Part shown: piece after piece, positions 1 through 64,000 of the stretch
Position numbering within the stretch: the first letter of the stretch is position 1
How the letters are laid out: each line of letters begins with the position of its first letter
Notes under the pieces: model-generated
What the model was told of the DNA's origin: nothing
Seen by the model: only the letters and a program-made list of their open reading frames with translations
Databases searched by the model: none
Assembly: GCA_015654635.1 (NCBI GenBank)
Contig: JAATGP010000004.1
Span: forward strand, 186,001-250,000
Direction: 5' to 3'
From: Alphaproteobacteria bacterium
GTDB lineage: Bacteria > Pseudomonadota > Alphaproteobacteria > Micropepsales > Micropepsaceae
Length of the DNA: 64,000 nucleotides
Made by a program: the position numbers and the translations under genes

Positions 1-1
1 G

Positions 2-412
2 CTGGATGTCGAACCACATGTCGGCGCCGCGGCGGGCACGGTTTACGATTATCTGAACGCCGGCGCGATGGCCCGCCTCGGTTTCAATCTGCCGGATGAT
101 TTTGGACCGTTGCGTATGCAGCCGGCGCTGCCGGGCTCATCCTATTTCGAGCCGGAGGCGGGCTTCTCCGCTTATGCCTTTGCAGGCGTGGATGGGCGGC
201 TGATGGGCCGCAACATCTTTCTGGACGGCAACACCTGGCGCGATAGCCCCTCGGTTGACAAAGACCTTTTTGTCGGCGATCTGACCATGGGCGCCGCCGT
301 CACCTTCTCCCACATGCGGCTGGCCTTCACCCACGTCTTCCGCACACGCGAATACAAAACCCAAACCTCATCGGATCAATTCGGCGCGGTGAGCTTGTCG
401 TTCAGACTGTAA
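2..412 (+). CDS. LpxR-like lipid A deacylase / DUF2219 outer membrane protein, 5' truncated by the window edge
   Basis: Frame is open from base 2 (LDVEPHVGAAAGTVYDYLNAGAMARLGFNLPDDFG...), with GRNIFLDGNTWRDSPSVDK and C-terminal beta-barrel pattern ending in Phe-Arg-Leu. Confidence 0.75.
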   Translation: MDVEPHVGAAAGTVYDYLNAGAMARLGFNLPDDFGPLRMQPALPGSSYFEPEAGFSAYAFAGVDGRLMGRNIFLDGNTWRDSPSVDKDLFVGDLTMGAAVTFSHMRLAFTHVFRTREYKTQTSSDQFGAVSLSFRL

Positions 413-693
413 AGAGCCGAACAAAGCCCGCCCGCTTTTTCTTTCGGCCCCGCTCTGCGGGTCGCAGCACCATACGCGCGGCAAGGCTTCAAACCACCCG
501 AGTAGATTCCGAAGCTGTTTTGGCGTTGCCGATCTGCCTAGGTTTGTTTCAACAACGAAATATCGTTCCGTGAACAAGCCCTAACGCACAGCAGCGCTAC
601 CAAACGTGCCACATCGCCGGAACGCAGAGACGGCCATCAACGGACCAAGACCCGCTGTGTGTCAGTGGTCCAACTTCACCTTAAGGATTTGCG

Positions 694-1065
694 ATGACAC
701 GCACCAAATTGCGAAGAACAAAATTTCTGCTCACAGTCGGCTCTGCCATCGCGCTCGCCGTCATATCGCTGACGCCGGCTGCGTCGGCACGCGGTCCGTG
801 CCCCTACGGATACTATTATTCCTATGGCTACGGCTGCGTTCCAGCATCGCGGGGTTATGGCTACTCCTATGGCGATCCCGATTACGATTACGACTATGGA
901 CCGCCCGTCTATGATTCCTTCGGCTTGGCCTTTGGCTTCAGAGATGGCCGCGGTGGCCGTGGTTTTGGCGGCCGAGGTGGCGGCGGCCGTGGCTTTGGCG
1001 GCCATGGCGGTGGCGGGCATAGTGGCGGCGGGCATGGCGGTAGCGGCCGCGGCGGCCATCACTGA
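694..1065 (+). CDS. Small exported Tyr/Gly-rich protein with GGRG/GGHGG repeats
   Basis: ATG with N-terminal signal-like segment (LLTVGSAIALAVISLTPAASA) followed by YGYYYSYGYG and Gly/His-rich tail. Confidence 0.65.
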   Translation: MTRTKLRRTKFLLTVGSAIALAVISLTPAASARGPCPYGYYYSYGYGCVPASRGYGYSYGDPDYDYDYGPPVYDSFGLAFGFRDGRGGRGFGGRGGGGRGFGGHGGGGHSGGGHGGSGRGGHH

Positions 1066-1176
1066 CGCCTGACTGTTGTTCGGGCAATAGAACGCAACAC
1101 CATTCACGATCCAGAAATAGACGCCAAGAACTGTCCGCGAGGCGGCCATCCACAGTACGACGACAGAGGTATTACA

Positions 1177-1671
1177 ATGAAAATGACCATGGCAAACACA
1201 TTACGCGCTGCGCTGATTGCGCCTGTCGCCGCCTGCGTCCTTGCAATCGGAACCCCTTCCCTTGCGCTCGCAGCCGACAGTCCAGTGAGCGTTACATCGC
1301 CCAATGATGTGCGCATCGGCGGCGGCGACCTTCGTGCGCGCAAGACAGAAGATCGCGTCAAACACCTTCATGACCTTCTGAAGATCACAAGCGAACAAGA
1401 GGCTCAGTGGAGCGGCGTTGCCCAAGTGATGCTAGACAACGCCTCCGTGGTTGACGGCGCCATGAAGGACCGTGATCAGAAAGCGAAAAGCATGAACGCC
1501 GTCGATGATCTTCTTTCCTATCAGGCGATTGTTGCCGCCCATGCCGAGGGCCTCAAGAAATTGGCCACGGCTTTTGCCCCGCTTTATTCGCAGATGCCGG
1601 AGCTGCAGCAAAAGAATACCGACGCTGTGTTTGGGCACAGAATAGAGGCCGCAAAGCGGAAATCCCGTTGA
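1177..1671 (+). CDS. Periplasmic Spy/CpxP-like LTXXQ-motif protein
   Basis: Signal peptide; helical segment KHLHDLLKITSEQEAQWSGVAQVM with the LTxxQ-like spacing. Confidence 0.65.
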   Translation: MKMTMANTLRAALIAPVAACVLAIGTPSLALAADSPVSVTSPNDVRIGGGDLRARKTEDRVKHLHDLLKITSEQEAQWSGVAQVMLDNASVVDGAMKDRDQKAKSMNAVDDLLSYQAIVAAHAEGLKKLATAFAPLYSQMPELQQKNTDAVFGHRIEAAKRKSR

Positions 1672-1743
1672 TAAAGACATACCGCCGATAATGCCGGTGA
1701 CCGGATTGCGGGGGTGATGCCATTCTCGCAGCCCGCGCTCCCC

Positions 1744-2762
1744 CTATTCCTTCGTTGTGGTTACGGCCTTATACGCCGCTCCAATGGCGCCGGTCGTAAG
1801 CCCTGAGAAAACGATGCGCTGCACGGCGTTGATCGCCAGAACCAAAGGCCAGATCGACAATTGCGCGTGGAACGTCGCGAGCCTGGCTTGGAACGGAACA
1901 TGATGCCCGCCCGGGGGCTTCGGCAGCGCCAGAAGCTGGGCTTTCACGACCGGATCGACGGTCAGATGCGAGACAATGCCGATAATGATCGCGACCGGAA
2001 CAAGGCTCGCCAGGCAGACCACGAAAATCCGCCAGAAATTGCCGCCGCCCAGTGACCACGACCGGCCAAGCCCGATCCTTTTTTCGGCCACCACGACCGC
2101 AGGGAGAAAATAAACAAGGCGCACGGCGGTATAGATCAACACACAGAGTTCGACGATCCACAGCAGAAACAGGCCCGCAATGGCAAGCCCGTGGGGAACG
2201 CAAAGCTTCGCCGCACCGGCGACACCGCAAGCGACCAGACGCTGCATCATCTGGAAGGGAAAGGTCAGCGGTGCGCCGGGGCCGGCATCGCCGCCGGGCT
2301 TGGCGGTACTACCGGCAGTGCGAAGAGATAAGCCGCGCAGAAAAGCGCCAGAAGAATAGCGATCAGAAGGAGCAGAAGAATGTCGGCCAGAAGCGTGGCC
2401 CCGAGCATCCGCCAGACCGGCGCGCCGAGCGAAAAGTAAGCGAAGGTTGTCGTCTTCTTTTCGTCCAAGGCATGGCGCATGAGGCCCGCGAGCATCATCG
2501 AGGCCATCACCAAGCCGATCAGAAGGAGGAGCGGATAGACCTGAAAGATGGGCATCAGCGTCGCCAGCATGGTCTTGAAGTCGGCAAATTGCGGCAGATT
2601 TCCACTCCACCAGGCATGTGGCGTGACGAGGTAAAGAACCCCAACGCTCAGCGCCGACATTACCACGAAGGGAAGCCACAAGGTCCCGATAATAGAAACG
2701 ATCCGCGTCGCCAGAAAACGATACGCGCCGCCAATTGTTGTGCCGACTGGAATTTTGTGCAT
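1744..2762 (-). pseudogene. Multi-pass membrane protein split by an apparent -1 frameshift near 2265-2290
   Basis: ORF 2265-2807(-) carries the N-terminal TM half (MHKIPVGTTIGGAYRFLATRIVSI...); the C-terminal TM half (FQMMQRLVACGVAGAAKL...) is in the overlapping frame of ORF 1744-2679(-). Confidence 0.6.
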
Positions 2763-2955
2763 GGCCACCCCCCGGTTTTGCCTGCCTGCTTTTATCTTAA
2801 ACCTCATTCAGATTTACGACGAGTGCTGTTTTGCCCGAGCGGCCCCGCCGCCTGCGGCATCTGTGCACAGTTGAGCGCCCATCCCGCGCCACTGCTGGAA
2901 TTATTATTTCTCGTTCGAAAATTCTGCCAAATTTCTCCCCGGCTGGGAGAAAATC

Positions 2956-3054
2956 ATGAAGACAATCAGGCTCATCATGCCACTGGTCCGGCTGGGATTG
3001 ACAGGCTGTTCGGTCATTCTGGAGGAAGACGCCGTGGCGCAACTTCAGAAATAG
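2956..3054 (+). CDS. Short lipoprotein-like ORF (MKTIRLIMPLVRLGLTGCSVILEEDAVAQLQK) ending at TAG; possibly a truncated gene
   Basis: ATG, lipobox-like LTGC; same frame stays open after the TAG (GAAKGLQFVQTDSQKTELGIVHRRK...). Confidence 0.3.
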   Translation: MKTIRLIMPLVRLGLTGCSVILEEDAVAQLQK

Positions 3055-3346
3055 GGCGCTGCCAAGGGTCTGCAGTTTGTGCAGACGGACTCGCAAAAAA
3101 CCGAGTTGGGCATCGTGCATCGGCGCAAGTATCCGGGATATGCGTCGGCCCGGGCGATCCCCGATATAGCACGCCGCCCAAAGCCTCGCCCGTGGTGTGA
3201 GGATCAGCGCCTCTCGCCCCCTTCTTTGTCATTTGGCCGAACATCCGTCTTGCACCATTGGGGCATTCTCTGCCGCACCGCCGAGACGCACATAGGAACA
3301 GCAACGGGAAGGTGTAGAGTGCTCGCATAGCTCGGGGAGAGCGGGC

Positions 3347-3955
3347 ATGACCAGAAGGATGGCACGAAGCATTGCAATAGCGGTTCTTGCTGTTTTGTGC
3401 CCGAGCGGTTGCATTATTCCGGGAACGCCCCGCACGACGCTCAGCGATCTTGCCTTGGTATCAGTCGAAACGGTCGCCGGTCGCAGTGATGTCGATCGCA
3501 TGTCGGGCTATGCGCGCACCGAGCCCCAAATGATTCTCGAGGTGTATTTTTCGACCAACACGGACCTCATGCGTTTTGCAGAGGCGCACGACCGCAGCAT
3601 CAGCGTTAGTTTTTGGCCTTGCAGAACGGGCCGTACGCTTCGTTATCTCGGGTTTGATCCCAAAGTATACGGAACACGCGGGCTGGTGGACAGTGCAGCA
3701 GTGCAGGCCAAGGAGGCAAAGGGCACGTATGAACATGCTTTCCACTTTTATGTTCCGGTTGCGGTCGAGGACAAAACGGAACCGCGCAATGCTTACGATC
3801 TGCGCGCGACGCCCGAGGATATGTGCTTCACCCTCTGGGGCGGCAGCACGAATCTGATGGGCGGCCCGATCTTCGACTTCTCCACCAATACGGTCGTCAT
3901 TTCGCAAGCTGCAATCCGCGAGGCCGTGGGGGCGCCCTCCGCCAAGGCACAGTAA
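3347..3955 (+). CDS. Hypothetical lipoprotein
   Basis: ORF of 202 aa with signal and Cys (IAIAVLAVLCPSGC). Confidence 0.6.
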   Translation: MTRRMARSIAIAVLAVLCPSGCIIPGTPRTTLSDLALVSVETVAGRSDVDRMSGYARTEPQMILEVYFSTNTDLMRFAEAHDRSISVSFWPCRTGRTLRYLGFDPKVYGTRGLVDSAAVQAKEAKGTYEHAFHFYVPVAVEDKTEPRNAYDLRATPEDMCFTLWGGSTNLMGGPIFDFSTNTVVISQAAIREAVGAPSAKAQ

Positions 3956-3997
3956 GCCGCCTCTCCTCGTCCGGTAGTTCGAGCGCGCCACATGGCG

Positions 3998-4079
3998 CTT
4001 GAAACCGGCTTGGCGCATTCCCACATTTGTAGAGTTCTTTGACAGAGTGAAAAAGCGTCAGATGCGAGAGCTTGGCATT
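3998..4079. repeat. Copy A of an imperfect ~82-bp direct repeat
   Basis: cttgaaaccggc...tttgacagagtgaaaaagc...cttggcatt, shared with 4684-4764; exact 19-mer core at 4038-4056. Confidence 0.7.
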
Positions 4080-4295
4080 ATATTGGCCGCGAGTCAGAGG
4101 ATACAACAGGAGGCTGCCAATTGCGTCTCGTGACGACGTGAAATTCCGACCTCTTGAGTGCCCATAATTCGCTGGTACGTAGTTGAATGATGATGAGCAT
4201 CGATAAATCTGCTGCGTTCATTGATCGCCTTCCTGCTTGTTTATTCTTGTTTATCACTGTATAATATATGATATTTTTTTATCTTGGGGGCGTCG

Positions 4296-4475
4296 ATGTT
4301 GAATGCAATCAAGGAAATGGCTTCGGAGAAAGACATTTCTTCCAAGACACTTGACGGTTTTGCGCCGACAAAAGAGCCATGGCAGACTCCGCAGCTGCGC
4401 GCGATTGACCTCAAGTCACTTCCGGCAAATATCAGAGAAGAATTTGAACGGCAGCTCGGAGAGTTGAAGCGATAG
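4296..4475 (+). CDS. Small protein with a WxxPxLxxxDL motif
   Basis: ATG preceded by a G-rich RBS-like stretch; MLNAIKEMASEKDISSKTLDGFAPTKEPWQTPQLRAIDLKSLPANIREEFERQLGELKR. Confidence 0.5.
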   Translation: MLNAIKEMASEKDISSKTLDGFAPTKEPWQTPQLRAIDLKSLPANIREEFERQLGELKR

Positions 4476-4683
4476 CCGCGCCAGTTCGCGTCTGCGCCCT
4501 ACCACGAAGGTGCCCTACAACCCATCAATCCATGTAGCGGAGATCGCAATAAGAAATGCGGTCTTTGAGATGGCGACTTCTGGCGCATTACCCGTTGCTG
4601 CCGTTGTAGGAACGTCCGGTGTTGGTCGCGGTGCAGACAAAGAATCCGCCAACGCCGGAGGGCCATCGCTGGGATTTCCGCCC

Positions 4684-4764
4684 CTTGAAACCGGCACAAC
4701 GTGCTCCCATTTTTGTTGGGCTGTTTGACAGAGTGAAAAAGCAGATGTGCAAGGGCTTGGCATT
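4684..4764. repeat. Copy B of the imperfect ~82-bp direct repeat
   Basis: Same layout as copy A; exact 19-mer tttgacagagtgaaaaagc at 4724-4742. Confidence 0.7.
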
Positions 4765-4778
4765 GCCGATGCAAAGCG

Positions 4779-4817
4779 CCGGCAAACATTTTTTCGCAAA
4801 ACAATTATCTTGCCGAA
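4779..4817. repeat. Element ccggcaa-N-aacaattatcttgccgaa, copy 1
   Basis: 18-mer aacaattatcttgccgaa (4800-4817) is identical to 4997-5014; each copy is preceded by ccggcaa, giving an inverted repeat. Confidence 0.6.
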
Positions 4818-4979
4818 TGGGTAGAGTGCGAAACGCAGAAGCATTCGTATCCACACCCTTACGCGCTTAGGTGCCAGCGGTTTTGTGGCCCCGGGGCAGC
4901 TCACGATTATTTCGGGGTTTCAAAGCGATAGCGCCCATTTACGGCATTTGAATTCGCGTTTGGACGCACCCTCCTTCCT

Positions 4980-5014
4980 CCGGCAAAAATCGCTATAACA
5001 ATTATCTTGCCGAA
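4980..5014. repeat. Element ccggcaa-N-aacaattatcttgccgaa, copy 2
   Basis: Exact 18-mer match to copy 1; just downstream of the minus-strand gene ending at 5035. Confidence 0.6.
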
Positions 5015-5034
5015 GGCGAGGGCCTACAGGGCGC

Positions 5035-6039
5035 CTATTGTTCTCCCACCCCGCCATTAAGGCTGAGGCCGGTCACTTCGATCTCGCGGCTCACCGGCGC
5101 GGCGGCGGTTTTTTGCGGCACGCAGACGCTGGTGCGGAAGCTGAAGAACATGTCGCCCGAGCCCCAACGGCGCAAATTGGTGCGCTCGGTGCAATCCTTG
5201 ACGAACGTCTTGGGCGTGCATTTCAGCATACCATCTTTGAAATGGCGCAGGGCCTCGGTCGAGGCGCATTCCAGCACTTGGCCGCTGGCATAGGTGCCCG
5301 CCATGCCTTGGTCGGTTTGCAGCACATCGCCGACGGTAATTTTTAAGTGCGCGCCGGGAATGCAGCGCAAGACTTCGCTTTCCAGGCCGCTGTCGATCCA
5401 GGTCTCGCCCACCATGTGCGAGGCGGGAAATTCGCGCCCCTCTGGCGAGATGCAGACCGCATGCACCGATTTGACCACGGTGGCTTCCTGCATCAGGCAT
5501 TGACCGGTGGTCGAGATGCCAGCCGCAATGGCGCCGATTTCGCCGCTGTGATTGTTGACCGTGACGTATTCGTTATAGCCGCCGCCATAGATGACGACGT
5601 TGCTGCTGGCGCTGGCGCTCGCATTGGCGCTGGCATAGGCCGAGGCAAAAGCGCTGGCTTCCGCCGCGCCCGAACCACCCTTGTTGATGACGATGGATTT
5701 GTTGATCTCGATATTCTTGTTGATGGTGATGTTCTTGGAATCGTCGATCGTCTTGTTGATGGTGACGGGCTTATAGATGTTGATGTCTTTGTTGATCGTC
5801 ACCGGCTTATAAATGTTGATGTTCTTGTTGATGGTCACGGGCTTGTTGATGGTGATGCCGCCGCCTTTGCCACCGCTGTTGTTGCCGCCGCCATTGCCGC
5901 CATTGCAGTTGGCGCCCGGCTGAGACGAAGGCCCGCTGGGGACAGAAATCCCGCCGGCCTCAGCGCTCATCAGCGGGATTACGGTCAACGCGGTCGAAAC
6001 CAGCAAAGCGGTTGCCAACTTCCAAGGCTTCGGCGACAT
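5035..6039 (-). CDS. Exported protein with Gly-rich segment, ten hexapeptide INK repeats, Ala/Ser tract and Cys-containing C-terminal domain
   Basis: Signal peptide, then ITINKP VTINKN INIYKP VTINKD INIYKP VTINKT IDDSKN ITINKN IEINKS IVINKG, then ASAFASAYASANASASASS. Confidence 0.75.
   Translation of the reverse strand: MSPKPWKLATALLVSTALTVIPLMSAEAGGISVPSGPSSQPGANCNGGNGGGNNSGGKGGGITINKPVTINKNINIYKPVTINKDINIYKPVTINKTIDDSKNITINKNIEINKSIVINKGGSGAAEASAFASAYASANASASASSNVVIYGGGYNEYVTVNNHSGEIGAIAAGISTTGQCLMQEATVVKSVHAVCISPEGREFPASHMVGETWIDSGLESEVLRCIPGAHLKITVGDVLQTDQGMAGTYASGQVLECASTEALRHFKDGMLKCTPKTFVKDCTERTNLRRWGSGDMFFSFRTSVCVPQKTAAAPVSREIEVTGLSLNGGVGEQ
5677..5856 (-). repeat. Ten tandem 18-bp units encoding [IV]xIxK hexapeptides
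   Basis: Residues 62-121 of the 5035-6039 product divide exactly into ten hexapeptides. Confidence 0.85.
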
Positions 6040-6188
6040 GCTATAGCTCCTTCACGTCCACGGCCCTTCGCGTGGAATCGGTCTGCCGCCAACACTTCAC
6101 GATCTATGCCAAAAGCTGCCTTGCGAAAGCCGAGTTTGATGGTTCAAATCGGGACAAGTCCCGGACTTTACCGGGCAAGAGGACGTGC

Positions 6189-6896
6189 ATGATCCCGATC
6201 TCGGACGACAACCCCACGCGGATCACGCCCTTCGTGACCTGGGCGCTCGTCCTTACCTGTGTCGGCGTCTACCTGTGGCAATTGCAGCAGCAGGGCACGG
6301 CCTATGGCGATGCCATCAACATGTTCGGCTTTACCCCCTCGCGGCTGATGTCGCCCCAAATTGAGGCAACTGACACACCCTCCGCGGCGCCGACCCTGAC
6401 CATCTTTACCTCGATGTTCCTGCACGGCAGCTTTCTACATCTGGCGGGCAACATGCTTTATCTCTGGATCTTCGGGAACAACATCGAAGACGCCATGGGC
6501 CATGTCCGCTTCCTGCTCTTCTATCTGCTCAGCGGAATTGCCGCAGCCCTGACCATGGCCTTCATGGATCCGCTGTCGATCCATCCGATGGTGGGCGCGT
6601 CGGGCGCCATTTCCGGCGTTTTGGGCGCTTACATGCTGCTGTTTCCGCGCGCCCGGGTGACCGTGCTGGTGCCCCTTCTGATCATCCTTTATCCCTTCCG
6701 GATCAACGCGGTATGGGTAATGGGGGTGTGGTTTGCGATGCAGCTTCTGGCCCTCACCGGCCCCGACACATCCGGGATTGCGTGGTGGGCTCATGTCGGC
6801 GGTTTTGCCGCCGGAATCGCGCTGACGCCCTTCCTCAAATCGGCAAATGTGCCCTTCTTCGGCCCGCGGACCAGCCGCGGCCCTTGGGGACGGTGA
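6189..6896 (+). CDS. Rhomboid family intramembrane serine protease
   Basis: MIPISDDNPTRITPFVTWALV..., FLHGSFLHLAGNMLYLWIFGNNIED, GASGAISGVLGAY, and a late His in AHVGGFAAG. Confidence 0.92.
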   Translation: MIPISDDNPTRITPFVTWALVLTCVGVYLWQLQQQGTAYGDAINMFGFTPSRLMSPQIEATDTPSAAPTLTIFTSMFLHGSFLHLAGNMLYLWIFGNNIEDAMGHVRFLLFYLLSGIAAALTMAFMDPLSIHPMVGASGAISGVLGAYMLLFPRARVTVLVPLLIILYPFRINAVWVMGVWFAMQLLALTGPDTSGIAWWAHVGGFAAGIALTPFLKSANVPFFGPRTSRGPWGR

Positions 6897-6994
6897 CACT
6901 TTCCGACAAATGGCACGGCTTTCGCTGAGTGCTGCTCCTGGCGGAGCGGTTTTGTTCCGAACTGGGAACAGCCCGCCAAGGGGAAGGCAGTGCG

Positions 6995-7678
6995 ATGAAA
7001 CATAAGAACAGCCATTTGTTGGTGGGATATTGGTCCAGGCTCCGCGAGGGACGCGATGTTCCCGATCAGGCCGATATCGATCCACGTGCCATCAAGCGCC
7101 TGCTGCCTTATGTATTCATCCTGGATGCGCAAAACCCGCAGCGCCCGATTTACCGCTTGGCCGGCACCGCGCTTTGCGAGCGTTTCGGTTTTGAACTCAA
7201 AGGCACCGGCTTTCTCGCTCATTGGGAAGCCCAATCCTCGCTGGCCTTGGCCTCGTTGCTGCAACAGGCCCAAACCTTGATGCAGCCAGTGTGCCTCTCC
7301 TCCATCGCCGCCACCGCCGATTGCGGCATGGTTGAACTTGAAACCGTGCTGCTGCCAATCAAATTCGGCGAGAACGGACCCACCCGCTTCCTCGGCATGG
7401 TGCAAATCCTGACCGATATGACGCAGCTTCTCGGCCGCCCGATTGCCTTCCAGCGTCTCGCCGCCTCTCAGATCATCCGCGAAGACGATCCGCGCCCGCT
7501 GTCGAACACCAATCCGCCGCCGGCCATTATGCCGCCGCCTTCGCTGCGCAGCCATCCGCGGGCGCCACATTTGCGCCTCGTGGTGAGCCACGACCGGCCC
7601 GCCATCATGAATTTCGCCGCCGAGCCCGCACTGGAACGCCTGTTTACGGTCTTCGGACCGGAACGCGCCGGGATCTGA
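6995..7678 (+). CDS. PAS_5 (DUF1457-type) PAS domain protein
   Basis: LLVGYWSRLREGRDVPDQADIDPRAIKRLLPYVFILD... with ATG at 6995 after a ggggaagg RBS. Confidence 0.85.
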   Translation: MKHKNSHLLVGYWSRLREGRDVPDQADIDPRAIKRLLPYVFILDAQNPQRPIYRLAGTALCERFGFELKGTGFLAHWEAQSSLALASLLQQAQTLMQPVCLSSIAATADCGMVELETVLLPIKFGENGPTRFLGMVQILTDMTQLLGRPIAFQRLAASQIIREDDPRPLSNTNPPPAIMPPPSLRSHPRAPHLRLVVSHDRPAIMNFAAEPALERLFTVFGPERAGI

Positions 7679-7714
7679 CGGTCTTCTCGAATCTCTTGTC
7701 GCTAAGAGCAACTT

Positions 7715-7745
7715 AGGCCGGGTTCACACCCGGCCTTTCTTTTTG
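7715..7745 (+). terminator. Rho-independent terminator
   Basis: aggccgggt-tcac-acccggcct followed by ttcttttt. Confidence 0.85.
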
Positions 7746-7768
7746 GGGAGGTTTCGACAGCGGCAGGA

Positions 7769-8107
7769 TTAGGGCCCATCCACCGCGCCTGGCGGCTTTT
7801 GCAGCGTGTCATCGGGGCGCTTATCGACTGGATCGTTGCGCAGAATATCCTCATCGAAGCGCAAGGTGTTGTCCTTTTGCTGCAAATAGGGAATTTCATA
7901 GCGTTCGACCGTATGCCGGTAGAGCTCGAATTTCTCCAAATCTTCCGGGGTGCGCTTATCGCAGCGCTGCCAGGCGATGTGCTGGATCTCAGTGCACCAG
8001 ATGTCAAAATCGACCGATTTGACGGGATAGCGCATCGTCTGTGCCGAGGCCGACAGCACCGTTACAACACTTGCGAGAGCCAGGGCGCAGAGAACTGTCT
8101 TCATCAC
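7769..8107 (-). CDS. Small exported hypothetical protein
   Basis: Signal peptide MMKTVLCALALASVVTVLSASA; 112 aa. Confidence 0.6.
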   Translation of the reverse strand: MMKTVLCALALASVVTVLSASAQTMRYPVKSVDFDIWCTEIQHIAWQRCDKRTPEDLEKFELYRHTVERYEIPYLQQKDNTLRFDEDILRNDPVDKRPDDTLQKPPGAVDGP

Positions 8108-8199
8108 ACCATCTTACGCCTCCGCTCGGGACAGCGGAAGGCGCGGTGGCTCGGAATATCCGTCCTGTCTTGTAATAAGCTGTCAGAACAAGCCCGGCT

Positions 8200-8814
8200 T
8201 CAGAGCTTTTCGCTATCGTCAGCGCTGTCGTTCTGACCCGGTCCGGCTTTCTTCTTGTCGGCGTCCGCCTTGGCCTTGGCTGCGACCACAGGGGCTACTT
8301 CGGCTTCCAGGCGCGGCAAGGTGACATCGAACGATTTGCGGCAAACTTCCGCGGCTGACCGTTGGGATTCCACCGTGGCATTCAGATGCCAGCAATCCCA
8401 ATCCGCCTGGGCGCGGGCGGCATCACGCGGGAAGGCCTCCCGGCCGGTGCTGAGCGCGCGCGCCAGCCGGTCGCGCTGTTCATGGGTTTTGATGTCGAGG
8501 CTCGGCTCAGGATCGACCACCTCTTCGCGCGAGAGTTTCAAGGCCTTATCGGCGTAAGCGTTTGCAAGATCGGCCAAATCGTCATCGGTGCGCGAGATCG
8601 ACCGAGATGCGGGCTGGTCAAAAGCGCCGTACTGAGCCTGCCCCACAGGACCGAAAGAATGCGCCAAAAAGGAGAAGTTCTTGAACAGTGCCGCTTCAAA
8701 AGGATCGCTGGGCGGGGTCACCGTGTCGAGGTTATCGAGCGCGCTGAAATTGACACAGCCGGCCAACGCCAACACCAAGACCAGGAGTGGCCGCGCATCA
8801 ATTCTCTTCGCCAT
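8200..8814 (-). CDS. Hypothetical lipoprotein
   Basis: LLVLVLALAGC lipobox; 204 aa. Confidence 0.6.
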   Translation of the reverse strand: MAKRIDARPLLVLVLALAGCVNFSALDNLDTVTPPSDPFEAALFKNFSFLAHSFGPVGQAQYGAFDQPASRSISRTDDDLADLANAYADKALKLSREEVVDPEPSLDIKTHEQRDRLARALSTGREAFPRDAARAQADWDCWHLNATVESQRSAAEVCRKSFDVTLPRLEAEVAPVVAAKAKADADKKKAGPGQNDSADDSEKL

Positions 8815-9002
8815 GAAAGCTCTCTCCGAAAGACGGTGGCATCCCTATACCGTGTTGTTCGGCGCGGGTTAAGCCGGTGTTTACGCCGCAGGATTCACCA
8901 AGTCATTCAGCATATATAATAAACGAACCGGCCCCGCATAAACGATCCGTTATGGTATCGGCTGCAAACTGGCAAGCCATCAGGTTTGGTTAGGAGGGGC
9001 GT

Positions 9003-9644
9003 TTGCCCGCTCACGCACCGGCAATGAACGATACCGATCCCGTCGTGGCCCGCTCCAAAGCGGACCGCAGGCGCTTTCGCCGTGTGACCGTGGACCTGCC
9101 GGGCAAGCTGTTTATTCCGGCCACCTCCCAGGAATTGCCTTGTACCGTGGTCGACTTGTCGCCGGGCGGGGCCAATCTTGCCTGCGAAAGCGAATTGGCC
9201 GGCGACACGCCCATCGTCCTCTACGCCAATACCTTTGGCCGTTTTGAGGGTCAGGTGGTGCGCTGTGAAGGCGGCCAAATCGGGATTCGGTTTCACTCCA
9301 CCGCCCTGAAGCGCGAGCGCACCGCCGAACAGCTTATTCTCTACATGAATCGCTCGCTGCTGGACGAAGCCGATCTGCGCCGCGATGATCGCACACCGAC
9401 GCGGGGCCTCACCCGTTTTGTGCGCCATGACGGCCAGATTGTGGCTTGCGAAGTGCTCGACCTTTCCATGAGCGGCATCTCGGTAAAGACCGACATCCGG
9501 CCTGCGATCGGGGAATTCGTCTTGATCGGCCAGCTGGCGGGGCGCGTGGCGCGCCACCACCAAGACGGCGTGGGCATCGAGTTCATCGGCGGCGCCGATA
9601 ACTCCTCCGAGCGCCTGAAAGCCAAGATCGCCATCACCCGTTAG
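9003..9644 (+). CDS. PilZ domain protein, two PilZ-like halves (ATG alternative at 9024)
   Basis: RRRFRRVTVDLPGKLF...CTVVDLSPGGANLA and a second half CEVLDLSMSGISVKTD...GIEFI. Confidence 0.85.
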   Translation: MPAHAPAMNDTDPVVARSKADRRRFRRVTVDLPGKLFIPATSQELPCTVVDLSPGGANLACESELAGDTPIVLYANTFGRFEGQVVRCEGGQIGIRFHSTALKRERTAEQLILYMNRSLLDEADLRRDDRTPTRGLTRFVRHDGQIVACEVLDLSMSGISVKTDIRPAIGEFVLIGQLAGRVARHHQDGVGIEFIGGADNSSERLKAKIAITR

Positions 9645-9690
9645 TCCGTCAGCAGCGCTGCCCGTCTCGTTTTGGGGTCCCCCGCTGCAA

Positions 9691-12600
9691 TCAACGCATC
9701 GCCAGTTCGTGAATCTGGCTGTTGGCAAGCGTGAGCTTGGCGACGGAAAGCTCACCGGCCGCGTCAAGCGCCGCCAAGAAAGAAGTCGCGCGCGCCAGTG
9801 TGTCGCTGTGATTGTCAGCCCAGTGTTGAACCGCTTGCACGCCCGCTTGCCGTCCTGCGCCACCGGTTACGTCTTTCAAGGCGGCGGCTGTCAAAGCCCG
9901 CTGGCCAGCATAGAGATCATCCACAATGCGCCGGATAGCGAGGCGATCCCAATGCTCGGCAGCGTTGATGCGGCTGGCCTTGCCGCGCAAGCGGTCGATC
10001 CCGGCTGCCTTGCCGATGGCGAAATATGCCCCCGCGACGAGATCAAGATCGAGGCTGCGCGCATGGGCCAAAAGTGCAATCTCCGGCAAACCGGCCATCA
10101 GTGCCAGGGTGGCGATATCCTCGGCAACATCGTTGGGAGCACCCGCCCGTGTCAACTCCGCAATCCGTCCTTCGGTGTCTTGCGCTTCATAGGGTGAAAC
10201 CAACGTCGAAAAGGTGCCGCGCAGCGTTTCCGCGGTGCCCTGATAAAGGCTGACCGCCGCGCCGAGATCGGCGCTTTGCGGCAGGTTGGTGATGAACCAC
10301 AGCCCCAGCCGGCGCAAAATCTGCGCGATGTCGCCGTACATGCTGGTCTGAAGCGTGGCATCGATCTTGCGATCCAAAGCGTCGATCCGGCGCTTCAGAT
10401 TGGTAAGCCCAAAGGCTCCATCAGCCACCGCAAAGGCGCGCACCACGCGGGCTTCGGGCGCGCCGGACATTTCCTTCATCCGCGCCACGAACAAGGGCCC
10501 TGCCAGATTGATCAGGCTGTTGGCGAGGCCGTCAGCAATGATCTCCCGCTTCAGCCGGTGCTTGCCCAATTCATCGGGCAAACGCTGCACGGCCTCAGGC
10601 GGAAAATACTCTGTGAGCGCGGGCAGAAAATAGGGATCCTCCGGCAAGTCCGAGACGATCAGTTCGGCCTTGAGATCAAGCTTGGCGTAGGCAAGCAGCA
10701 CCGCCAGCTCAGGCCGCGTCAGACCTTTTGCCGTCTGTGCCCGGCGGCGCAGCTCCAAATCGTCGGGCAAAAATTCCACCGTGCGGTCGAGCCGCCCGCG
10801 TGCTTCGAGATCGCGCATATAGCGGCCAGAGGCATCAAGGTCGGTCACGCCCCGCGCCTCCGCCACCGTCAGCGCCAGGGTCTGATCGTAATTGTCTTTC
10901 AAGACGAGACGAGCCACCTCATCCGTCATGTCCACCAGCACGCCGTCGCGCTCCACGGGCGTAAGCTCGCCGCGCCGCAAGGGCCCACCCATCAGAATTT
11001 TCAGATTCACTTCGTGATCCGAGGTGTCGACGCCCGCCGAGTTGTCGATGGCATCGGTATTGATCCGCCCGCCGGCAAACGCATATTCGATGCGGCCAAG
11101 CTGGGTGAGGCCGAGATTGGCGCCCTCTCCCACCACCTTCGCGCGTAGCTCTTTGCCGTTGATGCGGATGGCGTCATTGGCACGATCGCCCGCCTCGGCC
11201 TGGGTTTGGCTCGCGGCCTTCACATAGGTACCGATGCCGCCCAGCCACAACAGATCCACCTTCGCTTTGAGCAGGGCTTTGATAACTTCGCCGGGCGTTG
11301 CCCTATCGCCGTCAAGGCCCGTCAACGCCTTGATCTCTGGCGACAGCGGGATTTCCTTCAGACTGCGTGCGAAAATCCCACCGCCTTGACTGATCAGCGT
11401 TGGGTCATAATCGGCCCAGGACGAGCGCGGCAGATCGAACAGGCGTTTGCGCTCGGCCCAGGCCTTGGCCGTATCTGGGTCCGGGTCGATGAAAATGTGG
11501 CGGTGATCAAAGGCTGCCTGCAGCCGCATGGCCTTCGACAGCAGCGCACCATTGCCGAAGACATCGCCCGACATGTCGCCGATGCCAACCGCCGTGAAGG
11601 GCTCGCTCAGAATATCGCGGCCCATTTCACGGAAGTGACGCTTGACCGCTTCAAAGGCGCCGCGTGCGGTGATGCCCATCTTCTTGTGGTCATAACCATG
11701 GCTGCCGCCTGAGGCAAAGGCATCGCCCAGCCAGAAGCCTCTGGCTTCGGCAATGCCGTTGGCAATGTCGGAGAAGGTTGCTGTGCCCTTATCGGCCGCC
11801 ACCACCAGATAAGGATCATCGCCGTCGCGGCGCACCACATGTTTCGGCGGCACCACACTGCCGTCGGGATGGAGATTATCGGTGACATCGAGCAGCGCAT
11901 TGACGAAGGTCTTATAAGCGGCAATGCCCGTCGCCATGGTCTCTTCGCGGTTGGGATTCAGCGGCATCTGCTTGGGATAAAAGCCGCCTTTGGAGCCCAC
12001 TGGCACGATACAGGCGTTCTTGACTTGCTGTGCTTTGACAAGGCCCAGAACTTCGGTGCGGAAATCCTCTTTGCGATCGCTCCAGCGCAGGCCCCCGCGA
12101 GCCACTTTGCCAAAGCGCAAATGCACACCTTCGACTTGCGGCGAATAGACGAAAATCTCCACCAGCGGCCGCGGCGCAGGCAGTTCATCGAGCTTGGCGG
12201 AGGCCAGCTTGAGGGCAAGATAGGGCCGCGGCAAACCACCGGCATCACACTGATAGAAATTGGTCCTGAGGACATTGGCGATGACATTGCGCAAACGCCT
12301 GAGGATGCGGTCATCGTCGAGACTTTGCACATCATGCAATGCCGCCTCGATGCGGGTATAAACCGCGTTTGCCGCCGCCTCGCCGGCATGATCGGGCGCC
12401 AGCAGGGCGTGGAACAGAGCCACCAGCATCCGCGCGATGTCCGGATTACGGCTTAAAGCCTGTTCCATGTAGGCTTGACTGAAAGGGACCGCCGCCTGGC
12501 GCAGGAATTTGGCCGTTGTACGCAGGATGACGATGTCGCGCCAAGCAAGCCCCGCCCCGATGACGAGGCGGTTAAAGCCGTCACTTTCGGCTTCGCCCGC

Positions 12601-14469
12601 AATCACTGCATGGAAGGCGGCTTCGAGCAGCGCCTTGATCTCGGGCTCGTCTGCGGACGCCTGATCCGCGCGCTCCATCAGAAAGTCGAGCACGAAAGCT
12701 TCGCCTGCTTCTGTCACGATAGGATAAGCATCCTCGGCAATGACTTTGAGGCCGAAATTCTCGAACACGGGCAGCGACTGGGAGAGCGGCAAAGCCGCTC
12801 CAAGCCCGTAGAGTTTGATGTGCAGGACGGAACGCCGGTCGCTTTTGTTGCGGGTGACGCGCGCTTCGATGGCCGGTTTGCGTCCCGACCGCGCCAAGCT
12901 TTCCAGCGCCGCGATATCGTCGGCGCCCTCGGCGGGCAAAAAGGCGTCGCGATAGCGCGCAGGGATGCCAGGCGCGGCGAGGCGAAAGCGCTGATGCCCG
13001 TCCAGATCGCCAAAACGCGCCTTGAGCACGTCGAGAAAACCGTCTTCCCACGTGCGGATGGCGGCGCGCATTTGGGCTTCGAGCGCAGCGATATCGAGCG
13101 TCTCGGGCGCGCCCTCCTGAAGACTGACGGTGTAGACGATGCGCGCCAGAACCGAATCCGTGAGACTGGGTGTGGCTTCCATCGGCAGACCACCCACCGC
13201 CTCAGCCAGGAGGACGTGCAGCTTGTCGTGCACCACCCCGTCATAGCGCTCACGCGGCACGAAGACGATGGCCACCGCATAGCGGTCGAAGCGGTCAAAG
13301 CGCAGAAATAGCTTCAGTTTGGGGCGTTCCGTCAACCGCAATATGCCCATCGCGGTGTCATAGAGTTCGTCTTCGGAGACCTGAAACAACTCATCGCGCG
13401 GAAAGGTATCGATGATATGCGCCAGCGTCTTGGCGTCGTGACCGCCATTGGGCAAGCCGGCACGGGCCATCACCGCCTCAGCCTTGAAGCGCAGAAGCGG
13501 AATATCGCGCGGGGTCAGGCTGTAAGCACCCGAAGTGAACAGCCCCACAAAACGCCGCTCGCCAAGGAATCGTCCGTCCGCACTGAAGCGTTTGACGCCG
13601 ATATAATCCATGTTCACGCGGCGGTGGACGAGGCTTTTCTGGTTGGATTTGGTGACGATGAGCGGGGCCGCCTCAAAGAGAAATTCTTTCAGCTTAGGGG
13701 ACACTTTGGTCACCCCCCGCTCGCGGCGCACAATCCGCGCCTCACGGTCGGCCAAGACGCCAAGCCCGGAGCCTTCAACCGGAATCAGCGCTCCACCGTC
13801 CTGCTCGCTGTAGGCATAGTCGCGCACGCCCAGAAAGGTGAAGTGGTCATCCGCCAGCCATTCCAAAAAGGCGATGGCCTCATCCTTTTGGTCCACAGTT
13901 GCATTGGTGGAAGTGGCTTTCATCTCAGCGATAGCGCCCGCCAGCCCGGCGCGCATAGCGCCCCAATCGCGGACTGCCAAGTGGACCTGTGCAAAGGCAT
14001 CTTCGACCCCTTGGATCAGGCTTTGCCGGCGGTCTTCGTCGAGGATCGGATCCAGCGCCACAACGATAATGCTGGTCGCTTGGCCCGCGATGGCAAGAAT
14101 CGGGTGAAACACGGCCCGCACGGAAAATCCCTGCGCGGCCACTTCGCCCATCAAAGAATCGAACAGGAAAGGGGCGTCGTCATTGATGGCCACCAGCACG
14201 GACTCTTTGCGTGTGTAGCCAGGGACCTCAAGGGCGGGGTCGATCAGGGCAATCAAGCTTGCCCCGGCCGTGCGTGCGATAGCGCGCGTCAAAGCGAGTT
14301 TTGCCAGCGCGTTTAGTTCTTCCGGCGCAAATCGCGTCAGGTCTTCCACCGCCGCATTATGGGTGAGCGCCTCCAGAAAGGCGAGAAGCCTGGGATCGTG
14401 ACGCGCGGCTTGGGCGCTTTGGGCAATGAGATGCTGGGCTTCGGCGCGGGGGGAATCGGCAAGCACCAT
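9691..14469 (-). CDS. Large NAD-glutamate dehydrogenase (~180 kDa type)
   Basis: 1592 aa; VPVGSKGGFYPKQMP, GIGDMSGDVFGNGALLS, VGEGANLGLTQLGRIEYA. Confidence 0.95.
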   Translation of the reverse strand: MVLADSPRAEAQHLIAQSAQAARHDPRLLAFLEALTHNAAVEDLTRFAPEELNALAKLALTRAIARTAGASLIALIDPALEVPGYTRKESVLVAINDDAPFLFDSLMGEVAAQGFSVRAVFHPILAIAGQATSIIVVALDPILDEDRRQSLIQGVEDAFAQVHLAVRDWGAMRAGLAGAIAEMKATSTNATVDQKDEAIAFLEWLADDHFTFLGVRDYAYSEQDGGALIPVEGSGLGVLADREARIVRRERGVTKVSPKLKEFLFEAAPLIVTKSNQKSLVHRRVNMDYIGVKRFSADGRFLGERRFVGLFTSGAYSLTPRDIPLLRFKAEAVMARAGLPNGGHDAKTLAHIIDTFPRDELFQVSEDELYDTAMGILRLTERPKLKLFLRFDRFDRYAVAIVFVPRERYDGVVHDKLHVLLAEAVGGLPMEATPSLTDSVLARIVYTVSLQEGAPETLDIAALEAQMRAAIRTWEDGFLDVLKARFGDLDGHQRFRLAAPGIPARYRDAFLPAEGADDIAALESLARSGRKPAIEARVTRNKSDRRSVLHIKLYGLGAALPLSQSLPVFENFGLKVIAEDAYPIVTEAGEAFVLDFLMERADQASADEPEIKALLEAAFHAVIAGEAESDGFNRLVIGAGLAWRDIVILRTTAKFLRQAAVPFSQAYMEQALSRNPDIARMLVALFHALLAPDHAGEAAANAVYTRIEAALHDVQSLDDDRILRRLRNVIANVLRTNFYQCDAGGLPRPYLALKLASAKLDELPAPRPLVEIFVYSPQVEGVHLRFGKVARGGLRWSDRKEDFRTEVLGLVKAQQVKNACIVPVGSKGGFYPKQMPLNPNREETMATGIAAYKTFVNALLDVTDNLHPDGSVVPPKHVVRRDGDDPYLVVAADKGTATFSDIANGIAEARGFWLGDAFASGGSHGYDHKKMGITARGAFEAVKRHFREMGRDILSEPFTAVGIGDMSGDVFGNGALLSKAMRLQAAFDHRHIFIDPDPDTAKAWAERKRLFDLPRSSWADYDPTLISQGGGIFARSLKEIPLSPEIKALTGLDGDRATPGEVIKALLKAKVDLLWLGGIGTYVKAASQTQAEAGDRANDAIRINGKELRAKVVGEGANLGLTQLGRIEYAFAGGRINTDAIDNSAGVDTSDHEVNLKILMGGPLRRGELTPVERDGVLVDMTDEVARLVLKDNYDQTLALTVAEARGVTDLDASGRYMRDLEARGRLDRTVEFLPDDLELRRRAQTAKGLTRPELAVLLAYAKLDLKAELIVSDLPEDPYFLPALTEYFPPEAVQRLPDELGKHRLKREIIADGLANSLINLAGPLFVARMKEMSGAPEARVVRAFAVADGAFGLTNLKRRIDALDRKIDATLQTSMYGDIAQILRRLGLWFITNLPQSADLGAAVSLYQGTAETLRGTFSTLVSPYEAQDTEGRIAELTRAGAPNDVAEDIATLALMAGLPEIALLAHARSLDLDLVAGAYFAIGKAAGIDRLRGKASRINAAEHWDRLAIRRIVDDLYAGQRALTAAALKDVTGGAGRQAGVQAVQHWADNHSDTLARATSFLAALDAAGELSVAKLTLANSQIHELAMR

Positions 14470-14546
14470 GATGACCTGTTCGAGTGTTTTGCTGCGAACA
14501 GTCTATGCCGCCAAGCTTAGCGAAAATACCCCGCGAATGCTCCGCG

Positions 14547-15227
14547 CTAGGGCAAAGCGAGCATGGCAGGTTTGCTCTTCTCGCCTGTCAGGCGCTCATA
14601 CAAAACCGTGGCACCGGCAATTACCGCAGCGGCAAGGATTGTTAGTAAGGCGGTCCATGCCCCACCGGCAAACGGCTTCAGCAGACAGGCAGCAGCCGAC
14701 AGCACAGTCACGGGCGCAAGAAACAGAAACAGGGCTTCGCGAACCCGCAACAAATACGCGATAATCACGGCAGGTGCAGAAGCAAAGACGAGTGCAGCTA
14801 TCGGCTGGGTTCCGGCAGGCAGCGCCAAGAAGGCGCCCGAGCCCCAGGCAAAGCCCGCAAAGAGCAGAATGGCGCTAAGGTCTTTGGCAAAATGCTTGAG
14901 GCTGGCACGTTCAAAGGGTTGGCGCATGGCACGGCGATAGGCCACCAGAATGGCGACCGAGACGGCACCGACGAACAAACACCACGTGAGCTGAGGCACG
15001 GGGCTCATCTCGACAGACAGTGCGACGGTCAGAATCGCGAGCACCGGAAGTGCAAGACCGGCATAGAGGCTGCGGCCCAGAATATTGGCAAGGCGCGCGG
15101 TTTCTTCGGCTTCACTATGCAAGACCTTCAGCCGTGCAATGGAACCATCCCGCCCATTATGCTTGGATTGGGTCTCTGGCGTCTGCGAAGGATACAATTT
15201 TGTGATTGCGACCATCTGGCCCTCCAC
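14547..15227 (-). CDS. Hypothetical multi-pass membrane protein
   Basis: 226 aa with about six hydrophobic segments. Confidence 0.6.
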   Translation of the reverse strand: MEGQMVAITKLYPSQTPETQSKHNGRDGSIARLKVLHSEAEETARLANILGRSLYAGLALPVLAILTVALSVEMSPVPQLTWCLFVGAVSVAILVAYRRAMRQPFERASLKHFAKDLSAILLFAGFAWGSGAFLALPAGTQPIAALVFASAPAVIIAYLLRVREALFLFLAPVTVLSAAACLLKPFAGGAWTALLTILAAAVIAGATVLYERLTGEKSKPAMLALP

Positions 15228-15312
15228 CTCGAGATTGTCCCGGCGCTAGCCTCACGTCCAGGCAGTTAAGAATGCCTTAAAGCCGTCTTCCTAGCCAATT
15301 TGGTGGGTCAAT

Positions 15313-15918
15313 ATGACAATTTCCGCGCGCAGCAATCCTTCCTACGCCGTGGTCTACGATCTTGAATTTACCGCCTGGGAAGGCTCCCAGGCGCGAAACT
15401 GGATGGCACCAGGCGAATTTAAGGAAGTCATCCAGATCGGCGCTGTGAAGGTGGACGAGACTTTTTCTTCCCAGGAAACCTTCAATGTATTGGTGCAGCC
15501 GCGTCTTAACCGGGTGCTGTCCCCTTTCATCCAGAGCCTTACCGGCATCACCAATGCAACCCTTGCGGAAAGCGCAATCGATTTCGCCGAGGGCCTTGCA
15601 CGCTTCACGGAATTTGCTGGGCCTTTGCCGATTATTGCCTTTGGCCGGGACGATCTGGTGTTCACCGACAATATTCGCCTTTATGGGCTCAACGATTTGC
15701 CGCCGATGCCGGCCGGGATCGATATCCGTCCCTGGCTGATGGCATACGGCATCGATGTGCGCGGCCTGCACACCGGCGATGTGGGCCCGGCGGCGGGTGT
15801 TCCATTTGAGGGCCAGCCCCATGATGGGCTATGCGATGCACTCTCGGTGGCAGCGGGCATTAAGGCCTTAATGATGCGGGGCGCGGCACGTCCGAGTTTG
15901 GCAGCAGACGCGCCGTGA
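15313..15918 (+). CDS. DnaQ-like 3'-5' exonuclease family protein
   Basis: VVYDLEFTAWEGSQARNW...EVIQIGAVKVDE..., later HDGLCDALSVAAG (DEDD-type layout). Confidence 0.85.
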   Translation: MTISARSNPSYAVVYDLEFTAWEGSQARNWMAPGEFKEVIQIGAVKVDETFSSQETFNVLVQPRLNRVLSPFIQSLTGITNATLAESAIDFAEGLARFTEFAGPLPIIAFGRDDLVFTDNIRLYGLNDLPPMPAGIDIRPWLMAYGIDVRGLHTGDVGPAAGVPFEGQPHDGLCDALSVAAGIKALMMRGAARPSLAADAP

Positions 15919-15930
15919 GAGGGATAGAGA

Positions 15931-16350
15931 ATGCGTGAAGCAGAGCGGATCATTGCGGCCCTAAATTTGGAGCCGCACCCCGAGGGCGGCCATTACCGTC
16001 AAATTTTCAAAGACGAAGCTGGAGCGGATGGACGGGCCCGTTCAACCGCGATCTATTACCTGCTTCGCGCGGGCGAGGTCTCGCGCCCCCATCGCATCGA
16101 TGCGGTCGAGATTTGGCATTATTACCGCGGTGCACCGCTGGAATTGGCGATCAAGCCCGAGGGTGGCCCCCTCAGCCATCACGTGCTGGGCGCCTCCATT
16201 GAAGTTGGCGAGCGGCCGCAGCTTGTGGTGCCGGCGCATGGCTGGCAAGCGGCGCGATCTCTTGGGGATTACACGCTGGTGGGCTGCACCGTGGCGCCTG
16301 GCTTCCTGTTCGAGACCTTCGAAATGGCCCCACCGGAATTTGAACTCTAA
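15931..16350 (+). CDS. DUF985 cupin domain protein
   Basis: LEPHPEGGHYRQIFKDE, IYYLLRAGEVSRPHRIDAVEIWHYYRGAPLEL. Confidence 0.9.
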   Translation: MREAERIIAALNLEPHPEGGHYRQIFKDEAGADGRARSTAIYYLLRAGEVSRPHRIDAVEIWHYYRGAPLELAIKPEGGPLSHHVLGASIEVGERPQLVVPAHGWQAARSLGDYTLVGCTVAPGFLFETFEMAPPEFEL

Positions 16351-16363
16351 GCACGCAATGCGG

Positions 16364-16984
16364 CTAGCGCTCGCCGCGCTCCTTGGAGATCGCATGCTCG
16401 ATGCGGCGGTCGGGGATCAGCCACATCAGCGCCACGGCGGCGTAAAGGGCCTGCGAAGCCCAGGGCAACAAGAAGGCCAGGCCAATTCCGGCGGCGTAGG
16501 CGAACCATGAGATTTTGCCCTTAAAATCTCGGCCGAGGGCCTCGGCGAGCAGCGAGGTTTTGCCGTCGGCTCTGATGATGGCCCATTCCAAAATCGAATA
16601 GGCCGTCGCGGCTAGGAGCAAGACGGCGCCATAAAGCGCCACCGGCATCGCCGCACGGTGGTTCTCACCCATCCAGCCGGTGACAAAGGGCAGCAAGGAC
16701 AGCCAAAACAGCAAATGCAAATTGGCCCACAATATCCCGCCGCTGACCCGCTGCAGCGTATGCAGCAGGTGGTGGTGGTTGTTCCAATAGATGCCGACAT
16801 AGAGGAAGCTGAGGCCATAATTCAAGAAAATGGGAATGAGGTCATGCAGTGCGGCGAGCGTGTCGCCATGGGGCACATGCAGCTCCAGCACCATGATGGT
16901 GATGATGATCGCCAGCACGCCATCGCTAAAGGCCTCCAGCCGCGACTTTCCCATAGCACCGCCTCCGTGATTGCCCCGTGTCAT
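16364..16984 (-). CDS. TMEM175/DUF1211 family membrane protein
   Basis: RLEAFSDGVLAIIITIMVLELHVP and YVGIYWNNHHHLL. Confidence 0.9.
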   Translation of the reverse strand: MTRGNHGGGAMGKSRLEAFSDGVLAIIITIMVLELHVPHGDTLAALHDLIPIFLNYGLSFLYVGIYWNNHHHLLHTLQRVSGGILWANLHLLFWLSLLPFVTGWMGENHRAAMPVALYGAVLLLAATAYSILEWAIIRADGKTSLLAEALGRDFKGKISWFAYAAGIGLAFLLPWASQALYAAVALMWLIPDRRIEHAISKERGER

Positions 16985-17204
16985 AACACAAAATTAATCA
17001 CCCCCTTGCAGTACGAGCAAGAAAACCAAGCGGAAATGCTGCGTTTTGCGCCGCCTGAGTACTATCCGAAGCTAGCCAAGCGGGCGCGGAAGTTCTCTTT
17101 GGGCCGACCGGTTCGTGGCCTTACAGGATCAGCCACACCGGCAATGTTTGGATCACTATCCCGCGGTGCACCGATGGGCGCCGCCACGGCAGAGAAAGTT
17201 TTTT

Positions 17205-17576
17205 ATGGCTGTGGTACTTGTTGTCGAAGATGACACGTTCATCTGCGAATTGACCGAGATGACCGTACAGGATTGGGGTCATCAGACATTGGCGGCCAGC
17301 GATGTCGAAGAGGCACTCGAAATCCTGCGCTCGCCGCAACACATCGACATCCTTTTCACCGATATCTATCTCAAGACGGCCGTTTCCGGCGGCTTTCAAC
17401 TGGCGCGCCAAGCTATCTTGCTGCGACCGCAATTGCGGGTTCTCTACACGACGGGGAACTTCATCACAGAAGACATGCGGGCGCGGTTCCTCGATGATGC
17501 CCAGTGCATTCGCAAACCCTACACGCCACGCCAGCTGCAAACCTCCTTTGAGCACATGCTGGCAGCGCACTCTTGA
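17205..17576 (+). CDS. Single-domain response regulator
   Basis: VVLVVEDDTFICELTEM, phospho-acceptor FTDIYL, RKPYTPRQL; ATG at 17205. Confidence 0.9.
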   Translation: MAVVLVVEDDTFICELTEMTVQDWGHQTLAASDVEEALEILRSPQHIDILFTDIYLKTAVSGGFQLARQAILLRPQLRVLYTTGNFITEDMRARFLDDAQCIRKPYTPRQLQTSFEHMLAAHS

Positions 17577-17597
17577 GCAGCAGATAGCAGCGGGACG

Positions 17598-19034
17598 GTG
17601 GCCGTGTCAGATAGCATGACGGGAAAAAAAGTGGTTCCAGATATTGCCGCCAGCGATATTGTGGAGACCGTGCCAAGCGCTTTGCTTGTGCTCGACCGGG
17701 ATTTGCACATCACATCGGCCAATCGCGCCTTCTATCAAACCTTCCGTACCAGTGCCCATGAGACCGAAGGAAGCCATATTTACGAGCTCGGCAACCGGCA
17801 GTGGGATATCCCCTCGCTGCGCACCTTGCTCGAGAGCGTGATCCCGCACCGCGCCACCGTCGAAGGCTTCGAAGTCGAACACGATTTTCCCACCATCGGC
17901 AGGCGCACGATGCTGGTCAATGCCAGAAAAATATTCCAGCCGGGCGATCATGACGGCTTCATTCTGCTCGCCATCGAGGATGTGAGCGAGGAACGCGCCG
18001 CCAGGGCGGAGAGCAAGCGCAACTGGCTGCTCACCAAAAGCATTGTGGACACGATCCGGGATCCCTTGGTCGTACTCGAACACGACATGACGATTGTGGC
18101 CGCCAGTAAAGCCTTCTTGACGATATTCGGCACGACGGAAGCGGAAGCCCATGGGCGGCGCGTTTTCGAACTCGGTCAGCATCAATGGGACGTGCCAGCG
18201 CTGCGTGATTTGATGAAGCGAGTGTTGCCGGAGAACAAATCCTTTGAGAATTTCGAAATTGAAGATGATTTCCCCGGCCTCGGCCGCCGGGTTTTCAATT
18301 TGAATGCGCGAAAAATCTCGCAGCCGGGAAACCATACCAGCCGCATGCTTCTGGTCTTCGAGGACATCACCGACCGCAAACAGCGCGAACGTGATGCGCT
18401 CGGCCTAACCAACGAAATTTCCCACCGCATCAAGAACAATCTGCAGATTGTGGTCGGCCTCATCGCCTTCGAAGCCAAACGCACCGCGGCGCCTTGCGTA
18501 TTGGGATATAAAGCGATGCAAGCCCGCATCTCGGCCATTGCCGAGCTTTACGATTTGATCTCGCATACCAGCCACGGCCGAACCATCGCAGTGGACGCCT
18601 ATTTGCGGGAAATCGCCAAGTCGATGTCGGCGAGTCTGCTCGATGAAGCCTCAGGTATTGCCATCGAAGTGAAGGGCGAGGCTTTGGATATCGATCCCGA
18701 CCGCGCCGTGCCGTTCGGGCTTCTGGTCAATGAGCTGGCAACCAACGCCATCAAGCACGCCTTTCCGGACGGCAAAGGGCGCATCGTGCTATGTGTGGAG
18801 CGGATCGGCGACGAGATCGAACTCACCGTCTCCGACGATGGCGTCGGCATGAAGAAGGCAAGCGTGTCGCCGCGGATCACGGAGCGGCGCGGCGCCGATT
18901 ATGTGGCGATCTTCGTGCGCCAGCTTGGCGGCACGATCCTGGCGCCGGAATCCGCAGGACCTGGGACCACCATCAGAATACGCCTGCCCTTGCTCCTGGT
19001 CCTGCCCGCTGGTAGCGAGCCGGTCGCGGCGTAA
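17598..19034 (+). CDS. Sensor histidine kinase, two PAS domains plus HisKA_2/HATPase
   Basis: EISHRIKNNLQIVVGLIAFEAKR; VPFGLLVNELATNAIKHAF; SDDGVGM. Confidence 0.9.
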   Translation: MAVSDSMTGKKVVPDIAASDIVETVPSALLVLDRDLHITSANRAFYQTFRTSAHETEGSHIYELGNRQWDIPSLRTLLESVIPHRATVEGFEVEHDFPTIGRRTMLVNARKIFQPGDHDGFILLAIEDVSEERAARAESKRNWLLTKSIVDTIRDPLVVLEHDMTIVAASKAFLTIFGTTEAEAHGRRVFELGQHQWDVPALRDLMKRVLPENKSFENFEIEDDFPGLGRRVFNLNARKISQPGNHTSRMLLVFEDITDRKQRERDALGLTNEISHRIKNNLQIVVGLIAFEAKRTAAPCVLGYKAMQARISAIAELYDLISHTSHGRTIAVDAYLREIAKSMSASLLDEASGIAIEVKGEALDIDPDRAVPFGLLVNELATNAIKHAFPDGKGRIVLCVERIGDEIELTVSDDGVGMKKASVSPRITERRGADYVAIFVRQLGGTILAPESAGPGTTIRIRLPLLLVLPAGSEPVAA

Positions 19035-19384
19035 CGGGAAGCTTGGCCGGGACTATCCGATTGGCTGACAGAGGCTCAAGCTGCATTGTGTCTTATCGCA
19101 GGAACGATCCTCAGCCTTCAGACCGGCGCCATCCTCATCAAGAAAGCGACCGAGCCATTTTTTGATCAGATTGGAAGCGACATCGAAGGCCTCGCCATGG
19201 CGGCACTTGCATGGGCTATCTTGAGCGCAGGCCTGTGATGCTTTTGATTCTGATCAACCAGCCGGCGGGCGTAAGCTTTCTGATCACTGCGAATCGGCTG
19301 GGGCCTCTTGGTGGCCGCGCTGACGCAACTCGCCATAAAACACTGGATGCAATAGGCGCCAAGGATCCGTGCATATCGCAAAAG

Positions 19385-19410
19385 GAAAGGCCCGCTTCCG
19401 CGGGCCTTCT
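19385..19410 (-). terminator. Rho-independent terminator of the odhB transcript
   Basis: aaggcccgc-ttcc-gcgggcctt next to the odhB stop. Confidence 0.75.
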
Positions 19411-19414
19411 TAAA

Positions 19415-20704
19415 TCAGATCTCCAACACCAACCGCTGGGGGTCTTCCAGGGTTTCTTTGACGCGCACCAGGAAGGTGACAGCCTCTTTGCCGTCGACGA
19501 TGCGGTGATCGTAGGACAGCGCCACATACATCATCGGGCGGATGACGATGGCGTTGCCGTCGGCGACCGGGCGCGGCTGGATTTTGTGCATCCCTAGAAT
19601 CGCGGACTGCGGCGAGTTGAGGATCGGGGTCGACATCAAGGAACCGAAGACGCCGCCATTGGTGATCGAGAACGAACCGCCCTGCAACTCATCCAGCTTC
19701 AGCTTGTTGTCGCGGGCTCTGGCGCCGAAATCGGTGATAGTTGCTTCGACACCGGCCAGCGACAGGCGGTCGGCATCGCGGATTACCGGCACCATCAGGC
19801 CGCGCTCGGTGGAGACTGCCACGCCAATATCGTAGTAATTCTTGTAGACGATATCGTCGCCTTCAATCTCGGCATTGACGTTGGGCAGTTCCTTGAGGGC
19901 TGCAATGCAGGCTTTGACGAAGAACCCCATGAAGCCGAGGCGCACCTTGTGCTTCTTCTCAAAGACATCCTTGTATTGAGACCTGAGCGCCATGACATGG
20001 CTCATGTCGATCTCGTTGAAGGTCGTTAGCTGCGCCGCGGTGTTCTGCGATTCCTTGAGGCGCATGGCAATGGTCTTGCGCAGGCGCGTCATGGTCACCC
20101 GCTCTTCGCGGTCTGCTTTGGGGCGCGGACCGGAGGACACCGGTATCGCAGATGGCTGAGTGCGTTCGCGGGCACGGGATTCCAATTCGGCCAGCACGTC
20201 GCCTTTGGTGACGCGGCCATCCTTGCCCGAACCTTTGACGGTTTCCGCCGCGATCCCGGCATCCTCAGCCACGCGGCGAGCCGCGGGCATCACCCCAACA
20301 TTGGAGCCAATGGCGGCATGAGCCGCGGCTGCGATGCTGGTGGGCGGCGCCAGATTGGAGGCGGGCGGCGGAGTCACCGGCACTTTTAGGGCCGGGCCTT
20401 CTTCCTGCTTGGCCACCACCACAGCATCGGGATTGGACGAGGTCACCGGGGCATGACGGCCTGCGGCCCCTTCTGTCATCGACCCCAGAATAGCACCGAC
20501 CTGAACCGTGTCACCGGCTTTGACGGTGATCGTTTCGATGGCGCCATCGGCAGGCGCAGGCACCTCCACGGTGACTTTATCGGTCTCCAACTCCAGCAGC
20601 GGCTCGTCGCGATGGACCGCATCGCCTTCCTTCTTGAACCAGCGTGCAACAGTCGCTTCGGTGACGGATTCACCCATCGCCGGCACTTTGATCTCAATGG
20701 TCAT
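19415..20704 (-). CDS. odhB: Dihydrolipoyllysine-residue succinyltransferase (2-oxoglutarate dehydrogenase E2)
   Basis: Lipoyl domain [16 protein letters not shown]-terminal [18 protein letters not shown]. Confidence 0.96.
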
Positions 20705-23640
20705 TGATCGTCCTCGGTGCGGATTTTGAGGTCGAAACGCATGGCCTCATCCATAATGTACTGCAATTCGGCATTGTGCTGGCTCATCAAACCGGCGGCG
20801 GTGGAGGCATATTCGGGACGCCCGACATAGCGGGGACGGACGCGCCGGCCCAGCTTCTCCATAAGATATTCGATTCGCTGCCGGACGAAATACCAAGCCC
20901 CCTGATTGCGCGGCTCTTCCTGGACCCAAACGATTTCGGCATTGGGGAAGCGCTCCAACTCCTGGCCTAAGGGACCCTCCGGGAAGGGATAAAGCTGTTC
21001 CAGGCGCAACATCTGCACCCGCGGCTCGTTGTGCTTTTCCCGCGCTTCCATGAGATCGAAATAGACTTTGCCGCTACAGAGGATGACGCGGCGGATATCC
21101 TCATCGGGCGCGAGTTGCACGGAGGTGGCACCGGGCACGCATTCGGCCTGATCGCGGAAGACACGGTGAAACGAGGTGCCGGTTTCCAGATCAGAAAGGA
21201 ACGAGACGCAGCGCTTGTGGCGCAGCAGCGATTTCGGCGTCATCAGAATCAGGGGCTTGCGGAAGGTCCGCATCATCTGACGCCTGAGGACATGGAAATA
21301 ATTGGCGGGCGTGGTGGGATAACAGACTTGCCAATTATCCTGCGCGCAAAGCTGCAGATAGCGCTCCAGCCGGGCCGAAGAATGCTCGGGACCCTGCCCC
21401 TCATAGCCATGCGGCAACAGCATGACGAGACCGCACATCTTCAGCCACTTCATCTCGCCCGAGGCAATGAACTGGTCGATCAAGACCTGCGCGCCGTTGG
21501 CAAAATCGCCAAACTGGGCTTCCCAGAGCACCAGCGCCTTGGGCTCGGCGGTGGCATAGCCGTATTCGAAGCCAAGGACCGCCGCTTCCGAAAGCAACGA
21601 ATCGATCACTTCGAATTCGGCCTGGGTTTTGGAAATGGCGTTGAGGGGAACGTGGCGGGCTTCGCTTTCCTGATCGACCAGCACCGAATGGCGCTGCGAG
21701 AAGGTGCCGCGACCGCTATCCTGGCCCGACAGGCGCACAGGCACGCCCTGTTGCACCAAGGTGCCAAAGGCAAGCGCCTCGGCGGTGGCCCAATCGATGC
21801 CCTCGCCGGTCTCGAACATGCGCGCCTTGTTTTGCATCTGGCGCACGATGGTCTTATGGGCGTTGAAGCCCTCTGGAATAGTCGAGAGCGCCTTGCCCAC
21901 TTCGAGCAGTTCGTGCTTGTCGACCCCGGTCTCGCCGCGACGGTCGCCGCCTGCTGGCGCCATTTCAAACCCGGTCCAGCGGCTTTCCAGCCAATCGGCG
22001 TGGTGCGGCTCGTGGGTTTTGGAGGCTTCGAATTCGGCGTCCAGCCGGGCGTTGAAGTCGCCCACCATATGCTGAACTTCGCTGTCGGCCAGGGTGGATT
22101 CGCTCACCAGCTTCTTGGCATAGAGTTCGAGTGTGGTGGGATGGTCCTTGATGGCGCGATACATCAAAGGCTGGGTGAAGGAAGGCTCGTCGGTTTCGTT
22201 GTGACCGAACCGCCTGTAGCAGTACATGTCGATCACCACGTCTTTGTGAAAGAGCTGGCGAAACTCCGTGGCGATACGGGCGCAATGCACCACCGCTTCC
22301 GGATCGTCGCCATTCACATGGAAAATCGGTGCCTGCACCATCAGGGCGATATCGGTGCAATAGGGCGAGGAGCGCGAATATTGCGGCGAGGTGGTGAAGC
22401 CGATCTGATTGTTGATGACGAAATGGATGGTGCCGCCGGTATGAAAGCCGCGCGTGCCCGACATGGCAAAACATTCGGCGACAATGCCCTGCCCCGCAAA
22501 AGCGGCATCGCCATGCAGGATCAGCGGCAGAACGCTGGAGCGCGTGGCGGTGTCGCCATGTTGGAACTGTTTGGCGCGGGCCTTGCCGAGAACCACCGGA
22601 TCGGCGGCTTCCAGATGCGAGGGATTGGGGGTCAGCGAGAGGTGGACGTGGTTGCCATCAAAGCCGCGGTCGGCGGAGGCCCCGAGGTGATACTTCACAT
22701 CGCCACTGACCGTGATCTCTGTGGGGATGGCGCTGCCGCCGCGAAATTCGTGGAAGATCTGGCGATATGGCTTGGAGAGTAGGTTGGCGAGCACGTTGAT
22801 GCGGCCGCGATGGGCCATGCCGATGGTGATCTCTTTGACGCCGAGCTGGCCGCCGCGTTTGATGATCTGTTCCAGCGCCGGCATCATGGCCTCGCCGCCA
22901 TCAAGGCCGAAGCGCTTGGTACCGAGGAAGCGCAGGGCGCAGAACTTCTCGAAGCCTTCCGCCTCGATCAGCTTGTTCAAAATCGCCCGCTTACCGGCAG
23001 GGGTGAAGGTGATGTCTTTATCGGGGCCTTCGACGCGCCGCTGCAGCCAATCCTTCTGCTCGGCATCGTTGATATGGGTGAACTCGTAACCGATGCGCCC
23101 GCAATAAGTGCGCTGGAGCAAATCCACCATCTGGCGCAGCGTGGCGGTCTGCAGCCCAAGAACGCCATCGATGAACACAGGCTTGTCGAGATCGCCATCG
23201 CCAAAGCCATAGAATTTCGGATCGAGCTGGGGGACGGCCGGTTTGGGCGTTAGCTGCAAGGGATCGAGATCGGCGGCGAAATGGCCGATGACGCGATAGG
23301 CGCGCACCAGCTGAATGGCGCGGATCGAATGTTGAGCGGCGGCCAGCACGTCGGCGGCGCCCGACGGTGCCTCACCTGGGGCAGCCACGGCACCCGCTGT
23401 CGCGGCGCGTTCGGCCCAAGAAGGGCCAGAGGCTGCGGAGACGGGGGCGGACGGGCCGTTTGGGCCTTCCAACTCGGCAAAATAGTGCGCCCATGAGGGG
23501 TCGACCGAAGCTGGGTTTTCCAAATACTGGGCGTATAGCGATTCGACATAATCCGCGTTGCCGCCGAATAAGAATGCGGTTTCCTCGAAAATGGCGTTAG
23601 ACGCCCGGGAGAGCCGTTCTGGGGAGTTTTGCTGGGTCAT
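20701..23640 (-). CDS. sucA: 2-oxoglutarate dehydrogenase E1
   Basis: 979 aa; [52 protein letters not shown]; 4-bp overlap with odhB. Confidence 0.97.
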
Positions 23641-23777
23641 GTGGGGGAGCGCGATGATGAGTTTAGAACCGTTCGAATTGAATGATTTAACGCAATTCGC
23701 GGGCGAAGACCACGTTTCTTGCGCAAGCCATGGTGGACAGCGGTAACAGGCGGTAAATTCGTCGTGTTGCGAGGGGG

Positions 23778-24941
23778 GTGCCGATGAAACGCCTTTATTC
23801 TCTGGACGCCATCCGCGGCCTGGCGGCGCTTACCATCGTGATTTGGCATTGGCAGCATTTTTTCGCCCTTTCCGGCCAGTGGCAGACCGTCTGGAGCCGC
23901 GATTGGCAGCCCTTTTACCAGCTTCTGAAACCGCTTTATCTCGAGGCCTGGGCAGCGGTTGATCTGTTCTTCGCCCTCTCCGGCTTTGTCTTTTTCTGGC
24001 TCTATCGTGAGGCCATCCGCGAAAAGAAGGTCAAGGCAGGCACATTCGCCCTGCTGCGCTTCTCGCGGCTGTGGCCCCTGCACGCCTTGATGCTGGTGAC
24101 CATAGCGCTGTTGCAGGCTGTGTTCTTCGCCAAAACCGGCAACTATTTCATTTTCCCGGCCGGAGATTGGGACCGCTTTGTCGCCGGGCTCTTTGCCGTG
24201 CAGCAATGGATCCCGCCCAATGCCGAACAGACCTTCAACGGGCCGGCCTGGACCGTGTCGGTAGAAGCCGGGCTCTATGTTCTGTTCTTCGTGCTGTGCC
24301 GCCTGGGTTTCAACGGCTGGCGCACAGCCCTGATCGTGGCTTTGTGCGGCATCCCACTGTTTCACTGGAACTGGTTCATCAGCCGCGGCTTGATGGGTTT
24401 CTTCCTCGGCGGTCTTGCCTATTTCACCGTGGAAAAAATCCGCCAAAAGAAAAGTGCGCGCGTCCTCGCCAAGATCGTTGGCGTGACAACCCTGGCGCTC
24501 TGGGCCTTTGTGGTGATCGAGATTCTCTATGGCCCGCTGCATAGCGCACTCTCGGCGCTGTCCGATATCGTACCCGACGCCTGGGATGTCTATAGCGAGA
24601 ATGTCGATGACATTTTTCATATCGGCTATATCTTCACGGTCGTGCCATTGACCGTGATTGCGCTGGCCTTGAGCGAAACCGTGCTCAACCTGTTTCCCAC
24701 CTTTTACAAGAAGACCACCTCTCTGGGCGACATCTCCTATGGCGTCTACATGCTGCATTTCCCGCTGCAAACGGCCTGCGCGCTCATCGCTTTGTATCTG
24801 GGGCTGCAACCGGTGTTCTTTATGCAAGGTTGGGTGATGCTCGCCTTTTACGCGGTGCTTTTGAGCCTCGCCACGGTATCGTATTATTATTACGAAAAAC
24901 CGGTGCAGAAGCTCATCCGCAAATGGGTGGACAGAGCTTGA
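23778..24941 (+). CDS. Acyltransferase family 3 (OafA-like)
   Basis: YSLDAIRGLAALTIVIWHW; multi-pass; SYGVYMLHFPLQ; YYYYEKPVQKLI. Confidence 0.93.
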   Translation: MPMKRLYSLDAIRGLAALTIVIWHWQHFFALSGQWQTVWSRDWQPFYQLLKPLYLEAWAAVDLFFALSGFVFFWLYREAIREKKVKAGTFALLRFSRLWPLHALMLVTIALLQAVFFAKTGNYFIFPAGDWDRFVAGLFAVQQWIPPNAEQTFNGPAWTVSVEAGLYVLFFVLCRLGFNGWRTALIVALCGIPLFHWNWFISRGLMGFFLGGLAYFTVEKIRQKKSARVLAKIVGVTTLALWAFVVIEILYGPLHSALSALSDIVPDAWDVYSENVDDIFHIGYIFTVVPLTVIALALSETVLNLFPTFYKKTTSLGDISYGVYMLHFPLQTACALIALYLGLQPVFFMQGWVMLAFYAVLLSLATVSYYYYEKPVQKLIRKWVDRA

Positions 24942-24942
24942 A

Positions 24943-25821
24943 TTAATTTCCTTTGAGCAGTTCGACCAAGGTGGTGCCTAGCGCGGCCGGATTGGGTGAA
25001 ACGCGGATACCAGCGGCTTGCATCGCTGCAATTTTGGAGGCGGCGTCGCCCTTGCCGCCGGAGATGATGGCACCGGCATGGCCCATGCGGCGGCCGGGAG
25101 GCGCAGTAACACCAGCGATAAAGCCAACCATCGGCTTTTTCACCTTGGACTGCTTGATGAAATCCGCCGCGTCTTCTTCCGCCGAACCGCCGATCTCGCC
25201 GATCATGACGATGCTCTCGGTTTCGGGATCGGCGAGCAGCATCTCCAGAACTTCAATGTGCTCGGTGCCTTTAACAGGGTCACCGCCAATGCCGACACAA
25301 GTCGATTGGCCGAGGCCCACCGCGGTCGTCTGCGCTACGGCTTCATAGGTCAGTGTGCCCGAACGCGAAACGATGCCGACGCTGCCGCGGCGATGGATAT
25401 GACCCGGCATGATGCCGATCTTGCATTCGCCCGGCGTGATCACGCCCGGACAATTGGGCCCGATCAGGCGCGATTTGGAGCCTGCCAGCACGCGCTTGAC
25501 CTTGACCATGTCGAGCACCGGAATGCCTTCGGTAATGCAGACGATGAGGGGAATTTCCGCATCGATAGCTTCCAAGATCGCATCGGCGGCAAATGGCGGC
25601 GGCACATAAATCACCGAAGCATCGGCGCCGGTGGCTTCTTTGGCTTGCACCACCGTGTCGAACACCGGCAGGCCCAAATGCGTCGAGCCACCTTTGCCAG
25701 GAGAAGTACCGCCCACCATCTTGGTGCCATAGGCAATGGCCTGTTCGGAATGGAAGGTGCCTTGATTGCCGGTGAAGCCCTGGCAGATGACGCGCGTATT
25801 CTTATCAACGAGAATGGACAT
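24943..25821 (-). CDS. sucD: Succinyl-CoA ligase alpha subunit
   Basis: [42 protein letters not shown]. Confidence 0.97.
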
Positions 25822-26990
25822 TATGCAGCTTCCTTGACGGCCTTGACGATTTTCTGGGCGCCGTCCGCGAGGTTTTCGCCGGAGACGATGGGCAGGCCGG
25901 ATTCGGCGAGAATCTTTTTACCGAGTTCGACATTGGTGCCTTCCAGGCGCACCACCAGCGGCACGGCAAGATGCACTTCACGCGCCGCGGCCACGATGCC
26001 TTCGGCGATGATATCGCATTTCATGATGCCGCCGAAAATATTGACCAGGATGCCCTTCACGTTCGGATCGGATAGGATGATCTTGAAGGCTGCCGTAACC
26101 TTCTCCTTGGTGGCGCCACCGCCGACATCAAGGAAGTTGGCAGGCTCGGCCCCGAACAGCTTGATGATGTCCATCGTCGCCATGGCGAGGCCCGCGCCAT
26201 TGACCATGCAGCCAATCGTACCATCGAGCTTGATGTAGGAAAGATCGTAGCGCGAGGCTTCGATTTCAGTCGGCTCCTCTTCGCCGAAGTCGCGCAATTC
26301 CTGCACATCCTTGTGGCGGTATAGGGCGTTGTCGTCGAAATTCACTTTGGCATCGAGGCAGATGAGTTTGCCCGCCTTGGTGACAACCAAGGGATTGATT
26401 TCCAGAAGGCTCATATCCTTGGCGACGAAGGCATCGTAGATGCTTCTTACCAGCGCCACGCATTGCTTGATCTGATCGCCTTTAAGCTGCAAGGCGACGG
26501 CAATCTCAACACCCAAAAAGGGCGAATAACCGGCAGCGGGATCGACGGTGAAGGTGGCGATCTTCTCCGGCGTGTTGTGCGCCACCTCTTCGATGTCCAT
26601 GCCGCCCTCGGTGGAGACGATGAACGAGATGCGCGCCGTCGAACGGTCCACCACGACGGATAGATACAATTCGCGTTCGATGGCCGAGCCATCTTCGACA
26701 TAAAGCCGTTTGACGACGCGCCCTGCCGGACCGGTCTGGTGGGTGACGAGAGTCATGCCCAGCATACGGCGGGCTTCGCTCTCCACCGCCTCGAGGGATT
26801 TGACGACCTTGACACCGCCGCCCTTGCCTCTGCCGCCCGCATGAATCTGGGCTTTGACCACCCAGACCGGACCGGGCAGGGCTTTGGCAGCAGTCACCGC
26901 ATCCTCAACGCTGAAGGCGGCTTTCCCTTGCGGAACTGGGGCGCCGAAAGTGTGCAGGATTTCTTTGGCCTGATATTCGTGGATGTTCAT
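25821..26990 (-). CDS. sucC: Succinyl-CoA ligase beta subunit
   Basis: [45 protein letters not shown]. Confidence 0.97.
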
Positions 26991-27133
26991 GGAAGTCCCT
27001 TGGGATGCCGCGTGCGGAAACGCCACGCCACAATAGCAGCCCGATTTCGCAGCGCAACAATTTGGAGCGATTCAAAACCAGCGAGCAGCACTCTTCCCGA
27101 GATGACAGCGTTGTCGCCTCCCACGAGAAATGG

Positions 27134-27670
27134 TTAGGGACTGCGATGCTTCACGGCGCGGCCGATCAGGGCGGCCAGGGTCAGCAGCAGACCAACCGCG
27201 ATGCCAAGCCACTTGGCGGCGGTGGCCTCCAAGGCGAAGGAGGCCAGAAGATTGCTCGGCGACTGGTTCAGCATCGAAAGGGACAAGGCATTCTCAATGG
27301 CATCGCACAACGCCGCTCCGATGGGAAAGAGCGTAAGGCGAGTCAAGAGCGCGCGCACGCTGCCCCGGGCTGGGGCAAACCGGTCGAGTGCCGCGAGCGA
27401 GCCGAAGAACAGGGCCGCGCCATAGAGCGGCATGAAGAGGTAATCGAGCCCGAGGAGAAATCCCGCCAGTGCCGCATTGGGCTGACTCAGCCAATGATCG
27501 ATGATCACCCGCAAACCATAGCCCGTGCTCACGAATTGTAAATCGGCTGTGGCAAAGCCGGTACGCGCCTTGAGCACACCGTCCAAAATGATCATGACGA
27601 TCAGCATCAGGACGGCGGCCGCGCTTGTCCAGGCCCAGTAAGCATTCAGGAATTTTCTGCTAAGCTGCAT
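27134..27670 (-). CDS. Hypothetical membrane protein
   Basis: MQLSRKFLNAYWAWTSAAAVLMLIVMI; several TM segments. Confidence 0.65.
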   Translation of the reverse strand: MQLSRKFLNAYWAWTSAAAVLMLIVMIILDGVLKARTGFATADLQFVSTGYGLRVIIDHWLSQPNAALAGFLLGLDYLFMPLYGAALFFGSLAALDRFAPARGSVRALLTRLTLFPIGAALCDAIENALSLSMLNQSPSNLLASFALEATAAKWLGIAVGLLLTLAALIGRAVKHRSP

Positions 27671-27695
27671 GACGATCTCCCTTTGGTACCCAATA

Positions 27696-28316
27696 ATGCG
27701 CACCTTCCTCGACCGGTTGTACAACTTTCATTGGATTTGCGAAGGCGATGCGGCGCGTTCGTCGCAGGCCTTTTTCGGTGGGCTGGAGCGTTTGCTCTGC
27801 CGCCACGGCCTCAAAGCCGTCATCAACCTTCGCGGCGAGAACGCCGACCTGTCCTGGTGGCGCTATGAGCGCGCGGTCTGCGCCCGCATCGGGGCAAGGC
27901 ACATCGACGCCATGATGGATTCGCGCCATCTGCCGACCCGCGCCATGCTGACGACGCTAATCGATGCATTCGAAACGGCACCACGGCCGTTCCTGTTAAA
28001 ATGCTCCGGCGGCCATGACCGCACCGCTTTGGCGGCGGCCCTGTTTGTGATCACACGCGACGGCTGGAACGGTCTGGAATGCGCGCGCGGGCAATTCGAT
28101 GCACTCACCTATGGCCACAAGCCGAAGCGGCATCAACACTGGCTGAAGCTGTTCCTGCAATTTGCTGCGGAAGATGCCAAAGGATTGCGGCCCAGCGATT
28201 GGGTCCGGGATTGCTACGATCCAGAGGTGTTCGCTGCTTGGCTTGCAGCCCATGGTCTTGCGGGCAGCCACAAAGGCATCTTCGAAAAACCGACGCGCAG
28301 TCCGTTTCAGCTTTAG
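27696..28316 (+). CDS. Tyrosine/dual-specificity phosphatase-like protein
   Basis: Cx5R loop LLKCSGGHDRTALAAALFVI and GLKAVINLRGE; starts at 27696 or 27669. Confidence 0.75.
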   Translation: MRTFLDRLYNFHWICEGDAARSSQAFFGGLERLLCRHGLKAVINLRGENADLSWWRYERAVCARIGARHIDAMMDSRHLPTRAMLTTLIDAFETAPRPFLLKCSGGHDRTALAAALFVITRDGWNGLECARGQFDALTYGHKPKRHQHWLKLFLQFAAEDAKGLRPSDWVRDCYDPEVFAAWLAAHGLAGSHKGIFEKPTRSPFQL

Positions 28317-28338
28317 AGTTTTCACTGCCGAAAAAACA

Positions 28339-28375
28339 GACGCCCGGCTGGGGGGCCAACCGGGCGTCCTTTGCG
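28339..28375 (+). terminator. Terminator-like hairpin after the phosphatase-like gene
   Basis: gacgcccgg-ctggggggccaa-ccgggcgtc followed by ctttg; short T tract. Confidence 0.6.
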
Positions 28376-28415
28376 CCGTTACGCGCGAGTGCCGGGAGGG
28401 GATGACCGACACTGC

Positions 28416-28479
28416 TTGCGAAGAGGTGTCCAGCTTGCGAGCGGGGGGGCAGTGCGTGCCGGACGACGTCTCTTCGCAA
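28416..28479. other. Long-loop inverted repeat, possible structured RNA
   Basis: ttgcgaagag (28416-28425) pairs perfectly with ctcttcgcaa (28470-28479). Confidence 0.4.
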
Positions 28480-28534
28480 AGGAAGATATGCAAATTGGCC
28501 ACAGTTATCAAGTTTTTTCTACGTCAAGCACCTG

Positions 28535-28565
28535 TATAACAATTTATAAATGGACAGTGTCCATT
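28535..28565 (+). promoter_or_regulatory. Promoter/operator-like segment: tataac plus 17-bp palindrome aatggacagtgtccatt
   Basis: Perfect palindrome around a central g at 28549-28565, 8 bp after tataac (28535-28540). Confidence 0.45.
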
Positions 28566-28582
28566 ACGCCACGACGCCCTAA

Positions 28583-29236
28583 TCACCGGTTTACTGCGCC
28601 AAGGCGGCGGTCCACTTGATGTTGCCATGCCTCTGACAGTGCGGGCGTCTGCTTAACGCGCATCAACTGTACGTGATTGGGTGCTCTTGCGAACACCGCA
28701 TCGAAGGCTTCTCTTACAGAAGGCGCTTCGGCGCGAACGATACGCGTAAGCGCACCCGTTGCAGGCGCAGTCCCCTCTTCGACGACACGGAAATACCAAC
28801 CGCAACGGCCCGACACTGTCATCGCCTGCGGCAGGTCGGCACGGCCGGTATAGACAGCCAGCTTGAAACACGGCGCGCGCGGCTGACAGACCTCCAGAAC
28901 GACCCCACCCCAGGCAAAGCGGTCGCCGATATGTACGTTTGTTTCATCGAGATCGCCGAGCGTCAGATTCTCACCAAACAAACCAGCACGGCAAAGGAGT
29001 TGTTTTTCCGTTTCCCACCATAGCCAGTTGCGCACGGGATAGGCGTAAACGGCCTTGTCCACGCCACCGTGATTTTCGAGATCGGCTTGCCCATCACCGC
29101 GAATACCTGTTTTGGCGACGAAGACGGTATCGCTTGCAACGGGTTGCTTATCGAAGCCGGAGAGCACCGCCGCGCCGCGCCAGTTGCCGATGATCTTGGG
29201 CAGGCCGATGTTGAGCGAAAGGAGTGTCGCGGTCAT
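28583..29236 (-). CDS. MOSC domain protein (YiiM-like)
   Basis: GIRGDGQADLENHGGVDKAVYAYPVRNW; FGENLTLGDLDETNVHIGDRF; CQPRAPCFKL. Confidence 0.93.
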   Translation of the reverse strand: MTATLLSLNIGLPKIIGNWRGAAVLSGFDKQPVASDTVFVAKTGIRGDGQADLENHGGVDKAVYAYPVRNWLWWETEKQLLCRAGLFGENLTLGDLDETNVHIGDRFAWGGVVLEVCQPRAPCFKLAVYTGRADLPQAMTVSGRCGWYFRVVEEGTAPATGALTRIVRAEAPSVREAFDAVFARAPNHVQLMRVKQTPALSEAWQHQVDRRLGAVNR

Positions 29237-29991
29237 GCCTGCTTCCACTGGGCGAGCGCGGCAGCAAAGGCCTGCCAGATCGCGCGCGAGACGGGATCCT
29301 CACTCCAGCGCCATTCGGGATGCCATTGCAGGCCGAGAAGAAAACCTTTGGGCTCGACGAGCGAGACCGCTTCGATCTGACCATCCGGGGCAAGCGCTTC
29401 CACGCGCAAGGACGGCGCCAGACGGTCGATGCCTTGGCCATGTAGCGAATTGACCGTGAAATGCGTCTTTCCCGCCAACTCCGCGAGGAGGCCGCCCGGG
29501 GTTACGATCACATCATGGGCCGGGCCCCATTGCACGTCGCGCGGTGCATCCGCTTTTTCGCGATGATCGAGGCGGCCGGGAATTTCCTGCACGTGCTGAT
29601 GCAGCGTGCCGCCCAGCGCGACGTTCAATTCCTGCATACCCCGGCAGACGCAAACCGTGGGCATGCCCGCCGCCACCGCCGAGCGCAGCAGCGGAATACA
29701 AAGGGCGTCACGATCCAGGTCTTGCCGTGCGGGTTCTCGTGCCGGCGGCCCGCCATAAAGATCCGGATGCACGTTGGAGGGCGAGCCGGTGAACAACAAG
29801 CCATCCATGGCGGAAAGAATGTCGGTGCGGTCCAGCGGCGGATCGAGCACCGGGATCAAAAGCGGCAGAGCGCCGATGCCATCGCGCACCACCGAGACAT
29901 ATTGCTGCAAAACCAGGTGGGCGGCCTCTTCCTCCAAGACACGGCGGTCACAGACAAGGCCGACAACGGGACGCTGGTGCATGTCCGTCAA
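29233..29991 (-). CDS. Class I glutamine amidotransferase-like peptidase C26 (gamma-glutamyl-gamma-aminobutyrate hydrolase type)
   Basis: GLLFTGSPSNVHPDLYGG, TVCVCRGMQELNVALGGTLHQ, LGLQWHPEW. Confidence 0.93.
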   Translation of the reverse strand: MTDMHQRPVVGLVCDRRVLEEEAAHLVLQQYVSVVRDGIGALPLLIPVLDPPLDRTDILSAMDGLLFTGSPSNVHPDLYGGPPAREPARQDLDRDALCIPLLRSAVAAGMPTVCVCRGMQELNVALGGTLHQHVQEIPGRLDHREKADAPRDVQWGPAHDVIVTPGGLLAELAGKTHFTVNSLHGQGIDRLAPSLRVEALAPDGQIEAVSLVEPKGFLLGLQWHPEWRWSEDPVSRAIWQAFAAALAQWKQA

Positions 29992-30638
29992 TCCCTCGAT
30001 TTGGTACCAACGGCTGCTTTGGTCTCGCGAAGCACGAACAGGGCCTCGCTCACAGCTGCGCCCGCTTGCAGATTGCGCAGCGCCACCGTGGTGGGCAGAC
30101 CTTGATCATCGATCACCGTCCATTGGCGCAGTTCCAAGGGGCTGTCCGCGAAGGTGATGATGATGTTGGGTTTGACGCGGTTCCTGCCCGTGCGCGCCTC
30201 GACCACGATCGTGCCGGGATTGTGCTGCACGGTGAGGATCGCGGTATTGTGCAAGAGATCGATCTTGTCGCCCAAAAGAAGGTCGAGCGGCGTGTCGGCG
30301 AGCGGATAACGGTCCACCGTTTTCATTTTGCTGTTGAAGACCGCCACGGTGCGCCCATCGGCAACGACCAGTAGCGGGCTCGGCGGCTGGTATTCAAAAC
30401 GCAAACGACCCGGCTTCAGCAAGTAGAAGCGGCCCTGATCAAGCTGGCCGTTGGGGCCAATTTGGGTAAAATCGCCCTCCAGCGAGCGCAGTCCGTTCAG
30501 ATAGGTGCCGACCTTTTCGAGCGCCGCGCGTCCCTCCTGGGAAAATTCGATATGGCGTGCGGGGGGCACCTGACCGGCCCCCAAAGCGGCAACGGTAACG
30601 GCAACCAAGAGCAGAAATTTGGCGATGCGGCGCATCAC
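29988..30638 (-). CDS. LolA-like outer membrane lipoprotein carrier
   Basis: Signal peptide; YLNGLRSLEGDFTQIGPNGQLDQGRFYLLKPGRLRFEYQPPSPLLVVADG. Confidence 0.88.
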   Translation of the reverse strand: MMRRIAKFLLLVAVTVAALGAGQVPPARHIEFSQEGRAALEKVGTYLNGLRSLEGDFTQIGPNGQLDQGRFYLLKPGRLRFEYQPPSPLLVVADGRTVAVFNSKMKTVDRYPLADTPLDLLLGDKIDLLHNTAILTVQHNPGTIVVEARTGRNRVKPNIIITFADSPLELRQWTVIDDQGLPTTVALRNLQAGAAVSEALFVLRETKAAVGTKSRD

Positions 30639-30714
30639 CTGCTCATAGCCCCCGATTGCTCCGGAAGGAAGAGGGAGCGATAAACTCCCGCGACTCGCCG
30701 CAACAGGACCAGCA

Positions 30715-31719
30715 ATGCCCGAATACCGCAGCTACGACAGGATCGGTGTCATCGGGGCTGGCGCCTGGGGAACCTCGCTGGCGCTGACCGCCGCACGGGC
30801 TGGCCGCCAAGTGCGGCTGTGGGCACGCGAGGCGGAGGTGGTGGACGCCATTGCCGCGACCCGCCAGAACAGCCTTTTCCTGCCTGGGGTGCCCCTGCCC
30901 GAGACCATCGAGGGCACGCCTGATCTGGGGAAAGCAGTGGCAGGCGCCGACGCGCTGCTGATCGTCCCGCCGGCGCAGCATTTGCGTGCCACCTTGATGG
31001 CGGTGGCGGCGGTGGCGGCCAGGGGCACGCCGCTGGTGGTCTGCGCCAAAGGCATCGAGCGCGGCACGGGAAAGCTCGTTACCGAAGTTTTGGCGGAAGC
31101 CGCGGAGGGCTTTGCGCCCGCCATCCTTTCCGGCCCCTCCTTTGCGCGCGATTCCGCATTAGGCCTGCCCACAGCGGTGACCATCGCCGCGGAGATGGGA
31201 ATCGCGGAGCGCCTGCAGGCGAGCCTTAGCCATTCGACCTTTCGCCCCTACGCCAGCGACGATCTTGTGGGTGTGGCCCTGGGCGGCGCGGCGAAGAATG
31301 TCTATGCCATCGCTTGCGGCATCGTCGACGGCATGGGGCTTGGCGAAAGTGCCAGAGCCGCGCTCCTCGCCCGCAGCTTTGCCGAGCTCTCACGGCTGGG
31401 TGGGGCGCTCGGCGCCCGTACCGAAACACTGATGGGGCTGGCGGGGCTTGGCGATCTGGTGCTGACCGCGACCAGCCCCACCTCGCGCAATTTTCATTTC
31501 GGCCAGGAGGTGGGACGCGGCAAAACGATTGCCGAGCTGCGCGTGCCGGGACACCCCCTTGCCGAAGGCGTCGAAACCGCCCCCGCGCTGGTGACACGCG
31601 CCCGCGCCGAGCAGATTGAACTGCCCGTCGCCGACACTATGGCGGCCGTGCTGGATGGCAGCCTGCCGCTTCAAGGCGCCATTCTACGGCTGATGAGCCG
31701 GCCGCTGAAATCGGAGTAA
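30715..31719 (+). CDS. gpsA: NAD(P)H-dependent glycerol-3-phosphate dehydrogenase
   Basis: IGVIGAGAWGTSLALTAARAG; SGPSFARD; ALGGAAKNVYAIACGI; GLGDLVLTATSPTSRNFHFG. Confidence 0.97.
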   Translation: MPEYRSYDRIGVIGAGAWGTSLALTAARAGRQVRLWAREAEVVDAIAATRQNSLFLPGVPLPETIEGTPDLGKAVAGADALLIVPPAQHLRATLMAVAAVAARGTPLVVCAKGIERGTGKLVTEVLAEAAEGFAPAILSGPSFARDSALGLPTAVTIAAEMGIAERLQASLSHSTFRPYASDDLVGVALGGAAKNVYAIACGIVDGMGLGESARAALLARSFAELSRLGGALGARTETLMGLAGLGDLVLTATSPTSRNFHFGQEVGRGKTIAELRVPGHPLAEGVETAPALVTRARAEQIELPVADTMAAVLDGSLPLQGAILRLMSRPLKSE

Positions 31720-31752
31720 CGTCCGCCCCGGACAACGTGTAAGGAGTATCAA

Positions 31753-32046
31753 ATGCCTTTGTTCATGTTCATTGCCTTTGACAAGAAGCAGGGCGGCGCT
31801 GCCTTGCGCGCGATCACCCGCCCGCACCATGTCGAATACACAAAGTCTAACGGCAAGGTAAAATTCGGTGGCCCGTTTACGGGCAGCGACGAATCCATGA
31901 TCGGCAGTTTCTCGATCATCGAAGCCGCCGATTACGACGAAGCTCAGGCTTATGTGAAGAACGATCCCTATGTTTTAGCCGGGCTTTTCGAGCGCCAGGA
32001 ACTGCATCCCTGGAAGCTCACAATCAACACGTTCGAAAAGCTCTAA
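31753..32046 (+). CDS. YciI family protein
   Basis: MPLFMFIAFDKKQGGAALRAITRPHHVEYTK...GGPF...GSFSIIEAADYDEA. Confidence 0.88.
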   Translation: MPLFMFIAFDKKQGGAALRAITRPHHVEYTKSNGKVKFGGPFTGSDESMIGSFSIIEAADYDEAQAYVKNDPYVLAGLFERQELHPWKLTINTFEKL

Positions 32047-32194
32047 TCCGCAACCGGAGACTTGGGCGGCGCACCGCTGCGTCATTCAAGTCGCGGTTGA
32101 TATTCTTGAATGCCTTATGGTTATTCCCTAGGCTGAGAGATGCAGCTGGTTTGCCCGAGGGGGGCGCAGGGCCACTGCGAGACTGGGGGGCGGT

Positions 32195-32791
32195 ATGCAC
32201 GCATTCAGCGGCGGCAATTCGCACATTAGCACGCATGTCTGCTTGGGCGGCTTGGCATTCGCCTTCGACATTTTGCTCATTCACCTGCTGACACCCTTGC
32301 TGATCTATGCCCCTCTCTATGACATTCTCGCCATCACCGCCTTTTTCTGCATCCTTCTGTTTTTTTGTCTCGAGATTGCTTATTCGACGGTCTTTTGGCG
32401 CGCCCTGAAAGCGAAGGACAAATACCAATTTTCCGGCGCCTATGAGGAATGTACGGTGTGCGGCCAAGTGACGGATTTTCCCGCCACGCTGAGAATTTGG
32501 CAGTACTGGAACACCATTGAAATCAACTTCAAAAGCAGCGATGGCATCTTCAAATCGATAACAGCCGCGATTGTCAAAAATCGGCTTGAGAAGGGCGATG
32601 TCGAACTCGTCTTCAGCTTCCAGTCCAGCGGTTCGCACCGTGGCGCCGAGCGCGAAGGGGCGTATCTGGGCACCTTCATCCTGAAGCACGGCGCAGATGA
32701 TGACACCGCGGAGGCGTTCTATTTCACGGAATCAAAGCGCAGCAATTTCCGCCACCTCTATATGAAGCGGATGCCGAGCTATCCGGCGTAA
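32195..32791 (+). CDS. Hypothetical membrane-anchored protein
   Basis: 198-aa ORF with two N-terminal TM segments and a soluble C-terminal part; RBS-like ggggggcgg. Confidence 0.6.
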   Translation: MHAFSGGNSHISTHVCLGGLAFAFDILLIHLLTPLLIYAPLYDILAITAFFCILLFFCLEIAYSTVFWRALKAKDKYQFSGAYEECTVCGQVTDFPATLRIWQYWNTIEINFKSSDGIFKSITAAIVKNRLEKGDVELVFSFQSSGSHRGAEREGAYLGTFILKHGADDDTAEAFYFTESKRSNFRHLYMKRMPSYPA

Positions 32792-32831
32792 CCTCTGGCA
32801 AAGAGTGCCGTCTTCGGCATAAACTGGCGCC

Positions 32832-33122
32832 ATGCTCTTCGTTGTGACCGCACTCGACAAAAAAGATTCACTGGCTTTGCGCCTTTCGGTGCGCGAGGCG
32901 CATTTGGCCTATGCGCGCGAGACCGGGCGCATGAAGCTAGGCGGGCCACTTCTGGATGAGAAGGGCGAGATGGCCGGCAGCCTGATGATCGTGGAAGCAC
33001 CGGACCGGGCGACGGTCGAGGCTTGGCATGCCGCCGATCCCTATGCCGAGGCCGGTCTGTTCGCGCATTCCGACATCCGACCCTGGAAGCCGACCTTCAA
33101 TCCCTCCGGAGCCACCTTCTGA
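32832..33122 (+). CDS. YciI family protein, second copy
   Basis: MLFVVTALDKKDSLALRLSVREAHLAYARETGRMKLGGPLLDEKGEMAGSLMIVEA. Confidence 0.9.
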   Translation: MLFVVTALDKKDSLALRLSVREAHLAYARETGRMKLGGPLLDEKGEMAGSLMIVEAPDRATVEAWHAADPYAEAGLFAHSDIRPWKPTFNPSGATF

Positions 33123-33538
33123 TGGCCTACTGGCTGTTCAAAACCGAACCATCGGCATGGTCGTGGCAACAGCAGAAGAAAAGGGGTGCCAAGGGCGAAG
33201 CGTGGAGCGGCGTGCGCAACCATCAGGCCGCGAACAACATGAAAGCCATGGTGCAAGGCGATCTCGGCTTCTTTTACCATTCGGTGGAGGAGAAACGGAT
33301 CGTCGGCATCGTCGAAGTGAGCGGGCTTTACCGTCTCGACCCCACGGATGAGACGGGAAAATTCGGTCTCGTCGAGGTTAAAGCCGTGGGCGATCTACCC
33401 AAACCCGTGACCCTAGCCACAATCAAGGCGGAGCCGAAACTCGCCGAAATGGTGTTGGTGAAAAACTCACGGCTTTCCGTCCAACCGGTCACACCTGCCG
33501 AATGGCAGATCATCTCAGCCATGGGCGGACTCAAGTAG
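33122..33538 (+). CDS. EVE domain protein
   Basis: MAYWLFKTEPSAWSWQQQ...WSGVRNHQAANNMKAMVQGDLGFFYHS; start overlaps the YciI stop. Confidence 0.95.
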   Translation: MAYWLFKTEPSAWSWQQQKKRGAKGEAWSGVRNHQAANNMKAMVQGDLGFFYHSVEEKRIVGIVEVSGLYRLDPTDETGKFGLVEVKAVGDLPKPVTLATIKAEPKLAEMVLVKNSRLSVQPVTPAEWQIISAMGGLK

Positions 33539-33552
33539 AGGCAGTGGGCCGC

Positions 33553-34158
33553 TTACTGCTGCGGTGCCCGCTGAGCCGGCGCGGTGTTATCGACCGCGGT
33601 GTCGGCATCGAGCCCACCACCATCGCTCTGTTGTGCTGGCGCGGCTTGACCCGGGGCAGCAGCCTGATCCGGCGGAGGCGGCGGCGGCGAATTGGCGGCC
33701 AGAGCCTCATCGGTCTCGCCGGGCGGGATTTCGCGCACTTGATAGGTGGTCATGCCGTCGGTGCGCGCCACGCTGTAGAGCGCCACGCAGCTGTTCTGCT
33801 TCTTGAGATCCTTGCATTTTTTATGCGCGGCATCTTCGGTTTTGAGATCGGCCAGCAGTGTATAGGTCTCGCCACCCGCGCTCGCAGTGCAGGATTTGCG
33901 GCCCTTGACGTCGGTCGCCTTCGCGGCAGTGCTCGACAGCTCTGCGGAGGGAGAGATGACGCCAAAATCCCGCGCCTGGGTTAGGGTGGCAAAGCAAATG
34001 TCACGGCCACTCGGGCCAAAGACACCGCCGAAATAAAGCCCGGCCGCAATCGCAACCACGGCCAAGGCGCCGCCGCCGATCCAATAGGTCTTGCGAGTCT
34101 GGACGGAGGTCAAAATTGCGTCGACTTTGGACGGCGGGGTGGGCGTTGTTTCGGACAC
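33553..34158 (-). CDS. Hypothetical membrane-anchored protein with Pro/Ala-rich tail
   Basis: One TM (YWIGGGALAVVAIAAGLYFGG), Cys-containing periplasmic-like domain; upstream start at 34200 also possible. Confidence 0.6.
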   Translation of the reverse strand: MSETTPTPPSKVDAILTSVQTRKTYWIGGGALAVVAIAAGLYFGGVFGPSGRDICFATLTQARDFGVISPSAELSSTAAKATDVKGRKSCTASAGGETYTLLADLKTEDAAHKKCKDLKKQNSCVALYSVARTDGMTTYQVREIPPGETDEALAANSPPPPPPDQAAAPGQAAPAQQSDGGGLDADTAVDNTAPAQRAPQQ

Positions 34159-34350
34159 CGGTAAAATGACCTTTTGCTGGACCGCCCTACAGGGGCACAT
34201 TGGAATTCGCTGGCGCCGACGGGCACCTAGGCCCTGTTCATATCGCCAAATCGGGCGCGCTTCTAGCCTCCCTTTGCAGACAGAGTGGCGCCCTAAACGA
34301 TTAATACGGCAAAGATTTCCTGTTTGTAAGCTTCCCGGGCCAGGCCACGG

Positions 34351-34821
34351 TCACAGCGCCTTGCGGCGGGCGACGGTATAAGGGGTGTAACCGGCCTTTT
34401 CGTAGACCCCTGCCGCCAGTTCATTGCCCGCCAGATGGCCGATGCGGATGATTTTGTGGCCTTTGGCACGGCTCCAAGCCTCGCAAGCAGCCAAAAGCGC
34501 CTTTCCAGCCCCCTGCCCGCGTGCGCCCTCCTCGACATAAAGCTCGCAGATTTGCGCGGCGCGGCGCTCTTCTTCGATGACATAGGCTGGGGATTCGCTC
34601 TCGATCACCACCACCCAACCGATCAGGCCGCCTTCGCCCTCGGCGACGAAAATAGTGCCTTTTTCGGCTTCCTTCATCATGGCCGCGAATTGGTCTTCGC
34701 CATAGGCGGGATCCAGGCGGCGATCATATTCAAAGCCTGCTTCGTAACGCTGCAGCCCCCAGATAAAGGCGAGAATAGCGGGTCTGTCCTCAGGCAGGCG
34801 GGCGGAGCGGACGGTAATCAT
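34351..34821 (-). CDS. GNAT family N-acetyltransferase
   Basis: MITVRSARLPEDRPAILAFI; CELYVEEGARGQGAGKALLAACEAWSRAKG. Confidence 0.9.
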   Translation of the reverse strand: MITVRSARLPEDRPAILAFIWGLQRYEAGFEYDRRLDPAYGEDQFAAMMKEAEKGTIFVAEGEGGLIGWVVVIESESPAYVIEEERRAAQICELYVEEGARGQGAGKALLAACEAWSRAKGHKIIRIGHLAGNELAAGVYEKAGYTPYTVARRKAL

Positions 34822-34822
34822 C

Positions 34823-35173
34823 TTAGAATTTCTCCTCACCTTCCCGGCGTCCAGGATCGGGGAAGTCGCGGTATAGAGCAAAGGTCAGATTGGCGGCAAA
34901 ACGATTGACGTCGAAATGCCGGCTTTCGACGGGCTCGGCGCGGGCGGAGACTCGGGCAAAAGCGCGCTCCAGCTGAGCGAGATTTTGGGTCTGCATGACA
35001 CAATGAAATTCGCCGAGTTCGCGGGGCCCGAGGCCCAGCTTGCGGCGCGTGAGCTGCCAGCCTTCGATCAAGCTTTGGGCCTTCAGATGCTCCAAGAAAC
35101 GGGCGAGATTGCGGGCGAAATCGAGGTCCTTCGTTCCCGGCTTCAAATCGAAAAAAGCGTGGTAGTGGTCCAT
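34823..35173 (-). CDS. DUF6614-like small protein
   Basis: MDHYHAFFDLKPGTKDLDFARNLARFLEHLKAQSLIEGWQLTRRKLGLGP. Confidence 0.6.
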   Translation of the reverse strand: MDHYHAFFDLKPGTKDLDFARNLARFLEHLKAQSLIEGWQLTRRKLGLGPRELGEFHCVMQTQNLAQLERAFARVSARAEPVESRHFDVNRFAANLTFALYRDFPDPGRREGEEKF

Positions 35174-35190
35174 GGCTCGGCCAGACAAAT

Positions 35191-35218
35191 CCCCGCCGCC
35201 AGTTTCCCGACGGCGGGG
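35191..35218 (-). terminator. Hairpin downstream of the second GNAT gene
   Basis: ccccgccg/cggcgggg stem; weak T tract on the minus strand. Confidence 0.5.
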
Positions 35219-35235
35219 CGTTTCGTCTAGGGGCC

Positions 35236-35796
35236 TTAAGCGGCCGAAAGCGGCAGGCGCTTGGCGCGGACAGGCCGCAGCGGGATGACGTTCAACTCTT
35301 CGGCGGTTTCTTCCCGCGCGGGCAGGAGGCGCTTTTTGACTTCATGGCAATAAGGCAAGTAGCCGGCTTTGGCATAAGCGCGGGCGGCACCGGCATTGCG
35401 GGTGAGAAGATCGATGCGCATGGTGGCATAGCCGTTGGCCATCGCCCAATCTTCGCAAGCCCGAATGAGTTTCTGGCCGGAGCCTGAGCCGCGCCCGTCT
35501 TCGCTGAGATAAAGTTCGGCGAGATAGGCAAAGCGGCGCTCATCGGCGCGGATAAAGGCTTCGCTCTGTTCTTCGTAGACGGCAGCCCAGCCGATGGGGC
35601 GGTGCGCGTCGTCTTCGGCCATGAAGATCGCACCTTTTGCGGTGCGCTCGAGGAGGTAGGCGAAGTACTCCTCGGCCATGGCGAGATCGATCAAGTGGTT
35701 GGGTTCGAGGAACGATTCGTAGCGTTGCAGCGCTACGATGTAGTCGAGGATCACTGGCTTGTCGTTCGGCAGCCGCGCCTCTCTGATGGTACACAC
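35236..35796 (-). CDS. GNAT family N-acetyltransferase, paralog of 34351-34821
   Basis: MCTIREARLPNDKPVILDYIVALQRYES; AELYLSEDGRGSGSGQKLIRACEDWAMANGY. Confidence 0.9.
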   Translation of the reverse strand: MCTIREARLPNDKPVILDYIVALQRYESFLEPNHLIDLAMAEEYFAYLLERTAKGAIFMAEDDAHRPIGWAAVYEEQSEAFIRADERRFAYLAELYLSEDGRGSGSGQKLIRACEDWAMANGYATMRIDLLTRNAGAARAYAKAGYLPYCHEVKKRLLPAREETAEELNVIPLRPVRAKRLPLSAA

Positions 35797-36057
35797 GATT
35801 GTAAGCTTGTCCCTGAGCCATCTCGGCGGACGGGTACCTGGAAACGCGGCAAAATCGGGCGAAATCCAGGCTCGTCACTTTGCTGATTGCAGTGGCGCTG
35901 TTGTACCGGGGCGGCTGTGGCGGCGGCAAGGTGGCAAGAAATATAAATCAGCGCAGTTCCCCGCCTTGGCATCATGCGAAGAAACGCCCCAAGCCCCTGA
36001 AGCCCGTCACTATTCAAGGAATTTTGCGAGAAGCTACGGGTGTTGCAAATCGGTAAT

Positions 36058-36079
36058 GGCGGGGCGCTTTTTCCCCGCC
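36058..36079 (-). terminator. Hairpin after the antiporter gene
   Basis: ggcggggc-gcttttt-ccccgcc just downstream of the minus-strand stop. Confidence 0.5.
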
Positions 36080-36095
36080 GCCGATCAAGAACCAC

Positions 36096-37535
36096 TTAAC
36101 GGGCCGCAGCGGGCAGACCAGCCGTGCGCCGCTGGGCCCATAGAGCGAAGTCCAGCAGCGGGCCGGTCATGAAGGTTGTGGCCAGCGCCATCAGCACCAT
36201 CATCGAGAAGATGCGCGGCGGCAGAATGCCGAGATCGTAACCGATGTTGAGCGCAATCAGTTCGACCAGGCCGCGGGTGTTCATCAGCGCGCCGAGCGAG
36301 AAAGCTTCGTTCCAGCTCATGCCGGTCAGCCTCGCCGGAATCATGCTGCCGACCACCTTGCCGGTTACCGCCACTGCGATGATTCCGGCCAGCACATACC
36401 AGCTGGTAACATCGTTCAAGAGATTGACTTGGGTGCGCAGGCCGCTGAAGGCGAAGAAGAGTGGCAGCAGAAAGACGGTGCTGAAATTTTCCAGCCGTAG
36501 GGCCAGATAATCGTGGAAGTCCTTGTTTCGCGGCATCACCACACCAGCCAGGAAGGCGCCGAACAGCGCGTGGATGCCCATGGCTTGCGTCGCCAGCGCC
36601 GAGGCCGTCATGACGATCAGAACAACGGCGATGACAGTGAGCGATTGCCGGCCCTGGATCAGCCGCCCGATGGGCAGCCAGTGCGCGAGCATAGGCCGGG
36701 CGATGCCCAGCATGGCCGCCACATAGACTACCAGAAGCCCGAGATTGACGATGGTCGAGGTCAATCCGGTGGCGCGCGCCAGGGCCACGACGATGGCAAG
36801 AATGGCCCAGGCCGTGGCGTCGTCCACCGCAGCGCAAGTCGTGGCCGTGGCGCCCAGCGGTGTCCGCGTCAAGCCGCGATCATTGAGGATGCGCACCAGC
36901 ACCGGAAAGGCCGTGATGCTCATGGCAATGCCCATGAAGAGCGCGAAGGTCACGAACGAGGTCCCCGGCGCGGCATAGGATTTGTAGAGCACAAGCGAAG
37001 CAACCACGCCCAGGAGATAGGGCACCATGATGCTGGAATGGCTGACCACGATGGCGGTCTGCGCCCGGCGCTTCAGATTGGTGACATCGAGTTCCAGCCC
37101 GACCACGAACATGAAGAGGCAGACGCCGATCTGGCTGAAAAGCTGCAGCACACCCAGCGAGGCTTTGGGAAAAATGAACGTGAAGGCATCCGGTGCCAGC
37201 CAGCCGAGCAATGAGGGCCCCAGCAAGATGCCTGCCGCAATTTCACCGATAACCGCAGGCTGACCGAAATGGACCGCTGCTGCACCCGCAAGCCGTGCCG
37301 CAACCACGATGACGATAAACTGCACCAAGAGGCCGGCCAGCGGCTCGTGCATATTTTGCCAGAAGGCGGACCAGACACTTGCGCCATGGCCTGCTTGCAC
37401 CACCGGCAAGGCAGCAGAAAAATCCCGGCCCAGATAGAATGTGGCACAGAGGCCGAGAACGAAGATGACCGAAACAACGCCATAGATCGCCAAAATCCGT
37501 CGCAAGACATAACCTCCCCTTCTGCGCCACGCCAA
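36096..37535 (-). CDS. CPA2-type cation:proton antiporter
   Basis: 12-TM pattern; [47 protein letters not shown]. Confidence 0.93.
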
Positions 37536-37703
37536 CGGGCACGCGAACGGCTACCGTCCCCAGATCAGCGCGCATACCGATGCGCGCGTGCCCGTATCGT
37601 CAAATTTTTGATGGATCCGCCGCGGCCCTCGAGCGCACGTGCGTATGCGTCTATAACCCGAAATTTGGAGTTAGTGCAATTATAATTTGCTACTCCCCGT
37701 CAA

Positions 37704-37734
37704 AACAAAACCCCGCCAGTTGCCCGGCGGGGTT
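37704..37734 (-). terminator. Rho-independent terminator of the pntB transcript
   Basis: ccccgcc-agttgccc-ggcgggg; the minus strand continues ttttgttttg. Confidence 0.8.
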
Positions 37735-37758
37735 GATGTCGTTGCCTGAGGCGAAGGT

Positions 37759-39210
37759 TTAGGCTTTGAGGGCCGCAAGCACTTCGTCCAGCATCTTCTT
37801 GGCATCGCCGAACAACATCCGGTTGTTCTCTTTGTAGAACAGCGGATTGTCGACGCCGGCGTAACCAGACGCCATCGAACGCTTCATGACGACAGAGGTC
37901 TTGGCCTTCCACACTTCCAAGACCGGCATGCCGGCGATGGGAGAGGTGGGGTCTTCTTGCGCTGCCGGATTGACGATATCGTTGGCACCGATAACCATCG
38001 ACACATCCGTGTCTGGAAAGTCATCGTTCAGCTCGTCCATTTCCATCACGATGTCGTACGGCACCTTGGCCTCTGCGAGCAGCACGTTCATGTGCCCCGG
38101 CATACGGCCCGCAACCGGGTGGATGCCGAAACGCACGTTCTTGCCCATCTCGCGCAGAACCTTGGTGATCTCATAGACCGTATGCTGAGCTTGGGCGACC
38201 GCCATGCCGTAACCCGGAACGATGATGACCGACTTGGCTTCCTTCAGCAGCTCCGCCGTTTCCTGCGCGCTGATGGGGGTGACTTCGCCAACCGGACCGG
38301 CATCGCCGCTCTTCTTGGCAACCGCACCGCCGCCCGTGCCGAAACCACCGGCAATCACCGACAGGAAGTGACGGTTCATCGCCTTGCACATGATGTAGGA
38401 AAGGATCGCACCCGAAGAACCGACCAGCGCACCGACGACGATAAGAAGATCGTTCGAGAGCATGAAGCCCGTCGCCGCCGCGGCCCAACCCGAATAGGAG
38501 TTGAGCATCGACACCACCACCGGCATATCCGCGCCGCCAATCGCCATCACCATATGGATGCCGAAGAGAAGTGCGCTCACCGTCATGATAATAAGCGGAA
38601 GCGTGGCCGTCTGGATACTATCGGCGGTGACGAAGGCGTAACCGAAGTACAGCACCAGCACGAGGCCCGTCAGGTTGATGAAGTGACGGCCCGGCAGCAG
38701 CATAGGCTTGCCGCCGATCTTGCCCGACAGCTTGCCGAACGCGATTACCGACCCGGAGAAGGTCACCGCACCAATCAACACGCCGATATAGATCTCGGTG
38801 ACGTGGATGACGTGCTCGGCACCAACGAACTGGATCGACGTGTCGATGAAGCTGGCGTAACCGATGGTGCAAGCCGCCAGACCCACCAAGCTGTGCATGA
38901 TGGCGACCAGTTCCGGCATCTGAGTCATCTTGACCACGCGGGCCGCGATAATGCCGACGGTGCCGCCGACCGCCATGGCCGCGATGATGAAGACCAGACC
39001 GCCCGGCATCACCAGCTTCCATTCTTCATGACCACCGGGAATTTCCACCAGACGGCTGCCGAAGATGGTCGCCAGAACGGCAATCGTCATGCCGATGATG
39101 CCGAACCAGTTGCCACGGCGGGAGGTCTCCGGATTGGAAAGACCGCCGAGGCTAAGGACGAAAAGAATGATGGCTCCGATATAGGAGACCGTCGTCAGAG
39201 TTGCAGACAT
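37759..39210 (-). CDS. pntB: NAD(P) transhydrogenase beta subunit
   Basis: [58 protein letters not shown]. Confidence 0.97.
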
Positions 39211-39222
39211 GTGTGCGGCCCC

Positions 39223-40791
39223 CTATTTGCGGAACATCATCAGCATGCGCCGCGTTACCGCGAAGCCGCCGAACATATTGATCGAAGTAAGCGCGATACC
39301 GACGATGGCGATCCAGCGGATCAATTCGTCAGGCCGTGCAATCCCAGGCGCCACTTGCGGGGCGATCTGGATCAGCGCTCCGATCGTGATGATGCTCGAG
39401 ATGGCATTGGTGACACTCATCAGCGGCGTATGCAGCGCCGGTGTGACGTTCCAAACCACCATATAGCCGACGAACACCGCCAGCACGAACACCGTGAAGT
39501 GCCCGATAAAGGCCGGTGGCGCATAAAGGCCGATCAGTACAAACAACGCGACCGCCACGATGGGCAGCGTGAGGGCACCGAACACCTTCGCCACAACGCT
39601 CTTTTCCTTGACCGGCACAGGGGCGATGGCTGCCTTGGGAGCGGGCGGCGCGGGAAGTTTGAGCGGCGGCGCCGGCCAAGTGATCTCACCATCCTTGATC
39701 ACGGTGAAGCCGCGGATCGCATCGTCTTCCATATTGACGACGATCTGACCGTCCTTGGCCTTGCACAACTCTTCGGTGAGGCGGAAGAGGTTGGTTGCAT
39801 AAAGCGTCGAGGACTGCTTGGCGAGGCGGGACGCCAGATCGGTATAACCGATGATGGTGACGCCATGCTTGACCACCGCTTTGTCGGCTTCGGTCAATTC
39901 ACAGTTGCCGCCACGTTCCGCCGCCATATCGACGATCACGCTGCCGGGCTTCATCGAAGCGACCATTTCGGCCGTGATGAGCTTGGGCGCGGGCTTGCCC
40001 GGGATCAGGGCCGTCGTGATGATGATGTCGACGTCCTTGGCTTGCTTGGCGTACATTTCGCGCTGAGCCTTCTGGAAGCCCTCGCTCATCACCTTGGCAT
40101 AGCCGCCGCCGCCCGAGCCTTCTTCCTCGTACTCGACCTTGACGAACTCGCCGCCCAGCGATTTGACCTGATCGGCAACTTCGGCGCGCGTATCATTGGC
40201 ACGCACGATGGCGCCGAGACCTGCCGCCGTTCCGATCGCGGCCAGACCGGCAACGCCAGCACCAGCGATAAACACCTTGGCAGGCGGGATCTTGCCAGCC
40301 GCCGTAATCTGACCGTTAAAGTAGCGGCCAAAGGCGTTGGCCGCTTCGATCACCGCGCGATAGCCGCCGATACCCGCCATTGAGGTCAGCGCATCCATCT
40401 TCTGCGCGCGCGACAACAGCCGCGGCACGCAATCCATGGCCAGCACGGTCACCTTGCGCTCGGCGAGAGCTTTCATGAGGTCGGGATTCTGCGCCGGCCA
40501 AATAAAGCTGATCAGCGTCTGTCCCGCCTTCATCAGCGCGACTTCGCGCATCTCCGGCTCGCGGACTTTGAAGACGATATCAGAGGCCGACCACAGCTCG
40601 GCTGCGCTTGAAACGACTTTTGCACCTGCATTCGTGAAGGCGTCATCGAAGAAGCTGGCGCCATCACCGGCGCCGCTTTCGACCGTCACAGAAAATCCAA
40701 GTTTTATAAGTTTCTCGACAGTGTCCGGAGCGGTTGCGACCCGCTTTTCACCGGCATAAGTCTCTTTCGGGATTCCGATGGTTTGAGGCAT
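39223..40791 (-). CDS. pntA: NAD(P) transhydrogenase alpha subunit, fused full-length form
   Basis: IGIPKETYAGEKRVATAPDTV...; C-terminal TM region VTNAISSIITIGALIQI in the same ORF. Confidence 0.97.
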   Translation of the reverse strand: MPQTIGIPKETYAGEKRVATAPDTVEKLIKLGFSVTVESGAGDGASFFDDAFTNAGAKVVSSAAELWSASDIVFKVREPEMREVALMKAGQTLISFIWPAQNPDLMKALAERKVTVLAMDCVPRLLSRAQKMDALTSMAGIGGYRAVIEAANAFGRYFNGQITAAGKIPPAKVFIAGAGVAGLAAIGTAAGLGAIVRANDTRAEVADQVKSLGGEFVKVEYEEEGSGGGGYAKVMSEGFQKAQREMYAKQAKDVDIIITTALIPGKPAPKLITAEMVASMKPGSVIVDMAAERGGNCELTEADKAVVKHGVTIIGYTDLASRLAKQSSTLYATNLFRLTEELCKAKDGQIVVNMEDDAIRGFTVIKDGEITWPAPPLKLPAPPAPKAAIAPVPVKEKSVVAKVFGALTLPIVAVALFVLIGLYAPPAFIGHFTVFVLAVFVGYMVVWNVTPALHTPLMSVTNAISSIITIGALIQIAPQVAPGIARPDELIRWIAIVGIALTSINMFGGFAVTRRMLMMFRK

Positions 40792-41084
40792 GGTTCACGC
40801 ATCTCGTTGGTTGATCGAGGGCAACGGATCCCTCATACGGGCCACGGATATGGAGGCGGAAATTGGGCTGTAAAATGCAAGTATACCAGTCGAAAAGACA
40901 GCCGAAGCCAGCCCCCAAATTTAGCCGCGGTCGGCATAACCCAAAGATTCTTCATGGGCAACGCGGCTAGATGCGGCATTACACCCTTAAAGTGTGCATT
41001 CCTGCAGCATGTATTGGTTTGCCGGGCTTACAGTTGTGAGAAACGCCTGCATTGTTGGTGATTAAAGCCCACTGTCGAGCGCTG

Positions 41085-41234
41085 TCAGGTGCGAAAGAGC
41101 AAGAGCCCGAGCAGAAGCAAAGCGAGGGCGGCAACATTCCATTTGAGCAACGATACAAAAAGACGCCAAGTGCGCAGATGCTCCCCCATCTCCAAGGTGA
41201 CAGGCCGTTCCGGATTCTCGTCGAGATCGTCCAT
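41085..41234 (-). CDS. Small aa3-type cytochrome oxidase subunit IV-like membrane protein
   Basis: MDDLDENPERPVTLEMGEHLRTWRLFVSLLKWNVAALALLLLGLLLFRT. Confidence 0.65.
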   Translation of the reverse strand: MDDLDENPERPVTLEMGEHLRTWRLFVSLLKWNVAALALLLLGLLLFRT

Positions 41235-41413
41235 GGCGAGGCTCCCACTGCACCGCCCGCAGAAGACCGGAGCGGGCTGCAAAGATCAATGGCGGATGCC
41301 CGAGTTCACGTTACCGTGCAGCACTGCGAATATGTCGCAGCTTAGCGTGGCATGCAAAAGCTTCTTAGCATGTTTCCGGCAAATACATTTGGATCATCAA
41401 ACCCGCCTGCATT

Positions 41414-42394
41414 TCAATCCAATGCCAGCTCGTCCGGCGAGCGCGAAGGATCGGAATGCTCCCAATCGGCCAAAACCGCGCGCAGAGCGGCCACCAGGGC
41501 CAACGGCTGATCCAGCATCATGTGGTGCTGCGCCTGGGGAATCTCCACCACCGGCGCCGAACGGCCGAGCAGATTGAACATGAATTCGCCAATGGCGGGA
41601 GGCATCAAAATCGAATGTTCGCCGCGGAAAATGGCAATCCGGCATTTGGTATCGCGCAAGCGCGCGGCCATATCGCCAATGGAGAAATTGCGCCATATCT
41701 GAGGATCGAACTTCCAGGTGAAGCCGCCCCCGACTTGGCGCAGGGAATGGCGCGCGACGTAATCCAGAAGATAAAGATTCTCGCAGACCTGCGGCGGCAA
41801 AAGGCGAAAACGCGCCAAGGCGGCGGCGATATCGGGATAAATGTTATGCGGCCGGAAGGCTGGTGGCCCAGGACGCGGGCGATCCGGCGGATTGACCGGC
41901 GAATCAAGAATGATCGTCCCAGCCAGCCGCTCGCCATAAAGAGCGCCGGCCAAAATCGTTACGAAGCCACCGAAGCTGTGGCCGATGATCACCGGCGGCT
42001 CATCGAGGGCAAGCATGCCCGAATGCTCGCACACCGCCAACACCTCAGCGGCGAAACACTCCATCGAATAGCCGGCGGGGCGCCATTCGCTGTCACCCAT
42101 ACCTGACAGATCGATTGCCACCACATGGTAGTCCCGCGACAGAAAGGGAGCGATGACACTCCACCAATAGGCATGGGCGGCATTGCCATGGACCAAGAGC
42201 AGGCCGGGCTTGGAAGGGTCGCCCCAGCGCAAGTAGTGGACGCGCGCGCCCTCCACCATGACATGCTCATGCTGCGGAACGACGGCGACAGCCTCCCGGA
42301 ACCACTGCGGCACTTCGGGCGGGCGGCCAGCCAACGCGGCCAGAGGGGTCTCCAACTCGGGAAAATCGACCTTGCTGACGGTTTCGTCACTCAT
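41414..42394 (-). CDS. Alpha/beta hydrolase
   Basis: LLLVHGNAAHAYWWSVIAPFL; IIGHSFGGFVTILAGAL; late His in QAQHHMMLDQP. Confidence 0.93.
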   Translation of the reverse strand: MSDETVSKVDFPELETPLAALAGRPPEVPQWFREAVAVVPQHEHVMVEGARVHYLRWGDPSKPGLLLVHGNAAHAYWWSVIAPFLSRDYHVVAIDLSGMGDSEWRPAGYSMECFAAEVLAVCEHSGMLALDEPPVIIGHSFGGFVTILAGALYGERLAGTIILDSPVNPPDRPRPGPPAFRPHNIYPDIAAALARFRLLPPQVCENLYLLDYVARHSLRQVGGGFTWKFDPQIWRNFSIGDMAARLRDTKCRIAIFRGEHSILMPPAIGEFMFNLLGRSAPVVEIPQAQHHMMLDQPLALVAALRAVLADWEHSDPSRSPDELALD

Positions 42395-42582
42395 GCACAA
42401 AAGCTCGCATATAGAGGCCGCTATCTCAAGTCGCGTGGTGCAGGGCTATTGGTCCTCAGCCGGATCAATTGAGGCAAATTTACGATTGGTTTACCCGGTC
42501 CCTTCTGTGCCACCAAAAGACACATCTTAAACAGACCTTTACCCAGACCTGACCACCATGGGCCCTAACATTCGAGGATTCG

Positions 42583-44082
42583 ATGGCCCAGACCATACTC
42601 ATTGTCGATGACGATCCCGTGCAGCGCCGATTGCTGGAAGCAGCCATCAGCCGCTCCGGGATGACCGTCGTGACCGCCCCCGGCGGCGGGCCCGCGCTCG
42701 ATCTCATCAACGGGCCGAAGGGCGAGCAGATCGCGCTGGTACTACTCGACCTCATCATGCCGGATATCGACGGCCTCGAAGTGCTGTCGAAGGTTCGTGT
42801 CAGCCATCCCGATCTGCCGATCATCGTGCTGACGGCCAAAGGCGGCATCGATTCCGCCGTCGAAGCCATGCGCGCTGGCGCCAACGATTTCCTGGTCAAG
42901 CCCGCCAGCCCTGAACGCATCGCGGTTTCGATCCGCAACCAGCTGAAGATTGGCACGCTGTCGGGCGAGATCACACGGCTGAAAAAGAAGAGCGACAACC
43001 GCCTCTCCTTCGACGATCTAATCGCCAAATCCGATGAGATGAAGCAGGTGGCGCGCCTCGGCGTGCGTGCGGCGCAATCGGCCATTCCGATTCTGATCGA
43101 AGGTGAAAGCGGCGTCGGCAAAGAGCTGGTAGCACGGGCCATTCAGGGTTCGTCGGATCGCTCCGGCAAACCCTTTGTGGCGGTCAACTGCGGCGCTATT
43201 CCCGAAAATTTAATCGAATCCATTCTGTTCGGGCATGAAAAGGGCTCGTTCACGGGCGCCAATGAACGCCATCTCGGCAAATTCCAGGAAGCCGACGGCG
43301 GCACGCTATTCCTCGACGAAGTGGGCGAGCTGCGCCTCGATATGCAGGTGAAGATTTTGCGGGCCCTGCAGGAAGGCGAAGTCGATCCCGTCGGCTCCAA
43401 ACGGCCGGTGAAGATCGATGCCCGCATCATCTCAGCGACCAATCGCGATCTGGCGGAGCTGACCAAAGATGGCCGCTTTCGCGAAGACCTGTTCTATCGC
43501 CTCAATGTCTTTCCGATTTTTGTGCCGCCCTTGCGCGAGCGCAAAGCCGATGTGCCGGCCCTGACCCGCCATTTCATCACCCGCTTTGCCATCGAAGAGC
43601 ACAAACCCGTGGCGGGGCTGACGCCGGACGCTGCCGATCTCTTGGATCGCTATTCCTGGCCGGGCAATGTGCGCCAGCTGGAGAACACCATTTTCCGCGC
43701 CGTGGTGTTGTGCGATGGCGCCCTGCTCGACACTTGCGATTTTCCGCAAATCGCTTCGGCCATGGGCGTGGAAAACCGCCCGCGCAGAGCCTCAACTGTG
43801 GCTGACGCACAGGCCATGCAGGCGTCCAATTATTCGCCCGCACTGCCCTCGTCGCCCTACACCATGTCGCTGGTGGATGGCGCCGGCCATATGCGCAAGA
43901 TGGACGATATGGAATCCGACATCATCCGCACCGCGATCTCTCGCTATGACGGCCATATGTCGGAAGTGGCAAGACGGCTAGGGATTGGCCGCTCGACACT
44001 GTATCGCAAGCTGAAAGAATTCGGGCTGGAAGAATCCGAGACGCCAACCGACGAGGAGCCGCCGCAGCAGGCGTTGGGTTAA
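42583..44082 (+). CDS. Sigma-54-dependent NtrC-type response regulator
   Basis: Receiver (LVLLDLIMPDIDGLEVL), AAA+ (GESGVGKELVARAIQ), GSFTGA loop, HTH (MSEVARRLGIGRSTLYRKLKEFGL). Confidence 0.96.
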   Translation: MAQTILIVDDDPVQRRLLEAAISRSGMTVVTAPGGGPALDLINGPKGEQIALVLLDLIMPDIDGLEVLSKVRVSHPDLPIIVLTAKGGIDSAVEAMRAGANDFLVKPASPERIAVSIRNQLKIGTLSGEITRLKKKSDNRLSFDDLIAKSDEMKQVARLGVRAAQSAIPILIEGESGVGKELVARAIQGSSDRSGKPFVAVNCGAIPENLIESILFGHEKGSFTGANERHLGKFQEADGGTLFLDEVGELRLDMQVKILRALQEGEVDPVGSKRPVKIDARIISATNRDLAELTKDGRFREDLFYRLNVFPIFVPPLRERKADVPALTRHFITRFAIEEHKPVAGLTPDAADLLDRYSWPGNVRQLENTIFRAVVLCDGALLDTCDFPQIASAMGVENRPRRASTVADAQAMQASNYSPALPSSPYTMSLVDGAGHMRKMDDMESDIIRTAISRYDGHMSEVARRLGIGRSTLYRKLKEFGLEESETPTDEEPPQQALG

Positions 44083-44088
44083 GGACCC

Positions 44089-44331
44089 CTACCGCATCCC
44101 CAACGCGCTGAGGTAGAGATCGAGCATGGCTTCGGCTTCTTGGAAGTCAGCTTTATCCAATTTGCGCAAGCGAATGACTTGGCGCAGGGTTTTGACGTCA
44201 AAACCTTCGCCCTTGGCTTCGGCATAGACTTCCTTGATATCGTCCGCGAGCGCTTTCTTTTCTTCTTCGAGGCGCTCTACACGCTCGACGAACCCACGCA
44301 GACGATCTTTCGCGAAGCTGGCTTTGACCAT
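44089..44331 (-). CDS. gapR: DUF2312 / GapR-like nucleoid-associated protein
   Basis: [48 protein letters not shown]. Confidence 0.93.
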
Positions 44332-44404
44332 GACGGGCCTCTAAAACTCAAGGGGGCGCGGAACCTAACCCTCGCCTTCGCGCGGTGCAATGTCGGGCTG
44401 CGGA

Positions 44405-45190
44405 CTAATTGTGGGTCGTTTGGTCCTGGGCGGAAGCAGCCATATCCGCCAAGGCTCGTTCCAGAATGGGGATAAGGCGGGCAGCCAAGGCTTCCGCCGC
44501 TTCAGGCGTCGCGATCAAATCCTGGCGAATTTCAATCAAAACATGTGGCAAGCCGTGCTGCGTGCCATGCCGGTTCAGGGTGTCGTTCTCCAGGGCACCA
44601 TCATAGGGCTCGTTATCGCCGGTGACGAAACCGGCCTCAGTGAGCCGCGCGATCAAGGGCCGTGCCAGCCGCCCATCGCGATCCCACAAGATGCCAATCT
44701 CCCACGGCCGCGCGTGGCCTTTGAAAACCGGTGTGAAGCTATGGATCGATATCAGAACAGGCAGGATGCCTGTTTTACGGACACGCATGATCTCTTCTGC
44801 AATGGCGGTGTGATAGGGCGCATGAAAAGCCGCGATACGGCGGGCAATCTCATCCGGGCCGATAGCGCGGTTGCCAGGAATGATGCTGCCATCCGACAAT
44901 TGCATCACCAGGGTGGGATCGTCCTCGCCTCGGTTGAGATCGATGAGGAGCCGCGACCAGCGGCCTAGAATCGCCACGGCGGCGAAATGAGCGGCCAAAG
45001 CGCGCATAATCTCAGCGGCGCCAATGTCATAGGCGATATGGGTTGCTAACAATTGGGCGGCTAGGCCCAAGCTGCCGTAACCCTCCGGCAGGTCCCTGGC
45101 CGCATGATCACATAGGAAAATTAGCTCTGATAGGGCTTGGCCGGATTGCGCTTGGGCGGGCCGGATCGCGATAAAGGGTGTGGCTGTCAT
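44405..45190 (-). CDS. N-formylglutamate amidohydrolase family protein
   Basis: LIFLCDHAARDLPEGYGSLGL; LIDLNRGEDDPTLV; LISIHSFTPVFKG; VLIEIRQDLI. Confidence 0.93.
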   Translation of the reverse strand: MTATPFIAIRPAQAQSGQALSELIFLCDHAARDLPEGYGSLGLAAQLLATHIAYDIGAAEIMRALAAHFAAVAILGRWSRLLIDLNRGEDDPTLVMQLSDGSIIPGNRAIGPDEIARRIAAFHAPYHTAIAEEIMRVRKTGILPVLISIHSFTPVFKGHARPWEIGILWDRDGRLARPLIARLTEAGFVTGDNEPYDGALENDTLNRHGTQHGLPHVLIEIRQDLIATPEAAEALAARLIPILERALADMAASAQDQTTHN

Positions 45191-45287
45191 CAAGGCGTAA
45201 TCATTGGCATAATGCAGGCCCCCCGCAAGCCTCAAAGCAGAGGAGCGTTGACGCCGCACTCCGTTTGCGCGACATCCTGACAACGCT

Positions 45288-45674
45288 ATGCGCCTCGTAA
45301 TTGCCCTGATTCTCGTCTCTACGGTATCTGCTCACGCTGACTTTGTTCTTTGCAACAAGGCCAACGTGGCGGCAAAGGTAGCGCTTGGTCAATATAATGG
45401 GATTTCGTGGGAAAGCCGAGGCTGGTGGACAATTCCGTCGCGAAAGTGCGAGACGCTCAAGCCCGGACAACTCACGGCGCGCTACTATTACCTATATGCA
45501 ATGGATGGCGAGTCAGGCACGTGGAATGGAGGAACCTATTTTTGCACCTCCCCTCAGCAAGACTTCAAGATCGCCGGGCGGGGTAGTTGCGCGGCGCGAG
45601 GATTTGACCGCAAAGGTTTCTTTGCCGTCGATACGGGCAATAGCCCAAATTGGAAGCAATCACTGTCGAATTAG
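45288..45674 (+). CDS. DUF1036 protein, exported
   Basis: ADFVLCNKANVAAKVALGQYNGISWESRGWWTIPSRKC. Confidence 0.9.
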   Translation: MRLVIALILVSTVSAHADFVLCNKANVAAKVALGQYNGISWESRGWWTIPSRKCETLKPGQLTARYYYLYAMDGESGTWNGGTYFCTSPQQDFKIAGRGSCAARGFDRKGFFAVDTGNSPNWKQSLSN

Positions 45675-45691
45675 GATGCGGAAGACGATTC

Positions 45692-47116
45692 ATGAGGCGC
45701 AGACGTAAAACGAAAATCCTGGCGACACTCGGTCCAGCCAGCTCGACCCCCGAACGGATCAGGGCGCTTTTCGAAGCAGGCGCCGACGTGTTCCGCATTA
45801 ACATGAGCCACACCCCACACGCGCAGCTGGCGGAATACTACCGCATGCTCCGCGAGCTGGAAGAAGCGGTGGGCCGCCCGATTGGCATTCTCGCCGATCT
45901 GCAGGGCCCCAAGATTCGTCTCGGCACACTGCCCGGCGGCCAGCGCGAAGTGCACAGAGGCGACAAGCTTCACCTCGTGCTCAAGGCTGCGGTGGAAAGC
46001 GGCGACGACATTCCCGTTCCGCATCCGGAAATCTTTGCGGCCATCCAGCCGGGCGAAAACATCCTGGTCGATGACGGCAAAATCCGCCTGACGATTGTCG
46101 ATGTCGACAAGAATTCGGCTATCGCGGAAGTCCAGAATGACGGCTGGCTGAAGAACAAGAAGGGCGTCAATCTGCCCGATACGGTTCTGCCGATCCCGGC
46201 GATGACACCCAAGGATCGCAGCGATCTGGATGCTGCGCTCGCTGTGGGTGTGGATTGGATTGCGTTGTCCTTCGTGCAACGCCCCGATGACGTTGCTGAT
46301 CTTAAGAAGGTCGTCAACGGTCGCGCCGGCTGCTTGGCGAAAATCGAAAAGCCCCGCGCCATCGAATGGCTGCCGGAAATCCTCGACGTCTCCGATGCGC
46401 TGATGGTGGCGCGCGGCGATCTCGGCGTCGAATTGCCGATGCAGGAAGTGCCTGGCAAGCAGAAGTACATCACCAAGCTTGCCCGCAAAGCCGGCAAACC
46501 CGTGGTGGTGGCGACCCAGATGCTGGAATCGATGATCACCGCGCCGGTTCCGACCCGCGCCGAAGTCACCGATGTTGCCAACGCCGTTTACGATGGCGCC
46601 GACGCAGTGATGCTTTCGGCCGAGTCAGCCGCCGGTCAGTATCCGGTCGAAGCGGTCACCATGATGGACCGTATTGCCTCGACCGTCGAAGGCGATCCGC
46701 AATACCTCTCGTTCATGGAAACACAGCGCAACGAGCCGGAATCGACCACGCCGGATGCGATCATGGCCGCCGTGCATGAGATCACCCAGACCATCCAGGC
46801 CCGTGCCATCGTTTGTTGGACAAATTCCGGTTCAACGGCGCTGCGCGCTGCCCGCGAGCGTTCGGATGCGCCGATCATCGCGCTGACACCGAAGATCGAA
46901 GTCTCCCGGCGCCTCTCCCTCGTCTGGGGCCTGCACTGTATCTACACCGAAGATGCGCAGGATCTGGACGATATGGTCGAGCGCGCGACGCGCTTTGCCT
47001 ATCTGGAAGGCTTTGCCAAGCCGGGCGAGCGTATCGTGGTGACCGCGGGTGTGCCGCTTCGCACCTCGGGTGCCACCAACATGCTGCGTGTCGCCTTCGT
47101 TGGCCCGCAGAAGTAA
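45692..47116 (+). CDS. pyk: Pyruvate kinase
   Basis: KTKILATLGPASSTPERI; DALMVARGDLGVELP; VATQMLESMI; GADAVMLSAESAAGQYP. Confidence 0.97.
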   Translation: MRRRRKTKILATLGPASSTPERIRALFEAGADVFRINMSHTPHAQLAEYYRMLRELEEAVGRPIGILADLQGPKIRLGTLPGGQREVHRGDKLHLVLKAAVESGDDIPVPHPEIFAAIQPGENILVDDGKIRLTIVDVDKNSAIAEVQNDGWLKNKKGVNLPDTVLPIPAMTPKDRSDLDAALAVGVDWIALSFVQRPDDVADLKKVVNGRAGCLAKIEKPRAIEWLPEILDVSDALMVARGDLGVELPMQEVPGKQKYITKLARKAGKPVVVATQMLESMITAPVPTRAEVTDVANAVYDGADAVMLSAESAAGQYPVEAVTMMDRIASTVEGDPQYLSFMETQRNEPESTTPDAIMAAVHEITQTIQARAIVCWTNSGSTALRAARERSDAPIIALTPKIEVSRRLSLVWGLHCIYTEDAQDLDDMVERATRFAYLEGFAKPGERIVVTAGVPLRTSGATNMLRVAFVGPQK

Positions 47117-47140
47117 GCTTCGCCAATAGCCAATAGCGAA

Positions 47141-47175
47141 GAGGGCGTGGTGTTCGGCACCGCGCCCTTTTTGTT
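47141..47175 (+). terminator. Rho-independent terminator after pyk
   Basis: agggcgtggtg-ttcg-gcaccgcgccct followed by ttttg. Confidence 0.8.
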
Positions 47176-47357
47176 TGGATCAACGGGAACAATTTGGCGC
47201 CGGGAAATTGCGCCGAGCGCAGGCACAGTTACGCAATGGTACAAATATAGCGAGCGCGCCCCTGGGCGCGGTGGTACTACATTAGAATTAAATCAAACAG
47301 AGTTGTGCCAATCGCGACGCATCGTTGGTTTTTGCGGCCGCTCATATAGAGAAAAAC

Positions 47358-49721
47358 ATGGCCGATGGTCTTCCTGCCTCTGCCGCCCCAAGGCACGCTC
47401 CATCGAGCGGCGCTGCCTCTGCAACCGGATTGACGAGCGACGAAGCGCAGCGCCGCCTTGCCGCCAATGGAACCAACGCCATCCAAGATGTGGCCCAAAA
47501 ACCGGTCAGGCAAGCCTTGGGGAAACTCTGGGCCCCTGTTCCGTGGATGCTGGAAGCGGCGATCCTGCTGCAATTGGTGCTGGGTGAATACTTTGAAGCG
47601 GGCGCCGTTGCGGTGCTTCTGCTGTTCAATGTGGGCTTGGGATTCTTCCAAGAAGGCCGCGCCCAAGCAACACTCGACGCGTTGAAATCCCGTCTGCCCT
47701 TGACCGCATCGGCGCGGCGCGACGGCACCTGGAAAACACTGCCAGCGGCCCAATTGGTGCAGGGCGATGTGGTCAAGCTGTCGCTCGGTGCCGTGGTCCC
47801 CGCCGACGTGCGGCTGATAGACGGCTCTCTCCTGATCGACCAATCGATGCTGACCGGCGAATCCGTGCCGGTCGAGGCGGCAGCCGGTTTTGCGACTTAT
47901 GCCGGTGCTCTGGTGCGGCGGGGAGAAGCAGTGGCCGAGATCGTCGCGACGGGCACGCGCACGAAATTTGGACGCAGCGCTGAGCTCATCCGTATCGCCC
48001 ATGTCGAAAGCACCGAGCAAAAGGCTATTTTTCGCGTGGTGCGCAATTTGGCTTTGTTCAATGGCGGCATGACCATCTTGCTCACCATCTATGCCATTTA
48101 CCTCGCCCTTCCATTCGCACAGATCGCGCCGTTGGTGCTGGTTGCCGTTCTGGCTTCAATCCCTGTGGCCCTGCCCTCCATGTTCACTCTGGCGGCGACG
48201 GTTGGCGCCCGTGCGGTGGCGCGGCGCGGAGTCTTGCCGACGCGACTTTCGGCACTCGACGAAGCAGCCGAGATGGACGTTCTGTGTGCCGACAAGACCG
48301 GCACATTGACGCGCAACGAACTCGCGGTCACCGCCTGCCGCGCGCTGCCGGGATTCGATGAGGGCCAAGTCTTAGCGCTGGCGGCGCTGGCAAGTTCCGA
48401 CGGCGGCGCCGATCCCTTGGATGCCGCAATCCGCACCGCGTCCGCCAAGGCCAATCCCTCGGCATGGAAACTCGTTACCTTCATACCGTTCGATCCGGCG
48501 CGAAAAATGTCGGAAGCGACAGCGACCGACGCCGATGGCCATCCCTTACGAATCGTCAAAGGCGCCTTGGCCGCCGTCGCCGCGATGGCCGAACCGTCCC
48601 CGAGCGCCACCGCGACGGTCGAAGAGCTTCAAGCCAAAGGGTTTCGCGTGCTCGCGGTGGCGATGGGAGCAGCCATGCCGCTAAAGATTGCAGGTGTCAT
48701 TGCACTGAGCGATCCGCCGCGCGACGATTCCTCAGCGCTCATTGCGCAACTGCATGACCTCGGCGTGCGCGTCGTAATGGTGACCGGCGATGCGGCAGTA
48801 ACGGCGCGCGTGGTTGCGGACGCGGTTGGCATCACCGGGCCAATCTCAGCCACCGTGCCGCTGCCGCGCGACATCCACGCCGAGGACTTTGCGGTCTTTG
48901 CTGGTGTGCTGCCCGAAGACAAATACGCGCTGGTTCAGGCCTTACAGCAAGACGGCCATGTGGTCGGCATGTGCGGTGACGGCGCCAACGATGCGCCCGC
49001 ATTGCGGCAGGCCCAGATGGGCATCGCGGTCTCGACGGCAACCGATGTGGCGAAATCGGCGGCAGGCATTGTGCTGACCGAAGCAGGCCTTGGCGGCATC
49101 GTCGCCACGGTGCAGGAAGGCCGCGCAACCTTCCAGCGCATTCTGACCTATACACTGCGGTCCATCATCCACAAAGTCGTTCAAGTGCTGGTTTTGATGT
49201 GCGGCCTCGTCATCACCGGCGGCGCCATCTTAACGCCTTTGCTGATGGTGCTGATGATGGTGGCCGGTGATTTCCTTGCCATGTCGTCATCCACCGATAA
49301 CGTGCGCGCGTCCCCGAAGCCGAATGTCTGGCGGATCGGCAACCTCACCATTGTGGGTGTCATCATGGGATTCTTCGACCTCGGCTTTTGCATCGCCGTC
49401 CTTGCCACCGGGCATTTCGTGCTCGGTCTTAGCACCCAGGCGCTGCAGACGCTGACGGTCGTAACGCTGGTGTTCAGTGGCCAAGCGGTTTTCTACGTCG
49501 CGCGTGAACGCCGCCACTTGTGGAGTTCGCGGCCTGGGCCGTGGCTCCTCGCGTCATCGGCCGTCGATATCGCGCTGTTCAGCACACTGGCCATCCTCGG
49601 CGTATTGATGACACCCCTGCCGGCGCTGGTCGTGGCCGGTGTGTTCGCCGCTGCGCTCGTTCTGGCGCTCCTGCTCGACATCGTGAAACTCGTGCTCTTC
49701 AGCCGCCTTGCCGTTGCCTGA
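47358..49721 (+). CDS. P-type ATPase, plasma-membrane proton-efflux (P3A) type
   Basis: LTGESVPVEA; VLCADKTGTLTRNEL; MCGDGANDAPALRQAQMGIAVSTATDVAKSAAGIVLTEAGLGGIV; 788 aa from MADGLPAS. Confidence 0.9.
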   Translation: MADGLPASAAPRHAPSSGAASATGLTSDEAQRRLAANGTNAIQDVAQKPVRQALGKLWAPVPWMLEAAILLQLVLGEYFEAGAVAVLLLFNVGLGFFQEGRAQATLDALKSRLPLTASARRDGTWKTLPAAQLVQGDVVKLSLGAVVPADVRLIDGSLLIDQSMLTGESVPVEAAAGFATYAGALVRRGEAVAEIVATGTRTKFGRSAELIRIAHVESTEQKAIFRVVRNLALFNGGMTILLTIYAIYLALPFAQIAPLVLVAVLASIPVALPSMFTLAATVGARAVARRGVLPTRLSALDEAAEMDVLCADKTGTLTRNELAVTACRALPGFDEGQVLALAALASSDGGADPLDAAIRTASAKANPSAWKLVTFIPFDPARKMSEATATDADGHPLRIVKGALAAVAAMAEPSPSATATVEELQAKGFRVLAVAMGAAMPLKIAGVIALSDPPRDDSSALIAQLHDLGVRVVMVTGDAAVTARVVADAVGITGPISATVPLPRDIHAEDFAVFAGVLPEDKYALVQALQQDGHVVGMCGDGANDAPALRQAQMGIAVSTATDVAKSAAGIVLTEAGLGGIVATVQEGRATFQRILTYTLRSIIHKVVQVLVLMCGLVITGGAILTPLLMVLMMVAGDFLAMSSSTDNVRASPKPNVWRIGNLTIVGVIMGFFDLGFCIAVLATGHFVLGLSTQALQTLTVVTLVFSGQAVFYVARERRHLWSSRPGPWLLASSAVDIALFSTLAILGVLMTPLPALVVAGVFAAALVLALLLDIVKLVLFSRLAVA

Positions 49722-49814
49722 TGGCGCCATGCTGCGCCTCGCGCGGCCTATGGTCCGCTGCGGGACGGCGCGCTCTCGAACAGAGGGGCTTGCGGCACAG
49801 CCCTTGGCTTTCTT

Positions 49815-49853
49815 ATATACGACCTGTATATACTATATGTATAGATCGTATAT
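49815..49853 (+). promoter_or_regulatory. 39-bp near-palindromic operator-like sequence before the ParD-like gene
   Basis: atatacgacctgtatatactatatgtatagatcgtatat: 15 of 19 symmetric pairs match; ends next to the ggag RBS. Confidence 0.7.
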
Positions 49854-49862
49854 GGAGCTTTC

Positions 49863-50072
49863 ATGGGCATTGTGAACATCGATGACGATTTGCACGATCT
49901 GGTGCGTAGGGCGAGCAAAGTATCCTGTCGTTCGATCAATGCGCAGGCCGAGTATTGGATCAAAGTCGGCATGCTCTGCGAGACCAATCCGACACTGACT
50001 TTCTCCGAGATCATCAAGCGCGAGCTTCGTTCCGCAGGCGTTTCGGCGGAGCCATTGGCGTTAGAAGCATGA
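49863..50072 (+). CDS. ParD-like antitoxin family protein
   Basis: MGIVNIDDDLHDLVRRASKVSCRSINAQAEYWIKVGMLCETNPTLTFSEIIKRELRSAG. Confidence 0.85.
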   Translation: MGIVNIDDDLHDLVRRASKVSCRSINAQAEYWIKVGMLCETNPTLTFSEIIKRELRSAGVSAEPLALEA

Positions 50073-50857
50073 CGAAGCAGCCTGAAGAGCTGGCGCTGCT
50101 GGCCGAATCCGGCCGGCTGTTGGCTTGCGTATTTGCGCTTTTGGATGGAACCGCGCTCGCCGGGCTGTCGACCCTTCAGGTCGATACCATGGTTGAGCAC
50201 TTCATCGTCGATGATCTTAAGGCTCGACCCGCGAGCAAGGGCCAATATGGCTATGGTTTTGTGTTGAACTCTTCGGTGAACGCGGTGGTGTGCCACGGCG
50301 TTCCATCGTCATCGAATGTGCTGCGAGACGGCGATATCGTCAATTTCGATATCACGCTTGAGAAGAACGGCTACATCGCCGATTCCAGCAAAACCTATCT
50401 CGTTGGTGCGGTAAAACCCGCCGCGAAGAGACTCGTCCAGACCACCTACGAAGCTCTGTGGATGGGCATAAGGGCGGTTCGCCCAGGGGCGCGGCTCGGA
50501 GACATCGGTTGGGCGATCGAACGCCATGCCAAACGGAATGGCTATTCTGTCGTGCGTGATTATTGCGGTCACGGCATCGGCCGGGAAATGCATGAGGAAC
50601 CGCAGGTTCTGCACTTCGGTAAGCCGGGAACGGGCCTTGCCCTGCGCGAAGGCATGGTTTTTACGATCGAGCCAATGCTCAATCGAGGCCGACGGGATGT
50701 GAGGACGGAGGCTGACGGTTGGACTGTTGTAACGAATGATGGATCGCTTTCCGCACAGTTCGAGCACACCGTTGCCGTGACAGCATCCGGCGTGTCGGTG
50801 CTGACGCTACGCCCCGACGAACGGAACATGATGCGCAAGATGAAGGTTGTAGCCTGA
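50069..50857 (+). CDS. map: Type I methionine aminopeptidase
   Basis: Metal-ligand motifs intact: VCHGVP, NFDIT, ADSSKTYLVG, CGHGIGREMHEEPQVLH, FTIEPMLNRG, LSAQFEHTVAVT; ATGA overlap with the ParD-like stop. Confidence 0.96.
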   Translation: MTKQPEELALLAESGRLLACVFALLDGTALAGLSTLQVDTMVEHFIVDDLKARPASKGQYGYGFVLNSSVNAVVCHGVPSSSNVLRDGDIVNFDITLEKNGYIADSSKTYLVGAVKPAAKRLVQTTYEALWMGIRAVRPGARLGDIGWAIERHAKRNGYSVVRDYCGHGIGREMHEEPQVLHFGKPGTGLALREGMVFTIEPMLNRGRRDVRTEADGWTVVTNDGSLSAQFEHTVAVTASGVSVLTLRPDERNMMRKMKVVA

Positions 50858-51063
50858 ATGATCGCCGAAACCGCACCGGCGAACAGGAGCAACTGACTTC
50901 TTCGCCGGCAATGGGATCATTGAGGCCGGTGCGGCTGTGCTCCGGATGCCTCGGGAATGGCACGAGCAACAGCAACAGGCCCCCCATTCCCTTGATTTCG
51001 TGCGCCACGGTGAACAGCAAAAGTCCCAGGATAGCCGTTGGATACAAGCCTATTGGATATCTA

Positions 51064-51603
51064 TTATATCCCCTGGCCTTCAACCGCCCGCGAAAGCGCA
51101 TCGATGTGGTGCTGCAGGCCTTCAAATTGGGGGTCGAGAGCAATGGCGGCGCGGTACATCTTTAGCGCGCCTGCCTTGTCGCCATAATCTTCCAGCATCT
51201 CCGCGAGCTGGGCCATAGCTTGGAAATGGCGTGGATTGAGCTCGACCGCCTTTTGCAGCGAGACCATAGCGGCCCCGTCCTCGCCATTTTCGGATTGCAT
51301 CAGCCCGCGCCGGTGCCAAGCCTCGGCATAGCGCGGTGCGATATCGATGATGCTGTCGTAAAGTTTGCGGGCAACATCTTTGCTGCCCGCCGTCAGCGCC
51401 GCAGCGGCCCTGGTCATCAAAAGGTCGACGCTGGGGCTGCCGGAGTTCAGGAAGCTACCCAGGATCTGCGCTTCGAGAGGTTTGGCATCTTCGGCGGTAT
51501 CCGCCGTCTTCAATTGGGCGAACAATTTATCCACAGGCGACGGCGCCGCAACGGCGGACGCCGCGCAGCACAGCAAAAGCGTGAGGAAAAACAGTATCCG
51601 CAT
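51064..51603 (-). CDS. Exported tetratricopeptide repeat protein
   Basis: Signal peptide; DIAPRYAEAWHRRGLMQSENGEDGAAMVSLQKAVELNPRHFQAMAQLAEMLEDYGDKAGALKMYRAAIALDP. Confidence 0.9.
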   Translation of the reverse strand: MRILFFLTLLLCCAASAVAAPSPVDKLFAQLKTADTAEDAKPLEAQILGSFLNSGSPSVDLLMTRAAAALTAGSKDVARKLYDSIIDIAPRYAEAWHRRGLMQSENGEDGAAMVSLQKAVELNPRHFQAMAQLAEMLEDYGDKAGALKMYRAAIALDPQFEGLQHHIDALSRAVEGQGI

Positions 51604-51676
51604 GAGGCAAGGCTAACGCAATGCCGGAGCAGCCAGAAGAAAAATCAGTCTAGAGCAATCTCCAGATGAGCCCGAT

Positions 51677-51802
51677 TTAACCTTGGCGCGCCTTGAAGCG
51701 GGGGTTCTTCTTGTTGATGACATAGGTGCGGCCGCGCCGACGGATCACGCGACAGTCCTTGTCGCGCTTCTTCAGCGAGCGGAGCGAGTTGCGGACTTTC
51801 AT
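51677..51802 (-). CDS. rpmJ: 50S ribosomal protein L36
   Basis: Manual translation [41 protein letters not shown]; too short for the ORF track. Confidence 0.95.
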
Positions 51803-51894
51803 GGCACGCCTTTTGTAATTCGAACGATTGCGAGCCAAACCGATACGTAGCTCGTCCCGCCAAGGAGGCGCGGTTCTAGTCGGCAGCGATTAGG

Positions 51895-53244
51895 GTGTCA
51901 ACTGTGGGGATTCCGTCGCAAATCCGCGCCGCGGCTATGCTAGGAATGTGTCCCAATACGTCCGGGGGAGGCACGAGGAAAGTGCGCGGAATTGTTCTGT
52001 TTTTGGCTTATGTGCTGTCGCTGGCGTTGATTGCGGTGGCCTATGGGGCGCAAGGGGCCACGCCACCGATACCCACCCCCTCGCCGCTCGCCGAGGATGC
52101 GGCTTTTGCCGCTTTTGTGCAGGATTTCCGGGCGGAAGCCCTGAAAGCCGGGATCGCGCCCGAGACTTACGATGCCGCCACCAGCGGCATAGAGCGCAAC
52201 CAGCGTGTGGCCGATCACAATCTCAACCAGCCCGAATTCGTTAAACCGATCTGGGACTATCTTGATAGTGCGGTGTCGCCCCGGCGGGTGGCGGATGGCC
52301 GCGCGGTAACAATCGCCAATGCGCCGGTTCTGGCACAGCTTTCCGCCAAATACGGTGTGCCGAGTGAGATTCTTGTCTCCATATGGGGCAATGAATCCGA
52401 TTATGGCCGCGGTGGGGGCGGCTATAAGATGATCGAGGCACTGGCGACACTGGCTTATGACGGGCCCCGGACCGATTATGCTAGGCCGCAGCTGATCGCC
52501 GCGCTGAAGATGGCCGAACGCGAACATTATGATCCTGCTGGCATGACGAGTTCCTGGGCAGGGGCTTTCGGCCAGACCCAATTCGTGCCTACCACTTTCC
52601 TCACCCAAGCCGTAGATGGCGACGGCGACGGCAGAATCGATCTGTGGCGCGATGTGCCGGATGCACTCGCCTCCACTGCCAATGTGCTGGCCATGGCGGG
52701 CTGGGTGAAAGACAAGCCTTGGGGTTATGAAGTCGCCCTGCCGCCGGGCTTTGCCTTTGACGACGCCGATCTCGACATCACCAAGGCCGTCGCCACCTGG
52801 AAAAAGGCCGGAGTGAAGACCGCCGCCGGAAATGAGTTGCCGCCTTCGGGCGATCCGGCGTCGATCTTTCTTCCGGCAGGCGCGCAGGGCCCGGCCTTTC
52901 TGGTCTTTGCCAATTTCAAAACCGTGCTGAAGTATAACAACGCCGCCTCTTACGCGCTCGCCGTGTGCCTCCTCGGGGATCAACTCAAAGGCGGGAGTGC
53001 CGTTCTGGCGGCGTGGCCGCGAGGCCTCAAGCCTCTGTCGCGCGACGAGCGGCTGGCCCTGCAGGATTCGCTGGTGCGGCTTGGCTTCGATGTCGGCAAG
53101 GTCGACGGGATGATTGGTGCCAAATCGCGCGCCGCCGTCCGCGCTTGGCAAAAGGCCCATGCCGAACCTGCCGACGGCTATGCCACACAAGACCTTATGA
53201 CCCGCATCGCCGTGGAAGCGCGCGTCAAGGTCGCGGCGCCGTGA
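51895..53244 (+). CDS. Lytic murein transglycosylase (MltB-like) with C-terminal peptidoglycan-binding domain; start uncertain
   Basis: YGVPSEILVSIWGNESDYGRGGGGYKMIEALATLAYDGPR; AGAFGQTQFVPTTFL; LVRLGFDVGKVDGMIGAKSRAAVRAWQ. Confidence 0.95.
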   Translation: MSTVGIPSQIRAAAMLGMCPNTSGGGTRKVRGIVLFLAYVLSLALIAVAYGAQGATPPIPTPSPLAEDAAFAAFVQDFRAEALKAGIAPETYDAATSGIERNQRVADHNLNQPEFVKPIWDYLDSAVSPRRVADGRAVTIANAPVLAQLSAKYGVPSEILVSIWGNESDYGRGGGGYKMIEALATLAYDGPRTDYARPQLIAALKMAEREHYDPAGMTSSWAGAFGQTQFVPTTFLTQAVDGDGDGRIDLWRDVPDALASTANVLAMAGWVKDKPWGYEVALPPGFAFDDADLDITKAVATWKKAGVKTAAGNELPPSGDPASIFLPAGAQGPAFLVFANFKTVLKYNNAASYALAVCLLGDQLKGGSAVLAAWPRGLKPLSRDERLALQDSLVRLGFDVGKVDGMIGAKSRAAVRAWQKAHAEPADGYATQDLMTRIAVEARVKVAAP

Positions 53245-53289
53245 CGGGCCAAACCTTGCGCCGCTAACCCCGCTCTGAAAAAAGAGGGG

Positions 53290-54078
53290 ATGGGCGATCC
53301 CTTTCAGCTTTTTGGTTTGTTCGTGCTGGCGCTGGTGGCGGGCACTATCGACGCTATGGCGGGCGGCGGCGGACTTTTGACCGTGCCTGGATTGATGGCG
53401 ACGGGTATTGCCCCAATCTCGGTGTTGGCCACCAACAAGATGTCGGCGATCTTCTCGCCGCTAAGCGCCACCGTCCATTTCTGGCGGAGCGGGCGGATCG
53501 ATATCCGCAAACTCTGGCTTCCCGCACTGCTGGCCTCACTGGCGGCGGCCTGCGGCGCCGCGAGCCTATCCTTCATCGATCCGGGCGTTTTGAAAAAACT
53601 CATTCCCTTTTTCTTGATGGCGATTTGCGGCTGGCTGTTGCTCAGCGAAGACCTCGGCAAAACGTCAGGCAAGCCGCGCTTCTCCTTCGCCCTAATCAGC
53701 GTGACGCTGATTCCGCTGGTGGCGGCCTATGATGGTTTCTTCGGCCCCGGCACGGGGACGTTTTTCGCGCTGGGCATGGTGGGACTGGCCGGCTTCACGC
53801 TGGATCAAGCGACGATCGAAGCCAAGCTCTACAATCTGATGAGCAATCTGGGCGCGCTGCTGTTCTTCCTCGTCAAAGGCCACATCGTCTGGCCGTTCGC
53901 GATCGTTATGGCTTGCGGCATGGTAGCAGGCGGGGCAATCGGCGCGCGGCTTGTCATCCGGCACGGCACCAGCCTGATCAAGCCGCTTCTGATCGTGATG
54001 AGTTTGGCGATGAGCCTGCGCCTGTTATGGCAGAACGGCACGCTCGCCCAATGGTGGGCGATGCTGGCGGGACATTGA
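53290..54078 (+). CDS. TauE/SafE family sulfite exporter-like protein
   Basis: GTIDAMAGGGGLLTVPGLMATGIAPISVLATNKMSAIF; GFFGPGTGTFFALG. Confidence 0.93.
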   Translation: MGDPFQLFGLFVLALVAGTIDAMAGGGGLLTVPGLMATGIAPISVLATNKMSAIFSPLSATVHFWRSGRIDIRKLWLPALLASLAAACGAASLSFIDPGVLKKLIPFFLMAICGWLLLSEDLGKTSGKPRFSFALISVTLIPLVAAYDGFFGPGTGTFFALGMVGLAGFTLDQATIEAKLYNLMSNLGALLFFLVKGHIVWPFAIVMACGMVAGGAIGARLVIRHGTSLIKPLLIVMSLAMSLRLLWQNGTLAQWWAMLAGH

Positions 54079-54099
54079 AGCCCACCAGCACCAGCCATG

Positions 54100-55161
54100 T
54101 TACTTCGGGGGCGGGATCAAGGCATCAAGAATCGGCTTAACCCAGCCGGGCTTGGAGAAATCCCAGAGCACGAAGTCAGGATCGAGCTGCCAATAGGCCC
54201 AGGCGAAGCCGCGCGCTTCCGCGGCACGAGCGACAGCCGCATCCCAAGTGGCACGATCCGCCATCGCTGCCTTATCGTAGGCGCCGAATTCGTTGAGATA
54301 GATTGGGCGATTGTTTGCCACCGACCAAGCCTTCACGACATCCATCTCCTTGTTGAGGAGAGCATAATCGGCGGGAGAACCCCAGGTGACGCCGAGTTTG
54401 TTAGTGTAGGCCGGAACCCAAGAGGCGCCCTGATGGGTGAACGCCATGGGGTGATAATAGTGAACGCTGACGATGATATGCGTATCGCCGGTGGGAAGTT
54501 CGAGTTGCGGCAAATCTTCCAGCCCGTTCCAATGCCCCGCGCCGATAACGACGTTGCGGGTCGGGTTGGTGGTACGGATGATCGCCAGCATGTCTTTCAG
54601 TTCGGCGTTCCACAACGCATTGGTCAAGGCTTCGTGCGGCTCGTTGAGGATTTCGAAGAGGACGCGGTTGGGCGCGTCCTTGAAATGCGGCGCCACCTGA
54701 CTCCAGAAGGCTTTCAGTTTGGTGCGGCAGGTGTCGATGTCCTTGCCGCAGAGTTCGTAATCATGCTCGTCGAGGGTGACGGTGAGGCCTTGGTCGAGCG
54801 CGGCTTTGACCATCACGTCCAGCGTGGCCAGCCATTTGGGATCGAGCGTGCCTTTCGCATCGATGAAGTCGAAGGATTGCAGCACGACGCGGACATTGGA
54901 GAAGCCTGCCTGCTTAATGATACGGAAGTGGTCGGTGGTAAAGCGCGCTTTCGCTGGATCTTTCCACAAGGGATCATAGCCGAGCACATTCACGCCGCGC
55001 GCCATGGCAGCATCCTGCGCCGCGGCATCGGTTGGGGTGAAGGTTTCGCCGAAACTGGGCGCAGGCGGCGTCTCAACCGAGGGCGTCGTTTGACAGCCTG
55101 CAAGGCCTAGCAATGCGGCAGCAACACCCGCAGCGCGAAGCATAGTGGAAACCCGATGCAT
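54100..55161 (-). CDS. Glycoside hydrolase family 5 (cellulase-like) lipoprotein
   Basis: Lipobox LLGLAGC; VLFEILNEPHEAL; IIVSVHYYHPMAFTHQG; IYLNEFGAY. Confidence 0.9.
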   Translation of the reverse strand: MHRVSTMLRAAGVAAALLGLAGCQTTPSVETPPAPSFGETFTPTDAAAQDAAMARGVNVLGYDPLWKDPAKARFTTDHFRIIKQAGFSNVRVVLQSFDFIDAKGTLDPKWLATLDVMVKAALDQGLTVTLDEHDYELCGKDIDTCRTKLKAFWSQVAPHFKDAPNRVLFEILNEPHEALTNALWNAELKDMLAIIRTTNPTRNVVIGAGHWNGLEDLPQLELPTGDTHIIVSVHYYHPMAFTHQGASWVPAYTNKLGVTWGSPADYALLNKEMDVVKAWSVANNRPIYLNEFGAYDKAAMADRATWDAAVARAAEARGFAWAYWQLDPDFVLWDFSKPGWVKPILDALIPPPK

Positions 55162-55247
55162 GAAATCCTCCCTGTCACGGCGGTGTTCCGCCTTCAAAGA
55201 CATGGTGTGACAGCGCTTACGGCTGGTCAAGTCACAAGCCGGAGAGG

Positions 55248-57329
55248 CTACTTCTCGCGCGTGAAGCGCACCTGGGAGGTATCGCTGCGGCCCTCGGAAT
55301 CGACCACGGTGATGCGCGCATTGCCTTCGCCTTGCGGTAAGTACAGCGCGGGCTGAAAGCGGTCGTAGCTGCCGATCAAGAGCCCGTTCACCAGCCAAGT
55401 CAGGGGAGCTTTGCCGCCATCGGCTTTCAGCAGGATGGTCTTGTCGGCGTCTTTGGGACTGGGCAGCGGTATCACCGTGCCATTGGGCGGATAAGCAATG
55501 GCAGGCGGGGGCATGGCGGCGGCGCGGACTACCTCTTGCGCTGCGGCGCGGGTGAAGACGCGCAAAGAGGGCGGCAGCGCCTCGGTGGTCTCGGCTAGAA
55601 TGGCGCCAGTGGGTATTGGCGGCGCTGGCTGTTTGTCGGCGGGCAAGAGCCCAAAGACTTTGAGCAGTACCGGGGCAGCGGAATCCACCCCAACATGACC
55701 GGGACGCGAAGAGCCATCGGCACGGCCGACCCAAACGCCCACCGTGTAATCATTGGAGAAACCGGCACCCCACGCATCGCGGAAACCCGCCGAAGTGCCG
55801 GTCTTGAAGGCGATGCTGCGGCCGCGATTGAGGCCCTCGCCCATCGCCCAGCCTTCGGGCAGCGAGACGCCGACCAAAATCTGGCGCAGATAATAAGCCG
55901 CGACCGGACCGAAGAGCCGATGGCTGGGTGCATCGGGCGCGCCTTGCAGCAGACGTAAGGCCCGCGCCTCACCGCCATTGGCGATACCCGCATATAGCAT
56001 GGTGATGTCGAGCGGCGAGATGCCGAGGCCGCCCAAGGCGAAAGCGGCGTTGGGCGCGGTATCAGCAGTGGGGAAAGCCAGATGGGCGCCCGCATTTTGC
56101 AGCGCCAGGGTGAAAGCCAATGGCCCCACACTCTCCAGCACCGCCACCGCGGGCACGTTGAGCGACATGCGCAGGGCATCGCGCGCGGTGACCTCGCCTT
56201 TGAAATCGCCGGAGAAATCACGCGGCGCGAAATCGCCAAAATTCATTGGCGCATCCTCCATCATCGTGGAGGGATGCAGAATAAGATCATCAAAAGCGAG
56301 GCCGTAGATAAAGGGCTTCAAAGCCGAACCCGGCGAGCGAGCCCGGCGCGCCAAATCGATCTGCCCGGCCTTGCCCCAGTAATTGGTGCCACCGAGATAG
56401 GCGACGACGTTGCGAGTTTTGTTTTCCACCACCACGACGGCCATGGTGGCGCCATCACCGGTGTAACGCACTTCTTGGGCAGCCAGTTGCTCCACCGCGG
56501 TTTGGATATCGGCATCTAGGGTGGTGACGATGCGGGTCTGCGTGTGCGTACGCGCCAATTTTTCGGCGAGATGCGGGGCGATCAACGGCATGGTTTGGCG
56601 TGCAAAGGGCACACCTTCACGTCGCGCCAGCGCCGCATCGGAGGCGGTCACTACGCCTTCCTGCACCATACGGGTCAGCACCTTGTCCCGGCCTTTGAGC
56701 GCCGCGATGGCGTGACGGTCCGGGCGCTGTTTGACCGGCGATTGCGGCAGCGCCACGAGGAGCGCGGCCTGGGCAAGATCGATCTGATTGGCGGGTTTGC
56801 CGAAATAGGAGAGCGAGGCAGCGCGTATGCCTTCGAGATTACCACCGAACGGCGCCAGAGTGAGATAGAAGGAAAGAATTTCGCCTTTGGAATAACGCTC
56901 CTCCAGTTGCACGGCGCGCATCATCTGAAACAGTTTGGTGAGGACGCTGCGGCGCTTGGGCGGTTCCAGCAAACGGGCAACCTGCATGGTCAGCGTCGAG
57001 CCGCCCGACACCACATGCCCGGCCGTAACCCATTGCAGCGCCGCGCGGGCCATCGAAGCGGGATCGATACCGGCATGGCTATCGAAATGCTTATCCTCAT
57101 AGGCTTTCAGGATGGCAAGGTAACGCGGCGAGACCTCGCGCACGTCCGTGCGCATGCGCCAATAACCATCCCGCGTGAGGAAAGCGCGCAGGAGAACGCC
57201 GTTCTTATCGACGACTTCGGGCGAAGCGTGGACGATCTTAGACAGGTCTGGCGGATTGGCGACATCGGCAGCGGCAAGGCCGGTGATAAGGCCTAGCGCG
57301 CCAAACAATACCATCCGTCCTTCACGCAT
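55248..57329 (-). CDS. pbpC: Penicillin-binding protein 1C
   Basis: YEDKHFDSHAGIDPASMARA (GT51), SPGSALKPFIYGLAFDD (SxxK), C-terminal BiPBP-like domain. Confidence 0.95.
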   Translation of the reverse strand: MREGRMVLFGALGLITGLAAADVANPPDLSKIVHASPEVVDKNGVLLRAFLTRDGYWRMRTDVREVSPRYLAILKAYEDKHFDSHAGIDPASMARAALQWVTAGHVVSGGSTLTMQVARLLEPPKRRSVLTKLFQMMRAVQLEERYSKGEILSFYLTLAPFGGNLEGIRAASLSYFGKPANQIDLAQAALLVALPQSPVKQRPDRHAIAALKGRDKVLTRMVQEGVVTASDAALARREGVPFARQTMPLIAPHLAEKLARTHTQTRIVTTLDADIQTAVEQLAAQEVRYTGDGATMAVVVVENKTRNVVAYLGGTNYWGKAGQIDLARRARSPGSALKPFIYGLAFDDLILHPSTMMEDAPMNFGDFAPRDFSGDFKGEVTARDALRMSLNVPAVAVLESVGPLAFTLALQNAGAHLAFPTADTAPNAAFALGGLGISPLDITMLYAGIANGGEARALRLLQGAPDAPSHRLFGPVAAYYLRQILVGVSLPEGWAMGEGLNRGRSIAFKTGTSAGFRDAWGAGFSNDYTVGVWVGRADGSSRPGHVGVDSAAPVLLKVFGLLPADKQPAPPIPTGAILAETTEALPPSLRVFTRAAAQEVVRAAAMPPPAIAYPPNGTVIPLPSPKDADKTILLKADGGKAPLTWLVNGLLIGSYDRFQPALYLPQGEGNARITVVDSEGRSDTSQVRFTREK

Positions 57330-57333
57330 GCTG

Positions 57334-57528
57334 CTATCGAGACCGGGCGAAATAGACGATCACAAAACCACCAATCACGGCGGCCAGAACCGCGCCGATG
57401 ACAAAGGGAACGGATTGGGAGACGACGCCCCAGAAGAAATGCGCAATCCCAACCAGCGCCGCGATGAGCAGCCAGAAGACAGCCCCGAGCCGGAAAAATC
57501 GCGCCCCTCCATTTTTCTTATCCGCCAT
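57334..57528 (-). CDS. Small two-TM membrane protein
   Basis: MADKKNGGARFFRLGAVFWLLIAALVGIAHFFWGVVSQSVPFVIGAVLAAVIGGFVIVYFARSR. Confidence 0.65.
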   Translation of the reverse strand: MADKKNGGARFFRLGAVFWLLIAALVGIAHFFWGVVSQSVPFVIGAVLAAVIGGFVIVYFARSR

Positions 57529-57557
57529 CCATTTTTTAATCCTTTGGCCTTGATCCG

Positions 57558-60500
57558 TTACGGCTTGATCGTGACCGTAGCCATTGCCGTGCGCGCCATC
57601 ACGCCGGGTGCATACATATCCTCGGCAACAGCCGCGGGCGCGGCGAAGCTGCCGGCGCCGACCGCGCGCACCACATAAGCGGCCCGGAAACCGGGTTGCA
57701 CATCCAGCCCCCGTCGGTCGCCGTAGCTGTAACGCGAACCGACGGTAAAGGCTGCCACGAAACGGTCATCCCGTTTGTCGGCCAGCGACAGTTCGATCAA
57801 CGTGCCATTGAGGTTGTAGGGCTTGCCCTCGTCACCCTTCAGCACTTGCTCGATCTCGAAACCCGCCGGGAGCAGATCGATCAGCCCCACCTGCCGCGCA
57901 TAATTGTTGGGGACGCGGCCCGAAAGTTCGATCACCAGACGGTCATTCTGATGGATGTTGGCAAGATCGGCAGGCGAGCCTGACAGTGTCCAAGTGGCTT
58001 TCACCAGTGTAATGCCGTTTGTCATGGCGGGTAGCGGCGTGGCGGGCAGGCCTTGCACGGACACCGTTCGCCACACGGATGCATCGCCCCTGTTGAGGAA
58101 TGTGATGCCCCGTTCCAATTCGCCGTAGTTTGGTGTCAGGCGGATGGCGCCATCGCGCGGCTGTGCCGGCTGGCCGTTGATGAGGATGGCAAGCTTGGTG
58201 CGTTGCTTGGTGAGTTCGTAAGCGGCGCGCAGCATCCAGGCTTTTTCCTGGGTGGTGGTCCAATTGAGCCGCATATCGATACTTTCCACCTTGGAGAGGA
58301 AGGCGGGGACGAGCGTGCCCATACCACTGGTCGCGGCCAGCGCCGTGGCGGCCGAGACGTCACGCAGGTAGGAGCCGTATTCGCCGCCGGGGTAGGCTTT
58401 GGGATTGGCCTTGAAGGCGATGTCGCGGGCGCGTTCAAAACCATAAACCGCGCGCGAGCGATCCCCCACTTCCGAGGCTGCGGCACCGGTCATTGCGGCG
58501 GCCATGATGCTGCTCCAATTAGGTCCGCGCGTATCGCTGAAATAGCGCAAATCCGAGACGTTGACCTGCCCCGCCCGCGCCAAGAGATAGAATGCGTAAG
58601 CGCGCGCGCTGTCATCGCTGGAGGTGGACGACGCGATGCGCTTCAGCCAGACCAAGCCGCGGCGCAGCGAATCATTGGCGACGACGTAGCCCTTATCCTT
58701 GGCTTGCAGCAGGAAATCGAGGGCATAGACGCTGATGAAGGGATCCGCATCGGAGCCCGGCCCCCACATGCCGAAATTGCCAGAGGGATTTTGCATATCG
58801 AGCACGGCATCGACAGCCTTCTGCTCGCGGTCGCGCAGAGCGGCATCGCGCGGCAGCCCGGCAAGATCGGCCAGATCGTTGAAGACGAGCAGCGGGGCAG
58901 CGCGGCTGGTGGTCTGTTCGATGCAGCCATAGGGATATTTGTCGAGCCATTTGAGCAGGCCCGGCACGTTGGCAAAACCGTGCGCCGCCGAAATGGTGAG
59001 GGCGACATTCTGGGTGCCCGGCACGATGTCGGAGACAAGGGTTTTGTCGGCGATGAAAGTGGCGCCAACGGGGAAAGCCACCGTGTCATCGCGGGCGATG
59101 TCGAGTTGGGGGCTGCGCACCTCAATGCCCCAACTATGAGTAACAGCAAAACCACCGGGACCGGTGAGTTTCAAGGTGACATTGGCAATGCCAATGCCGC
59201 GCCCTTGCACCTCCACCGGCACCAGCACGCGCTGGCCATGGGCAAGAGTCTGTTTGACGATAGTTTGCGCGCCACCGGCCAGCCCCAGCGGGCCGCTAAC
59301 GGAAATCGCGGCAACATAATCACCGGGCTTGCCTTCGACGTTGTTGAGGTTCAGCGCCGCTTGCGCTCGGTCACCCGGCGCCAGGAAGCGCGGCAGCACC
59401 ACATCGGCCACCACCGCATCGCGCACCGTCAGTGCCCGATCGCTATGACCGAGCTTGGTGGCGCTCACAACCACCGCCATTAAGCGCAGTTCGCCATTAA
59501 AATCCGGCACATCAATCGGCACATTGACCAAGCCGCTGGCGCCAACCTTCACCAAACCAGAATAGAGCGAGACGGTTTTGACCGGCACCACGGCAAGGGC
59601 GCGGCCGCCGAACGCATCGCCGCCTTCGCGCATCGGCCCGACGGCGCCTTTCTCGGACTTGATCAGCCGCCCATAATCATCGCGCATTTCAACGCCGAGG
59701 CGGCGCTTGCCGAAGTAATAGCCATTGGGGTCGGGCGATTTGTAATCCGTGAGCTGCAGGATGCCCTCGTCCACCGCCGCCAGCGTCAGATAAGCCTCTT
59801 CGCCGCTGGCAAGGCCCTTGACGGTGACGGGAATGGTGAGCTTTTGGCGCGGCAGGATTTTCTGCGGGCCGCCAATCAAAGCGGTGAGTGTATGCGGGCC
59901 GTTATCGACGGCAAGCCAGACGAGGCCGACCGAACGCACCGGCTCGTGGCCCGAGGCTTCGTCCAGCGGGCGATAATCGGTGACCAGGACATAAGCACCT
60001 GCACCCCATTCGGGTGAAATGGCGATGTCGACCGTGGCGCCACCAGCGGGAGCATCGACCGTCTTGGAAAGAAAAATCTTGTCGCTTGCCACCACGACCA
60101 GCGCCTTGCCGCTCGCCGTCGGCTTCAGCCGCACATGCGCCGTCTCGCCAATGCGATAGGAAGGCTTGTCAGCGGCCACTGGAATGCGATCGGGGCGATC
60201 CCCAGCGCTGGAGGCGGCCCAGCCGGAATAATAGCGGAAGGAGGATGAGGCACCCGATTTGGCATCGGTCAGGGTGAGACGATACGTGCCCCAAGCCATC
60301 GCTTGACCAAGCCGCAGCGGCGCGCCCGCAGCGATCTTGACGGTGCCGGACGTGATGAGGCGGTCCCGGGTGGCGGATTTGTACTTCCAGTTGCCTTCGC
60401 CCTGATACCATTGATAGGTGGTGTCCTCACGCACCCAGGAATAGGTGACACCAGCAAGCTCGATACGCTTGCCGAACGCATCGACCGCAATCACTTGGAA

Positions 60501-62450
60501 ATTGGCGCGCTGGCCTTCGCCAATGCTGTTGCCTTCGAAATCCGGACGGATGCCGATCAAGGCTTCGTGATTAAGGACGGGGATTTCCGTCGTCTTCGCC
60601 GTAACGCGGCCGCCGGGCTCATGAATGGCGATGCGAATGCGCGCCCGCAAGGGCAGCGTGGTATCAGCGACGTCCCCGAGCTTGGCCGTGGCGGTGGTAA
60701 CGCCTGTCGCATCGGTCGCGGGCACGGTGAGGGCCACATCGGTGTCGGAGAAGGTGTCGTCCATCCGTCCGAACTGCCAGCCCTTAAAGGCAGGGAATGG
60801 ATTGGGATCGGCGGTGATGCGGGCTTCGCCTTCTCCGGTCAGCCCGCTCGCGGGCGCACCATAGAGAAAGCGGCTTTCGGCTTTAATCTTAATATCACCA
60901 CCGGGTTTGACGCTGGCGGTCTCTGCCGTCAGCGTGACTTTCAGCTTTTGCGGTATGAAATCCTGCACATCGAACTGCACGCGGCCGACCGGCTCGGCAT
61001 CTTTCGAGGTATCGACAAAGGCGGCGATCTGCCAACGGCCATGCGGGGCGCTGGACGAAAGCGGCAGTTTCCAAGCAGCAGTTCCGGCTTGCAGGGCGTT
61101 GCCAGGAATGGTGACACGGCCGACTTCCAAACCATCGGGACGGGTCGCAACCAAGGTCAACGGCGCGTTGGCCGCGGCACCGACGCGATCGCGCAACAGC
61201 GCGGTGAGGAAGACCTGCTCGCCGGGGCGATAAACGCCGCGCTCGGTATAAAGATAGGCATCAAGTGGTCCTGGGACGTCGCGACCCGAGACGCCACGGT
61301 CCGTGAGGTCGAAAGCCGAGCGGCGCAAATCGATGAAGGAAAAATCGCCATTATCGCCATAGGCCATCACCACCACGGGCTCATCGCCACCCTTGGCACG
61401 TAAAAGTCCAGCAGAGAAATCGGCGCGGCCCGAGGAATCGGTTTTGATGCTGGCAAGTTCGTTGTTGTTGCGCGCCACCAAAGTGAGCTTGATGCCGCCG
61501 AGCGGTTTGGCACTGGCGTAAGAGCGGACAAAGACCGAGAGCCCGGAAGCGCCTTTGAACGTGGTCAGCGCCATATCGGAATCGACTACCCACTGTACCG
61601 CCATTTCATTGGAATCGTAGTCTTCACCGTTCCCGATTTTCTCTTTCTTCTTGGCGGCGTCGGTAGCGATCAGGACATAAGCACCGGGCTTGCGATTTTT
61701 CAGAAGCGCGTCAACGGGAATGAGCGTGACGACGGTGTCGTTCTTGACATTGGCGACGTCCATCGTGCCTTGCCAGACCAGCGAACCCTGGTTGTTCTGG
61801 ATTTCGCTGGCGCCCCAGGAATAGAGGGTGGTCTCGTCCACCGTGCCGCTTTCGATTTGCGAAAGCAGCCGGTCACCGACGCGGATCAGCTTGACCGTCA
61901 CTTTGGCAACATTGACCGTTGTGAGCGGCACACCCTTGGCGTTGTTGCGCGGCAGGATGATGCCGCCGGAAAATTGCACGATGGAGGGCTTGTCGCGCAG
62001 CTCCACGGGAATCGTTTCGGCTTCCACCAATTTGCCGCCGGATGCGGAAGGAAAGCCCGCTTTGATGGTGACATTATAGGTCTTAGAAAAATCGAGGCCG
62101 GCCAGACACAGATGGTCACTCACCACCCGCATCGCCACACGGGTTTCGGGATCGACGGCAATGTAATCTTGATAATGGGTGCGGCCCGTTCCATCGAGGC
62201 CGCGGGTAAAGACGAGGCAGGCTTCGGCCTGCGGTTTGGTGGTATCGATATCGACGCGCCGGAAGGCAAATTCACCGCCTGCTTCGGCCGATTTCACCGA
62301 GGTCAGCTCGCCCATGCCGCCGGAAAGACGCGCGAAAACACCTTCGCCGGCATGCTTGCTACCGAGGAAATAGAGCCCGCCTACAACAACCAACACGACC
62401 GCCAGCAAGACGCCGCCACCGATCGTGAGCCATTTTTGATGTTGGCTCAT
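57558..62450 (-). CDS. Bacterial alpha-2-macroglobulin family protein with thioester motif
   Basis: About 1630 aa; N-terminal membrane anchor, MG-domain pattern, thioester YPYGCIEQTTSRAAPLL. Confidence 0.95.
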   Translation of the reverse strand: MSQHQKWLTIGGGVLLAVVLVVVGGLYFLGSKHAGEGVFARLSGGMGELTSVKSAEAGGEFAFRRVDIDTTKPQAEACLVFTRGLDGTGRTHYQDYIAVDPETRVAMRVVSDHLCLAGLDFSKTYNVTIKAGFPSASGGKLVEAETIPVELRDKPSIVQFSGGIILPRNNAKGVPLTTVNVAKVTVKLIRVGDRLLSQIESGTVDETTLYSWGASEIQNNQGSLVWQGTMDVANVKNDTVVTLIPVDALLKNRKPGAYVLIATDAAKKKEKIGNGEDYDSNEMAVQWVVDSDMALTTFKGASGLSVFVRSYASAKPLGGIKLTLVARNNNELASIKTDSSGRADFSAGLLRAKGGDEPVVVMAYGDNGDFSFIDLRRSAFDLTDRGVSGRDVPGPLDAYLYTERGVYRPGEQVFLTALLRDRVGAAANAPLTLVATRPDGLEVGRVTIPGNALQAGTAAWKLPLSSSAPHGRWQIAAFVDTSKDAEPVGRVQFDVQDFIPQKLKVTLTAETASVKPGGDIKIKAESRFLYGAPASGLTGEGEARITADPNPFPAFKGWQFGRMDDTFSDTDVALTVPATDATGVTTATAKLGDVADTTLPLRARIRIAIHEPGGRVTAKTTEIPVLNHEALIGIRPDFEGNSIGEGQRANFQVIAVDAFGKRIELAGVTYSWVREDTTYQWYQGEGNWKYKSATRDRLITSGTVKIAAGAPLRLGQAMAWGTYRLTLTDAKSGASSSFRYYSGWAASSAGDRPDRIPVAADKPSYRIGETAHVRLKPTASGKALVVVASDKIFLSKTVDAPAGGATVDIAISPEWGAGAYVLVTDYRPLDEASGHEPVRSVGLVWLAVDNGPHTLTALIGGPQKILPRQKLTIPVTVKGLASGEEAYLTLAAVDEGILQLTDYKSPDPNGYYFGKRRLGVEMRDDYGRLIKSEKGAVGPMREGGDAFGGRALAVVPVKTVSLYSGLVKVGASGLVNVPIDVPDFNGELRLMAVVVSATKLGHSDRALTVRDAVVADVVLPRFLAPGDRAQAALNLNNVEGKPGDYVAAISVSGPLGLAGGAQTIVKQTLAHGQRVLVPVEVQGRGIGIANVTLKLTGPGGFAVTHSWGIEVRSPQLDIARDDTVAFPVGATFIADKTLVSDIVPGTQNVALTISAAHGFANVPGLLKWLDKYPYGCIEQTTSRAAPLLVFNDLADLAGLPRDAALRDREQKAVDAVLDMQNPSGNFGMWGPGSDADPFISVYALDFLLQAKDKGYVVANDSLRRGLVWLKRIASSTSSDDSARAYAFYLLARAGQVNVSDLRYFSDTRGPNWSSIMAAAMTGAAASEVGDRSRAVYGFERARDIAFKANPKAYPGGEYGSYLRDVSAATALAATSGMGTLVPAFLSKVESIDMRLNWTTTQEKAWMLRAAYELTKQRTKLAILINGQPAQPRDGAIRLTPNYGELERGITFLNRGDASVWRTVSVQGLPATPLPAMTNGITLVKATWTLSGSPADLANIHQNDRLVIELSGRVPNNYARQVGLIDLLPAGFEIEQVLKGDEGKPYNLNGTLIELSLADKRDDRFVAAFTVGSRYSYGDRRGLDVQPGFRAAYVVRAVGAGSFAAPAAVAEDMYAPGVMARTAMATVTIKP

Positions 62451-62549
62451 TCCCCACCCCCAAGCCGTTCCCAACACGACTCTACAGCGGCTCTCGAAGT
62501 GCGGCAATCAAGCCGCACCGTGATTCGTGTGTAATAGATGGACTGAAAA

Positions 62550-63971
62550 TCAATGACGCTGTTTGGCCGGCGGCGGACAATCCACCCGGCCGTTCTGAAA
62601 CAGGCATTGGCGCTGGATGCGACCCAGACTGTTATAAACATCAACGGTCCAACGTTCGCCGGCTTGGCTGGCCGCTGTCTTAGTCAGCAACAAAAAGCCG
62701 AAGCCGCCGACCGAAATACCATCATGGACATGGACACCGTAGGAGCCTTGAAAGATGGCGCCGCGCAGGTTCGCCGGCGTGACATCGAGAAGATCGCCGC
62801 CAAAGCCCGCCACAACCTGCGGCGGCACGTGGTTCGCAGGCTCGTAATTGATCGCCTCGAAGGTATGGATATGCCCCGACAGCAACAGGCTGACGGGCGA
62901 CGGGATGCCATGCTCGCCTGCCGCTGCCATCAAAGTGAGATTGCCCCCCACCGGCAGGCCGAGCGGCCCGGTGACGAGACCCCAGATCGGACGATGCATC
63001 AGCAGCCATGTCGGGGGCGGGGCTTTGGCGAGGTCCGCGAACTCTCGGGCGTAGACCGGCAGAGCTTTGTCTACCAAAGTCTGCTCCGCCACATCGACAT
63101 CGTCGCCAACGACCAAATTGAGGCCCTGGAAGAGAACGGAATACGGCGCCAGATGCTCTGGACAGGCAGCAGCAGGATCGTATGCCAAGGGTCCAAGCAG
63201 GCGCAGGAAGCCGGGACCAGCGCGCCTGCAATCCTCATGATTACCCCGCACAATCACCCAAGGGGCGACCGCCAGAAGCGAGGCAGCGGGAGTGAAAAAA
63301 TCGGCATCCCAACTCGGCCAATTATCGCCAAAGGGCGTGCCCTCGCAGCCTTTGAAGGTGGCCGGGCAAGCGCTCTCCCGGTAGAGATAGTCGCCGACGT
63401 GGATGACAAGATCCGGCTTCAACCGCGCAGCCATGACGGCCAGCACCGGGAAAGGCCACATTTCCGGCTTCGAGCAGTCCTGCAGCGTGGTGCCCTTGAT
63501 GCGGCAGCCGGTATCGCCGAGCACCAGGATGCGCGTGGGGTCTGGCGTCGCGAGTGCGAGCGGGACCACCTCAAGGGGGGCTTCCGTTTCGATTTTCTGC
63601 CGCGGCTCGATTTGCGGGGGGAAGAAGGCAAGCGCGGCCTGTTTGGTACCGGCCGGGATGACCGCCGTGCAGACGGTAAGGAAATGCCGGTCCTCCGTCG
63701 CGCGTTTCTGCATCGGAGATTGGCGGAGATCGAGGACGATTTCGGGACAATCCGCCCCTGCAACCACTGTCCGCGCTTCGAGAACACCGCCAGGACCAAA
63801 TTGCGTCCAGACCGCTTTTAGCGTGCCCGTGCGTGCCATAGCGATCCCGGCATCGGCCATCCCCGCTGCCGGGGAGACGGAAAGCTTCTCAGGGCGTGCA
63901 GCGCAAGCTTCGGTTGCTGAAAAATACAGGACAAGGGCAGAAATCAGGGCGACACGCGCGATCATAGCCAT
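62550..63971 (-). CDS. Exported metallophosphoesterase
   Basis: RILVLGDTGCRIKG; LVIHVGDYLYRESAC; IVRGNHEDCRRAGPG; LLLSGHIHTFEAINY. Confidence 0.93.
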   Translation of the reverse strand: MAMIARVALISALVLYFSATEACAARPEKLSVSPAAGMADAGIAMARTGTLKAVWTQFGPGGVLEARTVVAGADCPEIVLDLRQSPMQKRATEDRHFLTVCTAVIPAGTKQAALAFFPPQIEPRQKIETEAPLEVVPLALATPDPTRILVLGDTGCRIKGTTLQDCSKPEMWPFPVLAVMAARLKPDLVIHVGDYLYRESACPATFKGCEGTPFGDNWPSWDADFFTPAASLLAVAPWVIVRGNHEDCRRAGPGFLRLLGPLAYDPAAACPEHLAPYSVLFQGLNLVVGDDVDVAEQTLVDKALPVYAREFADLAKAPPPTWLLMHRPIWGLVTGPLGLPVGGNLTLMAAAGEHGIPSPVSLLLSGHIHTFEAINYEPANHVPPQVVAGFGGDLLDVTPANLRGAIFQGSYGVHVHDGISVGGFGFLLLTKTAASQAGERWTVDVYNSLGRIQRQCLFQNGRVDCPPPAKQRH

Positions 63972-64000
63972 ATCCTCTGCCTATCGCCTTCCCACGTCGA

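Follow-up and report, generated by a model that had tools for sequence, protein, structure and literature searches.

Why should a gene from an antitoxin family be followed by a gene for methionine aminopeptidase (MetAP)? The question is raised by a two-gene locus in the window, the whole stretch of 64,000 nucleotides analyzed here. An earlier note, made from the sequence alone, had recognized a ParD-type gene overlapping a MetAP gene (map) beneath a palindrome, and had proposed regulated N-terminal methionine excision with the MetAP in the position of a toxin. Removal of the initiator methionine is an essential step and is generally regarded as constitutive.

A MetAP gene in the toxin slot of an antitoxin family

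The features of the locus are listed in table 1. The ParD-type gene was confirmed with the PF11903 profile (cut-off 23 bits, match over profile positions 1–53 of 73), as was its overlap with the MetAP gene, in which the stop codon of the first gene and the start codon of the second share the four nucleotides ATGA at 50069–50072. No ParE/RelE-type toxin gene follows the ParD_like gene within the window, in agreement with the earlier note. The Shine–Dalgarno-like GGAG is located 5 nt upstream of the ParD_like ATG, and the downstream neighbor of the MetAP gene encodes a TPR protein on the opposite strand. A gene for a P-type cation ATPase (47325–49721, same strand) ends 141 nt upstream of the ParD_like gene; this neighborhood is not shared by the other pair loci that were compared. 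The genome contains a single PF11903 gene, two full map genes and one aminopeptidase-P-like M24 gene. The other full map gene (305 bits) encodes a protein with about 48% identity to the cassette MetAP, and the objection that the locus might hold the only map copy does not apply because two full copies are present.

Table 1. Features of the ParD_like–MetAP locus, with positions in the window
Feature	Position	Strand	Description
ParD_like (PF11903) gene	49863..50072	+	69 aa, starts Met-Gly-Ile; PF11903 73.9 bits
Type I MetAP gene, clade A	50069..50857	+	262 aa; TIGR00500 285 bits; P1 pocket S/Q/N/M
Putative operator, RTATAY box array	49815..49853		Inverted repeat and conserved boxes in orthologous upstream regions
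RTATAY boxes	49815–49820, 49826–49831, overlapping 49828–49833, 49848–49853		One degenerate position between
GGAG, probable ribosome binding site	49854..49857	+	Read from sequence; adjoins the operator end

PF11903 matches were identified in 111 out of 399 genomes of the phylum Pseudomonadota. A MetAP gene is located directly downstream and on the same strand at all 51 pair loci obtained from the phylum survey and a search for relatives, and a scan of named genomes gave the same result for 80 out of 80 loci, 74 of which overlap by 4 nt. Overall, these 131 loci (51 surveyed and 80 named, with some genomes occurring in both sets) bear out the suggestion that such pairs recur in the Proteobacteria. 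The named loci belong to the alpha-, beta- and gammaproteobacteria with one exception, a proteobacterial-looking pair on a contig labelled Bacillus subtilis (L225, JAHREJ010000008.1) that is probably a contamination. A natural ParD–MetAP fusion was not found among the 51 surveyed pairs, where the ParD frame stops before or near the MetAP start, and E. coli genomes contained no near match to a pair from a Klebsiella plasmid (the best rows of a distant search were canonical map). A second full map gene is present in 50 out of 51 pair genomes.

The linked MetAPs comprise a clade A, to which the MetAP in the window belongs, and a clade B, which provides the partner in 14 of the 51 surveyed pairs. 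A profile of the clade A MetAPs returned 35 matches that score at least 438 bits, while all other scores stay at or below 357 bits, and a ParD_like gene adjoins 34 of these 35. The exception is an intact orphan clade A MetAP in a 100%-complete genome (L252, G337 contig 1, about 1600813–1601571), in which neither a ParD_like gene anywhere in the genome nor a paired box array upstream of the MetAP gene was found.

A tree of the ParD_like proteins splits the MetAP-linked sequences from the other PF11903 sequences (SH-aLRT 99), and a MetAP gene is never found near the latter. All four downstream proteins of this sister branch that were scanned against Pfam are ParE-like toxins (PF15781). The MetAP thus occupies the old toxin slot of the PF11903 family, as the earlier note had supposed, since the sister branch carries PF15781 toxins in the same position wherever this was checked against Pfam, and never a MetAP. 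Two distant PF11903 genes (L064 and L098) are followed by genes for proteins with a GPNGAGKST motif which by eye look like zeta-type kinases and would add a third partner type to the two already seen with PF11903.

The upstream box array and the regulator

The palindrome described earlier, with 15 out of 19 symmetric pairs and abutting the ribosome binding site, is present. Its arms of 18 nt are 83% complementary, and when the upstream region was shuffled 40 times with its dinucleotides preserved, no shuffle equaled its inverted-repeat score. The palindromic hexamer RTATAY occurs upstream of the pairs at an average density of 2.5 per 100 bp; the density falls to 0.40 when these regions are dinucleotide-shuffled and is 0.014 in 100-bp windows taken elsewhere in the loci. 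The main spacing between the hexamers is 11 bp (138 cases). Two RTATAY boxes 11 bp apart were found in 96 of the 125 distinct upstream sequences among the 131 loci and in none of 3,848 control windows, which supports the palindrome as a probable conserved operator. The 39-bp palindrome represents one instance of this conserved array. The consensus, approximately ATATAYGAWTCRTATAYG, is found whether the regulator has Lys5 or Asn5, and the 11-bp pair is absent upstream of toxin-linked ParD_like genes (0 out of 38). A consensus scan for a sigma-70-like promoter gave no match. In the 3.9-Mb genome the cassette is the sole site of the exact paired box, and a wider regulon was rejected on this count. 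An 11-bp RTATAY pair was also seen in a genome of the same genus without a ParD_like gene (L259, G034 C40:54126–54142), by chance or as a relic.

The array has the pattern of a cooperative ribbon–helix–helix autorepressor, and we infer from the conservation of the operator that ParD_like probably represses its own operon. The AlphaFold model of ParD_like (pLDDT 87.6) contains helices at residues 8–21, 25–41 and 47–57, in line with such a fold, and a fold search of the PDB with this model returned weak matches (E of at least 0.4) that are mostly ribbon–helix–helix proteins (FitA, Arc, TacA, and PutA).

The translation of the regulator begins exactly with Met-Gly in all 131 loci, and Ile is the third residue in nearly all of them. 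ATG, GTG and TTG start codons and all four glycine codons at position 2 occur; the TTG- or GTG-start loci (L052, L054, and the VGI/LGI loci) retain Gly2, so that initiator methionine and glycine are kept whatever the start codon. In the toxin-linked branch the N-termini carry variable short extensions, typically of two to four residues (e.g., MAV, MPV, and MATA), which are not found in the MetAP-linked branch. MetAP accepts Met-Gly as a substrate sequence, and the N-terminal strand of the ribbon–helix–helix fold touches DNA, which together suggest that methionine excision may feed back on the binding of the operator. The conservation of Gly2 may equally be explained by structure.

The accessory MetAP and its P1 pocket

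The second protein matches the type I MetAP profile TIGR00500 (cut-off 171 bits) and PF00557 (161.5 bits). The statement that it keeps all recognizable metal ligands proved correct: D97, D108, H171, E204, and E235 (E. coli numbering here and below) are present together with the catalytic H79 and H178, and the same residues are kept in 57 out of 57 linked MetAPs. Based on the profile and the complete set of catalytic residues it is counted as a variant of type I MetAP, and its AlphaFold model has a pLDDT of 93.2.

The P1 pocket of the E. coli enzyme is formed by C59, Y62, Y65, C70, F177, and W221, and the P1′ site by C78, Y168, E204, M206, and Q233 (Table 2 of PMC10724148). All 42 clade A proteins, including the one in the window, carry S59, Q62, N70, and M177, so that four of the six P1 residues are changed (C59S, Y62Q, C70N, and F177M). 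The canonical copies carry Y62 and C70 in 40 out of 40 cases and F or Y at position 177. The cysteine at position 70, replaced by Asn in 42 out of 42 clade A proteins and kept in 40 out of 40 canonical copies, has been described as present in all MetAP1 (E. coli C70, Mycobacterium tuberculosis C105; PMC12028322). At the P1′ site, C78, E204, M206, and Q233 are kept in all proteins and Y168 is likewise among the unchanged residues. The clade B pocket (N59, Y62, mostly C70, and Y177) is near-canonical, and the altered pocket is not general to all pairs because clade B keeps Y62 and mostly C70.

A redesign of E. coli MetAP residues 56–70 and neighboring residues including 177 switched binding from Met to Leu (PMC3945839). 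Since the natural changes coincide with the redesigned positions, it is reasonable to predict that P1 preference or sensitivity to inhibitors is altered. With an unchanged P1′ site, the cassette MetAP should still cleave methionine before small second residues. Its activity could be lowered by the pocket changes, and a review reports that active-site cysteine mutants of E. coli or human MetAP1 are less active (PMC12028322).

In the MetAP tree, clade A is separate and clade B is nested among the canonical copies (one protein with a very long branch, L146, was left out of the second tree). The tree prefers two lineages over a single origin of the linked MetAPs; an AU test does not reject a single origin (p = 0.10), and two captures are therefore not claimed.

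The pocket bears on whether the second gene might be an ordinary dosage backup, a MetAP of normal specificity that is autoregulated against overload and whose pocket changes reflect neutral drift. Bacteria with two MetAPs are known, such as B. subtilis with map and yflG, the latter under weak YvoA repression (PMC1266368), and the pockets of the clade B partners would fit such a role. The same four substitutions are, however, fixed in 42 out of 42 clade A proteins that range down to 58% identity to the MetAP in the window, with P1′ untouched, which makes neutral drift improbable and a mere backup unlikely.

Mobility, probable role, and relation to known systems

DNA similarity between the locus and others begins at the operator region and breaks off where map ends, even within the genus, where the gene is present in 4 out of 37 genomes. 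Compared with Mesorhizobium-type genomes, the accessory MetAP is 87–88% identical and the canonical MetAP 64–65%. Relatives are carried by 161 plasmid records, and the pair was found in all six of those that were opened. One of these six is a conjugative plasmid of Klebsiella and another an OXA-58 plasmid of Acinetobacter; the cassette also occurs on Salmonella plasmids. On the 24.7-kb Acinetobacter plasmid (L102, NZ_MK323040.1) the pair is located between the ISAba825/OXA-58 region and a recombinase gene; toxin–antitoxin modules are common in such a setting. Four IMG/VR contigs carry the pair, and a phage origin was rejected because the phage collection gave no match. Judged by these sequence comparisons, the cassette is mobile and moves horizontally.

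The locus is therefore best explained, with reasonable though limited confidence, as a mobile, autorepressed two-gene cassette for a specialized accessory MetAP that serves specialized or conditional methionine excision. The regulated excision proposed in the earlier note remains the natural reading of the layout. The ParD_like protein would descend from a family whose other branch consists of antitoxins with ParE-like toxins, and would act mainly as the repressor of its own operon, binding cooperatively to the boxes at 49815–49853 and keeping the operon low. The second gene would add an active accessory MetAP beside the housekeeping enzyme, with the P1 pocket that holds the methionine side chain rebuilt and without both of its cysteines. 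The benefit may be N-terminal methionine excision in conditions or on substrates that defeat the standard enzyme, and candidate conditions are a modified N-terminal methionine, attack of an electrophile or oxidant on Cys70, or a pocket inhibitor.

A true toxin–antitoxin module, in which excess or deregulated MetAP would be harmful and the C-terminal tail of ParD_like would bind and neutralize it, is decidedly improbable. The gene order and overlap match those of the PF11903–PF15781 pairs of the sister branch, but the second gene is a MetAP outside the known toxin families, a housekeeping-type enzyme with an intact catalytic site and with a housekeeping map alongside it in all but one of the surveyed pair genomes. 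The mobility and plasmid carriage of the pair would suit such a module; the orphan clade A MetAP in a complete genome would not. The C-terminal length of ParD_like follows the MetAP clade (66–74 aa with clade A and 78–91 aa with clade B) and the pairwise distances of the two proteins correlate (r = 0.81, mirror-tree), a correlation that is expected from linkage alone. Furthermore, plasmid-supplied YflG, the second MetAP of B. subtilis, rescued map-deficient strains (PMC1266368). Of the earlier interpretation, the recurrence of the pair, its toxin-slot position and the operator stood, and the toxin role was not supported. That interpretation did not include the boxes spaced 11 bp apart, the changes in the P1 pocket, the constant Met-Gly at the start of the regulator or the fact that the cassette is mobile.

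The reading as an accessory MetAP cassette can be extended to a regulator that senses N-terminal methionine excision, turning an antitoxin family into a feedback gauge of protein processing. When MetAP is blocked or overloaded, newly made repressor would retain its methionine and lose operator binding, and derepression would supply a MetAP whose rebuilt, cysteine-free P1 pocket escapes the block; we regard this extension as speculative and very doubtful. A selfish addiction or hitchhiking cassette, kept by transfer and self-stabilization with little benefit from the MetAP, would fit the patchy distribution in the genus, the sharp borders and the plasmid carriage but is highly improbable, since the strictly conserved catalytic residues and pocket indicate selection on enzyme function. 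A defense system was rejected, as neither protein matched any of the PADLOC models.

No paper describing the ParD_like–MetAP pair or its function was found in the limited literature collection that was searched, and databases already annotate the two genes as "ParD-like family protein" and "map". The accessory-MetAP cassette is real, widespread, mobile, and apparently autoregulated, and has arisen in an antitoxin family whose toxin slot is taken by a housekeeping-type enzyme. A mobile, apparently tightly regulated and pocket-altered MetAP, which plasmids of Klebsiella, Salmonella, and Acinetobacter also carry, suggests conditional or alternative N-terminal processing and would matter for the use of MetAP as a target of antibacterials. 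The operator, the pocket signature and the pairing lead to directly testable predictions.

Among known systems, the PF11903–PF15781 type II toxin–antitoxin modules resemble the cassette in that the antitoxin is of the same family and the two genes, in the same order and on one strand, overlap tightly. They differ in that the partner is a toxin instead of a MetAP, the regulators form a separate branch, the N-terminus is extended where the MetAP-linked branch has the exact Met-Gly start, and the upstream regions lack the 11-bp box pairs. MetJ, Arc, and CopG are small ribbon–helix–helix repressors that recognize short palindromic boxes at fixed spacing in their own promoter region. The cassette has evenly spaced palindromic boxes upstream, as they do, and a small protein that would probably share their fold, but its boxes are RTATAY with an 11-bp period, its predicted target is a MetAP, and no co-repressor is known. 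YflG of B. subtilis is likewise a second, functional MetAP with low expression beside an essential map and with a regulator implicated; it differs in being weakly regulated from elsewhere by YvoA, in having no antitoxin-type partner and in being described as chromosomal (PMC1266368). Finally, Rv0367c–Rv0366c of Mycobacterium also combines a ParD_like protein with a partner other than ParE, which in that case is a kinase-type zeta toxin and not an aminopeptidase (PMC6504116, PMC6362051).
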